Notes under the pieces: model-generated | The model's input: the letters and a program-made list of their open reading frames with translations, nothing else | Database searches by the model: none | Told to the model about the DNA's origin: nothing | Shown: piece after piece, positions 1 through 50,658 of the stretch | How the letters are laid out: each line of letters opens with the position of its first letter | Numbering within the stretch: position 1 is the stretch's first letter | Program-made: the position numbers and the translations under genes | Assembly (NCBI GenBank): GCA_030684645.1 | Contig: JAUXUF010000273.1 | Span: forward strand, 1 to 50,658 | Reading direction: 5' to 3' | Source: Bacteroidota bacterium | GTDB lineage: Bacteria; Bacteroidota; Bacteroidia; Bacteroidales; Prolixibacteraceae | Length of the DNA stretch: 50,658 nucleotides

Positions 1-8
1 CGACCGAT

Positions 9-24
9 TGTGCCTAACGGCACA
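9..24. repeat. Short palindrome at window edge
   Basis: Perfect inverted repeat TGTGCC-TAAC-GGCACA. It resembles the other small palindromes in this window and may be a REP-like unit or the terminator of a gene upstream of the window. A weak T-run (GTTTTG) follows it. Function cannot be decided because the upstream gene is not visible. Confidence 0.4.
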
Positions 25-80
25 GTTTTGCCCTAAGAACAATATCCTGAACCTTTCATTAAGGGAATTTTGTCGTACAC

Positions 81-124
81 CTGAACTTTTCCATTTCAGT
101 GTGTACTGAAAGTAAAAAGTTCAG
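81..124 (+). promoter_or_regulatory. Nested stem-loop just before the DUF2723 start codon
   Basis: Two nested inverted repeats lie directly 5' of the ATG at 127. The outer arms are CTGAACTTTT (81-90) and AAAAGTTCAG (115-124). The inner arms are TTTCAGT (94-100) and ACTGAAA (105-111) around a GTGT loop. The structure ends 2 bases before the start codon, so in mRNA it would cover the ribosome-binding region. As DNA it could be an operator. The symmetry is seen directly; a regulatory role is inferred. Confidence 0.5.
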
Positions 125-126
125 AC

Positions 127-3117
127 ATGGATCAGCAACGAATCAACAATGCGGCCGGATGGGTCATTTTTGGAATATCACTTTTAGTTTATGTTTTAAC
201 CCTTGAGCCCACTCTAAGTTTATGGGATTGCGGCGAATTCCTGACCTCAGCCTGGAAACTTGAAATTAACCATTCTCCCGGAGCGCCTCTATTTATGCTT
301 CTGGGACGCGTTTTTTCACTGTTCAGCTTCGGAAATCCGGCCAAAGCAGCATACGCGATTAACCTGGTATCGGCTGTTTCGAGCGCAGCTACTATCCTGT
401 TTCTTTTCTGGACGATCGTTTGGCTGGTTTCAAAAATGGAACAAAAACAGGGCAAATCCTTTCCTGTATTTCTCAAATTCGGTGCAGCTGCAATTGGCGC
501 TTTGTCATTCGCTTTTACCGATTCATTCTGGTTTTCAGCAGTTGAAGCCGAAGTATATGCTCTTTCGTCGCTCTTCAGCGCAACCGTACTTTGGGCTGCA
601 ACCCGCTGGGAGCGCGAAGCTGACCAGCCTTTTTCTTCCAGATGGATTTTGCTTATCTTCTTCCTGATCGGGCTTTCAATCGGCGTGCATCTGTTGAATT
701 TGCTGGTCATTCCATCTGTGGGACTGATCATCTATTTCCGAAAATACAAATATTCGCTCAAAGGTTTAGCTGCAGCAATCCTGATCAGTGGAATCGGAAT
801 TCTGGCATTACTCCGGTTTTTTATTCCGGGGTTGCTCGATTTGTCGAAAACGCTGGAACTGTATTTCGTCAACAAACTTCATTTCCCTATTCATTCAGGA
901 TTGATTACATACGTCATTCTATTGATTGGCGCGATTTCAGGAGGAATAATTTACAGCCACCGCAAACAATTACCCAAGCTCAACCTCGCCATTTTGTGCC
1001 TCACTTTTATGTTGATCGGATACACTTCGTACGTGGCTACCATCGTCAGGGCATCCGCCGGGGTTCCTATTAACCAGGGAAATCCGGAAACCACCTTCAG
1101 CCTGTTAAATTACCTGAACCGCGAACAATATGGAACCCGTCCGATTCTGTATGGCGCCAATTTTGGTTCGGTGGCAACCGGATACAAGGAACGTGAAACC
1201 TGGATTGCAAAGGATGGCAAATACATCAAAAGCAAGCTCAATGCAGAGGTTGAATACGACCAGAATACCATCGGATTCTTTCCAAGGATGCACAGCAGTG
1301 ACCCGGAACATATTGAATCATACAAAAACCAGTTCGGGTTTAAAGGCCGGAAAGTCCCGGTTCGCGACGAAGAAGGAAGTATGACAACTATCGCTATCCC
1401 TACTTTTCAGGAGAATTTAACATTCTTTCTGAAATATCAGTTTGGATTTATGTACCTGCGCTATCTGATGTGGAATTTTGTTGGCCGTCAAAACGATATT
1501 CAGGGAACAGGAAGTTTGACAAATGGAAACTGGCAGTCAGGTTTTCCGTTTATTGACAAATATTTAGTCGGACCTCAGAACAACCTTCCTTCTGCAATGA
1601 AAGAAAATAAAGGCCGGAATTCCTATTATTTTCTTCCGCTTCTTATTGGTATTCTGGGATTGGCCTTTCAATACCGGAACGACAGGCAGAACTTTTTAAG
1701 TATGGGACTGCTCTTTTTTCTGATGGGTTTTGCGCTGGTGGTTTACCTGAACGAAGTGCCAAATACGCCACGCGAACGCGATTACGTTTATGTTGGTTCG
1801 TTTTATGTTTTCTGCATCTGGATTGGATTAGGTGTTTTATCTGTTTTCAGTAGTATGCAAAAATTTCTGAAAGAAAAACCGGCCATGATTACTGCACTGG
1901 TTTTAAGTTTAGCAGCTTCTCCGATTCTGCTCCTGGCTACAAACTACGACGATCACGACCGTTCCGGAAGATATTCAGCCCGCGATCTGGCCCGGGATTA
2001 CCTGGAGTCGTGTGAAAAGGATGCCATCCTATTTACTCATGCTGACAACGACACTTATCCGCTTTGGTATTGTCAGGAAGTAGAGGGAATCCGTCGTGAT
2101 GTTCGGGTAGTGGTTATGCCATATTTACAGGCCGAATGGTATATTCAGCAATTGGGGCGAAAAACTGATCAAAATGAAGCCCTGGAAATGACCATCCCGT
2201 TGGAGAAATACCAATCGGGACAAGTTGACTATGTGTATGTTGTACCCAAAATTGAAACAGAACAGACTTTAACTGATGTCCTTGAATTTGTCGCCAGCGA
2301 CTCGTCAAAAACCAAACTGAGCGTGGGTAACCAGGAACAAATAAGCTACATCCCGGTTAATAAAATGAGATTGGAAACTCCAGGGAAAGAGGATATTCAC
2401 CTGGAATTGAAACAGAAAGCAATGAACAAAGGTGATTTGGCTTTTTGGGATATTATTGCATCGAACAGGGGAAAGCGACCGGTATGTTTCACTTCATGGG
2501 CCGATCCGGAAGAACACGGATTAAAAAACAACCTGATTTTTGACGGACTGGTTTTCCGTCTGACCGACCAGAAAACCGACAGCAATTCGGTGCTTGACAT
2601 GGGAAAAATTGAAACTGAAAGCTTATACACCAAGCTGATGACAAAATGTAACTGGAATAATCTGGCCGACACATCAGTTTATTTCGACTGGCATCACCGC
2701 CGGATGTTTGCCAGTATGCAAATCAGGAGTGCATTTTACCGGCTTGCCCAAAAACTGACTCAGGAGAAGAAATCAGAAAAGGCACTGGCCGTTCTGAAAA
2801 AAGCTGAGCAAACGATCACCTTAAAACACTGGCCGGTTGATTATCAAAGTATCCTGATGGCAAGGCTATATGAACCAAATGGTAAAAAACAACGAGGCGA
2901 AATCCGGTTTAAAGAATTGGCAACATCGCTCGAAGAAGGGCTCAGTTATTTTGCCTCTTTTCCGGTGAATGAAAAAAAATCTATCATCGATGAAGCCGGA
3001 TACCAGCTATCTTTATATAACGAACTGGTAAACCAGGGAAAAGATACACTATCAGAGCCGGAATTAAAAGCAATGAGGGAAAAGCTGATGGCATTTGCCG
3101 GAAGACTTGAACAATGA
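127..3117 (+). CDS. DUF2723 family membrane glycosyltransferase (protein O-mannosyltransferase-like)
   Basis: This 996-residue integral membrane protein belongs to the DUF2723 family of GT-C-like glycosyltransferases, whose human member TMEM260 is an O-mannosyltransferase. About the first 600 residues hold a dozen or so hydrophobic segments. The first extracytoplasmic loop carries the acidic motif LWDCGEFLTSAWKL, where GT-C enzymes keep their catalytic acid, followed by NHSPGAPLFMLLGR. The rest (about 620-996) is soluble, includes FTHADNDTYPLWYCQ, and ends in helical TPR-like repeats. The predicted role is transfer of a lipid-linked sugar to exported proteins; this is family inference and the acceptor is unknown. 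It is convergent with the molybdopterin subunit gene across a shared hairpin. The ATG at 127 directly follows a nested stem-loop. Length is typical of the Bacteroidetes members. Confidence 0.85.
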   Translation: MDQQRINNAAGWVIFGISLLVYVLTLEPTLSLWDCGEFLTSAWKLEINHSPGAPLFMLLGRVFSLFSFGNPAKAAYAINLVSAVSSAATILFLFWTIVWLVSKMEQKQGKSFPVFLKFGAAAIGALSFAFTDSFWFSAVEAEVYALSSLFSATVLWAATRWEREADQPFSSRWILLIFFLIGLSIGVHLLNLLVIPSVGLIIYFRKYKYSLKGLAAAILISGIGILALLRFFIPGLLDLSKTLELYFVNKLHFPIHSGLITYVILLIGAISGGIIYSHRKQLPKLNLAILCLTFMLIGYTSYVATIVRASAGVPINQGNPETTFSLLNYLNREQYGTRPILYGANFGSVATGYKERETWIAKDGKYIKSKLNAEVEYDQNTIGFFPRMHSSDPEHIESYKNQFGFKGRKVPVRDEEGSMTTIAIPTFQENLTFFLKYQFGFMYLRYLMWNFVGRQNDIQGTGSLTNGNWQSGFPFIDKYLVGPQNNLPSAMKENKGRNSYYFLPLLIGILGLAFQYRNDRQNFLSMGLLFFLMGFALVVYLNEVPNTPRERDYVYVGSFYVFCIWIGLGVLSVFSSMQKFLKEKPAMITALVLSLAASPILLLATNYDDHDRSGRYSARDLARDYLESCEKDAILFTHADNDTYPLWYCQEVEGIRRDVRVVVMPYLQAEWYIQQLGRKTDQNEALEMTIPLEKYQSGQVDYVYVVPKIETEQTLTDVLEFVASDSSKTKLSVGNQEQISYIPVNKMRLETPGKEDIHLELKQKAMNKGDLAFWDIIASNRGKRPVCFTSWADPEEHGLKNNLIFDGLVFRLTDQKTDSNSVLDMGKIETESLYTKLMTKCNWNNLADTSVYFDWHHRRMFASMQIRSAFYRLAQKLTQEKKSEKALAVLKKAEQTITLKHWPVDYQSILMARLYEPNGKKQRGEIRFKELATSLEEGLSYFASFPVNEKKSIIDEAGYQLSLYNELVNQGKDTLSEPELKAMREKLMAFAGRLEQ

Positions 3118-3124
3118 AAAATAG

Positions 3125-3156
3125 GGATTCCATCCTTCAAAAAAGGGATGGAATCC
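3125..3156. terminator. Hairpin between convergent genes
   Basis: Stem GGATTCCATCC (3125-3135) pairs perfectly with GGATGGAATCC (3146-3156) over a 10-base A-rich loop. It lies between the stops of two convergent genes, 8 bases after the DUF2723 stop, so it probably terminates both. The flanking T-tracts are weak. Confidence 0.6.
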
Positions 3157-3172
3157 TTACTTCCTGGCCAGT

Positions 3173-5314
3173 TTATTTCGCTTTTGCAATTGCTTCCATC
3201 ACCCGGGCAGGCGTCATCGGAAGCTGATAAAGCCGCGCTCCGGTGGCATCGAATATGGCATTGGCGATCACTGCTCCCATGCATATAATTGCCGGTTCGC
3301 CACCTCCCTGCGGAGCTTCATTTTTATCCAGAATTTTAGTTTGTATTTTAGGAACCCAGGAAAACAATGGGATTTGGTAAGTTCCATAATCGGCCGTATG
3401 AATATCGCCTCCGGTAAACATCACTTCTTCGGTCAACGCATAACCCATCCCCATGATAATGCAACCTTCCATCTGGATTATCGAACCTTCAGGATTAATG
3501 CAAAATCCCATATCCTGCGCACAGGCCACCCGAATGACTTTAACCTTTCCGGTTTTCTGATCAACTTTGACTTCCGCGATATGAGCGACATAACTTCCGG
3601 CATCGAATCCACAGGCAATTCCATAACCACGTCCACTCGGACCTTTTGCAGGCTTCCATCCCCATAATTCAGCAACAGCTTTCAGCACACCAAGCATCCG
3701 TTCGTCTTTCAGGTTTTTCAATCTAAAATCCACCGGATCGGCACCAAGTTTTACAGCCATCCTGTCGATTTGCGATTCGCGGGCAAAAGTGTTGGTGTTA
3801 TTTGCAGGTGCCCGCCACGCGCCTGTTCCGAATGGATGGGCATCCCGGGCCGAATAGCTGGTAGTTTTTGAATCCGGAACATCATAAATGGTGTCCGATC
3901 CTCTCGGTCCGGCAAAATATTCATGAAAATCCCAAACTGAAATCTTTCCTGATTTACTGACTCCTGAAGTGATTTTAACCACCGCGGCAGGCCGGAACGT
4001 ATCGTAGAAAAATTCTTCTTTACGTGTCCACTGAACCATCACCGGTTTCCCGGTCAGCTTTGCCAGCCGGGCAGCTTCCACCGCCTGAGGAAAGGCTGAT
4101 TTTCCGCCAAAACCACCACCCAGAAATGGTGGAATAACCCGAACTTTATCAAGCTCAACACCTAATTCACGGGAAACCCCGTCTTGTGTTCCAAATGGTG
4201 TCTGTGTCGAAGCTCTCAAAATCATTTGATCACCTTCCAAATAAGCCAGTGCAGTATGCGGTTCCATCGGCGAATGGGCCACATAGCTGTTGTAAAATTC
4301 ACTTTCAAAAATCAGTTCCGCATTTTTTTTGCCGGATTCAACGTCTCCCGCACTTTTAATAACTCTTGCTTCTGAAGGAATTTCGAGCAGATGTTTAAAA
4401 ATGGTTTTGTCGTCCACTTTCATTTCGTCAAACTTATATTCAGCTTTTACTTTGGCAAGTGCAGCTTCAGCTTTCTCCGGATCTTTATGCAACACGGCAA
4501 CCAAATCTTTATCACGGGCAATCACAATTCCTTCCAGTTTTTCTGCTTCGGAAGTATCGGCTGAAACCAGTGTCGCTCCATGCGAAGGTGGCCGGAGTAT
4601 TTTGGCATACAACATTCCCGGCATTCTAAAATCACCTGAGTACATGGCTTCTCCTGTAACTTTGGCAACTCCGTCGGCATGCCGGAACGATTTGCCGCGA
4701 ATTTTATACTCGCTGAAATCTTTCGTTTTTGGCTTGACATCCAGATATTTTTCAATTTTCCGGCCCTTGGTGAGTTGTCCGTAACTGACCTTTTTACTCT
4801 TATTATTTTTGACATATATAATTCCATTCTCAATTGCCAGTTCCTCCGGTTTTGTTCCCAGATATTCTGCACCCATAGTTAATAATACCGACCGCGCTTC
4901 GGCAACTGCAGCAAGAAGAGATGGCCCCAGAACTCGGGTCGATAATGATCCCCAGGTGCCAGCGTCATACGGACATAGCTCCGTGTCGCCCATCACCATT
5001 TTTATACTTTCCAGAGGAGTATCCAGTTCGTCGGCAATCATTTGTGGAAATGAAGTAATAATTCCCTGTCCCATCTCTATTTTGCCAACCATAGCGGTCA
5101 CTTTCCCATCTTCGCCGATGTGTAAAAAAGCATTGTAATCAGTCGGAAGCGACCGTCGCTGTTCGGTTTCAGTAGCCAGACCTGTTAAGAGTTCTCCAAG
5201 CTGGAAATAAATAAAGAGACCACCACCAAGAAGTTTTACAAAATTCCTTCGGTCTAATTCGAATACCGGATTGTTTTCGGGCAATTCGTCGCGATAATAT
5301 TTGTTGTTTTCCAT
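3173..5314 (-). CDS. Molybdopterin-binding subunit of an aldehyde/isoquinoline-type oxidoreductase
   Basis: 713 residues; large catalytic subunit of the xanthine oxidase family, closest in layout to single-protein isoquinoline 1-oxidoreductase beta subunits. Residues 21-45 carry a twin-arginine-type signal (DRRNFVKLLGG followed by a hydrophobic stretch), so the enzyme is probably exported folded with its cofactor. The Moco-binding motif LGGGFGGKSAFPQA and the C-terminal GGGEPAIICMGAVIANAI, which contains the catalytic glutamate of the family, are present. It probably hydroxylates an aldehyde or N-heterocycle in the periplasm, passing electrons to the 2Fe-2S subunit encoded 38 bp upstream. The substrate cannot be read from sequence. 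No FAD subunit is present nearby, as usual for the periplasmic two-subunit type. xdhC and mocA further upstream supply cofactor maturation. Confidence 0.88.
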   Translation of the reverse strand: MENNKYYRDELPENNPVFELDRRNFVKLLGGGLFIYFQLGELLTGLATETEQRRSLPTDYNAFLHIGEDGKVTAMVGKIEMGQGIITSFPQMIADELDTPLESIKMVMGDTELCPYDAGTWGSLSTRVLGPSLLAAVAEARSVLLTMGAEYLGTKPEELAIENGIIYVKNNKSKKVSYGQLTKGRKIEKYLDVKPKTKDFSEYKIRGKSFRHADGVAKVTGEAMYSGDFRMPGMLYAKILRPPSHGATLVSADTSEAEKLEGIVIARDKDLVAVLHKDPEKAEAALAKVKAEYKFDEMKVDDKTIFKHLLEIPSEARVIKSAGDVESGKKNAELIFESEFYNSYVAHSPMEPHTALAYLEGDQMILRASTQTPFGTQDGVSRELGVELDKVRVIPPFLGGGFGGKSAFPQAVEAARLAKLTGKPVMVQWTRKEEFFYDTFRPAAVVKITSGVSKSGKISVWDFHEYFAGPRGSDTIYDVPDSKTTSYSARDAHPFGTGAWRAPANNTNTFARESQIDRMAVKLGADPVDFRLKNLKDERMLGVLKAVAELWGWKPAKGPSGRGYGIACGFDAGSYVAHIAEVKVDQKTGKVKVIRVACAQDMGFCINPEGSIIQMEGCIIMGMGYALTEEVMFTGGDIHTADYGTYQIPLFSWVPKIQTKILDKNEAPQGGGEPAIICMGAVIANAIFDATGARLYQLPMTPARVMEAIAKAK

Positions 5315-5352
5315 AATCAGGATAATTTTTCAGATGAATGAAACAAAATTGT

Positions 5353-5823
5353 TTAAACTTTCGAAGTTCCGGCGACCGATTCGATTGCTTCAATAATCCG
5401 CTTGTGCGCCCCACAGCGGCAAAAATTATCTTCCATCCCTTCAATAATCTGCTCTCTTGTCAGAAGAGGGTTTTTCAGCAAAAGTCCGTAGGCATTCATG
5501 ATCATTCCCGGAGTACAGAAACCACATTGCAGCGCATCGTGATCGACAAAAGCCTGCTGAACCGGATGAAGTTTACCGTTCACAGCCAAACCTTCGATGG
5601 TGGTGATTTTTTTACCTGATACATCTTCCATAGCTATTCCGCACGACCGGACAGCTTCACCGTCCATAATCACAGTGCAGGCTCCGCAATAACCTTCGCC
5701 GCAACCATATTTGGTGCCAGTGAGGTTAAAATTGGTCCGGAGGGCCCAAAGCAAAGTCTGGCCCTTTTCCAGTGGAAGTTCCACTTTTTTGCCGTTTAGT
5801 TCAAATTGAATGTTTTTTGCCAT
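5353..5823 (-). CDS. (2Fe-2S)-binding small subunit of molybdenum hydroxylase
   Basis: 156 residues with two [2Fe-2S] cluster domains. The N-terminal plant-ferredoxin-like cluster is GCGEGYCGACTVIMDGEAV with a further Cys a few residues on. The C-terminal four-helix cluster has CGFCTPGMIMNAYGLL and FCRCGAHKRIIEAIE. The length is standard for isoquinoline 1-oxidoreductase alpha subunits and CoxS-like proteins. It has no signal peptide and should travel through Tat with the large subunit encoded immediately downstream (hitchhiker export; inference). It receives electrons from the molybdopterin centre. The ATG at 5823 lies 58 bp beyond the stop of the tyrosine transposase gene, which appears to have inserted between this gene and mocA. 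Confidence 0.92.
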   Translation of the reverse strand: MAKNIQFELNGKKVELPLEKGQTLLWALRTNFNLTGTKYGCGEGYCGACTVIMDGEAVRSCGIAMEDVSGKKITTIEGLAVNGKLHPVQQAFVDHDALQCGFCTPGMIMNAYGLLLKNPLLTREQIIEGMEDNFCRCGAHKRIIEAIESVAGTSKV

Positions 5824-5881
5824 GTTTTTTGGTTTTATTTATTTTGTTTCTAATGTACTTGCTACATCTGAAAGGGAGGTA

Positions 5882-6346
5882 TTATTCATCATACCATTCA
5901 AACAAATATTTCTCATCATATTCAACTTCAAATTTTTTCAGAAAATCCAGGTATTCTTCCTTAAAAGTCCTTTTGTGATGGTGTTCTTCCTGATTGAGAA
6001 TGTATTGATAAACCTGATCTATTTGAGAATGTGAATAAGAGAATGAACCAAAACCTTCTTGCCAGGAAAATTTACCACGAACAAATTTTTGCTCGTTAAT
6101 AAAATTGCTTGAATTATTTTTAACATCTCTGACTAAATCGGATAATGACATGGAAGGTTTTAGCCCAACAAATAAATGCACATGGTTGGCAACCCCATTG
6201 ACAATGATCGGTTTTTGATTTTTACCTTTGATTATCCCCGACATATATTTGAAGACCTCATCGCGCCAGGATTTTTGAAGCAGGTTTGTGCGACCGTTTA
6301 CCGCAAAAACAACCTGAATATAAATTTGAGAAAATGTTCCAGCCAT
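5882..6346 (-). mobile_element. REP-associated / IS200-like tyrosine transposase
   Basis: 154 residues of the Y1/HUH transposase superfamily (IS200-like TnpA fold). The HUH pair is in NGVANHVHLFVGLKP and the nucleophilic Tyr is probably in the segment FSYSHSQIDQVYQYI. The conserved WQEGFGSFSYS block and the ending EYLDFLKKFEVEYDEKYLF are typical of the stand-alone Bacteroidetes group. There is no partner tnpB and no recognisable classical IS ends. Instead a cluster of small palindromes (6385-6789) begins just upstream of the start codon, the layout expected for a RAYT gene that processes REP elements. It sits inside the molybdenum hydroxylase operon in the same orientation. The reading frame is intact, so it may be active. 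Confidence 0.88.
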
Positions 6347-6384
6347 ATGATGTTTTTATATAAAATTGATTCTCTTCTATCATG

Positions 6385-6486
6385 CCATCCCTTCGGGATT
6401 GGAAAACTTTTTGTTCGAAATCAACTATAATCATCACATCCCTTCGGGATTGCTTTAACGCCGAAGGCGTGATATGATTATAGCCA
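6385..6486. repeat. 102-bp direct repeat, copy 1
   Basis: This block (palindrome, spacer containing GGAAAACTTTTTGTTCG, second palindrome, ACGCC palindrome, tail GATTATAGCCA) is repeated at 6652-6753 with a single A/G difference that I can find. The near-identity indicates a recent duplication of a multi-palindrome unit. Confidence 0.9.
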
Positions 6487-6651
6487 ACAAATTGAACCGA
6501 CAACAACCAAACCCCGAGGGGTGACATAGACATTATATTATAATCATATCATCCCTTCGGGATTGGGTGGCAAAAAAATTCATTCGCATCTTTAATCATA
6601 CCATCCCTTCGGGATTTTCTATCTTTTTATTCATCGCATCCTATAATCCTA

Positions 6652-6753
6652 CCATCCCTTCGGGATTGGAAAACTTTTTGTTCGAAATCAGCTATAATCA
6701 TCACATCCCTTCGGGATTGCTTTAACGCCGAAGGCGTGATATGATTATAGCCA
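6652..6753. repeat. 102-bp direct repeat, copy 2
   Basis: Second copy of the 6385-6486 block, offset by 267 bp and in the same orientation. The one difference seen is G for A in the sequence just before CTATAATCATCACATC. Confidence 0.9.
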
Positions 6754-6796
6754 TATCATCGCACATACGACATGAAACCCCGAAGGGGTGGCATCA

Positions 6797-7387
6797 TCAT
6801 TTCATTCCCAATTCGTTTAAATAATCGTTTTTCGTATCGATATCTCGTACGATTTCCGGACAAAAAGTTTCCACCGCACAAATATCTTCCGGGAATTTTT
6901 GGGCGACCGACCTTAAACCAGCTGCCGCATCTAAATTCTCTAATTCATTTCTGTATTTCAGGTCATAAAGTGGCGGATGGCCTCGCCTACCTTCAAAAAG
7001 AGGAATCACAATTCCTTTTCCTGAATTTTTCCAGGACTCAATAACAGTCCCGATAGCTTTTGCCGGAATAAATGGCTGGTCTCCCAAAAAAATCAGAACG
7101 GCCTTTGCTTCCAGTGGCAATGCTTTCACCCCGGAAATGACCGAAGTATGCATGCCTTCCCGAAAATTTTCATTCACCACAAAATCGACCGGCATGGATT
7201 TTAAAGCTTCCAAAATTTCAATACGATCGGAGCCTAAAACAACTTTAATCCGGTCAATTCCTGAATTCAGGATATTTTCCACTACTTTTTCAATGATGGT
7301 TTTACCTTCAAAAGGCAACAAAAGTTTCTGGGTCCCCATCCGGGTTGACAAACCTGCTGCCAGAACAATGGCCCAGATTTCATTCAC
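6797..7387 (-). CDS. mocA: Molybdenum cofactor nucleotidyltransferase, MobA/MocA-like
   Basis: 196 residues, NTP-transferase fold. The N-terminal nucleotide-binding signature is VLAAGLSTRMGTQKLLLPF, with FLGDQPFIPA for metal binding and GRRGHPPLYDLKY near residue 140. MocA proteins transfer CMP to Mo-molybdopterin, making the MCD cofactor used by xanthine-oxidase-family enzymes, which fits the neighbouring hydroxylase genes. The start codon overlaps the stop of xdhC (ATGA), indicating translational coupling. The distal genes of the operon are separated from it by the transposase and REP cluster. CMP rather than GMP specificity is inferred from context; the symbol is used in the functional sense. 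Confidence 0.8.
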   Translation of the reverse strand: MNEIWAIVLAAGLSTRMGTQKLLLPFEGKTIIEKVVENILNSGIDRIKVVLGSDRIEILEALKSMPVDFVVNENFREGMHTSVISGVKALPLEAKAVLIFLGDQPFIPAKAIGTVIESWKNSGKGIVIPLFEGRRGHPPLYDLKYRNELENLDAAAGLRSVAQKFPEDICAVETFCPEIVRDIDTKNDYLNELGMK

Positions 7388-8454
7388 GATATTTTTTTTT
7401 GATTTCTGATTTTAACCAGCTGGGCTGCAATACTGACCGCAATTTCTTCAACAGTCTGCGCCCCGATATCCAGACCAATTGGCGTAAATATCCTATCCCA
7501 TTGTTCAGTGCTTGCCCAGCCATTTTCCAGAAAAGCCGTTTTCATCTGGCTTACTTTTGCTTTGCTGCCAATCATGCCGATATATGCCGCTCCTGACCCT
7601 ATAAATTTCCGGAGTACTTCGGCATCACTTTTATGACCCCGGGTTACAATGACCAGGTAGGAATCATTCCGAATTTCGATTTGTTCCGTGATAGAATCAA
7701 CTGATCCGGAAAGGACAAAATCAGCATCAGGAATTTGGGTTTTATCGGCATATTCAGGTCTGTCGTCCCAAACTGTCACTTCGAAATCCAGAAATTTACC
7801 CAGATGGGCCAACGTCCGTCCGATATGCCCGGCACCGGCAATAAATAAGAAAGGTTTGGAAACAATACTTTCAAGATAGACAAATCCATTTGTAATGGTT
7901 TCAATTACCGGAATTAACTGATTGGAAGCGTCATTCGGATGTTCATACATCTCAGCAATTACCTGCTCAACCTTGCTTCCAAAATTATTCGGCAACTGTG
8001 GATTGATTTCTGACAACCAAAAACGACTGATTTTTATCTTCTCTTGATTTGATTCGTCAATCCATGTCATTAAAACACCTTGCCTCCGTTCTTCGAGACT
8101 GTTTTTCAACTGAATAAAAACAGGCAGGTGGATTTCCGGAGCAGCATCCAGCAAAATGGACATGCCTCCTCCACAGATGGAGTCCCTTCCTTTATCCAAA
8201 TTTCCACCTAAATCGAAAGAAAATATTCCGGATAGTTTCGATTCCAGAATTTTTTGTGTCTGTTGAATAACCTTCAATTCCGTCATTCCTCCTCCAACGG
8301 TACCTGCCAATAACTGATTTTTTGCTATTACGGCTGAACTTCCTGCCTTCTGCGGAGTTGAACCATAAGTCCGGAGGACAGTTGCCAACACGCAAGGCGT
8401 TTTTGCCTGAAGGATTTCAACTAATTGCGGATAATTGAAGGATGAAGTTTTCAT
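7384..8454 (-). CDS. xdhC: XdhC family molybdenum-enzyme maturation factor
   Basis: 356 residues. The N-terminal XdhC/CoxI domain contains CVLATVLRTYGSTPQKAGSS and GTVGGGMTELKVIQ. The C-terminal Rossmann domain starts near residue 200 with LFIAGAGHIGRTLAHLG and VTVWDDRPEYADK, then LVIVTRGHKSDAEVL. XdhC proteins bind and protect Moco, promote its sulfuration and insert it into xanthine-oxidase-type enzymes, here presumably the hydroxylase encoded at 3173-5823. It overlaps mocA by 4 bases and is the first gene of that operon. The 150-bp upstream gap carries two small imperfect hairpins (8490-8510 and 8547-8562) but no clear promoter. Confidence 0.88.
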   Translation of the reverse strand: MKTSSFNYPQLVEILQAKTPCVLATVLRTYGSTPQKAGSSAVIAKNQLLAGTVGGGMTELKVIQQTQKILESKLSGIFSFDLGGNLDKGRDSICGGGMSILLDAAPEIHLPVFIQLKNSLEERRQGVLMTWIDESNQEKIKISRFWLSEINPQLPNNFGSKVEQVIAEMYEHPNDASNQLIPVIETITNGFVYLESIVSKPFLFIAGAGHIGRTLAHLGKFLDFEVTVWDDRPEYADKTQIPDADFVLSGSVDSITEQIEIRNDSYLVIVTRGHKSDAEVLRKFIGSGAAYIGMIGSKAKVSQMKTAFLENGWASTEQWDRIFTPIGLDIGAQTVEEIAVSIAAQLVKIRNQKKIS

Positions 8455-8604
8455 ACAGATATCGTCTCAATTCCTGCTTATCGAATTTTGGACAAAGAAT
8501 CTGATTGTCCGTAAAACTCTTCTAAAATTAAAGCTTTTTTTGGAATACCACGACAGAGTGGTGAAGATAAGATAGATGCAATTTTTGAAGACTCCAATCT
8601 GCGA

Positions 8605-8967
8605 CTAATTCAGGCTGTCATTCCTGATAGAGTCGATGGGTTGAATAAAATGAGCTGTATCGGCAAGAAGTATCCGTTGATTGTGAATAGTATCGTTTCC
8701 ACTAATCCTGACAGAATCAAATGCAAATTGGCTGTTGAAAACCGAGAAGAAGATTACCACTGACACCAAAGCGGTTTTCATCCCGATACTTTGTGCAGAA
8801 AACAACCAGCCGGCAAAACTTGCAAACGAATTTTGCTTCAGCTTCGAACGACTGTTTTTCAGCAAAAACGAATACATCAGCCGATCTTCGATTGCCTTGT
8901 CAGGTTCACCAATCCGATCGTTTTTGAGAAGCTCAGTAAGCAATTGATTGCGATTCATATTTTTCAT
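8605..8967 (-). CDS. Small single-TM protein paired with the ECF sigma factor (putative anti-sigma)
   Basis: 120 residues, not recognised as a named family. Residues 1-60 are hydrophilic and charged (MNRNQLLTELLKND at the start). One hydrophobic segment spans about residues 62-83 (MKTALVSVVIFFSVFNSQFAF). The remaining 35 residues would be extracytoplasmic. It begins 12 bp after the ECF sigma stop codon in the same orientation. A short cytoplasmic N-terminus, one membrane span and sigma-linked position suggest an anti-sigma-like or sigma-responsive role. No zinc-binding HxxxCxxC motif is present, so it is not a classical ZAS anti-sigma. The assignment is by context only. Confidence 0.7.
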   Translation of the reverse strand: MKNMNRNQLLTELLKNDRIGEPDKAIEDRLMYSFLLKNSRSKLKQNSFASFAGWLFSAQSIGMKTALVSVVIFFSVFNSQFAFDSVRISGNDTIHNQRILLADTAHFIQPIDSIRNDSLN

Positions 8968-8979
8968 GGTAACTAATTT

Positions 8980-9558
8980 TTAAAATTCAATTTCATCTTT
9001 CAGGTATTCCAGCTTTTCGGCCAGCATTTTTTTTGCATAAAATAATCGCGATTTCACCGTTCCATCCGGAAGTTCAAGTATTTCGGCAACCTCTTTGATC
9101 GAAAATCCTTCGCGGTAACGAAGTAAAAAAGCTGAACGGTGTTCTTTACCCAACGAATTGAGTGTCGCAAATATCTTTTCAATCACCTGTTCAGGTTCAA
9201 GGGTTGATTCGTTCAGGAAATCAAATTGAGGTTCCAATGCCTCAGCTTCCTGGTATTCCTGGCGGATTCCGCGCCGCCGGTATTCATTTTTGCACATGTT
9301 GTTGGCAACCGAATACAACCAGGTCGAAAATGAATAGGCCGGATTAAAGCTTTCCGGTTTTTCAATCAGTTTCATGAACAGTTCCTGCAAAAAATCGTTG
9401 GCCTGCTCAGCCGAATTGCCAAGCATCCGGTAGAAATAGTAATACATCCGCCCTTTGTACCGATGATAAAGTTCGCTAAATGCAGCCTGATCGCCTGAAA
9501 CGATTTGCTGCATCAACTCACAGTCGCTAAAAGTTCTATTTTTTCTCCGGAATATCAA
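8980..9558 (-). CDS. RNA polymerase sigma factor, ECF subfamily
   Basis: 192 residues with region 2 (AFSELYHRYKGRMYYYFYRM, then SFSTWLYSVANNMCKNEYRR) and region 4 (LRYREGFSIKEVAEILELP followed by GTVKSRLFYAKKMLAEKL), the standard sigma70 group 4 layout. It is monocistronic with, or followed by, the small membrane protein at 8605-8967. It directs RNA polymerase to a regulon that cannot be deduced here. It has no FecR-type partner and is not next to a TonB receptor, so it is unlike the SusC-linked ECF systems. The ATG at 9558 is followed within a few codons by the conserved helix of region 2. Confidence 0.9.
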   Translation of the reverse strand: MIFRRKNRTFSDCELMQQIVSGDQAAFSELYHRYKGRMYYYFYRMLGNSAEQANDFLQELFMKLIEKPESFNPAYSFSTWLYSVANNMCKNEYRRRGIRQEYQEAEALEPQFDFLNESTLEPEQVIEKIFATLNSLGKEHRSAFLLRYREGFSIKEVAEILELPDGTVKSRLFYAKKMLAEKLEYLKDEIEF

Positions 9559-9652
9559 TTCGACGATTTTTTTAAAATTATTTACTAAAGATCATGCTTT
9601 TTTTCTATTCAGTACACTCCAAAAGTGAAAGGTTCATATTTTTCACCTAAAA

Positions 9653-9696
9653 AAAACCAGTAAAAGAATCTCTTCCGAAATTCGATTACTGGTTTT
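9653..9696 (-). terminator. Rho-independent terminator of the 4-TM gene
   Basis: Arms AAAACCAGTAA (9653-9663) and TTACTGGTTTT (9686-9696) form a perfect 11-bp stem. On the minus strand the stem is followed by a run of T. It lies downstream of the 9761-10195 gene and upstream of the sigma gene, separating the two units. Confidence 0.7.
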
Positions 9697-9760
9697 AATT
9701 GATGAAAGAAAAATTATTGTATGACTACTGTTATTCTATTTGCTTGAATATGAATCAAAT

Positions 9761-10195
9761 CTACAACTTGTTCCATGGAATAGCCGCAAATATCAGGGCC
9801 AGGGCAATCAGAAAGAAAATGGATGCAATTTTAAATTTATTCCGGTCAATTTTAGCTTTTTTCGATTTGGCGCGTCCGATGTGTACCAGAACTAAGGCAA
9901 TCAGCATCATGGAAATATGTTCCACTGCATAAAAACGCAGAACAGCATCTTTCATGGCAGCGCCAAAATTAGCGAATATTTGTTTGGTAACAGGGCTCAG
10001 GAAAAAGTAGAGGCCGAGGCCGAAAATCAACTGCAAATCCATCAGGGAGGTAAAGACAATACCCAAAACATTATCAAGCTTTTTCCAGGGCTGATTACCC
10101 AGCCAGCCAGCCAGATATTTTATCAGTGTAACTGCCATACTAAACAATAGCAACCATCTCAGCCAACTATGGAACATTAAAAATACTTCGTACAT
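9761..10195 (-). CDS. Small four-helix membrane protein, cytochrome b-like
   Basis: 144 residues with four hydrophobic segments at about residues 8-30, 44-68, 88-106 and 119-141. Histidines sit at or near the membrane boundaries (FHSWLRW near residue 9, AVEHISMM and LVHIGRA near 92-104), as in small di-heme cytochrome b-like proteins common in Bacteroidetes and often annotated just as 'cytochrome B'. A heme-binding or electron-transfer role is therefore possible but not proven. It stands alone: a terminator lies downstream and the upstream 200 bp contain no gene. The ATG at 10195 immediately precedes the first hydrophobic segment. Confidence 0.72.
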   Translation of the reverse strand: MYEVFLMFHSWLRWLLLFSMAVTLIKYLAGWLGNQPWKKLDNVLGIVFTSLMDLQLIFGLGLYFFLSPVTKQIFANFGAAMKDAVLRFYAVEHISMMLIALVLVHIGRAKSKKAKIDRNKFKIASIFFLIALALIFAAIPWNKL

Positions 10196-10402
10196 TTTTA
10201 TTTGGTTTTAAACGTTTTGTCAATAAACGAATGAAAGCCGTTTTGGTTGAGTATTTTTTGATATCAATCGGAGAAAAACGATAATAGTTGATTGTACCCA
10301 AAGTGGGTATGTTAGATTTTTCCAAAATGTTGTACAAACAGATTCAACAATACTTTTATTACACTATAGACAATGAATCAATTCTTTGTTTTCCTTAGTC
10401 TG

Positions 10403-10740
10403 TCATAAGCCATTTTTCAATGTGTTGTCGGCAAGTTTAGGCGAAATTCGCCGAATAAATCTTAATAGTTTTGTTTTTCCAATATTACTTTCAAGCTTGT
10501 CTTTTTTAAAATTGCCAATAAATTCATCCACAAGTTGTTTAGGTGATATTTTCCCTTTTCCACGACCTTCTTTATACATCTGTCGATAAGGTTAATTACT
10601 GATATATTATCGCTCAAATCGCAAACGATTATTGTTATGTTTGGAAACTCGATTTGCAGTTTAGTTAGATTTGTTAGATTGCTTGAGGTGACAATCAGTT
10701 TGTTGTTAATTTATTTAAAGAGGCTATCAATGAATGCCTT
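10403..10740 (-). pseudogene. Decayed short-chain dehydrogenase (DltE-like SDR)
   Basis: No intact frame exists, but two pieces of one SDR can be read on the minus strand. The promoter-proximal piece (about 10740-10575) encodes NNKLIVTSSNLTNLTKLQIE and then VCDLSDNISVINLID, matching the cofactor-binding region after the first beta strand. A stop interrupts it just upstream. The second piece, in another frame, starts at MYKEGRGKGKISPKQLVDEF, contains IGKTKLLRFIRRISPKLADN and ends at the TGA at 10403-10405; this is the usual C-terminus of DltE-type SDRs. The middle of the gene (catalytic YxxxK region) is deleted. It lies in line with the tetR-SDR operon and was probably its last gene. Confidence 0.7.
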
Positions 10741-10776
10741 AATGCTATAATGATGTGTTTTATCCTTCTTCTTCTT

Positions 10777-11421
10777 CTAGACTGAAAATATTTCAGTCCC
10801 TTCCACCATCCGAAATCCTTCAGACTGCTCCAATGACAAACGAATCATTTTCGCAGCCAAAACATCAACCGGCGTGGGTCGGTAATTTTTCAGGATAAAG
10901 TGTGTCAAAAAACGGGTGACGAACAGGCCAAACTTCTCCCCTGCCCGCTTTTCCTGACGATCGCCATCCAGAATTGACGGCCTGAAAATGAGCATTTTTT
11001 TAAAATTCATTTTCTCAACTGTATCCTCCAACTCTCCTTTTATTCTGGAATAAAAGACTGAAGATTTTGGGTTCGCTCCCATTGATGAAAACAAAACATA
11101 AACGGAAACGCCATTCTCTGCAGCAGCTTTAGCGAATTCGTACTGATAGGTGAAATCGACCCGGTACTGATTTTCTTTGGTTTTGGCCGTTTTGATGGTG
11201 GTTCCCATCGTTGAAAAAAGCACATCGCCCTGCACCAAAGACTTCCAACTATCAGGCTGATCAAAATCGATGATTTGTTCGTCCAGCTTCGGATTTGAAA
11301 TACCGGTTCCCCGGCGAACAAAAACGCGAACCTTTTCAAATTCCGGATGATTGAGCAATTGACTAACAAGTTGCTGCCCGACGAATCCACTGGCACCAAT
11401 GACATTTGCTGTTTTTCCCAT
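10777..11421 (-). CDS. NAD(P)H-binding oxidoreductase, HTATIP2-like
   Basis: 214 residues, atypical SDR. The Rossmann motif is VIGASGFVGQQLVSQLL at residues 7-23. Further on are DVLFSTMGTTIKTAKT, VLFSSMGANPKSSVFYSRIK and a family-typical ILDGDRQEKRAGEKFG. This resembles the HTATIP2/YbjT-like group of NAD(P)H-binding proteins; the substrate is unknown. It begins 6 bp after the SDR stop, so the two are co-transcribed and both probably controlled by the TetR regulator upstream. The C-terminus (EGTEIFSV) is complete and is followed by the SDR fossil. Confidence 0.82.
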   Translation of the reverse strand: MGKTANVIGASGFVGQQLVSQLLNHPEFEKVRVFVRRGTGISNPKLDEQIIDFDQPDSWKSLVQGDVLFSTMGTTIKTAKTKENQYRVDFTYQYEFAKAAAENGVSVYVLFSSMGANPKSSVFYSRIKGELEDTVEKMNFKKMLIFRPSILDGDRQEKRAGEKFGLFVTRFLTHFILKNYRPTPVDVLAAKMIRLSLEQSEGFRMVEGTEIFSV

Positions 11422-11427
11422 TTGCTG

Positions 11428-12207
11428 TTATTTTTCCATGGTTTTTCGCGAGACTATTAAAACTAATTTCCGCGGCATGAACGGAACAATCCAGTTAAGT
11501 GAAAACTTCATCAACCCATCATCAAACGAAACAAGCCTGCCTTTTTGCATCCCACGGTATCCAGCCCTGGCTGTATGCAAAGGGCTGGCTGCTTTCTGCA
11601 TCTTCAGTAACCGCGAGCCATTCATGTTGGCGGTATCAAAAAATTCAGTAGCAACCGGTCCCGGACAAAGTGCAGTAACGGTAACTCCTGATCCGGCAAT
11701 TTCTTCTGCAACCGCTTGACTGAACGAAACCACAAAGGCCTTGGTAGCATAATACGTTGCCTGAAGCGGTCCTGGCAAAAATCCTGCAGTTGAAGCAACA
11801 TTCAAAATCTTGCCTGATTTTCGTTCAAGCATTCCCTGAAGGTACAAATGTGTAAGGGCTGACAGCGTTTTAACATTGAGATCAATCATAGCCATATCAT
11901 CAGCCAGGCTACGTTCATGAAATTTCCCATGTCCGCCAAAACCGGCATTGTTGACCAGGAAGTCAATCTTTATCCCTTGTTTTTCGGTTTCGGAAAAGAT
12001 TTCAGCAGGCGAATCTCCCTGGGTCAAATCAGCACCCAATGTGAGTACCTTAATACCATATGCTTTTTCAAACTCTGTTTTCAATTCATTTAAAACGTCG
12101 ATTCTTCGGGCTACCAGCACCAAATGGTGACCATCAATGGCAAAAAGTCTTGCCAATTCCTTCCCAATCCCACTTGAAGCGCCTGTTATTAAAGCGGTCT
12201 TTTTCAT
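11428..12207 (-). CDS. Classical short-chain dehydrogenase/reductase (SDR)
   Basis: 259 residues from the ATG at 12207; an in-frame TTG two codons earlier is less likely. The cofactor motif TGASSGIGKELA is near the start, followed by NNAGFGGHGKF and the catalytic YYATKAF (Tyr-x3-Lys) near residue 160. FLPGPLQATYYATKAFVVSF is typical of the DltE/YqjQ-like SDR group, which often acts on acyl or aldehyde substrates. It is separated from tetR by 50 bp containing an operator-like palindrome identical in half-site to the one before tetR. It is probably induced when TetR binds a ligand, and co-transcribed with the NAD(P)-binding protein 6 bp downstream. Confidence 0.88.
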   Translation of the reverse strand: MKKTALITGASSGIGKELARLFAIDGHHLVLVARRIDVLNELKTEFEKAYGIKVLTLGADLTQGDSPAEIFSETEKQGIKIDFLVNNAGFGGHGKFHERSLADDMAMIDLNVKTLSALTHLYLQGMLERKSGKILNVASTAGFLPGPLQATYYATKAFVVSFSQAVAEEIAGSGVTVTALCPGPVATEFFDTANMNGSRLLKMQKAASPLHTARAGYRGMQKGRLVSFDDGLMKFSLNWIVPFMPRKLVLIVSRKTMEK

Positions 12208-12223
12208 ATCCAATACATTTTAA

Positions 12224-12239
12224 TTGACTAATCAGTCTG
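12224..12239. promoter_or_regulatory. TetR operator-like palindrome, site 1 (before SDR)
   Basis: TTGACT-AATC-AGTCTG contains the perfect inverted repeat GACT-N4-AGTC at 12226-12237. It lies between tetR and the SDR gene, 17 bp 5' of the SDR start. The half-site matches site 2 in front of tetR. Confidence 0.6.
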
Positions 12240-12257
12240 TTTTATTAAAAAAAATAG

Positions 12258-12821
12258 TTATCCTTTGATGCAATCCCAATAAAGAGAAAATCCATTTTCG
12301 AGAAAGTTCAGATCGTTAACCCGATCGCGGTTGGCCAACAGGTTAAGAACAAAACCATTGAGTACTCCCTGTGCCACATCGAACAGCAAGTCGGCCGGCA
12401 AGTCTTTCAACACATCTGTTTCCTGCCCATTTTTTACAATTTCAAAAACAAAGCTAAATCGTTCCATTCCTTGTTCTTTGGTCAGCTGATCAATAAATGG
12501 GGAATTACTAAACTGATTGAAAAACTGCAACTCACAAGTATAATCAAGGGCCCAATATACAAAATTAAAAAAGAGTTTACGTAATTTCGACTTAACTGTC
12601 ATTTGCTCTTCGAGATCCATTTTCAGAGCTTTAATCAACAAATCTTTATTTTCGATATAGATTGAATTAATGAGATCTTCCTTGGTCTTGAAGTAATGAA
12701 ACAAAGTTCCGGTCGCCACGCCGGCTTCACGGGCAATTTGCGAAGTCGGTGTTGCATGAAATCCGTTTTCAACAAATAATCTCAAGCCAGATTCCAATAA
12801 TGCAGTACGTTTATCTTTCAT
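12258..12821 (-). CDS. TetR/AcrR family transcriptional regulator
   Basis: 187 residues. The N-terminal HTH is typical: ALLESGLRLFVENGFHATPT, then QIAREAGVATGTLFHYFKTK and EDLINSIY, residues 8-52. The C-terminal ligand domain is all-helical and not assignable to a known inducer. It is the first gene of a minus-strand operon with the SDR and NAD(P)-binding genes. GACT-N4-AGTC palindromes on both sides of the gene suggest autoregulation and repression of the downstream genes. The ligand is probably an acyl or aldehyde-like small molecule, guessed from the SDR context only. Confidence 0.9.
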   Translation of the reverse strand: MKDKRTALLESGLRLFVENGFHATPTSQIAREAGVATGTLFHYFKTKEDLINSIYIENKDLLIKALKMDLEEQMTVKSKLRKLFFNFVYWALDYTCELQFFNQFSNSPFIDQLTKEQGMERFSFVFEIVKNGQETDVLKDLPADLLFDVAQGVLNGFVLNLLANRDRVNDLNFLENGFSLYWDCIKG

Positions 12822-12826
12822 AAATA

Positions 12827-12842
12827 TTGACTATTCAGTCAA
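12827..12842. promoter_or_regulatory. TetR operator-like palindrome, site 2 (before tetR)
   Basis: TTGACT-ATTC-AGTCAA is a perfect 6-bp inverted repeat with a 4-bp spacer, ending 6 bp 5' of the tetR start codon. It shares the half-site TTGACT/AGTC with site 1. Position and symmetry fit autorepression. Confidence 0.65.
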
Positions 12843-12965
12843 CAAATAAACACAACATTTTTGACTTGAGCAAAATTATTTTGACTTGCTACCCATTCAC
12901 TTTGTTCTATAATGAAAATAGTTGACTTGCACAATTCTAGCTAACCATTTTCAAACAAAAATCAT

Positions 12966-12973
12966 TATACTTG
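12966..12973 (+). promoter_or_regulatory. Candidate -7 element for acs
   Basis: TATACTTG matches the Bacteroidetes -7 consensus TAnnTTTG at 7 of 8 positions, 65 bp before the acs ATG. A clear -33 TTG at the right distance is missing, so the call is tentative. Confidence 0.3.
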
Positions 12974-13038
12974 TTCCCTGTTCTGAAAATCTCAATTTTC
13001 AGATAAATATCATCTTTTATTAACCTAATTGAACTACG

Positions 13039-14952
13039 ATGGTGGCAAAAATTCACAGCTTGAGCGGTTACATTCACGAATATCAGAAAAGCATTGCTAA
13101 TCCGGAAGCTTTTTGGGCAGAGGTAGCCGAAGGTTTCTATTGGCACAAACGGTGCGATAAAGTATTGGAATGGGACTTTGAAGGCCCTTCAGTTAAATGG
13201 TATGCCGGAGGAAAACTAAACATTACCGAGAATATTTTCGAAAAAAATCTTTATACGATTGGCAATCAACCTGCTATTATTTGGGAACCCAACGATCCGC
13301 AGGAACCAAACCGAACCTTAACTTACAATGAACTATTCAAGGAAGTCAACAAATTTGCCAATACCTTAAAGCGCTTAGGTGTTAAAAAAGGAGACCGGGT
13401 GGCCATTTATATGCCTATGGTGCCTGAATTGTCAATCGCCATGTTGGCTTGTGCCCGGATAGGAGCTGTTCATTCAGTGGTTTTTGCCGGATTCTCGGCT
13501 GCATCTCTGGCCGATCGGATTATCGATGCCGAAGCCAAAGTAGTCCTGACAGCAGATGGCGGCTTCCGTGGAGAAAAAATCACCCCACTTAAAAACATTG
13601 TTGACGAAGCATTGGAAAGCTGTTCATGTGTCGAAACAGTGGTTGTGTTCCGAAGAACCAAATCGGAAATTAATATGGTTGTCGGACGCGACATCTGGTG
13701 GCACAAAGCCATTGACGGACAATCGGATGAATGCCATGCCGAGATAATGGATGCTGAAGATAACCTGTTTATTCTTTATACTTCCGGATCGACAGGCAAA
13801 CCCAAGGGAATCGTACATACAACAGCTGGGTATATGATTTATACCGCCTATACGTTTGTGAATGTATTTCAATACAATGCCGGCGACATCTATTTTTGCA
13901 CCGCCGATATCGGCTGGATCACCGGCCATTCATACATAGTTTACGGACCTCTTCTGAACGGGGCACAAACACTCATGTTCGAAGGAATCCCTACATGGCC
14001 CGACGCCGGACGGTTCTGGGATGTGGTTGACAAATACAAGGTTAACCAGTTCTATACTGCTCCAACAGCTATCCGGTCTTTGTTGGCGCTTGGCATGGAA
14101 CACATTTCTGAGAAAAATTTATCTTCGCTTAAGGTATTGGGAACTGTTGGAGAACCAATCAATGAAGAAGCATGGCATTGGTACCACGACCATATTGGCC
14201 GGAATCGCTGCCCAATTGTTGACACCTGGTGGCAAACTGAAACCGGAGGAGTAATGATCAGTCCGATACCGGGAATTATCCCCACCAAACCATCATTTGC
14301 AACGTTGCCACTTCCAGGTGTTCAACCTGTAATCATGAATGGCGAGAATAAAGAATTGACTGGGAACAGCGTGAAGGGAAACCTCTGTATCAAGTTTCCC
14401 TGGCCTGGAATGGCGCGAACGATTTGGGGAGATCACGAACGTTTCAGGGAAATGTATTTTTCAACTTTTAAAAACCTGTATTTCACAGGCGACGGGGCAC
14501 AACGCGACGAAGACGGATACTACCGCATCCTTGGACGTGTTGACGATGTAATTAATGTTTCAGGTCATCGCCTTGGAACAGCTGAAATTGAGAATGCCAT
14601 TAACTCTCATCCGCTGGTGAATGAATCAGCCGTAGTAGGTTATCCTCATGCCATTAAGGGGCAGGGAATTTATGCCTTTGTGGTTTGTGGCGAACTCTCA
14701 GTTGGAGGAGAAGAAGGTATCCGGAAGAGCATAAAAATGGCAGTTACTAATTTAATCGGACCATTTGCCCGTCCTGATCTTATCCAGCTTGTTCCGGGAT
14801 TGCCAAAAACCCGTTCAGGAAAGATTATGCGCCGGATACTCCGGAAAGTAGCTGAAGGAGATGCTTCCAACCTCGGCGACATTACCACTTTGCTTGATGA
14901 AGAGGTAGTGGATAAAATAATAGCTGGTGCTTTGGTCGAGGTGAAACGGTAA
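13039..14952 (+). CDS. acs: Acetyl-CoA synthetase (acetate--CoA ligase, AMP-forming)
   Basis: 637 residues, near the usual ~650. ATP + acetate + CoA gives acetyl-CoA + AMP + PPi. The P-loop-like motif [17 protein letters not shown] is near residue 246. [24 protein letters not shown] (acetate-pocket Trp and adenylate binding) and [20 protein letters not shown] follow. The C-terminal [16 protein letters not shown], near residue 590, contains the catalytic Lys that is acetylated in Acs-type enzymes. It stands alone between divergent tetR and a convergent glycosyltransferase. The start [15 protein letters not shown] is supported by good alignment to family N-termini. Confidence 0.93.
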
Positions 14953-15008
14953 AAACAAGGCAAATAAAATAGATACAAACCTGGAACATTAAACGTAAAA
15001 TCTGGATT

Positions 15009-16136
15009 TTAGGTATTTGCACAAATCTGGATGCTTCCCCACAGCAAGTCGGCCGTTTTGTCCCAACTGAACTTATCTTTTTGGATGAATCCCTTTTCGA
15101 TCAGTGAATCCCGAAGATCTTTTTCCAGGTAGATTTTGACCATGGCATCCTTAATCTGGGCCAGAGAAAAAGGATCGACGTATAGAACAGCACTGCCTCC
15201 TACTTCAGGAAGTGAAGTTGTATTGGAACAAATGACCGGTACACCTGAATTCATGGCCTCAATAACCGGAACGCCAAACCCTTCGAAAAATGGAACAAAA
15301 GTCAGGGCCAGCGAGGCTCCCAATACCTGATGTAACTCTTCAGTATTCAGCCTTCCGGTAAAAATCACGTCGTCTTTGTAACGCATGCCTTCGTATGCAA
15401 GCTCAATATCGTTGGTTTTAAACATACTTTCCCCAACAATCAGCAGCTTAGTATCCGATTCTACCGATGTCCGAAAAGCGTCATAGGCCCGAAGCAAACC
15501 ACAGATATTTTTACGTGGGTGCAGAGAGCCAATAAATAGCAAATAATTTTTTCCTCCTGAATATTTTTCTTTGACTTCCAATTTCTCAACATCAGAAGTG
15601 GGTGTATAAGTGGTATTTACACCATTATAAACTACATCTATCTTATCAATACCAATTTTGTAAGTGCGAATGATATCTTCTTTCGAGAAATACGAAACCG
15701 TTACCACCCGTTTGGCCTTGCGGGCGAACCTTGGGAAAAAATAATTGTAATATTTTGCTTTCAGCCACGGCAGATCTTTAGGTCGGTGTGCGAAGTTAAT
15801 ATCATGGATGGCAGCCAGTTGATTAATCTGTGTATTGAGCGACAGATACCCATCGGGTGAGAAAAACAAATCAGCTTTGTATTTTTTTAAAATCCGGGGA
15901 ATCTGCAATTCGAACCAGATGAACCAAAGGACAGGATGCCGGGTGGGGGGCGCCAACACAATGGGAGTAATGTTATCTGAGAAAATAAATTCGTCGGCAA
16001 ACGGACGGTCAAAAATAAACAGGAACTGATGCTCCGGATGATCACGTGTGATGCGCGACAAGGTTTCCCTGGTAAACCAACCGATTCCCTCGAGCTTTCC
16101 CTGAATCAACAAGCGGGTATTAACAGCTATTATCAT
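15009..16136 (-). CDS. Glycosyltransferase family 1/4 (GT-B)
   Basis: 375 residues, retaining GT-B glycosyltransferase of the GT4 type. The C-terminal nucleotide-sugar domain has LLFIGSLHPRKNICGLLRAY and the E-x7-E motif in EGFGVPVIEAMNSGVPVICS, followed by SLPEVGGSAVLYVDP. The N-terminal half contains LAAIHDINFAHRPKD, typical of mannosyl/rhamnosyl-type transferases. It lacks membrane spans and probably acts at the inner face of the membrane on a lipid-linked glycan. It is divergent from the flippase at 16200 across 63 bp, so the pair may serve the same cell-surface polysaccharide. Confidence 0.88.
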   Translation of the reverse strand: MIIAVNTRLLIQGKLEGIGWFTRETLSRITRDHPEHQFLFIFDRPFADEFIFSDNITPIVLAPPTRHPVLWFIWFELQIPRILKKYKADLFFSPDGYLSLNTQINQLAAIHDINFAHRPKDLPWLKAKYYNYFFPRFARKAKRVVTVSYFSKEDIIRTYKIGIDKIDVVYNGVNTTYTPTSDVEKLEVKEKYSGGKNYLLFIGSLHPRKNICGLLRAYDAFRTSVESDTKLLIVGESMFKTNDIELAYEGMRYKDDVIFTGRLNTEELHQVLGASLALTFVPFFEGFGVPVIEAMNSGVPVICSNTTSLPEVGGSAVLYVDPFSLAQIKDAMVKIYLEKDLRDSLIEKGFIQKDKFSWDKTADLLWGSIQICANT

Positions 16137-16199
16137 GTGTCGTGTTAAGGCGTTGAAATATGTTCAAATGTACAAAGTCTGATCAAAAAATGATTACTT

Positions 16200-17672
16200 T
16201 TGAGCCACTTTATCAAACCAGGAAAAGACACTCATTTGAAACGGACATTTATCACCAATCTTTTATTGCTCCTTTTTCTGAATGTTTTAATCAAACCCTT
16301 CTGGATATTTGGAATCGACCTCACTGTGCAGAACCTGGTGGGCGACGAAAGCTACGGATTATATTTCTCGCTTCTGAATTTCTCCATGATTCTGAATATA
16401 CTTCTCGACTTCGGAATAACCAGCTTCAACAATAAAAATATTGCCCAACACCGTCAACTGATGAAAAAACACATCAGCAACATTGTTGGCTTGAAATTTT
16501 TGCTGGCTGGGATTTATGCGGTTATCAGCATATTAGCTGCCCTGATTATCGGGTACAAGGAAATCCAGGTTCATCTGATTATCTTTTTAATCCTCAATCA
16601 ATTTCTCATTTCATTTACTTTATATCTGCGTTCAAATATCAGCGGAATGCACCTTTTCAGGACAGACAGCCTTTTATCGGTTCTCGACCGCTCGATCATG
16701 ATTCTTATTTGTTCAGTTCTTTTGTTTACCAACATAACCAATCACACGTTCAGGATTGAATGGTTTGTTTATGCGCAGTCGGCAGCCTACCTGATTACCA
16801 GCTTCATTACGCTTGGAGTTGTACTGGCACACACCGGAAAGCTCCGGCTCAATTTTGACCGTCGTTTTTTTGTCGTCTTCCTGAAAAAAAGTTATCCGTA
16901 TGCCTTGCTCATTCTATTGATGTCGTTTTACAACCGCATCGATTCAGTGATGCTCGAGCGGTTATTAAAAGATGGAAAGGAACAGGCGGGAATTTATGCC
17001 CATGCCTTCCGCCTGCTCGATGCATTTTCGATGTTCGGAGTTTTATTTGCAGGCTTATTGCTGCCCATTTTTGCCCGGATGATCAAACAAAAAGAAGACA
17101 TTGGGTCTATGGTGCAGTTTTCCTTTTTGCTGCTTTTCGTTCCGGCGATTATTATCAGCCTTTCTTCCGGATTTTATGATCACGAAATAATGATCCTGCT
17201 CAATTACAGTAACAGTGAATTGTCGGCCTCTATTTTCAGGCTGCTGATGATCAGCTTTCTGGGCATTGCCACCACTTATATTTTTGGGACACTTCTCACT
17301 GCAAACGGAAGCATCCGGCAGTTAAACTGGATGGCTGTTACCGGAATGGGAATAAATGTTGGCCTGAATATCATTCTGATACCCCACTTTCAGGCATTGG
17401 GATCAGCCTGGGCAAGCCTTGTAACTCAGCTTTTTACAGCCATAACACAAACTATACTTGCCGTTCTAATACTCAAACTGACCATCAATTACCGGTTAAT
17501 TGGCAAACTAATTTTGTTTGTCGGTTTTGTATTCCTTGCCGGACACTTTAGCCGACACATCGACAACTGGATTCTTGGTTATGCCTTCATGATTGTGATA
17601 AGTGTTTTGTTCGCCTTTTCAAGCCGGTTAATAAACCTGAAAGCATTATCCGACATCATCCGAAATGAATAA
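16200..17672 (+). CDS. Polysaccharide biosynthesis flippase (Wzx/MOP superfamily)
   Basis: 490 residues with about 12-14 hydrophobic segments, laid out as in MOP-superfamily oligosaccharide flippases. The N-terminal half has VQNLVGDESYGLYFSLLNFS and ILLDFGITSFNNKNIAQ, typical of this family. YNRIDSVMLERLLKDGKE near residue 240 is a hallmark of the Wzx-like group. It probably moves lipid-linked sugars across the inner membrane. No ATG precedes the first conserved block: the frame opens with TTG at 16200, and a second TTG at 16233 is an alternative start. It is divergent from the glycosyltransferase gene. Confidence 0.85.
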   Translation: MSHFIKPGKDTHLKRTFITNLLLLLFLNVLIKPFWIFGIDLTVQNLVGDESYGLYFSLLNFSMILNILLDFGITSFNNKNIAQHRQLMKKHISNIVGLKFLLAGIYAVISILAALIIGYKEIQVHLIIFLILNQFLISFTLYLRSNISGMHLFRTDSLLSVLDRSIMILICSVLLFTNITNHTFRIEWFVYAQSAAYLITSFITLGVVLAHTGKLRLNFDRRFFVVFLKKSYPYALLILLMSFYNRIDSVMLERLLKDGKEQAGIYAHAFRLLDAFSMFGVLFAGLLLPIFARMIKQKEDIGSMVQFSFLLLFVPAIIISLSSGFYDHEIMILLNYSNSELSASIFRLLMISFLGIATTYIFGTLLTANGSIRQLNWMAVTGMGINVGLNIILIPHFQALGSAWASLVTQLFTAITQTILAVLILKLTINYRLIGKLILFVGFVFLAGHFSRHIDNWILGYAFMIVISVLFAFSSRLINLKALSDIIRNE

Positions 17673-17751
17673 GATATGACAAGGCAAAAGGCAAAAGTGA
17701 AAAGGCAAAAATTAACACAAACCCATCAGTTTATCGCTGAAATCCACAAAG

Positions 17752-18396
17752 ATGAGAAGTAAGTTAACTCCGGAAGACTTGAAAAGCGGGGACCGTTTCG
17801 AACTGTTGGCAGAAGTCTCCCACCTGAATTTGCGTGAATTTGTTGTGGAACAGATCACAAAAGAGAAGTATATCATCAGGTCATATTCCGTCTATCAGGT
17901 AATTATGCTGATCGTATTCGGGGTATTGTTAATACGAAGCATTCTGATCATGGTCAAAGGCCATTCAGAGGCTTTGGTAAGTGTTGTTCTGGCAATCATC
18001 TTTTCATTTACCTTACTCATCATCATTCATGAATTACTCCATGCACTCGCCTATTTGCTTACAGGAGCACGTCAGATTTCATTCGGGTTTATTCCCAGAA
18101 AATTCATTTTCTATGCCTTGGCCGACCGACAAGTGATTGCTTATCCAGCCTTTCATCTCGTTGCCCTAACTCCTTTTGTTATTGTAAATATGATTTGTTT
18201 CGTTGTACTTCTTGCAACTCACAACAGTCAATTGATCTATTTTTTTCTGACGGTAATGTGCATGCATTCGTTATTCTGTGCCGGGGATATGGCCATGCTT
18301 GCCTTTTACAATTTGCATCGCGGAAAGGAAATTTTCAATTTTGATGACCGAAGTGAAGGAAAAACTTATTTTTACACCCGAAGATCGCAGAATTGA
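17752..18396 (+). CDS. DUF3267 putative zinc metalloprotease, membrane protein
   Basis: 214 residues with four or five hydrophobic segments. The zinc-binding motif HELLHAL begins near residue 93 within a membrane segment, followed by AYLLTGARQISFGFIPRKF. A second conserved piece, VIAYPAFHLVALTPFV, could supply another metal ligand. This is the DUF3267 'putative zincin peptidase' family, related to site-2-protease-like folds. The substrate is unknown. It lies 79 bp after the flippase and 30 bp before uppP on the same strand, so it may share their transcript. The spacer upstream holds short A-rich AAAAGGCAAAA repeats. Confidence 0.82.
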   Translation: MRSKLTPEDLKSGDRFELLAEVSHLNLREFVVEQITKEKYIIRSYSVYQVIMLIVFGVLLIRSILIMVKGHSEALVSVVLAIIFSFTLLIIIHELLHALAYLLTGARQISFGFIPRKFIFYALADRQVIAYPAFHLVALTPFVIVNMICFVVLLATHNSQLIYFFLTVMCMHSLFCAGDMAMLAFYNLHRGKEIFNFDDRSEGKTYFYTRRSQN

Positions 18397-18426
18397 TAAT
18401 GAACATTATTTATTACCGAAAATATT

Positions 18427-19206
18427 ATGACACTTATCGAAGCCGTTGTTATCGCTGTTGTAGAAGGAATCACCGAATTTCTGCCCATCTCCTCGACCGG
18501 ACACATGATTATTACCGAAGCGTTGCTGGGAATGAACATTGACGAGTTTACCAAGGCATTTACCGTAAATATTCAGTTTGGAGCAATTCTCTCGGTGGTT
18601 GTATTGTATTGGCGACGGTTTCTTCAAAGCTGGACATTCTACCAAAAACTATTTATCGCTTTTCTACCGGCTGCAGTAATTGGTTTACTTGCCGGTGATT
18701 TCATCGACAGCTTGCTTGAAAATGTGATGGTTGTAGCTATTATGTTGCTGGTGGGCGGTGTACTTTTATTGTTTGTTGATAATTGGTTCAGTAAGGAAAG
18801 TGAAAGTCAGGAAGTTACTTATCCGAAAGCGCTTAAAATTGGCTTTTGGCAATGTATCGCTATGATTCCGGGAGTTTCTCGCTCTGCAGCGTCAATCATT
18901 GGTGGGATGCAGCAAAAATTAAGCAGGACCAATGCCGCTGAATTCTCCTTTTTCCTGGCTGTTCCAACCATGGCAGCTGCCTCGGCCTATAAACTGCTCA
19001 AAGACTACAAACACTTTAACACCGAAAACATTGGCATTCTGGTCATTGGCAACATTATCGCATTTATTGTGGCCATGATCGCCATCAAAACCTTCATCAC
19101 CTTCCTGCAAAAACATGGATTCAAAGTATTCGGCTGGTACCGGATCGTGGTCGGATTGATCCTGATAACGCTCTTACTGATGGGAATTGATTTGAAGGTG
19201 GTGTAA
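18427..19206 (+). CDS. uppP: Undecaprenyl-diphosphate phosphatase
   Basis: 259 residues, about 7-8 membrane segments. It recycles undecaprenyl diphosphate to the monophosphate carrier used for peptidoglycan and surface glycans. Both active-site motifs are intact: [15 protein letters not shown] (residues 13-27) and [13 protein letters not shown] near 148-160. Length is typical of BacA/UppP. The location after a flippase fits use of the same lipid carrier. The gene is followed by a toxin-antitoxin fossil on the other strand. Confidence 0.94.
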
Positions 19207-19209
19207 ACA

Positions 19210-19453
19210 AACGCCTTTGCCGCCTTATCTTGAATCATAAATGGGAAGGTTTCTGTAACAGCAGCCCTCATATTATCATATTTCACATTAAAAGATTCAG
19301 GATTTTGTTGAATAAAATGAACTCTTTCACGGAGTTGTGAAACAAAATTTTTTCCAAGTCCTTGCTGTTGTTTTTCAACGCATTCCATTCATTAATAGGA
19401 ATAAAAACACCAGTTGTTTGACCTTTGCTGTCGGAGATAAATTGCAAATTCAT
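19210..19453 (-). pseudogene. Fused remnant of an antitoxin-RelE/ParE toxin pair
   Basis: From the ATG at 19453 the frame encodes MNLQFISDSKGQTTGVFIPI then NEWNALKN, the N-terminus of a small Bacteroidetes antitoxin. At about 19385 the similarity jumps to a different frame reading VEKQQQGLGKNFVSQLRERV, HFIQQNPESFNVKYDN and AAVTETFPFMI, the middle of a RelE/ParE-family toxin. Thus the antitoxin C-terminus and toxin N-terminus are deleted, and the toxin also lacks its last ~25 residues (HTSRNP-type end). The antitoxin frame itself now ends at 19280 after 57 codons. The product should be inactive. This fills the 300-bp gap between uppP and gltX. Confidence 0.72.
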
Positions 19454-19507
19454 GATGTCATTTTTTTTGAAAAGTTAATGAAATAGAATTTTACACACAA
19501 ATCTTGA

Positions 19508-21031
19508 TCAATTAATTAAGCTGATAGCTGACTGTATCCTCCTTACTGTTTCTTCCTTTCCAATCAGTTCACATATCTCAAACAAGTCGGGACCGCTGCT
19601 TCCGCCAACCAGTGCTAATCTGATCGGCACCATCACTACGCCAAAAACCCACTCTTTTTCAGTCATAAAGGCTGAAAATATTTCCTTTATAGTTTCAGCT
19701 TTCCAATCGGAAATGGTTTCAAAAAGCGTTGAAATTGCTTGTAGCTTTTCATTCGTATCGGGTTTCCATTTCTTCTGAATGGTCTTTTCGTCGTAGCTTT
19801 CAGGAGCCTGAAAAAAGAAATGCCCTTGTTCCCACAAATCCTTTACAAATTCACATCGTTCCTGAATCATTCCAACAATGCGCCCGAGCTTCTGCAAATC
19901 GGGAGTAATTCCTTTTTCGTTCAGCATCGGCAAGAATAACGCGGCCAGTTCGGCAGGTGTTTTCTGTTGCAGATAATGACGGTTGAACCATTTGGCTTTT
20001 CCCGGATCGAACCGTGCGCCTGATTTTACCACACGGGTAAGATCAAAACTTTCAATCAATTCATCCATCGAAAAGAATTCCTGCTCGGTTCCAGGGCTCC
20101 AACCCAGCAAGGCCAGCATATTAATAAAGGCTTCAGGGAAATAGCCATCTTCGCGGTAACTTCTCGAGACATCGCCGGTTTCAGGGTCTTTCCAGAGAAG
20201 CGGGAATACCGGAAATCCCATTTTATCGCCATCCCGCTTGCTTAGTTTTCCTTTTCCTTCAGGTTTCAGGATTAGGGGAAGGTGCGAAAAACACGGACGG
20301 TTCTCCGAAATACCCAGCGATTCGTACAATAAAATGTGCAATGGCATCGATGGAAGCCATTCTTCGCCCCGAATAACATGAGTGATTCGCATTAAATAAT
20401 CATCCACTACGTTGGCCAGATGATAGGTCGGCATTCCATCAGACTTAAACAGAACTTTATCGTCGAGCTGATTGGTATTGAATGACACCCGTCCACGAAT
20501 CAGATCTTCGTCAACAACTTCGCGGTTTTCGGGCATTTTAAACCGGATCACATACGACTGTCCGCTTTGCAGCCTTGCCGAAACTTCTTCAGCAGAAAGG
20601 GTGAGCGAATTCTTCAATCCGTTGCGGGTATGTAAATCGTACGAAAAAACATCTTTCCGGGCTTCGGCTGCTTTGCGAAATTCATCCAATTCTTCCGCAG
20701 TGTCGAACGCGTAATACGCAAACCCGTTATCAATCAGTGAATCAGCATATTTTTTATACATTGGTTTGCGCTCGCTCTGGCGATACGGGCCCAGATCGCC
20801 TCCAAAACCTACTCCTTCGTCAGGCACCAACCCGCACCATTTTAACGATTCGATGATGTATTCTTCGGCTCCCGGTACATAACGGTTTTGATCGGTATCT
20901 TCGATGCGCAGCAGAAAATCGCCGCCATGCTTTTTGGCAAACAAATAATTGAATAAAGCAGTACGCACTCCTCCCATGTGCAGCGGGCCAGTCGGACTTG
21001 GTGCAAAACGAACCCTCACTTTTCTTTCCAT
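19508..21031 (-). CDS. gltX: Glutamate--tRNA ligase
   Basis: 507 residues, class I aminoacyl-tRNA synthetase. The HIGH-type motif is in RFAPSPTGPLHMGGVRTALF (residues 8-27). The KMSKS-type motif is KLSKRDGDKMG near residue 263. IRGEEWLPSMPLHILLY and AFINMLALLGWSPGTEQEF are typical of bacterial GluRS. It charges tRNA-Glu. A good -7 element (TATCTTTG on the minus strand at 21065-21058) lies 27 bp before the start. Divergent from the S46 peptidase. I see no internal stop or oddity. Confidence 0.96.
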   Translation of the reverse strand: MERKVRVRFAPSPTGPLHMGGVRTALFNYLFAKKHGGDFLLRIEDTDQNRYVPGAEEYIIESLKWCGLVPDEGVGFGGDLGPYRQSERKPMYKKYADSLIDNGFAYYAFDTAEELDEFRKAAEARKDVFSYDLHTRNGLKNSLTLSAEEVSARLQSGQSYVIRFKMPENREVVDEDLIRGRVSFNTNQLDDKVLFKSDGMPTYHLANVVDDYLMRITHVIRGEEWLPSMPLHILLYESLGISENRPCFSHLPLILKPEGKGKLSKRDGDKMGFPVFPLLWKDPETGDVSRSYREDGYFPEAFINMLALLGWSPGTEQEFFSMDELIESFDLTRVVKSGARFDPGKAKWFNRHYLQQKTPAELAALFLPMLNEKGITPDLQKLGRIVGMIQERCEFVKDLWEQGHFFFQAPESYDEKTIQKKWKPDTNEKLQAISTLFETISDWKAETIKEIFSAFMTEKEWVFGVVMVPIRLALVGGSSGPDLFEICELIGKEETVRRIQSAISLIN

Positions 21032-21057
21032 GATTTTCGCTGATTAAATATTCGTCA

Positions 21058-21065
21058 CAAAGATA
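21058..21065 (-). promoter_or_regulatory. -7 promoter element for gltX
   Basis: Minus-strand TATCTTTG matches the Bacteroidetes TAnnTTTG -7 box perfectly, 27 bp before the gltX ATG. No good -33 TTG is seen at the proper distance. Confidence 0.5.
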
Positions 21066-21187
21066 ACAATTCTGAAGGTTGTGAGTCATTTTAATCCCGG
21101 CACCAAGTAAAAATTGGCTTTCGGGCTGACCGAAAAGGCCCGTTAATTTATATTAACATGATTTATTACAGGCTTCCGGGAAAATGA

Positions 21188-21217
21188 TTTGTAGATATGC
21201 AGATATCCATATCTTTG
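21188..21217 (+). promoter_or_regulatory. Bacteroidetes-type promoter of the S46 peptidase
   Basis: TTTG at 21188-21191 and TATCTTTG at 21210-21217 with 18 bp between them fit the sigma-ABfr consensus (TTTG then TAnnTTTG). The predicted transcript starts around 21225, giving a leader of roughly 30 nt before the ATG at 21258. Confidence 0.65.
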
Positions 21218-21257
21218 CTCCTGATTTTTCAAATGATTTTACTTTTTAAATTTTGAA

Positions 21258-23411
21258 ATGAAAAGATTTTTAGCAATTGTGGCTTTTCTTCAGGTTGTTT
21301 TGCCTGGAATGGTGAAAGCTGATGAAGGGATGTGGTTACCTGCTTTGATTGAAAAGTTGAATATCACTCAAATGAAGAAAGAAGGATGCTCATTGAATGC
21401 TGAAGATATATACAGCATCAACCATTCAAGCCTGAAAGATGCAGTAGTTGCACTCGATCGCGGATCATGCACGGCCGAACTTATTTCAGATGAAGGATTG
21501 CTTCTGACGAATCACCACTGTGGGTTTGATGAAATTCAGGAACACAGCTCGGTTGACCATGACTACCTGAGAGACGGATTCTGGGCCAGGACAAAAGAAG
21601 AAGAATTACCTAATCCGAGAAAAAGCGCTTCATTTCTGATTAGTTTCGAAGATGTTTCGGAGAAGATTTTGCCTCAGTTAAATGAACAGATGAGCAGAGA
21701 CGAACGAAGCAAAAAATTCCGTGAACTGGCTTCTGCCATTGAGAAAGAAGCGGCCGGTGACACACATTACGAAGCCCGCGTTCAGTCGTTATATGACGAA
21801 AACAAATACTACCTGTTTGTTTATGAAACTTTTCGCGATATCAGATTAGTTGGTGCTCCGCCACAATCGATGGGGAAATTCGGAGGTGATACCGACAACT
21901 GGATGTGGCCGCGTCATACCGACGACTTCAGTATGTTTCGCATTTATTGTGGAAAAGACGGCAAACCTGCAAAATATTCAATAGACAACGTACCATACAA
22001 ACCCAAATACCATTTGTCCATCTCATTAAAAGGTTATCAAAAGAATGATTTTGCAATGGTTATGGGATACCCGGGAAGCACAAACCGGTATAAAACTTCA
22101 TTTGGAATTGAATACACCATGAAAATTACAAATCCGATCCGCATTCAGGTGCGCCAGGAAAAGCTACGCATCATCAATGAATTCATGAAAACTTCGCAGA
22201 AAGCAAAGATTATGTATGCATCCAAATATTATGGTAGTTCTAATTACTTCAAATACAGTATCGGACAAAATAAAGGACTTGAAAATCTGGGTGTTCTGGA
22301 AAAGAAAAAACAACTGGAAGACCAATTTACCAAATGGGTGAATGCCGATCAGCAGCGAAAAGCCAAATACGGCGAGGCGCTCAACCTGATTTCCAGCGCC
22401 TACAAAGAACTTAATGATGAAACGGCTTATGAATATATGTCGGAGGCTATGCTGCGCGGGCCTGAAATCTTCAATTTTGCTTACCAGACACATCCGCTTT
22501 ATGATATTCTAAAATCGGATAAAAAATCGGAGCAAGTGAACCTGGCCAGCCAGCGGGTAAAAGACGGGTTGGATGAGTTTTTTAAAGATTATGATCCTGC
22601 TACCGATCAGAAAATTTCAGCTGCACTTTTTCGCCTTTATCAGGAAAATGTTGCGCCCCAATATCACCCGCCATTTTTCAGGATAGTAAAAACCAAATAC
22701 GGAAACGATTTTGAAAAATACACCAAGGAATTGTATGCCAAATCTATCTTTGGAAGTCAGGATCGGCTGATCCACTTTTTTGAAGAACCAAGAGCCAGAA
22801 TTCTTGAAAAAGATCCGATTTTTCAATTGGCACTGGAGATTTTCAGGATGAGAAGCCTGATTAGCGATGAAACAAGCAAAACGACCGAAGCTCTGGCCAA
22901 AGGAAACCACCTGTTCGTTGGTGGACTGATGGAGATGGAGTCTGACAAGACTTTTTATCCGGATGCAAACTCAAGCATGCGTTTAACCTATGGAACTGTT
23001 GGAGATTACATTCCCCGCGATGGGGTCAAATACAGCTATTTCACCACTTTACAAGGATATATCGAAAAAGAAATCCCTGGTGATGATGAATTTGACGTAC
23101 CGGCCAAATTGAAAAAACTCTATCAAGCCAAAGATTATGGCCGCTATGCCGATGCTGACGGAACCCTTCACACCTGCTTTACCACCAACAACGACATCAC
23201 CGGTGGAAATTCCGGAAGCCCTGTCATGAATGGCAAGGGAGAGTTAATTGGAATTGCTTTCGATGGAAACTGGGAAGCCATGAGCGGTGATTTAGCATTC
23301 GAAAACGACATACAAAAATGCATTAATGTCGATATCCGTTTTGTACTCTGGACCATCGATAAAATGGCCGGCGCTCAAAACCTGATTGATGAAATGACCA
23401 TTGCAAATTAA
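21258..23411 (+). CDS. S46 family dipeptidyl-peptidase, DPP7-like
   Basis: 717 residues; secreted serine exopeptidase that releases dipeptides from peptide N-termini. Signal peptide residues 1-21 (MKRFLAIVAFLQVVLPGMVK). The catalytic His is in LLLTNHHCGFDEIQ near residue 86 and the nucleophile Ser in ITGGNSGSPVMNGKGELIG near 652, both characteristic of S46. In the following FDGNWE segment a Gly occupies the position where DPP11 (Asp/Glu-specific) carries Arg, which suggests the broader, hydrophobic-preferring DPP7 type; this subtype call is from memory of the family. It has its own promoter and terminator, so it is monocistronic. The likely role is periplasmic peptide use. Confidence 0.92.
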   Translation: MKRFLAIVAFLQVVLPGMVKADEGMWLPALIEKLNITQMKKEGCSLNAEDIYSINHSSLKDAVVALDRGSCTAELISDEGLLLTNHHCGFDEIQEHSSVDHDYLRDGFWARTKEEELPNPRKSASFLISFEDVSEKILPQLNEQMSRDERSKKFRELASAIEKEAAGDTHYEARVQSLYDENKYYLFVYETFRDIRLVGAPPQSMGKFGGDTDNWMWPRHTDDFSMFRIYCGKDGKPAKYSIDNVPYKPKYHLSISLKGYQKNDFAMVMGYPGSTNRYKTSFGIEYTMKITNPIRIQVRQEKLRIINEFMKTSQKAKIMYASKYYGSSNYFKYSIGQNKGLENLGVLEKKKQLEDQFTKWVNADQQRKAKYGEALNLISSAYKELNDETAYEYMSEAMLRGPEIFNFAYQTHPLYDILKSDKKSEQVNLASQRVKDGLDEFFKDYDPATDQKISAALFRLYQENVAPQYHPPFFRIVKTKYGNDFEKYTKELYAKSIFGSQDRLIHFFEEPRARILEKDPIFQLALEIFRMRSLISDETSKTTEALAKGNHLFVGGLMEMESDKTFYPDANSSMRLTYGTVGDYIPRDGVKYSYFTTLQGYIEKEIPGDDEFDVPAKLKKLYQAKDYGRYADADGTLHTCFTTNNDITGGNSGSPVMNGKGELIGIAFDGNWEAMSGDLAFENDIQKCINVDIRFVLWTIDKMAGAQNLIDEMTIAN

Positions 23412-23431
23412 CATTTGATTTTTAATATAAC

Positions 23432-23460
23432 AGAAAGACCCGTATTTTGCGGGTCTTTCT
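23432..23460 (+). terminator. Strong terminator after the S46 peptidase gene
   Basis: Perfect 11-bp stem AGAAAGACCCG (23432-23442) / CGGGTCTTTCT (23450-23460) with a 7-base loop, 20 bp after the stop codon and 12 bp before rnhA. It isolates the two genes. Confidence 0.8.
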
Positions 23461-23472
23461 ATTTCTATAACA

Positions 23473-23952
23473 ATGAATATTACAATCTATACTGATGGTG
23501 CAGCCCGGGGGAATCCAGGTCCTGGCGGATACGGGACAGTACTTTTGTCCGGACAGTTCAGAAAAGAATTGTCGGACGGATTTAAACTGACTACCAATAA
23601 CCGGATGGAATTACTGGCTGTGATTGTTGGACTGGAAGCTTTGAAAATTGAAAACTCGACGGTTACCATTTACTCTGATTCGAAATATGTGGTTGAAGCG
23701 GTTGAAAAAGGCTGGATCTGGAATTGGGTGAAAACGCGGTTCAAAGGCAAAAAGAATGAAGACCTATGGTTACGGTTTCTGAAAATTTATACCAAACACC
23801 AGGTAAAATTTGTCTGGATAAAAGGACATGCCAACATTCCGGAGAACGAACGCTGTGATCAGCTGGCAGTTCAGGCCTCGATGCAACCCGGATTAAAAAA
23901 GGATAGCGGTTATTTGGCAAGCCTGCAATCCGGTTCATCGAATTTCGAGTAA
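23473..23952 (+). CDS. rnhA: Ribonuclease HI
   Basis: 159 residues, canonical RNase HI length. It degrades the RNA strand of RNA-DNA hybrids. The four acidic active-site residues are visible: Asp in IYTDGAARGNPGPGGYG (residue 8), Glu in NNRMELLAV, Asp in IYSDSKYVVEAV and Asp in NERCDQLAV. The basic handle region WIWNWVKTRFKGKKNEDLW is also present. It begins immediately after a terminator, and the Kdo transferase gene follows after 34 bp on the same strand. Confidence 0.95.
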   Translation: MNITIYTDGAARGNPGPGGYGTVLLSGQFRKELSDGFKLTTNNRMELLAVIVGLEALKIENSTVTIYSDSKYVVEAVEKGWIWNWVKTRFKGKKNEDLWLRFLKIYTKHQVKFVWIKGHANIPENERCDQLAVQASMQPGLKKDSGYLASLQSGSSNFE

Positions 23953-23958
23953 AAAAGC

Positions 23959-23966
23959 TATTTTTG
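23959..23966 (+). promoter_or_regulatory. Candidate -7 element before waaA
   Basis: TATTTTTG fits TAnnTTTG between rnhA and the Kdo transferase, 20 bp before the ATG. No matching -33 box is evident, so read-through from rnhA is equally possible. Confidence 0.3.
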
Positions 23967-23986
23967 CCGATTCAAAAGAAAACTGC

Positions 23987-25225
23987 ATGAACGCCCTTTA
24001 TAATCTGTCCATTTTATTGTATTCCATTCTAATTAAACTGACTGCACCCTTCAACATCAAGGCCAGTCAGATCAGCAAAGGGCGCGCGCAGGTTTTTGCC
24101 GGAATAGAAGCTAAAATCAAGCACGACAGGCCAATCGTCTGGGTTCATTGTGCATCGTTGGGCGAATTCGAACAAGGACGTCCGGTTATTGAAGCGATCC
24201 GCAAACAACATCCGCAATACCAGATCTTCCTGACATTCTTTTCTCCTTCAGGATACGAAATCCGTAAAAATTACGATTTGGCCGATTATATTTTTTACCT
24301 GCCGGCCGATACCAAAAGGAATGCTCAGAAACTGATCGGATTAGTTCGTCCTGAAATCGTTTTCTTTATCAAATACGAATTCTGGCGCCACTACATCAGC
24401 GAATTAAAGAAGAGAAACATCCCACTCTACCTTGTCTCAGCCATTTTCCGCAAAAACCAATTGTTCTTCAAAAACACGCCTTGGGGAAAATGGTACCGCA
24501 AGATGCTTTTCAGTTTTGAACACTTTTTTGTTCAGGATGATCAATCGGTTGACTTGCTTCACCAGCTTGGCCTCCGGAATGTGACCAAAGCCGGAGACAC
24601 CCGTTTTGACCGGGTAGCCGAAATTGCGCGGAACGGGAGGGACATTCCGATTGTTGAAAAATTTAAGGGAAACAGCCAGCTGGTGGTTGCCGGAAGTACC
24701 TGGAAACCTGATGAAGAATTGCTGGCGCAGTTTATTCATAGCCATCCTGAAATTAAATTCATCATTGCACCCCACGAAACGAAGAAGGGAAATATCGAAA
24801 GGTTAATAAACCTGTTGAAAAGCCCGGTCATGAGCTATTCTGAAGCCACCGAAAATTCAGTTATGAACAAACAGGTATTGGTTGTTGACACCATCGGATT
24901 ATTGTCGTCAATCTATAAGTATGCCGATCTGGCCTACATCGGAGGCGGTTTCGGGGTTGGGATACACAACACGCTCGAAGCAGCCATATTCGGAATGCCT
25001 ATTGTCTTTGGCCCGAATTACCTGAAGTTTAATGAGGCGACCAGGATGGTCGGCTTAGGCATTGCCTTTCCGGTCTCCGATTACCCGGCACTTCAATCCA
25101 TCTTCAATTCCTTGTTCTCCGATTCCGATGAAAGAAATCTGATTTCAAGGGAATGCACCGATTTTACCAACCAAAATCTGGGAGCAACACAGATCATTTT
25201 AAACACTGTTTTTAATTGGTCCTAA
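23987..25225 (+). CDS. waaA: 3-deoxy-D-manno-octulosonic acid (Kdo) transferase
   Basis: 412 residues, GT-B fold, inner-membrane associated. It transfers Kdo from CMP-Kdo to lipid A precursor, committing to LPS core. An N-terminal hydrophobic segment precedes IVWVHCASLGEFEQGRPVIE, which contains the Glu that acts as general base in WaaA. Later come YFLPADTKRNAQ-like text (FYLPADTKRNAQ), VAGSTWKPDEELL, IIAPHETKKGNIE and YIGGGFGVGIHNTLEAAIFG for CMP binding. Length is typical. It confirms a Gram-negative outer membrane. The following 324 bp up to nrdJ contain no gene. Confidence 0.94.
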   Translation: MNALYNLSILLYSILIKLTAPFNIKASQISKGRAQVFAGIEAKIKHDRPIVWVHCASLGEFEQGRPVIEAIRKQHPQYQIFLTFFSPSGYEIRKNYDLADYIFYLPADTKRNAQKLIGLVRPEIVFFIKYEFWRHYISELKKRNIPLYLVSAIFRKNQLFFKNTPWGKWYRKMLFSFEHFFVQDDQSVDLLHQLGLRNVTKAGDTRFDRVAEIARNGRDIPIVEKFKGNSQLVVAGSTWKPDEELLAQFIHSHPEIKFIIAPHETKKGNIERLINLLKSPVMSYSEATENSVMNKQVLVVDTIGLLSSIYKYADLAYIGGGFGVGIHNTLEAAIFGMPIVFGPNYLKFNEATRMVGLGIAFPVSDYPALQSIFNSLFSDSDERNLISRECTDFTNQNLGATQIILNTVFNWS

Positions 25226-25549
25226 AATCCAAACTCGATTTATTCAATTAAATCCGAATCTTCTACAAACTACTTACATTCAGTTTATTTCCTGAAAATA
25301 TTTTGCAATTATCCGAAATTTCAATTTTTATTTTTGCAAACTTTTTTCAACAAAATAATCGTTAATTATCTAATTATCTACCTACTAACATCGTCAAGTT
25401 GATAACTTTTGTAATTATTCCGGAAATTAGTATGCGTTTTTTTAAATGCAGAGCTTATCTTGCATACAAGAAAAAACACACAACGTGGCAGATATTTTCT
25501 TCACGTTTACAACCTATTATCTATTTATAAAGATCAAACTTTTAGAATT
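25226..25549 (+). other. Gap upstream of nrdJ: possible promoter, no riboswitch seen
   Basis: This 324-bp AT-rich gap holds no convincing gene. A TATTTTTG box at 25329-25336 fits the -7 consensus and TTTG at 25302-25305 could be its -33 partner, although the 23-bp spacing is long. I found no B12-box-like core and no perfect NrdR palindrome, despite the downstream gene being B12-dependent. An in-frame extension of nrdJ to 25460 exists but lacks family resemblance. Confidence 0.4.
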
Positions 25550-28108
25550 ATGGAATTCAAGAACGTGGCAATTGAGCCCCAAACAGGGGAAAAGACTTAC
25601 TCCCAGGATGAAGCATTTCAGGCTTCGATCAAATATTTTATGGGGGATGACCTTGCTGCAAGAGTGTGGGTAAACAAGTATGCATTGAAGGATTCATACG
25701 GTAACCTGTACGAACTTACCCCTGACGACATGCACCGGCGCCTCGCATCGGAAATTGCAAGAATTGAAAAAAACTACGACAATCCAATGTCTGAAGATGA
25801 GATTTTCGCACTTCTGAAAGACTTTAAATACATCGTGCCACAGGGAGGCCCGATGACAGGTATTGGCAACGATTTTCAAATTGCTTCCTTGTCGAACTGT
25901 TTTGTGATCGGAAACGATGGAAACTCCGATTCATACGGAGGAATTATGAAAATTGATCAGGAACAGGTACAACTGATGAAACGACGCGGTGGTGTGGGCC
26001 ACGACCTTTCACACATCCGCCCGAAAGGTTCGCCGGTTAAAAACTCGGCATTAACTTCAACAGGCATTGTTCCGTTCATGGAACGCTACTCAAACTCAAC
26101 CAGGGAAGTAGCTCAGGACGGACGTCGCGGTGCCCTGATGCTTTCGGTTTCGGTAAAACATCCGGATGCAGAATCGTTTATCGATGCCAAGCTCGAACAA
26201 GGAAAAGTAACCGGAGCAAATGTTTCGGTTAAGATTCATGATGATTTTATGCAGTCGGTTGAAGCTGGCGAAACATACCAAACCCAATATCCGATTGACG
26301 CCAAAGAACCGAAATATGTGAAGGAAATTGATGCCTCCGTCCTATGGAAAAAAATTGTTCACAATGCCTGGAAATCGGCTGAACCTGGTATCCTTTTCTG
26401 GGATACCATCATAAAAGAATCCATTCCGGATTGTTATGCCGACCTGGGTTACAAAACTGTATCGACCAATCCTTGCGGCGAAATTCCGCTGTGCCCCTAC
26501 GACAGTTGCCGTTTGATCGCAGTAAACCTTCATTCATATGTCGAAAATCCATTTACCCCACAAGCCAGATTCAATTTCGATCTGTTTAAAAAACATGTTG
26601 GCTTTGCTCAACGCATGATGGATGACATCATTGATCTGGAACTGGAAAAAATTGACGGCATTATTGGAAAAATTGATACCGACCCAGAAAACGAAGACAT
26701 CAAGAAAATTGAACGGTCGTTGTGGGAAAAAATACAGACCAAAGCTAGAGAAGGACGCCGTACAGGTGTTGGAATTACGGCAGAAGGAGATATGCTTGCC
26801 GCGTTGGGTCTGCGCTACGGAAGCGACGTTGCCACTGATTTCAGTGAAGAAATACACAAAACTGTAGCTTTGGAAGCATACCGTTCGTCAGTTGTTATGG
26901 CCAAAGAACGCGGAGCATTTAATATCTATAGTACCGAGCGCGAAAAAAACAATCCGATGATCAAACGTCTTCGGGCAGAAGACGAACAATTGTACCAGGA
27001 CATGGCTAAATATGGCCGCCGGAACATTGCTTTGCTGACCATCGCTCCAACCGGAACTACCAGCTTGATGACACAGACAACTTCCGGCATAGAACCTGTA
27101 TTTATGCCTGTTTACAAACGTCGCCGGAAAGTAAATCCAGGTGATAAAAATGTTAAAGTTGACTTTGTTGACGAAGTAGGCGATTCATGGGAAGAATATG
27201 TGGTTTTCCACCATAAATTCAAAGACTGGATGACCATCAACGGATTTGAGCTGAAGAAAAATTATCCTGAAGCTGATCTCGACGAATTAATTGCCAAATC
27301 ACCTTACTACAAGGCCGCGTCAACTGATGTTGACTGGATGAACAAGGTTCGGATGCAGGGAAAAATCCAGAAATGGGTTGACCATTCCATCAGCGTGACC
27401 ATCAACCTCCCTGCTGATGCCGATGAGGAACTGGTAGGAAAACTGTACTTCGAAGCCTGGAAAAGCGGCTGCAAGGGAGTAACGGTTTATCGTGAAGGAT
27501 CGCGTTCAGGAGTGCTCATTTCGAATAAAAAAGAGGTAGAAGAAACGAAAGACAGCATTTTTCCAACCAAAAGACCAACCGTTTTGGATGCTGATGTTGT
27601 TCGGTTTCAAAATACAAAAGACAAATGGGTGGCCTTTATCGGAACCATTGATGGACGTCCTTATGAAATATTTACCGGGTTATCTGACGACGAGGACGGA
27701 ATTTTGTTGCCACGCTCAGTGCAAAACGGGAAAATCATTAAAAATGTCGATTCAGACGGGGTCAAACGATACGATTTTCAATACACCAACAAGCAAGGTT
27801 ATAAAACCACCATCGAAGGTCTGTCGTTCAAATTCAACCCGGTTTTCTGGAATTATGCCAAACTGATTTCAGGCGTTCTGCGTCACGGAATGCCTATCCA
27901 TAAAGTGGTTGAAACGGTTACCAGCCTGCAATTCGACAACGACACCATCAACAGCTGGAAAGCTGGCGTTGCCCGTGCGCTGAAAAAATATGTACCTGAC
28001 GGAACAGTTGCTGAAGGTGCAATCTGCGGCGAATGTGGTTCGCACAATGTAACCTACCAGGAAGGTTGTTTAATTTGTCCCGACTGCGGATCATCCAAAT
28101 GCGGATGA
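25550..28108 (+). CDS. nrdJ: Adenosylcobalamin-dependent ribonucleotide reductase (class II)
   Basis: 852 residues from the ATG at 25550, chosen because the family-like sequence begins there; the frame is open to 25460. It reduces ribonucleotides to deoxyribonucleotides with a B12 radical and no oxygen requirement. Seen are MKRRGGVGHDLSHIRPKGS, the active-site finger-loop VSTNPCGEIPLCPYDSCR (near 305-320), APTGTTSLMTQTTSGIEPVF and VWNY-type barrel text. The C-terminal tail has four or more Cys (GAICGECGSHNV, then GCLICPDCGSSKCG), a zinc-ribbon/redox tail as in NrdJ. It suits an organism living with varied oxygen. No accessory nrd gene is adjacent. Confidence 0.93.
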   Translation: MEFKNVAIEPQTGEKTYSQDEAFQASIKYFMGDDLAARVWVNKYALKDSYGNLYELTPDDMHRRLASEIARIEKNYDNPMSEDEIFALLKDFKYIVPQGGPMTGIGNDFQIASLSNCFVIGNDGNSDSYGGIMKIDQEQVQLMKRRGGVGHDLSHIRPKGSPVKNSALTSTGIVPFMERYSNSTREVAQDGRRGALMLSVSVKHPDAESFIDAKLEQGKVTGANVSVKIHDDFMQSVEAGETYQTQYPIDAKEPKYVKEIDASVLWKKIVHNAWKSAEPGILFWDTIIKESIPDCYADLGYKTVSTNPCGEIPLCPYDSCRLIAVNLHSYVENPFTPQARFNFDLFKKHVGFAQRMMDDIIDLELEKIDGIIGKIDTDPENEDIKKIERSLWEKIQTKAREGRRTGVGITAEGDMLAALGLRYGSDVATDFSEEIHKTVALEAYRSSVVMAKERGAFNIYSTEREKNNPMIKRLRAEDEQLYQDMAKYGRRNIALLTIAPTGTTSLMTQTTSGIEPVFMPVYKRRRKVNPGDKNVKVDFVDEVGDSWEEYVVFHHKFKDWMTINGFELKKNYPEADLDELIAKSPYYKAASTDVDWMNKVRMQGKIQKWVDHSISVTINLPADADEELVGKLYFEAWKSGCKGVTVYREGSRSGVLISNKKEVEETKDSIFPTKRPTVLDADVVRFQNTKDKWVAFIGTIDGRPYEIFTGLSDDEDGILLPRSVQNGKIIKNVDSDGVKRYDFQYTNKQGYKTTIEGLSFKFNPVFWNYAKLISGVLRHGMPIHKVVETVTSLQFDNDTINSWKAGVARALKKYVPDGTVAEGAICGECGSHNVTYQEGCLICPDCGSSKCG

Positions 28109-28152
28109 TTCCAAACTATTAGATTTTCCTGATCTCAAAAACCAAACTCACC

Positions 28153-28179
28153 GGAGGCTGTCTCAAAAAGGCAGCCTTC
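28153..28179 (+). terminator. Terminator-like hairpin after nrdJ
   Basis: AGGCTG (28155-28160) pairs with CAGCCT (28172-28177) over a short A-rich loop, followed by CACTTTTTTC. It lies about 45 bp past the nrdJ stop and fits a rho-independent terminator. A similar AGGCTGTCCTGAAAAGGCA occurs near 28755, so this may also be part of a dispersed element. Confidence 0.55.
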
Positions 28180-28464
28180 ACTTTTTTCAAAAGCAGCATC
28201 GAAAGTCTTCGGTCGAGGATGCATTCAAGTCAAAATGCAGCAAAGACACTTTTCCCAAAAGTAACGAAAAACAGCATCAGCCAATCCGACCGATTGCCTT
28301 GAAAACCAGATGATAATCTTTCGAAAATAAATAGCTAGATTATAAATTGCAATCTATATTTGGGGAGATTTACTAGTTATGTGCTATGTTAAAAAACCTT
28401 GCAAGACTGCCCAAACCTCAAACATGTAAAAGCTTCGGACGATATTTTTTCGTAACTTTGAAGC

Positions 28465-28536
28465 ATGGAAACAGCAAAGAATACGCCTCTTGACTTTGAG
28501 ATTGACAAGCTCACAAATTCCATTGAAAGATCATAA
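28465..28536 (+). pseudogene. Truncated N-terminus of a small Bacteroidetes gene
   Basis: A -7-like box TAACTTTG (28453-28460) precedes ATG at 28465. The frame encodes 23 residues (METAKNTPLDFEIDKLTNSI then ERS) and stops. The first 21 residues look like the start of a conserved small Bacteroidetes protein of about 170 residues that I associate with the 54-residue protein encoded right after it; its body seems to be deleted. Identification is from memory of similar gene pairs. Confidence 0.45.
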
Positions 28537-28540
28537 CAAA

Positions 28541-28705
28541 ATGGGACTAATAAAAGAACCAAAGAATGTAGATTTCACTGTTCAATCCGAACCTTGGACT
28601 GAGGAGGAACTGAAAGACTTCAGAAAGTTAATGCATGAACTAAAAGCGAAAAACGCTAAAAGAAAAGTTCTGTCTTCGCCACAAAAGAAGAAAATTGGTG
28701 CTTAA
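28541..28705 (+). CDS. Small basic hypothetical protein
   Basis: 54 residues from the ATG at 28541; the frame is open upstream to 28490 but that region belongs to the truncated gene. It starts MGLIKEPKNVDFTVQSEPWT, has a charged helix ELKDFRKLMHELKAKN and a Lys-rich tail. No catalytic motif or membrane segment is visible. Proteins of this style often follow the METxKxTPLDFEIDKLTNSIE gene in Bacteroidetes. The function is not known. It sits 4 bp after the truncated gene, apparently keeping its original operon position although the partner is broken. Confidence 0.55.
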   Translation: MGLIKEPKNVDFTVQSEPWTEEELKDFRKLMHELKAKNAKRKVLSSPQKKKIGA

Positions 28706-28821
28706 CTCGTGAGAATCAAACTTGAATAATCAGAAACACAGCTCATAATCGAGTAGGCTGTCCTGAAAAGGCAACTTCTGTTTTTTTTGCTGTATTTCAC
28801 CAAACAAATTAGATTTGAACT

Positions 28822-29805
28822 TTACTTTTTGCTTTCAATTCTCCTGATGGCCTTTTCAAATTCATCCTGAACAGAATCCTCTATCATCTTCTTGAATTTC
28901 TCATACTCCCGATGCACGTGCTCTTTTGCCAATTGTGCCGATACTTTTCCTGCATCCATTAAGATTTCTTTTTCGTTAAGAGTCAAAAAACCGTGCAATT
29001 TGGTGATCCAATCTTTCATGTGCATCGAATTACGGCTGAGTGCCTGCAATTCGGCAAATTCGAGGTATTGGGTCACGATGCGGTTTAGAAGTTCCAACTC
29101 TCTGTTATCCAGATAATTTTTTGCCACCTCAGTATCTTCTTTCCGAATGGATTCACCCGGCCAATTGGTTAATCCCATGTTGAGTTTGGCAGCATCGGCC
29201 CGGTGCAAAAGAACTTCAGCAGCAGTGTGTCCATGAATGGCGTAATGAAACTTATTTTGAACTGTTGCAAAAAACTCCTGTGTCCCGGGATAATCAGGGT
29301 CATAATCAACACTTGTGGCATATATGTCGCAAACCTTTCGGTAAAACATTTTCTCAGATGAACGAATATCCCGAATTCGTTCCAATAAATCATCAAAATA
29401 ATTATTTCGGGCTTGTTTCAAGCGTTCATCGTCCAACACAAAACCTTTGATAATGAATTCTTTTAGCTGCTGGGTTGCCCAAATCCTAAACTGCGTCGCC
29501 ACATGCGATTTAATACGGTAACCGACTGAAATCACCATATCCAGGTTGTAGTGTTCAACAGATCGTTTTACACCTCGGTTACCTTCTTTTTGAACTATTA
29601 AGAAATCCTGAATAGTTCGATTCGCATCTAATTCACCTTCTTCCAGAATATTTTTTATGTGCATGTTAACATTTGGCACTGTTGTCTGGAATAATTCGGC
29701 CAATTGCTTCTGAGTAAGCCACACCGTTTCGTTTATAAGGCGCACATCAATTTTGGTGTTTCCTTGTGGTGTGCGGTAAATGATTATTTCCGGCTTTTGT
29801 TCCAT
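28822..29805 (-). CDS. RhuM family protein
   Basis: 327 residues. The N-terminal part (about 1-110) carries the RhuM signature: IIIYRTPQGNTKIDVRLINE, then ETVWLTQKQLAELFQTTVPN resembling a DNA-binding helix-turn-helix, SVEHYNLDMVISVGYRIKSH and FRIWATQQLKEFIIKGFVLD. The C-terminal half has ATSVDYDPDYPGTQEFFATV and HGHTAAEVLLHRADAAK. RhuM was named in Salmonella SPI-3, but its biochemical role is unknown. In many genomes it lies beside restriction-modification genes, as here: it starts 30 bp after the stop of the nuclease-methylase on the same strand and is probably co-transcribed. An accessory role in defence is inference. Confidence 0.85.
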   Translation of the reverse strand: MEQKPEIIIYRTPQGNTKIDVRLINETVWLTQKQLAELFQTTVPNVNMHIKNILEEGELDANRTIQDFLIVQKEGNRGVKRSVEHYNLDMVISVGYRIKSHVATQFRIWATQQLKEFIIKGFVLDDERLKQARNNYFDDLLERIRDIRSSEKMFYRKVCDIYATSVDYDPDYPGTQEFFATVQNKFHYAIHGHTAAEVLLHRADAAKLNMGLTNWPGESIRKEDTEVAKNYLDNRELELLNRIVTQYLEFAELQALSRNSMHMKDWITKLHGFLTLNEKEILMDAGKVSAQLAKEHVHREYEKFKKMIEDSVQDEFEKAIRRIESKK

Positions 29806-29835
29806 AATGGTATAAATAAATTCCTTGAAATAAAA

Positions 29836-32800
29836 TCAAATGGATTCCATCTCCCCGATGATCTTCATGGTTTCGACGCTCACAGTGCAAACCCGTTTTA
29901 GCAGGTCGATCACGTGGTCTTTGTAGTCGGCAAAACGGTAGGTGTCGAACTTTTCGGCAATGGTGGGATCTTTGGGTTTCTTCTCTTTATACTGGTCGAG
30001 TATCCATTCAAGTGCCGAACGGTTGCCAAGCTTGTATTCCCACGCTATTTTCGGGATTCCCTTCAAAAAGGTAAGTTCGTCTATTTCAATGATGCCCGTT
30101 TGTTTGTCGGCTTTCAGTTTGGCTTTTACTTTGGGTTTGCGGGCAAACATCGCTTCGGGTTCCTGGGCTTCGTTGAACATGGTTTTTTGCCGAAGGTGTT
30201 CGGCTTTAATTTCGGCGGTGATGACTTCCAACGCGAAAGGCTCAACCGTTTCATAGTTAATATGCAGCTCCATCAGCGCCTTGCCCCAAGCGGCCCATTG
30301 CTCGAAATTGTCGTAAAACGGAAGGCGCGGGAATTCCCGTTTCAGGTTGAGTTCGTATTTTTTGCGGTAGGCCGGGTTGTGCAGCACCGCGTAGGTGTAG
30401 TGGAAAATAGATAGCCTCTCCCCAACCCTCTCCACAGGAGAGGGGGCTGGCCAACCATAATGCGAACGAAACTGCTCCAGCCCCCAGTCGGTAATGTTTT
30501 CGGTGCGGTTTCCGGTTTTATCGTAACGGTAAAGGGGGAGGCATTGGGTTTTTTCTAAATAATCGAGGCTTGGGAAGGTATTGATTCCAAGTAATTGAAA
30601 AGGTTTTGAAGATCCATTTCCAGAAATGCAAAATGCAAGGTTTTCTTTATTAAAAAACCTATCTGTTAATCCATGTTCGTCTATGAACAACTCAGAATGA
30701 TAAAGAAAGGTTGGAGTAAAAGGTCTGTAGTTAAATTTCAAAATAAGTTCCCTGGAATAATTTTCTTTTAATCCTCTAGAAAAGCGTTGTTTTAAATTTC
30801 TGGACCATTTAATTACAGTATCATAACTTTCATCCAAGTTATATCCATTAAAATGCGTTGAGAAGAACCTCATTTTCTTAGCAAGGTTTTCTTTCGAAAA
30901 ATCGATTACCCAATCATCACGGTTGGTTGAAATACCGGTGGAATAAAGTTCAAAAATGGCATCTTTTCCTTTGCCATTTTTTACGTCTTTTGAACAAACT
31001 GGCAAAAATTTCTCCCAATCATTGTCTTCCGAAAGGTTGATCCAGTTATTGGTTTTATCGGGGTGGATGGTTTCAAAATGGATATTGGCTAGTTGGTTGT
31101 TTTTCAACCAGTCGAGTTTGATTTCTTTCCGCCAATCGTCTACCATGCTCACATATTCAATCTGGCACGGGCCTTCCTGCTTCTCCTTTTTGATCAGGAA
31201 CATGATGGCCACACCGGTTTGGATGCCAAACACGTTGTGGGTGGTTCCGGCAATTTTAGGATTGGTGCGAACGTCGCTGCGGGTGTCAACGATGTAGGCA
31301 TAAGCATACTCATCAAGCACACATTTCCGGAACCCGTCGAAAGTGCGGCTGTCGATAAAGCTGCGGTTGGTGATCATGGCCAGCACACCGTTCCGGTCGA
31401 TGCGGTCCATCGCCCAGCGGTAAAAGCGCGAGTACATGTCGTAAACCTTGGTTTTCTGCGCCGTGCTGTGTTTGATGAAGGTATCCTTTATCCGCTTATC
31501 AATGGTGGGATATTCGCGGTTTTTGTTGTTTTCGTTTTCGTTCAGCTGGTTGGCGTTATAAGGCGGATTGCCAATGACCACTGAAATTTTTTTACTGTTT
31601 TGACGGCGGATGCGTTCGGTGTTTTCGCTGCTGAGCCGAAACAGGCTGTGTTGCTTGCCTGCAAAAGCCAGCGCATCGGTATTGTCGAGCGTATCGACAA
31701 AGCAGAGGTTGGGAAACTCGGCATAGTATTCCATCTTCTGCTTGAAGGTGTATTCAATGTTGAGGTTGGCAATGTAGTAAGGCAGAATGGCCACCTCGTT
31801 GGCGTGGAGTTCGTTTTTATATTTCCAGGCCAAATCCTGTTTGGGAATGGCATGTTCGATAATATCGCAGATAAACGTACCGGTGCCGGTTGCCGGATCG
31901 AGTATTTCGACGTTTCGGTCGGCCATCGTTTTCCCAAAATGTTTGTGCAGCAGGTAATTGGTACTGTCAACCATGAAACGCACAATTTCGTTGGGAGTAT
32001 AAACCACGCCAAGCCGGTCGGCAGCCTTGGGATTGTACACCTTGTAAAAGTTTTCGTAGATCACCTTCAGGAACTTTTGTTTCTCGTGGTGGTCGGTAAT
32101 ACTCGCGGCTGTGGCGTTGATGGCTTCGTAATAATGTTCGATGGAGTGAAGCAGGTTGCGCCGTTCTGCATAACTGAATAACGCATCGATCAGTTTTTCA
32201 AGCTCGGCAGCAATGGTATTGTGGCGGTGAAAATCAGGGTCGTCGAAAATCCGGTTGAAGATATCGCTGGTAAGTAGGTGCTGGATCATCATCTCGCGGA
32301 TGTCTTCCAACGTGATGTCGGGGTTGATCTCGGCCTTGCACAGTTCCAGAAAAGTGGACTGCATGACAATGAAGCCGGGATTGCTTTCGCGGCTTTCGAC
32401 AATCTTTTTGCGTAGGGTTTCAACAATGATAGGAATATCGGCCTTGAATTTCTCAATGGCATCTTCGAACTTATAAACCGTCTCGCTCTTGAAGTTGATA
32501 AAAGTGGTAAGCAGATCGTCCAGTTTGTCGGCATCGCGCATTTTCACGCGACCAACTTCTTCTCCACGCTGGAACAACACCGCCACGTTGCTATCTTCGA
32601 ACAGGATATTGGTAAGCGGATAACCCTTTTGAATCTTGGCGTCAATTTCGGCTTCGATGTCGTCTTTTTCGTCCTTGCTTTCCCAAAGGCCAATGTCGAG
32701 ACCCCATAGGTTTTTCACCGTTCCATCGGGGTACACCTTTTTGCCACGGGTTCCCATAACGGCCACTTCGGGGATCACTTCGTAGTTCGATTTACGGGCG

Positions 32801-32916
32801 TAATCGTTGAGCAAATGCCAGAAGTGGTTGCGGATGCTCTGTTCGTTGTGGCTTTTCCCATACTGCAAAGTACGGTCGAGGTTTTGATAATACTGGTTGA
32901 TCAGTATTTTTGACAT
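29836..32916 (-). CDS. Single-chain nuclease/N6-adenine methylase (type ISP/IIG-like restriction enzyme)
   Basis: 1026 residues from the ATG at 32916 (MSKILINQYYQNLDRTLQYG); the frame is open to 33024 without family resemblance. The N-terminus looks like a PD-(D/E)xK nuclease: YPDGTV at 62-67 and GLWESKD with Glu79-x-Lys81. A helical linker follows. The methylase has SAM motif I ILDPATGTGTFICDIIEHA near residue 340 and catalytic motif IV VVIGNPPYNANQ near 448. The last 400 residues should recognise DNA. It lacks the helicase of full type ISP enzymes, so it is predicted to cut and methylate as one chain. Residues about 821-835 are encoded by a C/G-rich palindromic repeat inserted in frame. RhuM is co-directional downstream. 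Confidence 0.85.
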   Translation of the reverse strand: MSKILINQYYQNLDRTLQYGKSHNEQSIRNHFWHLLNDYARKSNYEVIPEVAVMGTRGKKVYPDGTVKNLWGLDIGLWESKDEKDDIEAEIDAKIQKGYPLTNILFEDSNVAVLFQRGEEVGRVKMRDADKLDDLLTTFINFKSETVYKFEDAIEKFKADIPIIVETLRKKIVESRESNPGFIVMQSTFLELCKAEINPDITLEDIREMMIQHLLTSDIFNRIFDDPDFHRHNTIAAELEKLIDALFSYAERRNLLHSIEHYYEAINATAASITDHHEKQKFLKVIYENFYKVYNPKAADRLGVVYTPNEIVRFMVDSTNYLLHKHFGKTMADRNVEILDPATGTGTFICDIIEHAIPKQDLAWKYKNELHANEVAILPYYIANLNIEYTFKQKMEYYAEFPNLCFVDTLDNTDALAFAGKQHSLFRLSSENTERIRRQNSKKISVVIGNPPYNANQLNENENNKNREYPTIDKRIKDTFIKHSTAQKTKVYDMYSRFYRWAMDRIDRNGVLAMITNRSFIDSRTFDGFRKCVLDEYAYAYIVDTRSDVRTNPKIAGTTHNVFGIQTGVAIMFLIKKEKQEGPCQIEYVSMVDDWRKEIKLDWLKNNQLANIHFETIHPDKTNNWINLSEDNDWEKFLPVCSKDVKNGKGKDAIFELYSTGISTNRDDWVIDFSKENLAKKMRFFSTHFNGYNLDESYDTVIKWSRNLKQRFSRGLKENYSRELILKFNYRPFTPTFLYHSELFIDEHGLTDRFFNKENLAFCISGNGSSKPFQLLGINTFPSLDYLEKTQCLPLYRYDKTGNRTENITDWGLEQFRSHYGWPAPSPVERVGERLSIFHYTYAVLHNPAYRKKYELNLKREFPRLPFYDNFEQWAAWGKALMELHINYETVEPFALEVITAEIKAEHLRQKTMFNEAQEPEAMFARKPKVKAKLKADKQTGIIEIDELTFLKGIPKIAWEYKLGNRSALEWILDQYKEKKPKDPTIAEKFDTYRFADYKDHVIDLLKRVCTVSVETMKIIGEMESI
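30413..30454. repeat. C/G-rich palindromic repeat inside the restriction-enzyme gene
   Basis: The core CCCTCTCC-ACA-GGAGAGGG (30426-30444) is a perfect 8-bp inverted repeat, flanked by GCCTCTCCCCAA on one side and GGCTGGCC on the other. It is the same design as repeats around trpG and trpE. On the minus strand it is read in frame as APSPVERVGERL, between HYGWP and SIFHYTYAVLHNP. Confidence 0.8.
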
Positions 32917-33293
32917 GATCAGGATTTGATTTGATTGAATGATGGTCAAATCTAATAAAATTATTGTAGGGATATATAATATGTTTCCTGAATCCAGCGA
33001 AATTCTGAAAGGGTTCAACAACAATAATAAACAGGGTTTAAATGTTTTTCTTCTGCCCTGCCTAGGTAGATGGGCGGCTAGATAGGTGACTAATCGGGTT
33101 AGCTAAAATTGGAAATATCTGGAAGATACTTTCATCCTTTTGAGGTTCTTTCTCATCAGCTATCTAAATAGATAAAGATCTTTTAGTATTTTTACCACTC
33201 AAAATACAGGTGAGCGGGGTAGCCAAATCTTAGCAGCAAATCGTAAAACGATGAGAATTGGTAGAATAATATTTTAGATTAAATTTCTTACAA
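32917..33293. other. Gap between restriction enzyme and histidine kinase genes
   Basis: This 377-bp divergent intergenic region must contain both promoters, but no TAnnTTTG box with a matching TTG was found. It contains several short GATAG/CTATC-type repeats (for example CTATCTAAATAGATA near 33160) without clear function. No gene, tRNA or IS end was seen. Confidence 0.4.
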
Positions 33294-34361
33294 ATGAACG
33301 ATACTACATTCAGATATGATCTTTTCTTCGAACTATCGCCTGACTTGCTGTGTATTGCAGGATTTGATGGTTATTTTAAAAAAATAAACCCTGCAGTTTC
33401 AAACCTGTTGGGTTATACCATGGAGGAATTGTATGCAAGGCCTATTAATGATTTCGTATTTTGTGCAGATAAACGTTCAACACAAAAGGTCAGAACCGAA
33501 TTGACCAAATCGATATCGCTTTTTGATTTTGAAAACAGGTATGTCACAAAGAGTGGCGAAATTGTGTGGCTATCATGGACCTCCCTGCCGGTGGAAAGTG
33601 ATCAATTGGTTTTCGCCGTTGCAAAAAACATTACACATAAAAAAAGAATGGAAGCGGACAGAAGTACACTGCTCACCAATCTGACCAACACGAATAATGA
33701 CCTCAAACAGTTAACCTATACAACTTCACATGATTTAAGGTCTCCTGTAAATAATTTACTCGCCGTATTGGATCTGTTAGATATTTCTAAAATTGATGAT
33801 GAGGAAGCAACCGAGTTGTTAAATATGGTAAAGTTATCAGGAGAGTACTTAAAAGAAACAATGGATAATTATGTTGATGCTTTGAGCGAGAAACATAATA
33901 AGCTTGCAAATCTGGAAGAAGTGGATTTAAATGATAGTCTGAAGAATGTGCTAAAATCCATTAATTCCTTAATTGAAACCTCAAAAGTCACCATACATAC
34001 TGACTTTTCAAAACTCGATAAAATTAAATTCAACAAAGCTTACATGGAGAGCGTATTTTTAAATTTGCTTACCAATGCTATAAAATATGCAAGACCTGAT
34101 TGTCTGCCTGTTATTTCCATTCATGCTGAAAAAGTGGATGGAAGGAATCAGTTAACCTTTGCTGATAACGGGCTGGGATTTGATATGGAGAAAGTGAAAG
34201 ACAGAATTTTCGGGTTGCATCAAAAGTTTCACGACTATAAAGACAGCAAAGGGATAGGACTATATTTAGTACACAATCACATCACCAGTTTAGCCGGGAA
34301 AATTAGCGTAGAAAGTAAAGTAAACGAAGGGGCGAAGTTCACAATGTCGTTCAAAGATTAA
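33294..34361 (+). CDS. PAS domain sensor histidine kinase
   Basis: 355 residues, no membrane segment. A PAS domain covers about residues 8-120 (ELSPDLLCIAGFDGYFKKIN then VSNLLGYTMEELYARP). The dimerisation/phosphoacceptor helix has YTTSHDLRSPVNNLLAVLD with His146. The ATPase domain has the N-box FLNLLTNAIKYARP, the G1 box DNGLGFD and G2-like SKGIGLYLVHNHI. It probably autophosphorylates in response to a cytoplasmic signal and passes the phosphate to an unlinked response regulator; none is encoded nearby. The F-box region FGLHQKFH is typical of the PAS-HK group abundant in Bacteroidetes. Upstream is the accessory restriction module, and there is no operon link. Confidence 0.9.
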   Translation: MNDTTFRYDLFFELSPDLLCIAGFDGYFKKINPAVSNLLGYTMEELYARPINDFVFCADKRSTQKVRTELTKSISLFDFENRYVTKSGEIVWLSWTSLPVESDQLVFAVAKNITHKKRMEADRSTLLTNLTNTNNDLKQLTYTTSHDLRSPVNNLLAVLDLLDISKIDDEEATELLNMVKLSGEYLKETMDNYVDALSEKHNKLANLEEVDLNDSLKNVLKSINSLIETSKVTIHTDFSKLDKIKFNKAYMESVFLNLLTNAIKYARPDCLPVISIHAEKVDGRNQLTFADNGLGFDMEKVKDRIFGLHQKFHDYKDSKGIGLYLVHNHITSLAGKISVESKVNEGAKFTMSFKD

Positions 34362-34483
34362 TAATTAATCCAATCCTCATTTTCGTATAAAAAAAATCAC
34401 CTCCTCCCGAATACTTTTCATCCATTTCTATTATCTTGTTTAGGAAGTAATGATTATCTGACTGTCATTAAAAATAAACAGCG

Positions 34484-35767
34484 ATGATTTCGGAAAGTAG
34501 TCTTGAAAAACTAAAGATTTTAGCTGGAGCGGCAAAATATGATGTGTCGTGCGCTTCGAGCGGTACCAAGCGAAGCAATACCAATGCGGGTATCGGAAAT
34601 GCTTCGGCGTGGGGCATTTGCCACAGTTTCACCGAAGATGGACGTTGCATATCATTGCTCAAAATCATGCTCAGTAATTACTGCATTTACGATTGCGCCT
34701 ATTGCATCAACCGCAAAAGCAACGACATTCCACGAACCTCTTTTTCTCCGGATGAAATTGCCAACCTGACCATCGAATTTTACCGCCGGAATTACATCGA
34801 AGGACTTTTTCTTAGTTCAGGAGTTTTAATTAATCCCGATCACACGATGGAACGAATGGTTTCTGTAGCTAAAAAGCTTCGTACCGAACACCTGTACAAT
34901 GGATATATTCACCTGAAAACCATTCCGGGAGCCAGTCAGCAACTGATTGCCGATGCAGGCCGCTGGGCCGACCGGCTGAGTGTAAACATTGAAATACCCA
35001 CCGAGAACAACCTAAAAATGCTGGCTCCGGATAAAGATTTCAAGAGTGTGTTCGAGCCCATGAAAATCATTTCAACCGGTATTCTGGAATCAAAAGAAGA
35101 ACGCAAAAAGAACCGGAATGCGCCGCTGTTCAGTCCTGCAGGGCAAAGTACACAACTGATTATTGGAGCAACCAATGATACCGATCACACCATACTTAAA
35201 CTCTCTTCAGCACTATATTCACGGCGCGATCTCAAACGGGTATATTATTCGGGTTATATTCCTGTAAACAGCTATGACAATCGCCTTCCGGCACTGAACA
35301 CTCCCCCGCTACGCCGCGAACACCGCTTATATCAGGCCGACTGGTTGCTGCGTTTTTACGGCTTTCGGAGCGATGAAATCGTGAATGCCGAAAATCCTAA
35401 CCTCGACCTGGAACTCGACCCGAAAGTGACTTACGCTTTGCATAATCCGCATTTGTTTCCGATTGATATCAATACGGCCGATCCGTTAATGTTACTCCGG
35501 GTTCCGGGAATTGGAACACGATCTGTTCCGCTGATTGTAATGGCCCGCAAACATACCCGGCTGAATTCGTCGCACCTGCAAAAAATGGGGGTGGTGATGA
35601 AACGTGCGCGGTATTTCATCACCTGCAACGAACTACGGTCACAAAATATTCAGGAATTAAAACCTGAAATAGTCCGCCGGCTTTTACTTGAAAAAAAACA
35701 GGTTGGAAACGATGGCGCGGTGCAGTTGAATTTGTTCAATCCGGTGATGCCGGCGTTGCGCGAGTAA
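34484..35767 (+). CDS. Radical SAM protein with C-terminal HhH, putative DNA modification/repair
   Basis: 427 residues. The radical SAM cluster-binding motif C-x3-C-x2-C is at Cys67, Cys71 and Cys74 (NYCIYDCAYC). The N-terminal text TSGT-like CASSGTKRSNTNAGIGNASA precedes it, as in the TIGR03916 family. The C-terminus (about 325-385) is a helix-hairpin-helix DNA-binding region: DINTADPLMLLRVPGIGTRS. Family members are nearly always encoded with a second 'DNA metabolism' protein, here at 36098, and a uracil-DNA-glycosylase-like domain. The chemistry is unknown; a role in repair or modification of DNA is family inference. Here 330 bp of palindromes separate it from the partner. Confidence 0.88.
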   Translation: MISESSLEKLKILAGAAKYDVSCASSGTKRSNTNAGIGNASAWGICHSFTEDGRCISLLKIMLSNYCIYDCAYCINRKSNDIPRTSFSPDEIANLTIEFYRRNYIEGLFLSSGVLINPDHTMERMVSVAKKLRTEHLYNGYIHLKTIPGASQQLIADAGRWADRLSVNIEIPTENNLKMLAPDKDFKSVFEPMKIISTGILESKEERKKNRNAPLFSPAGQSTQLIIGATNDTDHTILKLSSALYSRRDLKRVYYSGYIPVNSYDNRLPALNTPPLRREHRLYQADWLLRFYGFRSDEIVNAENPNLDLELDPKVTYALHNPHLFPIDINTADPLMLLRVPGIGTRSVPLIVMARKHTRLNSSHLQKMGVVMKRARYFITCNELRSQNIQELKPEIVRRLLLEKKQVGNDGAVQLNLFNPVMPALRE

Positions 35768-35829
35768 ACAGTGTTCAGTATTCAGTCGCAGTAGGCGGTG
35801 CTCAGTAAGCATAAGTATTTAGTTTTTAA

Positions 35830-36023
35830 ATCCGCCAAAGGCGGATAAATATTAATGACCCCCAATTTTATTGGGGGTAGTTGGCCCAAAGCCAATTTAA
35901 GGAACCCTGATAAGGGTTCAATGTATAACTTTAAATTCAACCCTTTTCAAGGGTTGTGGTACGCGCACTTCTTATTTCCCCCAATTTCATTGGGGGTCAT
36001 TAAAGTTTAATCCTTTCAGGATT
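35830..36023. repeat. Cluster of seven different small palindromes
   Basis: In 194 bp lie ATCCGCC-AAA-GGCGGAT (35830-35846), ACCCCCAAT-TTT-ATTGGGGGT (35858-35878), TTGGC-CCAAA-GCCAA (35881-35895), GAACCCT-GATA-AGGGTTC (35902-35919), CAACCCTT-TTC-AAGGGTTG (35938-35956), CCCCCAAT-TTC-ATTGGGGG (35978-35996) and AATCCT-TTC-AGGATT (36009-36023). They share architecture (5-9 bp stem, loop of 3-5 nt, often TTC or AAA) more than sequence. The CCCCCAAT stem occurs twice. No gene is visible in this 330-bp gap; it looks like a REP-type array between two genes that normally adjoin. Confidence 0.85.
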
Positions 36024-36097
36024 TTACCTTGTGGAACAATTGTACACTTTAAAATTGATCAAATACATTCTATAAGTGACTCTTTAAATCACAAAAG

Positions 36098-36868
36098 ATG
36101 AACATTTTCTCTTTCGACAATACCTTTGAAGGACTCCTAACCTTAGTTTTTGAAAGCTACCGGCTAAAACAGTTTCCTGACGAAATACTTTCAGGAGAAG
36201 GAAGCCAAAACGTATTGTTTGGTACGACCATTACAATTGAAACCGACAACCGGAAAGCGGAGCGTGTTTGGAAAGGAATCATTGCCCATTCTTCAGAAGA
36301 AAATACTCACCGGATTTACCGTGTTTTTCTGTCCGGATTGCCGGATACACCAATGTTGCTTACGAAATATATCCGACTGATTATCGATTCAACCAAAAAT
36401 GAAGAAACGAATTTTGCCGAACCAGTTGTGGTCGAAATCAACAAACTGCACCAGAAAGTTTGCAGGGAAGCTCAACGGATAACTATGTTCGTACGGTTTC
36501 AGAAGACCGCTGAAGGCAGTTATTACGCTTCGTTTGCACCATTGTATGATGTGCTTCCGCTATGCATACCGCATCTTCGCGACCGTTTTGCTGATCAGAC
36601 CTGGATTGTCTATGACTTAAAACGGAATTACGGTTTCTGGTATGATCTGAAAAGCGTTTCGCGGGTCGTTTTCGACGATCTGAAAGTGAATTCTCAAAAC
36701 GGTCAGTTGCATGCTTCGCTTCTGGCTGAAGACGAAAAGCTGTTTCAGCAATTGTGGAAACAATATTACCGCAGCATTTGTATTCAGGAGCGAAAGAACG
36801 ACAAGGTTCACCGGCAATTTTTGCCCAAACGGTTCTGGAAATACCTTCCGGAGAAAGGGATATTATAA
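36098..36868 (+). CDS. DNA-metabolism partner of the radical SAM protein (TIGR03915/DUF4130)
   Basis: 256 residues. The start IFSFDNTFEGLLTLVFESY and the middle VCREAQRITMFVRFQKTAEG are hallmarks of the SAM-link family that accompanies the radical SAM/HhH protein. YYASFAPLYDVLPLCIPHLR is followed by RFADQTWIVYDLKRNYGFWY, and the end QFLPKRFWKYLPEK is typical. In many genomes this protein is fused to a uracil-DNA glycosylase domain; here it ends before that point, so the glycosylase must be elsewhere or absent. It is convergent with the TonB receptor gene, the stops being 4 bp apart. The pair probably acts in nucleic-acid repair or modification. Confidence 0.85.
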   Translation: MNIFSFDNTFEGLLTLVFESYRLKQFPDEILSGEGSQNVLFGTTITIETDNRKAERVWKGIIAHSSEENTHRIYRVFLSGLPDTPMLLTKYIRLIIDSTKNEETNFAEPVVVEINKLHQKVCREAQRITMFVRFQKTAEGSYYASFAPLYDVLPLCIPHLRDRFADQTWIVYDLKRNYGFWYDLKSVSRVVFDDLKVNSQNGQLHASLLAEDEKLFQQLWKQYYRSICIQERKNDKVHRQFLPKRFWKYLPEKGIL

Positions 36869-36872
36869 AACC

Positions 36873-39287
36873 TCAAAGGCTATATTTCAGTGACACAATC
36901 AGATTCCTGCCAGCAGAGACAATTCCGGAGGAATACGGCCGGTAGCGTTTATTCAGGATATTTTCCAGTCCTACATTTGCACTCAGATTCCTGAAAAGAA
37001 GGAATGAGGTTTTCAGATTCAATGTCCACCATGCCGGAGAATATGGCTGACCATTTGCATCAATGGCATAAATCTCAGGTTTCTCTTTTTCGCTGGGCGA
37101 TAAATTGGCATTGGATATTTCGCCGTTGAAGCGTGCATATAAATCAAGTTTGTATTTTTCTGCTAAATAACTGAGGTGGGAACTTCCGAAGAAAGGAGCA
37201 GCATGTCGGATCGGATCACCAAAACTATCTTCGCCCCAGGTATAACTCATCGAATTTTTCATGGAAATTTGTGGAGCCAAGAACAACTCCATCGAAAAAC
37301 TACCTCCGTATATAGTTGCATAATCAGCATTTACAAGCGCTTCGACTTTACTCAGCGCACCATCATATAGGATCGAATCCTTCCCGTTGAAGCTGAAATC
37401 GCTCCTGACCATCGCATCATTCAGGTAAGTGTAAAAAGCATCCAGTTCGAATTTGGCCAGCTTCTGGAACCGGCGAATGATACCAAATTCGATATTCCGG
37501 GCATATTCCGGTTTCAAATCAGGATTGGGAACCATCACATTCCCGGGAGTTGATTCGAAAACTTTCGCCATATCGTCGATATTGGGCGAACGGAATCCGG
37601 TCGATACGCTGGCATTCAGCTGCCAGTTATCGGTTGGGTGATAAACCAGGCCCAAATTCCCGGTTGTTGCATCGTGCGTATTACTGAATTCGGAGTAAGG
37701 AAAATCATAGAATTCTGTTGAGAATTTACCTTTCAACGTGGCCAATGTGTAGCGTCCGCCTGCATGAAGCGTGAATTGGTGGCTCAGTAACCAGTTATAG
37801 CTGATGTAGGCCGCCAGGCTTGAAGTATGTGATCCGTCGGGATACCGGGTATCCAAATTTTTCTGATCTCCTGTTGCCAAATTTCGCGAAATTCCTTTTG
37901 AACCAATCCGGTTAAAAGTTCCTTCCAGTCCGTAATAAAATACATGCTTTTCATTTATTGTCTTGTCCAGATCAACATTCAGGCTAAAAATACCCACATT
38001 TTCTGTACGTACTGAAAGGTCACTTTTATTGAGTTTTCGGTCGAAACGGCTTTCGGTATAGTTTTGCCAACCTGCCAGCATGATTATCCGGTCGAAAAAT
38101 CCGGTTTTCTCAGTATATCCCAATTGGAAAGAATGAAGATCCCAGATTTGAGGACCATAATACCAGTCGCCGTATTTCAGTTTATCTTTGCTGTATTGAA
38201 TCAGGCGGTCGTAACGCGGAATATCTGACGTTTTGGAAGAATGAAAGGCATAATTCAAATTCAGTTTTTCATTGGGCCTGAAGCGAAGTTTCAGCATCGA
38301 ATTGAACTGCGAATATCCGGTATAAACCTGATTGCGCGGATCCGAATTTTCAATGATCTGGTCACTTCCGGAGTTACGCATCGAATTTTTAAATACATAT
38401 TGCGGACGAAGATATTCGGTTGGTCCATTGGTTCCCATTCGCAAATCGCCAAAATCAGTATAAGTCAGACTGGCTAATGCGGCCCATTTTGCTAAACCAA
38501 AATTTACATCGCCATGAATTGTTTTTTCGGAATTGGCGCCTGAATAGCGGAAAAAAACAGATCCCCGGTGATTGTATTCTTCCGAACTCGACAGTTTAGG
38601 TTTCAGCGTCTGGTAGCTCATGACACCGCCCAAGGCATCGCTGCCATAAATAACCGATCCCGGCCCGAAAATGACTTCGGTGCTTTCAATGCTTCCGGCA
38701 TCGAGCGAAATTACATTCTGCAAATTTCCGTTCCGGTAAATGGCATTGTTCATCCGAATACCATCGACCACCAGCAACAACCGGTTGGCCGAAAAACCGC
38801 GAATCATCGGACTTCCGCCTCCCATCTGACTTTTCTGAACAAAAACGCCACTTTTGTATTCGAGCAGATCGGCTGCTGTCTGAGGATTTTGGAAATCGAC
38901 ATCTTTCCGGCTGATGGTAATGATTTTATTCGGAATTTCGAGTCTTGACTGTTCGCGCCGGCTGGCCGAAACTACAATTTCGTCGATCCGCACAGGATCT
39001 TCGAGCATGCGGACCACAAAGTTCGCCGACCAAAGGTTTTGAAAACTGGTGTGCAATTCCACATAGGATGAATGTGCAAAAATGATTCGCCCTTCATCCT
39101 TAAACTTGCTGATATCCGCTTTCCCTTCTTTGCCGGTTTGAACAGATAGCTTTCCGGAATAAATTACAACTCCCTCAACCGGCTTGCCTGTTTTTGAATC
39201 GCTTACCACGACCGACTGAGCCGAAGCAAGTTGAAGAAATAATGACAGGAAAATGAGGAGTATAGGTTTCAATTCAGTTTTTTTCAA
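36873..39287 (-). CDS. TonB-dependent outer-membrane receptor
   Basis: 804 residues from a TTG start at 39287; no ATG is available because an in-frame stop lies close upstream. Signal peptide residues 1-23 end in LQLASAQS. A short carboxypeptidase-regulatory-like (beta-sandwich) domain spans about 25-95. The plug has VDEIVVSASRREQ-like text (IDEIVVSASRREQ), ISRKDVDFQNPQTAADLLE and GSPMIRGFSANRLLLVVDGI with GVFVQKSQMGGG. The barrel ends with YRPYSSGIVSAGRNLIVSLK. It imports a chelated metal, vitamin or similar nutrient; the plug style fits heme, siderophore or B12 types rather than SusC. No SusD or substrate gene is adjacent. A TACTTTTG box overlaps the start codon on the minus strand, which would imply a near-leaderless transcript and is doubtful. 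Confidence 0.9.
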   Translation of the reverse strand: MKKTELKPILLIFLSLFLQLASAQSVVVSDSKTGKPVEGVVIYSGKLSVQTGKEGKADISKFKDEGRIIFAHSSYVELHTSFQNLWSANFVVRMLEDPVRIDEIVVSASRREQSRLEIPNKIITISRKDVDFQNPQTAADLLEYKSGVFVQKSQMGGGSPMIRGFSANRLLLVVDGIRMNNAIYRNGNLQNVISLDAGSIESTEVIFGPGSVIYGSDALGGVMSYQTLKPKLSSSEEYNHRGSVFFRYSGANSEKTIHGDVNFGLAKWAALASLTYTDFGDLRMGTNGPTEYLRPQYVFKNSMRNSGSDQIIENSDPRNQVYTGYSQFNSMLKLRFRPNEKLNLNYAFHSSKTSDIPRYDRLIQYSKDKLKYGDWYYGPQIWDLHSFQLGYTEKTGFFDRIIMLAGWQNYTESRFDRKLNKSDLSVRTENVGIFSLNVDLDKTINEKHVFYYGLEGTFNRIGSKGISRNLATGDQKNLDTRYPDGSHTSSLAAYISYNWLLSHQFTLHAGGRYTLATLKGKFSTEFYDFPYSEFSNTHDATTGNLGLVYHPTDNWQLNASVSTGFRSPNIDDMAKVFESTPGNVMVPNPDLKPEYARNIEFGIIRRFQKLAKFELDAFYTYLNDAMVRSDFSFNGKDSILYDGALSKVEALVNADYATIYGGSFSMELFLAPQISMKNSMSYTWGEDSFGDPIRHAAPFFGSSHLSYLAEKYKLDLYARFNGEISNANLSPSEKEKPEIYAIDANGQPYSPAWWTLNLKTSFLLFRNLSANVGLENILNKRYRPYSSGIVSAGRNLIVSLKYSL

Positions 39288-39671
39288 AAGTAGGAATTCG
39301 GGCGAAACCTAGCAAGAATTATGCCTTTTCAGGGTATTTTCAAGGATTTCTATTTTTTATCCGGATGATAGACCTCTCCTGTCTTTGCGTTATTAGCACC
39401 ATCCTTCCAATCATTTTTCAGGTCATTCCAGTTCTGGATCCAAATCTATCCGGAGCAAAGCCTGAACAACATGAAGGAAGAATTTGACCTCCCATCTGGT
39501 GATATTAAGTTTCAGAAAATCTCCCATAACGATCCATTGTATTACATTAGGCTTTTAGAACTATTTGGGTCATCTGTATGTCTAAAATCAATGCAGGAAT
39601 AATAATTTTATGGCATTATTCTTCTATCTTGCACAAATTATTAATAGTTGAAATTTTAAAATTGATTAGGG
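39288..39671. other. Gap with two possible coding remnants
   Basis: The 384-bp gap between divergent genes has no complete gene I can support. On the minus strand a stop-bounded frame at about 39350-39446 reads IQNWNDLKNDWKDGANNAKT and ends HPDKK, Trp-rich and protein-like but without a start. On the plus strand 39471-39602 is a 43-codon frame beginning MKEEFDLPSGDIKFQKISHN. Both could be gene fragments or chance. The promoter of the antiporter should lie at its right end (CTATCTTG near 39628 is close to the -7 consensus). Confidence 0.3.
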
Positions 39672-41828
39672 ATGGCAACCAATTTCTTCAATCAAATAGC
39701 TCACCAATTTGAAAGGCCATTTCAAAACCCGGTGTTAGTTTTTGCCGTAATCCTTTTCATTATACTTCTCTCACCCATCTTGCTGAGAAAGCTCAAAATT
39801 CCGGGCATCATCGGGTTAATCATTTCAGGAGTAATAATCGGGCCACATGGATTGAACCTGCTCGAACAAAACTCAGCGGTAAAACTTTTCTCCACCATCG
39901 GTCTTCTGTATATCATGTTTATTGCAGGCCTGGAGCTCGATCTGAAAGAATTTCAACGGAATAAAAATAAAAGTCTGATATTTGGGTTTCTGACATTTAC
40001 CATTCCACTGGTAATCGGATTTCCGGTTTGCTACTATTTTCTTAATTATAGTATTACCGCCAGTTTACTCATTTCGAGTATGTTTTCAACACACACCATG
40101 GTCTCCTACCCCATTGTAAGTAAGTTCGGTATTTCAAAAAACGAGGCCGTGGCAATAACCGTTGGAGGAACAATTCTGACTGATACCGCCGTGTTGATTC
40201 TGCTGGCCATTATTCTAAGTTCGAATAGCGGCGGGCTTGGCCTTTCCTTTTGGGTACAGTTAATTGCTTCCCTTGCTGTATTCTCGGGTATCATGTTCTG
40301 GATTATTCCAAAGGTAACAGCCTGGTTTTTTCAAAAGCTTGAAAGTGAAAAATCGTCGCATTATATATTTGTGTTGTCTGTCGTATTTTTTGCCGCTTTC
40401 CTGGCTGAGCTTGCAGGCGTTGAGCCAATTATCGGCGCATTTGTGGCTGGGCTGGCGCTTAATAAACTAATCCCGTATTCTTCTACCCTGATGAACCGGA
40501 TCGAGTTTATCGGGCAATCGATATTTATTCCATTTTTTCTGATCAGTGTTGGAATGCTGGTCGATATTTCAGTACTCATGAACGGACCAGCGGCTGTGAT
40601 TATCGCTGTAACTTTATCAGTTGTGGCCTTGATCGGCAAATGGCTTGCTGCCAGCGCTACCCGTTATATTTTCAGGTATTCGTCCGATCAGCGAAAATTG
40701 ATTTTCGGGTTAAGCAGTTCACATGCGGCAGCCACCCTGGCTGTTATCCTGGTAGGTTTTCAAGCCAGAATTATTGATGAAAATGCGCTGAATGGAACCA
40801 TTTTACTGATACTGGCAACTTGTTTGGTTGCAACTTTTATTACTGAAAATGCGTCGCGCCGAATTCTTACTTCTGAAAAAGATGAACCTTTGAATAAAGA
40901 TACTACTTATCAGGATGAACATATCCTGATGCCATTGGCAAACCTCGACAATATGGAGCTGCTACTCGAATTTGCAGTTTTCCTGAAAAACAAAAAATCT
41001 AAAAACCCGGTAACTATTTTGTCAGTGGTGCCAAACAACGAAGAAGCCGAAAAAAACCTTTTCAAGGCTAAGAAAAACCTGCAATCGCTGGTAAAAATGG
41101 CATCGGCAAACGAAACAAAAGTCAATATTATAGCCACCATCGATCACAACATCGGTAGCGGAATCATCAGGGCTTCGCGTGAAGTAATGGCTGATACCAT
41201 TATCATTGGCTGGCCACGTAAGACCGGATTGATCGAGCGTTTTATCGAAACCAAAACAGCCTCCATCATTTCACAAACCAGCAAGGCCATTTATATTTGT
41301 CATTTTGAAAAACCTCTTACCCATCACAAAAAAATGGTAGTTGTTTGCCCTCCGCTGGGCGAATTAGAGACAGGATTCGAGATATGGCTAAACAGAATGT
41401 CAGCTTTATCAAAAGAATTGAGCCTGAATATTTTTTGCTTTTGCAACCCAAAATCGAGGGAAGCCATCAACTTATTCTTCGCCCAACGAAAGCAGAATGG
41501 CGGATTTGAATTTTCAGAGGAATTTGATCTGGATAATATGCATTTATTACAAAAATATGTTTCTTCTGAAGATATTTTGGTTTTTGTTGCCGCCCGTAGA
41601 GCCTCTGTTTCACATGATAACTGCATGGATTACATACAGGAAAAACTTGAAAAACAATTTGGCGCTCACAGCAAGATCATTATTTATCCGCGCACCTATC
41701 ACATCGACAGTAAATACAACGAGTATGGCGATATTAACGCAGAACCACTGAATCAGGGATTTGAAAAAGTTCAGAAGATTGGCAGGGATTTGGGAAATTT
41801 GTTAAAAAGGGAACATCCCAAAGCGTAA
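39672..41828 (+). CDS. CPA2-type cation:proton antiporter (Kef/NapA-like) with C-terminal stress-like domain
   Basis: 718 residues. Residues 1-400 form about 12 membrane segments of a Na+/H+ or K+/H+ exchanger: LKIPGIIGLIISGVIIGPHG, LYIMFIAGLELDLKEF and VEPIIGAFVAGLALNKLIP are family signatures. GGTILTDTAVLILLAIIL has the conserved Asp near the exchanger centre. The C-terminal 300 residues are cytoplasmic, with two universal-stress-protein-like halves (LMPLANLDNMELLLEF and later KMVVVCPPLGELETGF). There is no RCK/TrkA-N domain as in KefB/C. It probably helps with pH or sodium balance, with the stress-like domains sensing nucleotides. It is monocistronic, with a terminator 55 bp downstream. 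Confidence 0.9.
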   Translation: MATNFFNQIAHQFERPFQNPVLVFAVILFIILLSPILLRKLKIPGIIGLIISGVIIGPHGLNLLEQNSAVKLFSTIGLLYIMFIAGLELDLKEFQRNKNKSLIFGFLTFTIPLVIGFPVCYYFLNYSITASLLISSMFSTHTMVSYPIVSKFGISKNEAVAITVGGTILTDTAVLILLAIILSSNSGGLGLSFWVQLIASLAVFSGIMFWIIPKVTAWFFQKLESEKSSHYIFVLSVVFFAAFLAELAGVEPIIGAFVAGLALNKLIPYSSTLMNRIEFIGQSIFIPFFLISVGMLVDISVLMNGPAAVIIAVTLSVVALIGKWLAASATRYIFRYSSDQRKLIFGLSSSHAAATLAVILVGFQARIIDENALNGTILLILATCLVATFITENASRRILTSEKDEPLNKDTTYQDEHILMPLANLDNMELLLEFAVFLKNKKSKNPVTILSVVPNNEEAEKNLFKAKKNLQSLVKMASANETKVNIIATIDHNIGSGIIRASREVMADTIIIGWPRKTGLIERFIETKTASIISQTSKAIYICHFEKPLTHHKKMVVVCPPLGELETGFEIWLNRMSALSKELSLNIFCFCNPKSREAINLFFAQRKQNGGFEFSEEFDLDNMHLLQKYVSSEDILVFVAARRASVSHDNCMDYIQEKLEKQFGAHSKIIIYPRTYHIDSKYNEYGDINAEPLNQGFEKVQKIGRDLGNLLKREHPKA

Positions 41829-41882
41829 AGTATATAGTATATTCATTAGGCAATAATGGCTTTTAAGGCCGGTGAAAATAAA

Positions 41883-41909
41883 AAAAGGCTCCCTCTACGG
41901 AAGCCTTTT
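41883..41909. terminator. Bidirectional terminator
   Basis: AAAAGGCT (41883-41890) pairs with AGCCTTTT (41901-41908), with a partly paired CC/GG inside. A-tract on the left and T-tract on the right suit both strands. It lies between the antiporter and the convergent small gene. Confidence 0.65.
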
Positions 41910-41979
41910 AAATTTTATTCATCCCTCATTAGGCGATGAAATTGGCATTTCAACTAACAAATCTATTTTACCGTGTTAA

Positions 41980-42171
41980 TCAAGCCGCCTTTTGAGAAAA
42001 GGCTTGGGTCAGGATGTCCGGATACATTTCCATGAAATTTTCGAAACACCATTCTTTCAAATGATTTAATTCCGATTCTCCAACCCAGTTAATACACTTG
42101 GCCAATTCTTTCCGGAAAAGCTCCCGGCTAAAACTAACTTTCGGTAAAATAACTTTAGCATACTCAAGCAT
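41980..42171 (-). CDS. Small conserved hypothetical protein (63 aa)
   Basis: 63 residues: MLEYAKVILPKVSFSRELFR, a helical middle ELAKCINWVGESELNHLKEW and a C-terminal helix. No membrane segment or cysteine pair. It resembles short Bacteroidetes proteins starting MLEYVKxILxKVSFD with a conserved SxxELxxLKEWC segment; the function is unknown. It has its own gap on both sides (a terminator 3', about 230 bp 5') and is convergent with the antiporter. Codon use looks like that of its neighbours. The gene is probably real, given the conserved WxxxxELxxLKEWC pattern. Confidence 0.6.
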   Translation of the reverse strand: MLEYAKVILPKVSFSRELFRKELAKCINWVGESELNHLKEWCFENFMEMYPDILTQAFSQKAA

Positions 42172-42331
42172 TGATTCTGTTTTTTTTTATGTGTTTCTAT
42201 AACTGTTGCATGAATATAACGGTTTTTTAGCCGTCATAATATGTCAAAAAACAGGATTAACACAGTTTAACGAAACGACTCCAATCATTCGAACTTAAAA
42301 ACCTAAAGTACAACCAGATAATGTATTTAAT

Positions 42332-42350
42332 TTTTGAAACTGTTTCAAAA
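42332..42350 (-). terminator. Possible terminator of the trp operon
   Basis: TTTTGAAA-CTG-TTTCAAAA is a perfect inverted repeat 48 bp past the trpA stop on the minus strand. It is AT-rich and its stem is weak, so the call is tentative; no better hairpin follows trpA. Confidence 0.3.
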
Positions 42351-42397
42351 CATTTGATGGTGCACTGATATCCCTCCACAAATAAACAGTTTCCAGG

Positions 42398-43177
42398 TTA
42401 CGATTGAATTACAATTGCATTAATAAAACCAGAAACTTTCTGCTCAAGGGTTCCACTTCCTTCCATCGCTTTTACAAAGGCGCTTCCAATAATTGCACCA
42501 CGAGCATACTTGCAGGCATTTCCAAACGTTTCAGCGTTCGAAATACCAAATCCAATCATACGGGGATTCTTTAAACCGAGTGAATTTACCCGTTCGAAAT
42601 AGCTTTTCTGAAAGTCGGAAACGCTGGATTTTGCACCAGTTGTGGAATTACCCGAAACCATGTATATAAATCCGGAAGAAATAGAATCGATCAGTTGAAG
42701 CCGTCCCTCACTGGTTTGTGGTGTGATCAGGAAAATATTGTGCAGGTTATTGGCTTCAAAAACAGCTTTAAACTCTTCTTCATATACATTTAACGGCAAA
42801 TCGGGAATGATCAACCCATCAATGCCAATTTCGTTACACTTCCGACAGAAAGCCTCCACCCCATACTGAAGAATTGGATTGATATACCCCATTAAAATAA
42901 GCGGAATATCAACCGTTTGGCGAATATCCTTTAATTGTTCGAACAGCTTGCGGATGCTCATTCCATTTTGAAGAGAAACCAGACTGCTGTACTGAATCAC
43001 CGGTCCATCGGCCACCGGATCGGAAAACGGCATACCAATTTCAACCAAATCGACACCATTTTTTTGCAAGGCTTGAATGGTTGGAACGGTATCGTCTAAA
43101 TTCGGGTAACCGGCAGTGAAATAGACTGAGAGTATTCGTTCTTTTTTCTCCTGAAATAGCTTATTTATTCTATTCAT
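42398..43177 (-). CDS. trpA: Tryptophan synthase alpha subunit
   Basis: 259 residues, (beta/alpha)8 barrel. It cleaves indole-3-glycerol phosphate to indole and glyceraldehyde-3-phosphate. The catalytic Glu is in DLVEIGMPFSDPVADGPVIQ and the catalytic Asp in IGIDGLIIPDLPLNVYEEE. IYMVSGNSTTGAKSSVSDFQ and GFGISNAETF are typical. It is the last gene of the trp operon, separated from trpB by 223 bp carrying REP-like palindromes. The ATG at 43177 gives the usual family N-terminus (MNRINKLFQEKKE). Confidence 0.96.
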   Translation of the reverse strand: MNRINKLFQEKKERILSVYFTAGYPNLDDTVPTIQALQKNGVDLVEIGMPFSDPVADGPVIQYSSLVSLQNGMSIRKLFEQLKDIRQTVDIPLILMGYINPILQYGVEAFCRKCNEIGIDGLIIPDLPLNVYEEEFKAVFEANNLHNIFLITPQTSEGRLQLIDSISSGFIYMVSGNSTTGAKSSVSDFQKSYFERVNSLGLKNPRMIGFGISNAETFGNACKYARGAIIGSAFVKAMEGSGTLEQKVSGFINAIVIQS

Positions 43178-43246
43178 GATCTATGATTTTTTCTGTTTAT
43201 AATGACCGAATGAATTTTAACATTCGGATCAGTTTGCTTTGTTATA

Positions 43247-43391
43247 ATCCCAAAGGGATGATAAAATTATAGCAAGAGTATCAATGAAGTGATACAAAAT
43301 CCCGAAGGGATGAAATGAATTTTATCACCCTTTCAGGGTTCCGGTATCCGTATATCAATTATTATCTATAATCATTTCACACCTTCGGCGT
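43247..43391. repeat. REP-like palindromes between trpB and trpA
   Basis: Units are ATCCC-AAA-GGGAT (43247-43259), GTATCA-N6-TGATAC (43278-43295), ATCCC-GAA-GGGAT (43299-43311), ACCCT-TTC-AGGGT (43327-43339) and ACACC-TTC-GGCGT (43379-43391). The ATCCC unit and the TATAATCATTTCACACC segment match the cluster beside the tyrosine transposase at 6.4-6.8 kb, in the reverse orientation. This fills the 223-bp gap. Confidence 0.8.
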
Positions 43392-43400
43392 TATTCCCAT

Positions 43401-44582
43401 TTAATATCCAAAATATTTCAGATAGACATCCATGTCTTTATCACCTCTTCCGGAGATATTCACTACCGTTATTTCTTCAGGTTTAAGCTGGATTTTTTTA
43501 AGGGCAGCCAGCGCATGGGCCGATTCCAGAGCCGGAATGATTCCTTCCAGCCGGGTCAGTTCTAAGGCAGCTTCCAAAACTTCATCGTCGGTTGCCCATA
43601 AATATTTGGCTCGTTTTGTTTTGAACAGATTGGCATGCATTGGCCCAATTCCAGGGTAATCCAATCCGGCCGAAATAGAGTATGGTTCAGTAATTTGACC
43701 ATCTTCTGTTTGCATCAGGATGGATCGCGAACTGTGCAAGACGCCGGGTGTTCCGAGTGTCAGGGTTGCCGCTGTTTCGGGCGTATGGATACCTTTCCCG
43801 GCTGCTTCTACACCAATCAACTCCACCTTTTCCTGATCCAAAAAATGATAAAAAGCACCGGCAGCATTACTTCCTCCACCCACACAGGCAATTATCCGGT
43901 CAGGATTTTCCTTCCCAGTTTGTTCCTCAAGCTGCCAGCGGATTTCTTCAGAAATAACTGATTGAAACCGGGCCACCATATCAGGATACGGATGCGGACC
44001 AACCACCGAACCAATGATGTAATGAGTATCAACCGGATTGTTGATCCAATCGCGCATGGCCTCATTGGTAGCATCTTTTAAGGTTTGATTGCCACTCAGT
44101 GCCGGAATCACCTCAGCGCCCAGCATTCGCATTTTTTTCACATTCGGCGCCTGGCGTTCAACGTCAACAGCTCCCATGTAAACAATACATTTTAAGCCCA
44201 TTAATGCGCATACTGTTGCGGTTGCCAGTCCGTGCTGGCCAGCCCCTGTTTCGGCAATGATGCGGTGTTTGCCCAACTTTTTGGCCACCAGTATTTGCCC
44301 GATGGTATTGTTGATCTTATGTGATCCGGTATGGTTTAAATCCTCGCGCTTCAAATAAATGTTGCTTTGGTATTTTTCTGAAAGACGTTTGGCCAGATAC
44401 AATGGCGATGGACGGCCTACATAATGTTTTAGCAATCCGACAAATTCCTGCCTGAAGTCGTAGGAGTTTATAATCTCGAGATACTTCAGGCGAAGTTCTT
44501 CGATATTCGGCACCATCATTTCTGGAATATATGCTCCTCCAAATTCGCCGTAATAGCCTTTTTCGTTTACCTGGTAATTCAT
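43401..44582 (-). CDS. trpB: Tryptophan synthase beta subunit
   Basis: 393 residues, PLP-dependent. It condenses indole with serine. The PLP lysine is in LNHTGSHKINNTIGQILVAK, the phosphate-binding loop in CVGGGSNAAGAFYHF, and the entry helix in GRPSPLYLAKRLSEKY. Further typical text is EDGQITEPYSISAGLDYPGI and HSSRSILMQTEDG. This is the standard TrpB1 type. It follows trpF by 85 bp, with a C/G-rich palindrome in the gap. Confidence 0.96.
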   Translation of the reverse strand: MNYQVNEKGYYGEFGGAYIPEMMVPNIEELRLKYLEIINSYDFRQEFVGLLKHYVGRPSPLYLAKRLSEKYQSNIYLKREDLNHTGSHKINNTIGQILVAKKLGKHRIIAETGAGQHGLATATVCALMGLKCIVYMGAVDVERQAPNVKKMRMLGAEVIPALSGNQTLKDATNEAMRDWINNPVDTHYIIGSVVGPHPYPDMVARFQSVISEEIRWQLEEQTGKENPDRIIACVGGGSNAAGAFYHFLDQEKVELIGVEAAGKGIHTPETAATLTLGTPGVLHSSRSILMQTEDGQITEPYSISAGLDYPGIGPMHANLFKTKRAKYLWATDDEVLEAALELTRLEGIIPALESAHALAALKKIQLKPEEITVVNISGRGDKDMDVYLKYFGY

Positions 44583-44610
44583 ATTTGATAAATTAGCAGC
44601 CCCCTTCTTA

Positions 44611-44627
44611 TTCCCCCACAGGGGGAA
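44611..44627. repeat. C/G-rich palindrome between trpF and trpB
   Basis: TTCCCCC-ACA-GGGGGAA, perfect 7-bp stem. It lies in the 85-bp spacer between the two genes, with flanking AGCCCCC and TTTGGGCT giving extra symmetry. Same family as 50550-50566. Confidence 0.75.
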
Positions 44628-44667
44628 AGATTTGGGCTTATGTTACAACTTTATTTGCTCTCTTAAT

Positions 44668-45309
44668 TTATTTCCTCAAATTCCTGAGCTCAATAATGAA
44701 ACTTTCAACTTTTTCAACATCTTTCAGCGCCGGACTGATTTCGAAACCGCTGTTGATGTCAATTCCAAAGCATTGCGGATGAGTGAAGTTTCGTATGTCT
44801 TCCAGATCATCAGGTTCGATGCCGCCACTAAGGAAAAATGGAACTTCGCCTTTGTATTTTTCCAGCAATGCCCAGTTGAATTTTTGCCCCGTTCCTCCGG
44901 GAAGTTGTCCTTTGGTGTCGAACAGAAAATAATCGCAAACCCCGGAATATGCTTTCAGTTTTGAGAAGTTGAATGATTCATCAACCGAAAACGCTTTGAA
45001 AACCGTGATTCCAGTTTCCCGGATTTGCTGACAAAATTCCGGCGTTTCATTTCCATGCAACTGAACAACATCAAGTTTCCAGTTATGGCAGATTTCAAGC
45101 ACTTTCTCCGGAGTTTCATCCACAAATACACCCACTTTCTTTACTGAATCCGGGACTGCAGCCAACACATCGGGAGAAGGTCCGAACCCGACAAAACGTT
45201 TACTTTTCGGGTAAAAAATGAATCCCATAAAATCAGGCAAGGCAACTGCCACTCCTGAACTATTTTCAGGATCGCGCATTCCGCAGACTTTAATTTTCAA
45301 CTTGCTCAT
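44668..45309 (-). CDS. trpF: Phosphoribosylanthranilate isomerase
   Basis: 213 residues. The Amadori rearrangement of PRA to CdRP. The catalytic Cys is in KIKVCGMRDPENSS (residue 10) and the general acid Asp in YFLFDTKGQLPGGTGQKFNW, with VVQLHGNETPEFCQQ and PFFLSGGIEPDDLEDI for phosphate binding. A stand-alone TrpF rather than the fused TrpCF. Length is typical. The gap of 180 bp to trpC contains an imperfect inverted repeat. Confidence 0.95.
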   Translation of the reverse strand: MSKLKIKVCGMRDPENSSGVAVALPDFMGFIFYPKSKRFVGFGPSPDVLAAVPDSVKKVGVFVDETPEKVLEICHNWKLDVVQLHGNETPEFCQQIRETGITVFKAFSVDESFNFSKLKAYSGVCDYFLFDTKGQLPGGTGQKFNWALLEKYKGEVPFFLSGGIEPDDLEDIRNFTHPQCFGIDINSGFEISPALKDVEKVESFIIELRNLRK

Positions 45310-45384
45310 TTTTCATTAATTGATTTGATCTAGAAGCTACCTAAAAAGAACAAAATGAGAAACCGCAGAGAAAACTGAGCTATA

Positions 45385-45457
45385 ACAGAGATCACAGAGA
45401 GTAATAAACTGTTTGAAAAAATCTCTGTTTTCTCCGTTTCTTCTCTGTGGTCTCCGT
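45385..45457. repeat. Imperfect inverted repeat between trpC and trpF
   Basis: The left arm ACAGAGATCACAGAGA (45385-45400) pairs with TCTCTGTGGTCTCCGT (45442-45457) with two mismatches. The right side also has CTCTGTTTTCTCCGTTTC. It is a dispersed element of the CTCTGTGGTCTC type; no gene is visible in this gap. Confidence 0.5.
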
Positions 45458-45489
45458 GGTAAAAATAACTTTTCCGACATGGTTAATTG

Positions 45490-46275
45490 CTATTTCAATT
45501 TCTCAATAAACTCAGCGCAAGCCTTGCCCGGGTTATCGGTTTTCATAAAAGTTTCGCCAATCAGGAAGCCTTTAAACCCGGCAGCACGAAGCTGGGCAAT
45601 GCTTTCAGGATCAGAAATTCCGCTTTCCGAAATTTTCACAAATCGATCAGGAATGAGCTTGCTCAGCCGAACAGAAGTCTGCACATCCACCTCGAAAGTT
45701 TTCAGGTTACGGTTGTTCACACCCACCAAATCAACCTGCGGATTCAACTTCTCCAGTTCTTCGGCACTGTGAACTTCCACCAGCACTTCCAACCCAATTT
45801 CCTTAGCCGTTTGGGTCAATTCGAGCAGTAAACTTTTGCTCAGGCTTTCTGCAATCAGCAAAATCACATCGGCGCCATGTGCCCGTGCTTCGTATATCTG
45901 ATAGGATTCGAGCATAAAATCTTTACGCAAAATAGGCATATTTGGATTGGCCCAGCGAGCTTTGGCCAAATCTTCAAACGAACCCCCGAAGAAACGATCA
46001 TCAGTCAGAACCGACAAGCCGCTGGCTCCTGCTCCGGCATATGCAGCTGTTACGTCAGAAGCTTCAGCATCATCATTAATTACACCTTTCGAAGGCGATT
46101 TCGTTTTAAACTCGGCAATCACTCCGCTCGCACCCTCCGCCAGTAAAGCGGCTTTCAGCGAGTTGGTTTTTCGTTTAAAATACGGCGACGCCTTCAACTC
46201 TTCAACCGAAACCCGGCTTTTAGCCTCGGCAATTTCGATCCGTTTATGGTTGTTAATTTGATCCAGTATATCCAT
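45490..46275 (-). CDS. trpC: Indole-3-glycerol phosphate synthase
   Basis: 261 residues. It converts CdRP to indole-3-glycerol phosphate. Active-site residues are in AEFKTKSPSKGVI (Lys and Ser), PILRKDFMLESYQIYEARAH, LVGVNNRNLKTFEVD and FVKISESGISDPESI. Standard length. It starts 10 bp after the methyltransferase-like gene, so both lie on the same transcript. The next gene is trpF. Confidence 0.96.
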   Translation of the reverse strand: MDILDQINNHKRIEIAEAKSRVSVEELKASPYFKRKTNSLKAALLAEGASGVIAEFKTKSPSKGVINDDAEASDVTAAYAGAGASGLSVLTDDRFFGGSFEDLAKARWANPNMPILRKDFMLESYQIYEARAHGADVILLIAESLSKSLLLELTQTAKEIGLEVLVEVHSAEELEKLNPQVDLVGVNNRNLKTFEVDVQTSVRLSKLIPDRFVKISESGISDPESIAQLRAAGFKGFLIGETFMKTDNPGKACAEFIEKLK

Positions 46276-46285
46276 TATGTACTAT

Positions 46286-46969
46286 TTAATTTGAAAATAT
46301 TCTTAACATCCGGTTGCCTCCCTTCTGAAACTCATGATCAACCAATTCCAACCGGTATTCAAGTTCTTGCTGCTGCAAAAACAATTCGACTTCCGGCAAG
46401 CGCGGTGAAGGACTTCCGTCAAGCGAACAAACCGGAAAGATGCGTAATTCGCGTCCTTTCTCCAGCATTTGCACGATCGCTTCCTGATGAAATGTCCCCG
46501 ATAAATGTCCGGAATAGGTAAACAGAAAATGAGAACACAACACCAATTCAAATTTCTCAGTAAGGAAAGACAGATCGGGTAAACTGCCCTCTTGGTATCT
46601 CCCATCACTTTTCCCGGATTCGTAATCAGAAAGGAATTCAGACATTGCAGAAAGCCTGACCTGCAAAAGGTTTTCCGGAGTTTGATAATCATCCCAGTTG
46701 TAAGTATCCCGGTTCCGGCAAAGCTGGTCATAAACCTCATCCGCTGTTTCGTCAATTCTATTCCTGATTTGCAGGGCAGAAAAGGCATACAGCGGATCAA
46801 TCGAAACGCAGGAACCACCCATTTCAGTCAGTTCTGAATTAAACGAAGCCGGTCCATCGGCGCACGACAGGATGGACAACTTCAACTCCTGGTCGGTTAG
46901 TCTGAACATTTTCCGGTATTCTTCCAGATTTCTGCCCCAAGGAACAATTTCCTGCAATTTAAATCCCAT
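46286..46969 (-). CDS. Uncharacterised class I SAM methyltransferase-like protein in the trp operon
   Basis: 227 residues, no membrane segment. It starts KLQEIVPWGRNLEEYRKMF. LKLSILSCADGPASFNSELT resembles a degenerate class I methyltransferase motif I, in which CADGPASFN replaces the usual glycine-rich loop. GGSCVSIDPLYAFSA could be motif II. FELVLCSHFLFTYSGHLSGT matches motif IV position, with FHQEAIVQML following and ELRIFPVCSLDG near the end. A family of this design exists in scattered bacteria without assigned function. It lies 3 bp after trpD and 10 bp before trpC, so it is translated with Trp enzymes. The substrate is unknown; a Trp-pathway role is only suggested by position. Confidence 0.75.
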   Translation of the reverse strand: MGFKLQEIVPWGRNLEEYRKMFRLTDQELKLSILSCADGPASFNSELTEMGGSCVSIDPLYAFSALQIRNRIDETADEVYDQLCRNRDTYNWDDYQTPENLLQVRLSAMSEFLSDYESGKSDGRYQEGSLPDLSFLTEKFELVLCSHFLFTYSGHLSGTFHQEAIVQMLEKGRELRIFPVCSLDGSPSPRLPEVELFLQQQELEYRLELVDHEFQKGGNRMLRIFSN

Positions 46970-46972
46970 GAT

Positions 46973-47962
46973 TTAAAGATTCATCAGTTTATTAAATGCA
47001 ATTAATGCCTTTTTGCTTTTCAGCGATTGAGAAGCTTCAGCCACACAATCGATCAACGATTTCTCCGGAAACATACACTTAATCCCCAGCGCAGCATTGG
47101 CAATCACCACATTCTGCTGAGCCTGCGTTCCGGTTCCGTCCAAAACACTTTTAAATATTTTAGCAGCTTCTTCAACTGTTTCTCCACCAAAAAGCTCTTC
47201 CGGCGAAACAGGTTCAAAACCAAAATCAGCCGGTGAAAGATTATCTTCCGTGAGGTTCGAAACAAAACGGGCATCGCCGGTAAGCGAAATCTCATCGTAA
47301 CCGTCCAGACTATGCACTATCAGGAAGTTTTGTCCACTATCGCTGAAAACCTGCCGGTAAAGGTCCATCACTTCCAGATCGTAAACGCCCACCAGTTGAT
47401 TTTTAGGGAATGATGGGTTGATGATCGGTCCCATAATATTAAAGATCGTTTTTACTTTCAGGGCGCGCCGAACCGGGGCTACACTTTTCATGGCCGGGTG
47501 AAACAAAGGGGCATGAAAAAAGCATATACCTGCTTCCTCAACTTCACGGCGTAATTTATTTTCATCGTTGCTAAACTGATAGCCAAAATATTCGAACATG
47601 TTGGATGATCCGCTAACTGACGACAACCCGTAGTTACCGTGTTTGGTTACTTTGATTCCCGCTCCGGCCAGCACAAAAGCGCTGAGGGTTGAAATGTTAA
47701 AGGTATCTTTTCCATCGCCACCGGTGCCGACAACATCAATCGTATTGTATTCGGATAGGTCGATCGATACGCACAATTCGAGTAAGGCCTGCCTGAATCC
47801 CGCCAGTTCTTCAGCTTTAATCCGGCGCATTTGGAAAACAGTCAGGAAGGAAGCAATCTCAGCTTCAGAAAACTGGCCTTCTGCAATTCTCACCAATACC
47901 TGGTGTGCTTCGGCTTTAGTCAGGCTATTGCCCGCAAATAAATGGTTTAATGTATCTTTCAT
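46973..47962 (-). CDS. trpD: Anthranilate phosphoribosyltransferase
   Basis: 329 residues. It transfers phosphoribose from PRPP to anthranilate. VGTGGDGKDTFNISTLSAF holds the GTGGD PRPP loop and GIKVTKHGNYGLSSVSGSSN the KHGN anthranilate/Mg site. FFHAPLFHPAMKSVAPVR and FNIMGPIINPSFPKNQLVGV are typical. Stand-alone TrpD, not fused to TrpG. It is 211 bp downstream of trpG, across C/G-rich palindromes, and 3 bp before the methyltransferase-like gene. Confidence 0.95.
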   Translation of the reverse strand: MKDTLNHLFAGNSLTKAEAHQVLVRIAEGQFSEAEIASFLTVFQMRRIKAEELAGFRQALLELCVSIDLSEYNTIDVVGTGGDGKDTFNISTLSAFVLAGAGIKVTKHGNYGLSSVSGSSNMFEYFGYQFSNDENKLRREVEEAGICFFHAPLFHPAMKSVAPVRRALKVKTIFNIMGPIINPSFPKNQLVGVYDLEVMDLYRQVFSDSGQNFLIVHSLDGYDEISLTGDARFVSNLTEDNLSPADFGFEPVSPEELFGGETVEEAAKIFKSVLDGTGTQAQQNVVIANAALGIKCMFPEKSLIDCVAEASQSLKSKKALIAFNKLMNL

Positions 47963-48080
47963 TTCTCAATAGTCTCAAATTATTAGTTCCATATCATAAA
48001 CTTGTATCGTTGCGCCGAAAAAAGTCAAATGCTTTTATCAAAATTTGCACGTCGGCGCCAAAACTTCTGGTCTCACTTTA

Positions 48081-48126
48081 CCCCGGCTTGAAAGTCGGGG
48101 CTACTAATATTTCGTCCCTATGGGAC
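48081..48126. repeat. Palindromes between trpG and trpD
   Basis: CCCCGGCTT-GA-AAGTCGGGG (48081-48100, one mismatch) and GTCCC-TAT-GGGAC (48114-48126). Both are short REP-style hairpins in the 211-bp spacer. No gene was seen there. Confidence 0.7.
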
Positions 48127-48173
48127 TTTCGGTAAACAATTGACTTTTACACCCAGCCAATGAATAGCTTCAC

Positions 48174-48878
48174 TCAGAAAGCCCCTCTTTTGGAGGGGTT
48201 GGGGAGGCCAAGCCAGTTCGCAATGATCTGTTCACCCAGCGGCGTCAGCACCGATTCGGGGTGAAACTGGACACCTTCCACATCATATTCAGTATGTTTC
48301 ATCGACATGATCATTCCTTTGTCGTCGTAACTGGTCACCTGTAAACACTCAGGAAAGCCAGCAGAATCGACAATCCACGAGTGATAACGGCCAGCCTGAA
48401 AAGTCTCCGGAAGGCCTTCAAACAAAGCAGTTGGTATTTCGGTTCTGGTAACCGGGGTGGCAATTCCGTGCAAAACGCGGTTCATGTTGGTGAGCGTTCC
48501 GCCAAAAGCCTCACCAATAGCCTGATGCCCGAGGCATACTCCCAGAATACTTTTGGTTGGAGCATACCTGCGGATAATATCGAGCAACAAACCGGCTTCT
48601 CCGGGAATTCCGGGACCGGGCGACAATACAATTTTATCGTACTGATCAAGGTCTTCCAATGCAATTTCATCGTTTCGATATACATCAACCGGCATACCCG
48701 AAATTTTTTTGATCGCATGCACCAGGTTGTAGGTGAACGAATCGTAATTATCTATGACTACAATAGAGCCTCCCCCCTGCCCCTCAGGAGGGGTGAAATT
48801 GAAAGCCTCCCCCCTGCCCCTCCTGTGGAGGGGTGATTGGGATTCGCTAGTTTCTGTATTGTATTCTCTTTGCTTCAT
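48174..48878 (-). CDS. trpG: Anthranilate synthase glutamine amidotransferase subunit, with repeat-encoded ends
   Basis: 234 residues. The amidotransferase supplies ammonia to TrpE. Canonical sequence begins at residue 39 (IVVIDNYDSFTYNLVHAIKK). The nucleophile is Cys in LGVCLGHQAIGEAFGG and the catalytic His/Glu lie in GVQFHPESVLTP. The first 38 residues are abnormal: the ATG at 48878 leads into 14 ordinary codons, then two in-frame C/G-rich palindromic repeats (SPLHRRGRGEAF and TPPEGQGGGS). No ATG, GTG or TTG lies in frame at the usual start, where the codon is ATT. The last ten residues (LPNPSKRGAF) come from a third repeat. Apart from the ends the enzyme looks normal. Confidence 0.9.
   Translation of the reverse strand: MKQREYNTETSESQSPLHRRGRGEAFNFTPPEGQGGGSIVVIDNYDSFTYNLVHAIKKISGMPVDVYRNDEIALEDLDQYDKIVLSPGPGIPGEAGLLLDIIRRYAPTKSILGVCLGHQAIGEAFGGTLTNMNRVLHGIATPVTRTEIPTALFEGLPETFQAGRYHSWIVDSAGFPECLQVTSYDDKGMIMSMKHTEYDVEGVQFHPESVLTPLGEQIIANWLGLPNPSKRGAF
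48182..48198. repeat. C/G-rich palindrome forming the 3' end of trpG
   Basis: CCCCTC-TTTTG-GAGGGG lies inside the last codons of trpG. On the minus strand it is read as part of NPSKRGAF and supplies the end of the protein. Confidence 0.8.
48768..48795. repeat. C/G-rich repeat inside trpG 5' region, copy A
   Basis: GCCTCCCCCCTGCCCCTC is followed by AGGAGGGGTG. It is nearly identical to copy B at 48805-48835 but lacks three bases (TGT region) in the loop. In frame on the minus strand it encodes TPPEGQGGGS. Confidence 0.85.
48805..48835. repeat. C/G-rich repeat inside trpG 5' region, copy B
   Basis: GCCTCCCCCCTGCCCCTCC is followed by TGTGGAGGGGTG; core CCCCTCC-TGT-GGAGGGG. In frame on the minus strand it encodes SPLHRRGRGEA. 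Same orientation as copy A, 37 bp apart start to start. Confidence 0.85.
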
Positions 48879-48912
48879 AATTCGTATGTTTTATTATTCG
48901 TTGCTCCTTCTT

Positions 48913-48943
48913 ACCCCCTCTTGTGGAGGGGGCAGGGGGAGGC
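48913..48943. repeat. C/G-rich repeat directly after trpE
   Basis: ACCCCCTCTTGTGGAGGGGG followed by CAGGGGGAGGC: the same element in the opposite orientation, ending one base short of the trpE stop codon (48945-48947). Confidence 0.85.
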
Positions 48944-48944
48944 C

Positions 48945-50354
48945 TCAATTAATCTCTTTCGCAATTTCCATTGCTTTTTTCAAGGCCGCCAGTTTGTTGT
49001 TCACTTCCTGAAGTTCATTTTCTTCCTGAGAGTCGGCGACAATACCGGCACCAGCCTGGTAAAAAAGAGTATTTCCTTTGCTAAGGAAAGAGCGGATCAT
49101 GATGGCATGATTCAATGTTTGATCGAATCCCAGATACCCGATACAACCACCATAATAACTCCGCCGTTGGTTCTCGTAAACGTCAATTAACTGCATGGCA
49201 CGATGTTTTGGCGCTCCCGACAAAGTTCCGGCCGGAAACGAATCGCCCAGAACGGTAATCATGTTGGTATTTTCGGGCAATTTACCTGAAACTTCCGAAA
49301 CCAGGTGAATGACATGTGAAAAATACTGAACCTGCCGGTAACTATCAACCGTAACATCGCTGGCATTTCGGCTCAAATCATTCCTCGCCAGATCGACCAA
49401 CATGACATGCTCTGCATTTTCCTTCGGATCGGCGCACAAACGTTCAGCGGAAAGGCGATCTTCATCATCATTCCCTGACCGTTTGAATGTACCGGCAATC
49501 GGATTGATGATAGCCCGGTCTTTCTTAATACGCAACTCGGCTTCCGGACTTGAACCGAAAATTCGGTAAGTTCCGTAATCAAAGAAAAACAGATAGGGAG
49601 ATGGATTAATTGAACGCAAAGCCCTGTAAACATTGAACTCGTCGCCTTTAAACGCTTGCGAAAACTGACGCGAAAGCACAATCTGAAAAACATCGCCGCG
49701 GAAACAATGTTCCTTACCTTTGCTTACCATGTACTTATATTGCTCATTGGTAATGTTCGAAACTTCGTCGCCAACGGTATCAAATTGGGTGGGCGAAAAA
49801 GTCAGGTTGCGAAGTAGTGATTCAATCTGTCCGATTTCTTTGGTCTCGCCATCCATCAGGTTTTCGATCAGGTATATCATATCCTTGTGATGATCGATGG
49901 CCGCGATGTACTTGTAGAAACAGTATTTTACTTCGGGAACCGAATAGGCTTCCTTGGCTTTGGCGGTAATTTCTATCTTCTCAAAATACTTTACCGCATC
50001 GTAGCTGATGTATCCAAATAAACCATTGGCCGGGAGGTTATCGGTTTCTCCGGATAAACGGAACGATTTGAAAAAAGCATCCAGTTCTATATCAACCGGA
50101 CATTCTGAAGAAATTTGTTTAGTCACTTTCTCCCGACCATTACAATCGATGGTGATTGTACCGGCATCGGCAGTAAAACAAGCCATTGGCTTGATACAGA
50201 TGAACGAATACGCATTCTCGTGTCCATGATAGTCTGAACTCTCAAGCAAAATAGAATTCGGGAACAAATCCCTGAATTTCAGGTAAACACTTACCGGGGT
50301 AAGGGTGTCGGCCAATATTTTTTTTACGCTGACCTGGACGTTGATTTTTTTCAT
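48945..50354 (-). CDS. trpE: Anthranilate synthase component I
   Basis: 469 residues; forms anthranilate from chorismate with ammonia from TrpG. SILLESSDYHGHENAYSFIC carries the LLES tryptophan feedback-inhibition motif. The chorismate-binding half has FFDYGTYRIFGSSPEAELRI, PIAGTFKRSGNDDEDRLSAE, LVDLARNDLSRNAS and FPAGTLSGAPKHRAMQLID, followed by YYGGCIGYLGFDQTLNHAIM. First gene of the operon trpE-G-D-X-C-F-B-A. No Trp-rich leader peptide or T-box was found upstream; regulation is probably by feedback plus an unrecognised control. Confidence 0.96.
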   Translation of the reverse strand: MKKINVQVSVKKILADTLTPVSVYLKFRDLFPNSILLESSDYHGHENAYSFICIKPMACFTADAGTITIDCNGREKVTKQISSECPVDIELDAFFKSFRLSGETDNLPANGLFGYISYDAVKYFEKIEITAKAKEAYSVPEVKYCFYKYIAAIDHHKDMIYLIENLMDGETKEIGQIESLLRNLTFSPTQFDTVGDEVSNITNEQYKYMVSKGKEHCFRGDVFQIVLSRQFSQAFKGDEFNVYRALRSINPSPYLFFFDYGTYRIFGSSPEAELRIKKDRAIINPIAGTFKRSGNDDEDRLSAERLCADPKENAEHVMLVDLARNDLSRNASDVTVDSYRQVQYFSHVIHLVSEVSGKLPENTNMITVLGDSFPAGTLSGAPKHRAMQLIDVYENQRRSYYGGCIGYLGFDQTLNHAIMIRSFLSKGNTLFYQAGAGIVADSQEENELQEVNNKLAALKKAMEIAKEIN

Positions 50355-50585
50355 CGTTTATGTTGTTTCTATTGTTGAAATATTCGTTTTTTTATCCTTA
50401 TTGCTATTCCGTCCCAAAGGAGTTGTTTCCTTTGAAAACGCTTTCCCTCGGACGGGTTCCTTTTGTTTCTTTTCCCCGGGGCGATGCCCCGGGCTAGTAT
50501 ATGCCGCCCTTACTGGGCTAGAATTTTATTCAAATCAGTGTCCAAAGCTTTCCCCCTGCGGGGGAACGGGAAGGGGGCTGTGAAA
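50355..50585. other. trp operon upstream region with palindromes
   Basis: No gene is supported here. Palindromes present are CAAAGGA-N6-TCCTTTG (50415-50434), CCCGGGGC-GAT-GCCCCGGG (50475-50493), GCCC-N5-GGGC (50506-50518) and TTCCCCC-TGC-GGGGGAA (50550-50566). The last belongs to the C/G-rich family found throughout the operon. I saw no good TAnnTTTG promoter for trpE and no Trp-codon leader. Confidence 0.55.
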
Positions 50586-50622
50586 AAAAAGCGGCTTACC
50601 GTGTTCCGATAAGCCGCTTTTT
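50586..50622 (-). terminator. Strong hairpin terminator upstream of the trp operon
   Basis: AAAAAGCGGCTTA (50586-50598) and TAAGCCGCTTTTT (50610-50622) form a perfect 13-bp stem over an 11-base loop. On the minus strand it is followed by a run of eight T, so it should stop minus-strand transcription from a gene beyond the window. It also has five T on the plus side. It could act as an attenuator only if the trp promoter lies still further upstream. Confidence 0.75.
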
Positions 50623-50658
50623 CGTTCAATTTGAACAATGATAGCTACTTCCTTCCAC

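Follow-up and report, generated by a model that had tools for sequence, protein, structure and literature searches.

Where does translation of trpG begin when the codon that should open the enzyme is no longer a start codon? This question was raised by a Prolixibacteraceae contig (JAUXUF010000273.1, assembly GCA_030684645.1), and the whole stretch analyzed, 50,658 nucleotides long, is hereafter called the window. Its trpG open reading frame (48174–48878, minus strand) encodes the anthranilate synthase glutaminase subunit in 234 amino acids, with a repeat-written N-terminus and a repeat-written C-terminus. The initial annotation had claimed that the TrpG core (IVVIDNYDSFTYN) opens at an ATT codon with no ATG, GTG, or TTG beside it, that the nearest start lies 38 codons upstream, and that the path between both points crosses two near-identical C/G-rich palindromes in frame, and all of this was borne out. 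The canonical Ile codon ATT, the first of the core, is found at 48762–48764 (minus strand), and the proposed start codon, the ATG at 48876–48878 (minus strand), lies 38 residues before it and is the sole in-frame ATG, GTG, or TTG ahead of the core; the open frame itself starts four codons 5' of this ATG. Reading on the minus strand from the ATG, we found 14 A-rich leader codons (KQREYNTETSESQS, 48834–48875), then palindromic repeat 2 (48805–48833, translated PLHRRGRGEA), and then palindromic repeat 1 (48768–48793, translated TPPEGQGGG), which stands one codon ahead of the core Ile; both repeats are in forward orientation. The segments 48767–48785 and 48804–48822 are identical across 19 nt, and the repeat pattern occurs three times in the window, against 0.01 occurrences expected from shuffled sequences.

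A facing palindrome, a C-terminal copy, and recurrence in other genomes are additions to the initial annotation. The facing (inverted) palindrome (48914–48943, plus strand) is placed 1 base past the trpE stop codon (48945–48947, minus strand) and brackets the start codon together with repeat 2. The C-terminal copy (48182–48207, plus strand) has the orientation opposite to repeats 1 and 2 and writes the TrpG C-terminus, GLPNPSKRGAF. When 30 loci were inspected by eye, opposite-orientation palindromes were seen to write the TrpG C-terminus in six of them (the window, L086, L087, L094, L103, and L114), and the trpG 3' ends of L084 and L085 resembled eroded palindrome remnants. The upstream neighbor trpE (48945–50354, minus strand), assigned from the sequence by eye, has termini that look ordinary, and the downstream neighbor trpD (46973–47962, minus strand), which has kept its native ATG, was used as the control gene.

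trpG starts across Bacteroidota

The starts of trpG were compared in 190 loci, 110 from the genus and family of the window and 80 from Bacteroidota with public names. This sample left out 16 full-length family matches of low rank, plus partial or second-copy ones, and one record was probably counted twice, since L003 and L166 share an identical TrpG and lie on contigs of equal length. An ATG located 3–8 codons 5' of an invariant Asp was present in 151 of the 190 loci and absent in 39, and this comparison bears out the earlier claim that the gene in the window has lost its normal start: where normal-start relatives read ATG-AAA-(ATA/ATT), the window reads GGC-TCT-ATT. The initial annotation had proposed to check whether relatives are free of the repeats and carry an ATG at the Ile codon; relatives free of the repeat have ATG-AAA directly ahead of Ile, which comes close to that proposal. 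A palindrome, scored by eye, was found at the start site in 22 of the 39 loci with no near ATG. Eighteen of these repeat-type loci belong to the family (eight of them to the genus), and four are found elsewhere (L031, L043, L051, and L061); the palindromes differ among Prolixibacteraceae, Mucilaginibacter, and Maribacter.

The other 17 loci with no near ATG had no recognizable palindrome either; three are in the family and 14 in far relatives. Displacement of the start can thus do without a repeat, and, as far as these sequences tell, trpG starts are labile in general. The initial annotation had held that relatives with an extension but no repeat would speak against its reading; these 17 loci come near to such a state, but none was seen in the genus. 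They include L009, L010, L012, L036, L037 (B. fragilis), and L193, the last of which may carry an eroded repeat.

At all 22 repeat-type loci an in-frame ATG was present 5' of the palindrome, and in 18 of them the stretch from the palindrome through the Asp was free of ATG, GTG, and TTG; in the four exceptions a different start is conceivable, namely an ATG within the palindrome in L103, a TTG within it in L061 and L096, and a TTG in L162 that precedes the Asp by three codons. Multiple ATGs were found in the open stretch of L087, L103, and L114, and the inner ATG of L103 and L114 was the one used when initiation contexts and upstream hairpins were counted. The openness of the true frame from the last stop to the core holds by construction; in the alternative frames of the 22 stretches, stops were found in 22 for the +1 frame and in 12 for the +2 frame. 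Since the stretches had been selected for being open, p values from shuffled leaders were not taken as proof. The palindrome is translated as SPLLRRGRGEAS, TPPSEGQGGGS, or HPSFGGAGGRPS depending on the species, i.e., in all three frames. Net frame was preserved in 12 overlapping aligned leader pairs, as follows from picking in-frame ATGs, and in the pairs L090/L095, L087/L092, L087/L096, and L031/L043 mutually offsetting indels keep the frame, a result that depends on the alignment. The informative evidence is the presence of the ATG 5' of the palindrome, along with these compensating indels, which would be the pattern expected of selection for an open path from the ATG to the core, though not a proof of translation.

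The repeat state was then placed on a TrpG protein tree, a quick one built with 118 sequences (109 from the family and nine of the 80 named loci, including the four repeat-type ones; L208 was left out because it was too short). The state changed 16 times, with at least seven changes forced by well-supported branches, on a tree in which 56 of 114 inner branches are open, gain and loss are not distinguished, and gene transfer is possible. In our judgment, repeated gain seems likelier than precise loss restoring ATG-AAA. The TrpG of the window pairs with that of L085, a normal-start locus (support 87, not starred). The control gene trpD was located in 90 loci, and the comparison covers the 30 that belong to the genus and family: its ATG was kept in 30 of 30, whereas the trpG ATG was lost in 11 of the same 30. 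Because of this difference, the trpG end is, on the sequence comparison, hit or tolerated unusually often. This recurrence, together with close relatives that have the old start, offers natural replicates of one event, so that start-codon change, the entry of repeats into proteins, and missed N-termini become testable.

Readings of the altered start

The reading that we favor, with a probability of about 0.84, is that the repeat replaced the trpG start and that translation would run from the ATG at 48878 through the repeats into the normal enzyme. A dispersed G/C-rich palindrome, which at this locus forms a facing pair around an A-rich spacer, would have settled between trpE and trpG; the palindromic unit would have displaced the native ATG-AAA, and the spacer would provide the new ATG within open, A-rich mRNA. 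Ribosomes would start at this ATG, read the 14 leader codons and the two palindromes, and then continue into normal TrpG. The length of an N-terminal insertion need not be a multiple of three, as an in-frame upstream ATG would suffice, and the palindromes should be readable in several frames because they contain few stop codons. The tail would be tolerated because it probably has no ordered structure and does not belong to the folded core. Other proteins encoded by this genome would have the same repeat family read at their N-termini, internally, or at their C-termini. We infer the start at 48878, the retention of a near-neutral tail on the mature enzyme, and the mode of repeat movement considered below. 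The initial annotation had proposed a start at 48878 with a repeat-written tail, an event like that of Rickettsia palindromic elements (RPEs) but in another phylum, and the comparison lends support to this proposal, the upstream ATG being found at 22 of 22 loci. The sequences also suggest that the ends of proteins are rewritten by repeats of this type in this bacterial group.

The facing palindromes could, alternatively, be mainly an mRNA device, a long stem holding the trpG start in its loop that would set the TrpG:TrpE dosage or the stability of the mRNA, with the tail as a by-product. Of the 22 repeat-type loci, 16 have a perfect 6-bp G/C-rich hairpin within the 130 nt that precede the ATG, compared with three of 128 normal loci (those with an ATG exactly six codons before the Asp). 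In addition, the facing palindrome and repeat 2 of the window form 29-nt arms that are 76% complementary (complementarity of the arms ranges from 76 to 83%), a single site was altered repeatedly, and a TGA/ATG overlap at another locus of this genome, L143, fits translational coupling. The palindromes are, however, absent from 168 of the 190 loci and clade-specific, and unrelated proteins also contain copies, either internally or C-terminally. We consider it unlikely that this is their main role, and such a device is compatible with, rather than opposed to, translation from the upstream ATG. A trp-leader attenuator found no support, as the leader peptide has no Trp codon.

Clearly less probable is a non-AUG start at the ATT itself (48762), in which the GGGGGGAGG of the repeat would act as a Shine-Dalgarno sequence and the repeat as a 5'-UTR, leaving a normal protein. 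The GGAGG ends 4 nt 5' of the ATT at 48762–48764, so initiation there is conceivable, and an earlier survey took most REPs at ORF N-termini in Proteobacteria to be extragenic, the actual translation start lying further downstream (PMC3733652). Against this, both the core codon (ATA in eight repeat-type loci, ATT in six, ATC in six, GTA in one, and GTT in one) and its spacing vary between loci, and the Bacteroidetes are naturally devoid of Shine-Dalgarno sequences, with mRNA structure and an A at −3 tuning initiation in Flavobacterium johnsoniae (PMC6847099). An A at −3 was found for the upstream ATG in 18 of 22 loci and for 83 of the 128 normal trpG ATGs, but for the core codon in five of 22, the other 17 being without it. 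Moreover, in 21 of 22 loci (all but L092) the computed unpaired probability near the ATG was higher than that near the core codon, with means of 0.70 and 0.42, respectively. In the window, the ATG has an A at −3, and the mean unpaired probability was 0.71 near the ATG versus 0.33 at the ATT. The context of the upstream ATG, with A at −3 and less pairing, fits initiation in Bacteroidetes as described there (PMC6847099), and a start at the ATT would leave the in-frame upstream ATG of all 22 loci unexplained.

It is very improbable that trpG is decaying or unexpressed and its missing start meaningless. The start codon is gone and the genome is fragmented (408 contigs), but the protein has a complete class-I glutamine amidotransferase domain, as in anthranilate synthase component II (TrpG/PabA): the Pfam GATase match spans amino acids 40–222 (2e-49) and profile positions 1–186 of 190. 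Residues invariant across an alignment of 29 sequences were retained, among them Cys115, His206, and Glu208, which we take to be the catalytic triad. The neighbors trpE and trpD are open, the remaining matches in the genome are just 27–28% identical, and the same state was found in the one-contig genomes G035, G036, and G040. TrpG aligned to the solved TrpG structures 1qdl_B and 1i1q_B, with the solved homologues beginning at query amino acids 36–40, and the AlphaFold2 model gave a pLDDT below 50 for amino acids 1–35, a first strand at amino acids 39–43, and a confident core; from this model and these alignment limits, the tail is likely disordered and outside the fold. An assembly or binning artefact at the repeat can be practically dismissed, since, although there are 408 contigs and assemblies break at repeats, the same join is present at 22 loci, some of which belong to one-contig genomes or to the named strains Mucilaginibacter phenanthrenivorans BJC16-A38 and M. 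agri R11.

The repeat unit, its copies, and known systems

Two repeat patterns gave 42 and 61 matches genome-wide, against four and two for reversed-pattern controls, and 65 distinct palindrome copies were recognized. In 31 of the 65 copies, none of the six frames of a 33-nt unit contained a stop, compared with 190 of 3000 random 33-mers from the window. Given the excess of upstream facing hairpins at repeat-type loci, the unit resembles, at least by its sequence, two inverted copies with their own start between them. Such a pair with its own ATG was found at L143 (1502–1641, in the genome of the window), where it precedes an ORF that also has its own ATG; the mini-ORF of the pair ends in a TGA that overlaps the ATG of this following ORF, an arrangement known from translational coupling. 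The L143 spacer resembles the trpG leader of another species, with 87% identity over the unit, and the trpG of the window is 77% identical over the whole unit; the leader stretch of the window also aligns to trpG leaders of other species. Since the L143 spacer matches a trpG leader, it appears that spacer and palindromes are copied jointly at least occasionally. The whole 140-bp unit was found at four places, namely the L143 query, one more site in G019, and trpG of the window and of G021; the trpG of G019 has a 90-nt part of it, and the remaining matches were shorter. The notion of a whole cassette moving with its leader found partial support, as most matches to the L143 unit are short palindrome ends. 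Facing pairs were found at trpG and L143, and by eye other copies appeared single or differently paired. In the 57 nt around the 65 copies, CTAC occurred nine times, GTAG six, and CGTC four, with no constant tag.

About 24 of the 65 copies were assigned by eye to protein frames: 12 are N-terminal (10 genes), seven internal (six ORFs), and five C-terminal, and the remaining 41 lie between genes, next to a retained ATG, or in an ambiguous position. As assigned, the N-terminal copies all have one orientation and the C-terminal copies all the other. The ten N-terminal genes encode TrpG, an MGMT-like protein, a ROK protein, enoyl-CoA hydratase, biotin carboxylase, an ABC ATPase, an MtaB-like methylthiotransferase, an S4 protein, RimO, and methylpurine glycosylase, where names finer than the Pfam family are our own reading. 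In the nine proteins other than TrpG, the Pfam domain begins at profile positions 1–5, 2–7 residues past the repeat (18 in the ABC ATPase), and in all ten genes the stretch from the repeat end to the domain start is free of ATG, GTG, and TTG; in biotin carboxylase (L133), however, the second residue of the domain is encoded by TTG, and the sole ATG of RimO (L310) lies within the repeat. In-frame internal palindromes in the genome of the window were also observed in a UDP-sugar dehydrogenase (L135) and a DNA methylase (L318), and that of L304 lies between PHP and aldolase domains, which may be a fusion of two genes; for L273, a 602-aa ORF with an internal repeat, the Pfam search gave no family. 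In Mucilaginibacter, a palindrome precedes the domain of a ComB-like protein (L365) and is internal in a RadA-like protein (L375). The terminal position that the initial annotation had given to the repeat stands for TrpG, but the repeat is not exclusively terminal, and other genes and another order are involved.

DUF559 (PF04480) nuclease-like domains were found in frame inside ValRS and IleRS of the genus, adjoining proline/glycine-rich peptides like those written by palindromes, and a link of this domain to repeat movement would be purely hypothetical. When ValRS was aligned with the Thermus enzyme (1gax), query positions 7–212 and 351–824 matched chain positions 1–206 and 204–659, and the 138-residue gap between the blocks corresponds to a DUF559 domain adjoining palindrome-like peptides; the same kind of insert is present in IleRS. 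DUF559 matches were obtained in 14 of 23 genomes of the genus, many in long open frames. Among the loci read, eight are ValRS-like and three IleRS-like (L319 and L320, both in the genome of the window, L323–L325, L328–L332, and L337), with palindrome-like peptides adjoining the domain, and the check by PDB or Pfam covered L320 and L319. Among 27 DUF559 loci, 12 had the strict palindrome core, often at a distance from the DUF559 boundary at another site of the same gene; two had a shorter part of it, and 13 had nothing. The strict motif speaks against palindromes on both sides of DUF559, and at L321 both copies are on one side. A single ORF of the Mucilaginibacter locus L356 (916–1884, minus strand) contains DUF559 and a HisH-like glutamine amidotransferase, connected by a palindrome. 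That DUF559 nucleases move the palindromes is a guess from this association. The RAYT (Y1) transposase was rejected as the mover, because the palindrome motif was found within up to 1.5 kb of none of the ten Y1 loci examined (of 11 matches). The window itself has a Y1 transposase gene of the REP-associated type (5990–6334, minus strand), with no trpG-type palindrome nearby. A wider scheme, which we hold to be doubtful, is that Bacteroidota harbor mobile facing-pair cassettes whose own initiation region and ATG destroy native starts and weld N-termini onto housekeeping proteins; trpG would have been hit many times independently by unrelated palindromes, and the DUF559 genes associated with palindromes of the same kind, in ValRS/IleRS or fused to HisH, would represent an autonomous form able to mobilize the short cassettes.

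RPEs and intragenic REPs make this a known kind of event (PMC3733652, PMC2229807, PMC10969869, PMC6006769); a Wolbachia report of palindromic elements is cited in PMC2229807, and R. conorii proteins with an NH2-terminal RPE-1 have been reported as expressed in vivo (PMC3733652). Neither repeat-written starts in Bacteroidota nor a link between DUF559 and palindromes turned up in a search of the literature, most subscription journals lying outside its coverage. As with RPEs, in-frame palindromes are found in several unrelated conserved proteins and tolerated; judging from open frames and domain positions, they would lie within trpG, ValRS, IleRS, and other conserved genes. Unlike RPEs, the repeat belongs to another phylum, the window sharing its family with Draconibacterium (L166) and not lying in Rickettsia or relatives; it is G/C-rich, about 30 nt long, and often paired, versus the 105–146 bp given for RPEs; and here the native start codon was lost and the same gene end altered repeatedly.

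The likeness to REPs, REPINs, and BIMEs is that short palindromes are dispersed genome-wide, and REPs often form inverted doublets and also lie within ORFs; Bacteroidetes are, moreover, among the phyla with CGTC repeats (both in PMC3733652). In contrast to them, the repeat of the window has no constant GTAG or CGTC tag and flanks none of the ten Y1 loci examined. It was therefore filed neither as an RPE nor as a GTAG/CGTC REP, whose defining features it does not share. ERIC, the 107-bp form of Correia, and YPAL are MITEs, likewise small mobile repeats, with ORFs that fuse in frame to those of the host (PMC2229807, PMC10969869), but they are of another size class.

A repeat with which an ORF begins is easily dismissed as a misannotated start, and gene-start prediction in Bacteroidota, where Shine-Dalgarno signals are missing, may overlook such N-termini. 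REPs at NH2 termini have been described, and many were thought extragenic since translation may begin downstream (PMC3733652). Unlike those cases, trpG of the window has no downstream start codon before the domain, so that the repeat would be translated, or else no enzyme would be made from a standard start. Compared with these systems, what is new is this missing downstream start, the recurrent change of one gene end by palindromes that look unrelated, and the position of the start between two facing copies.
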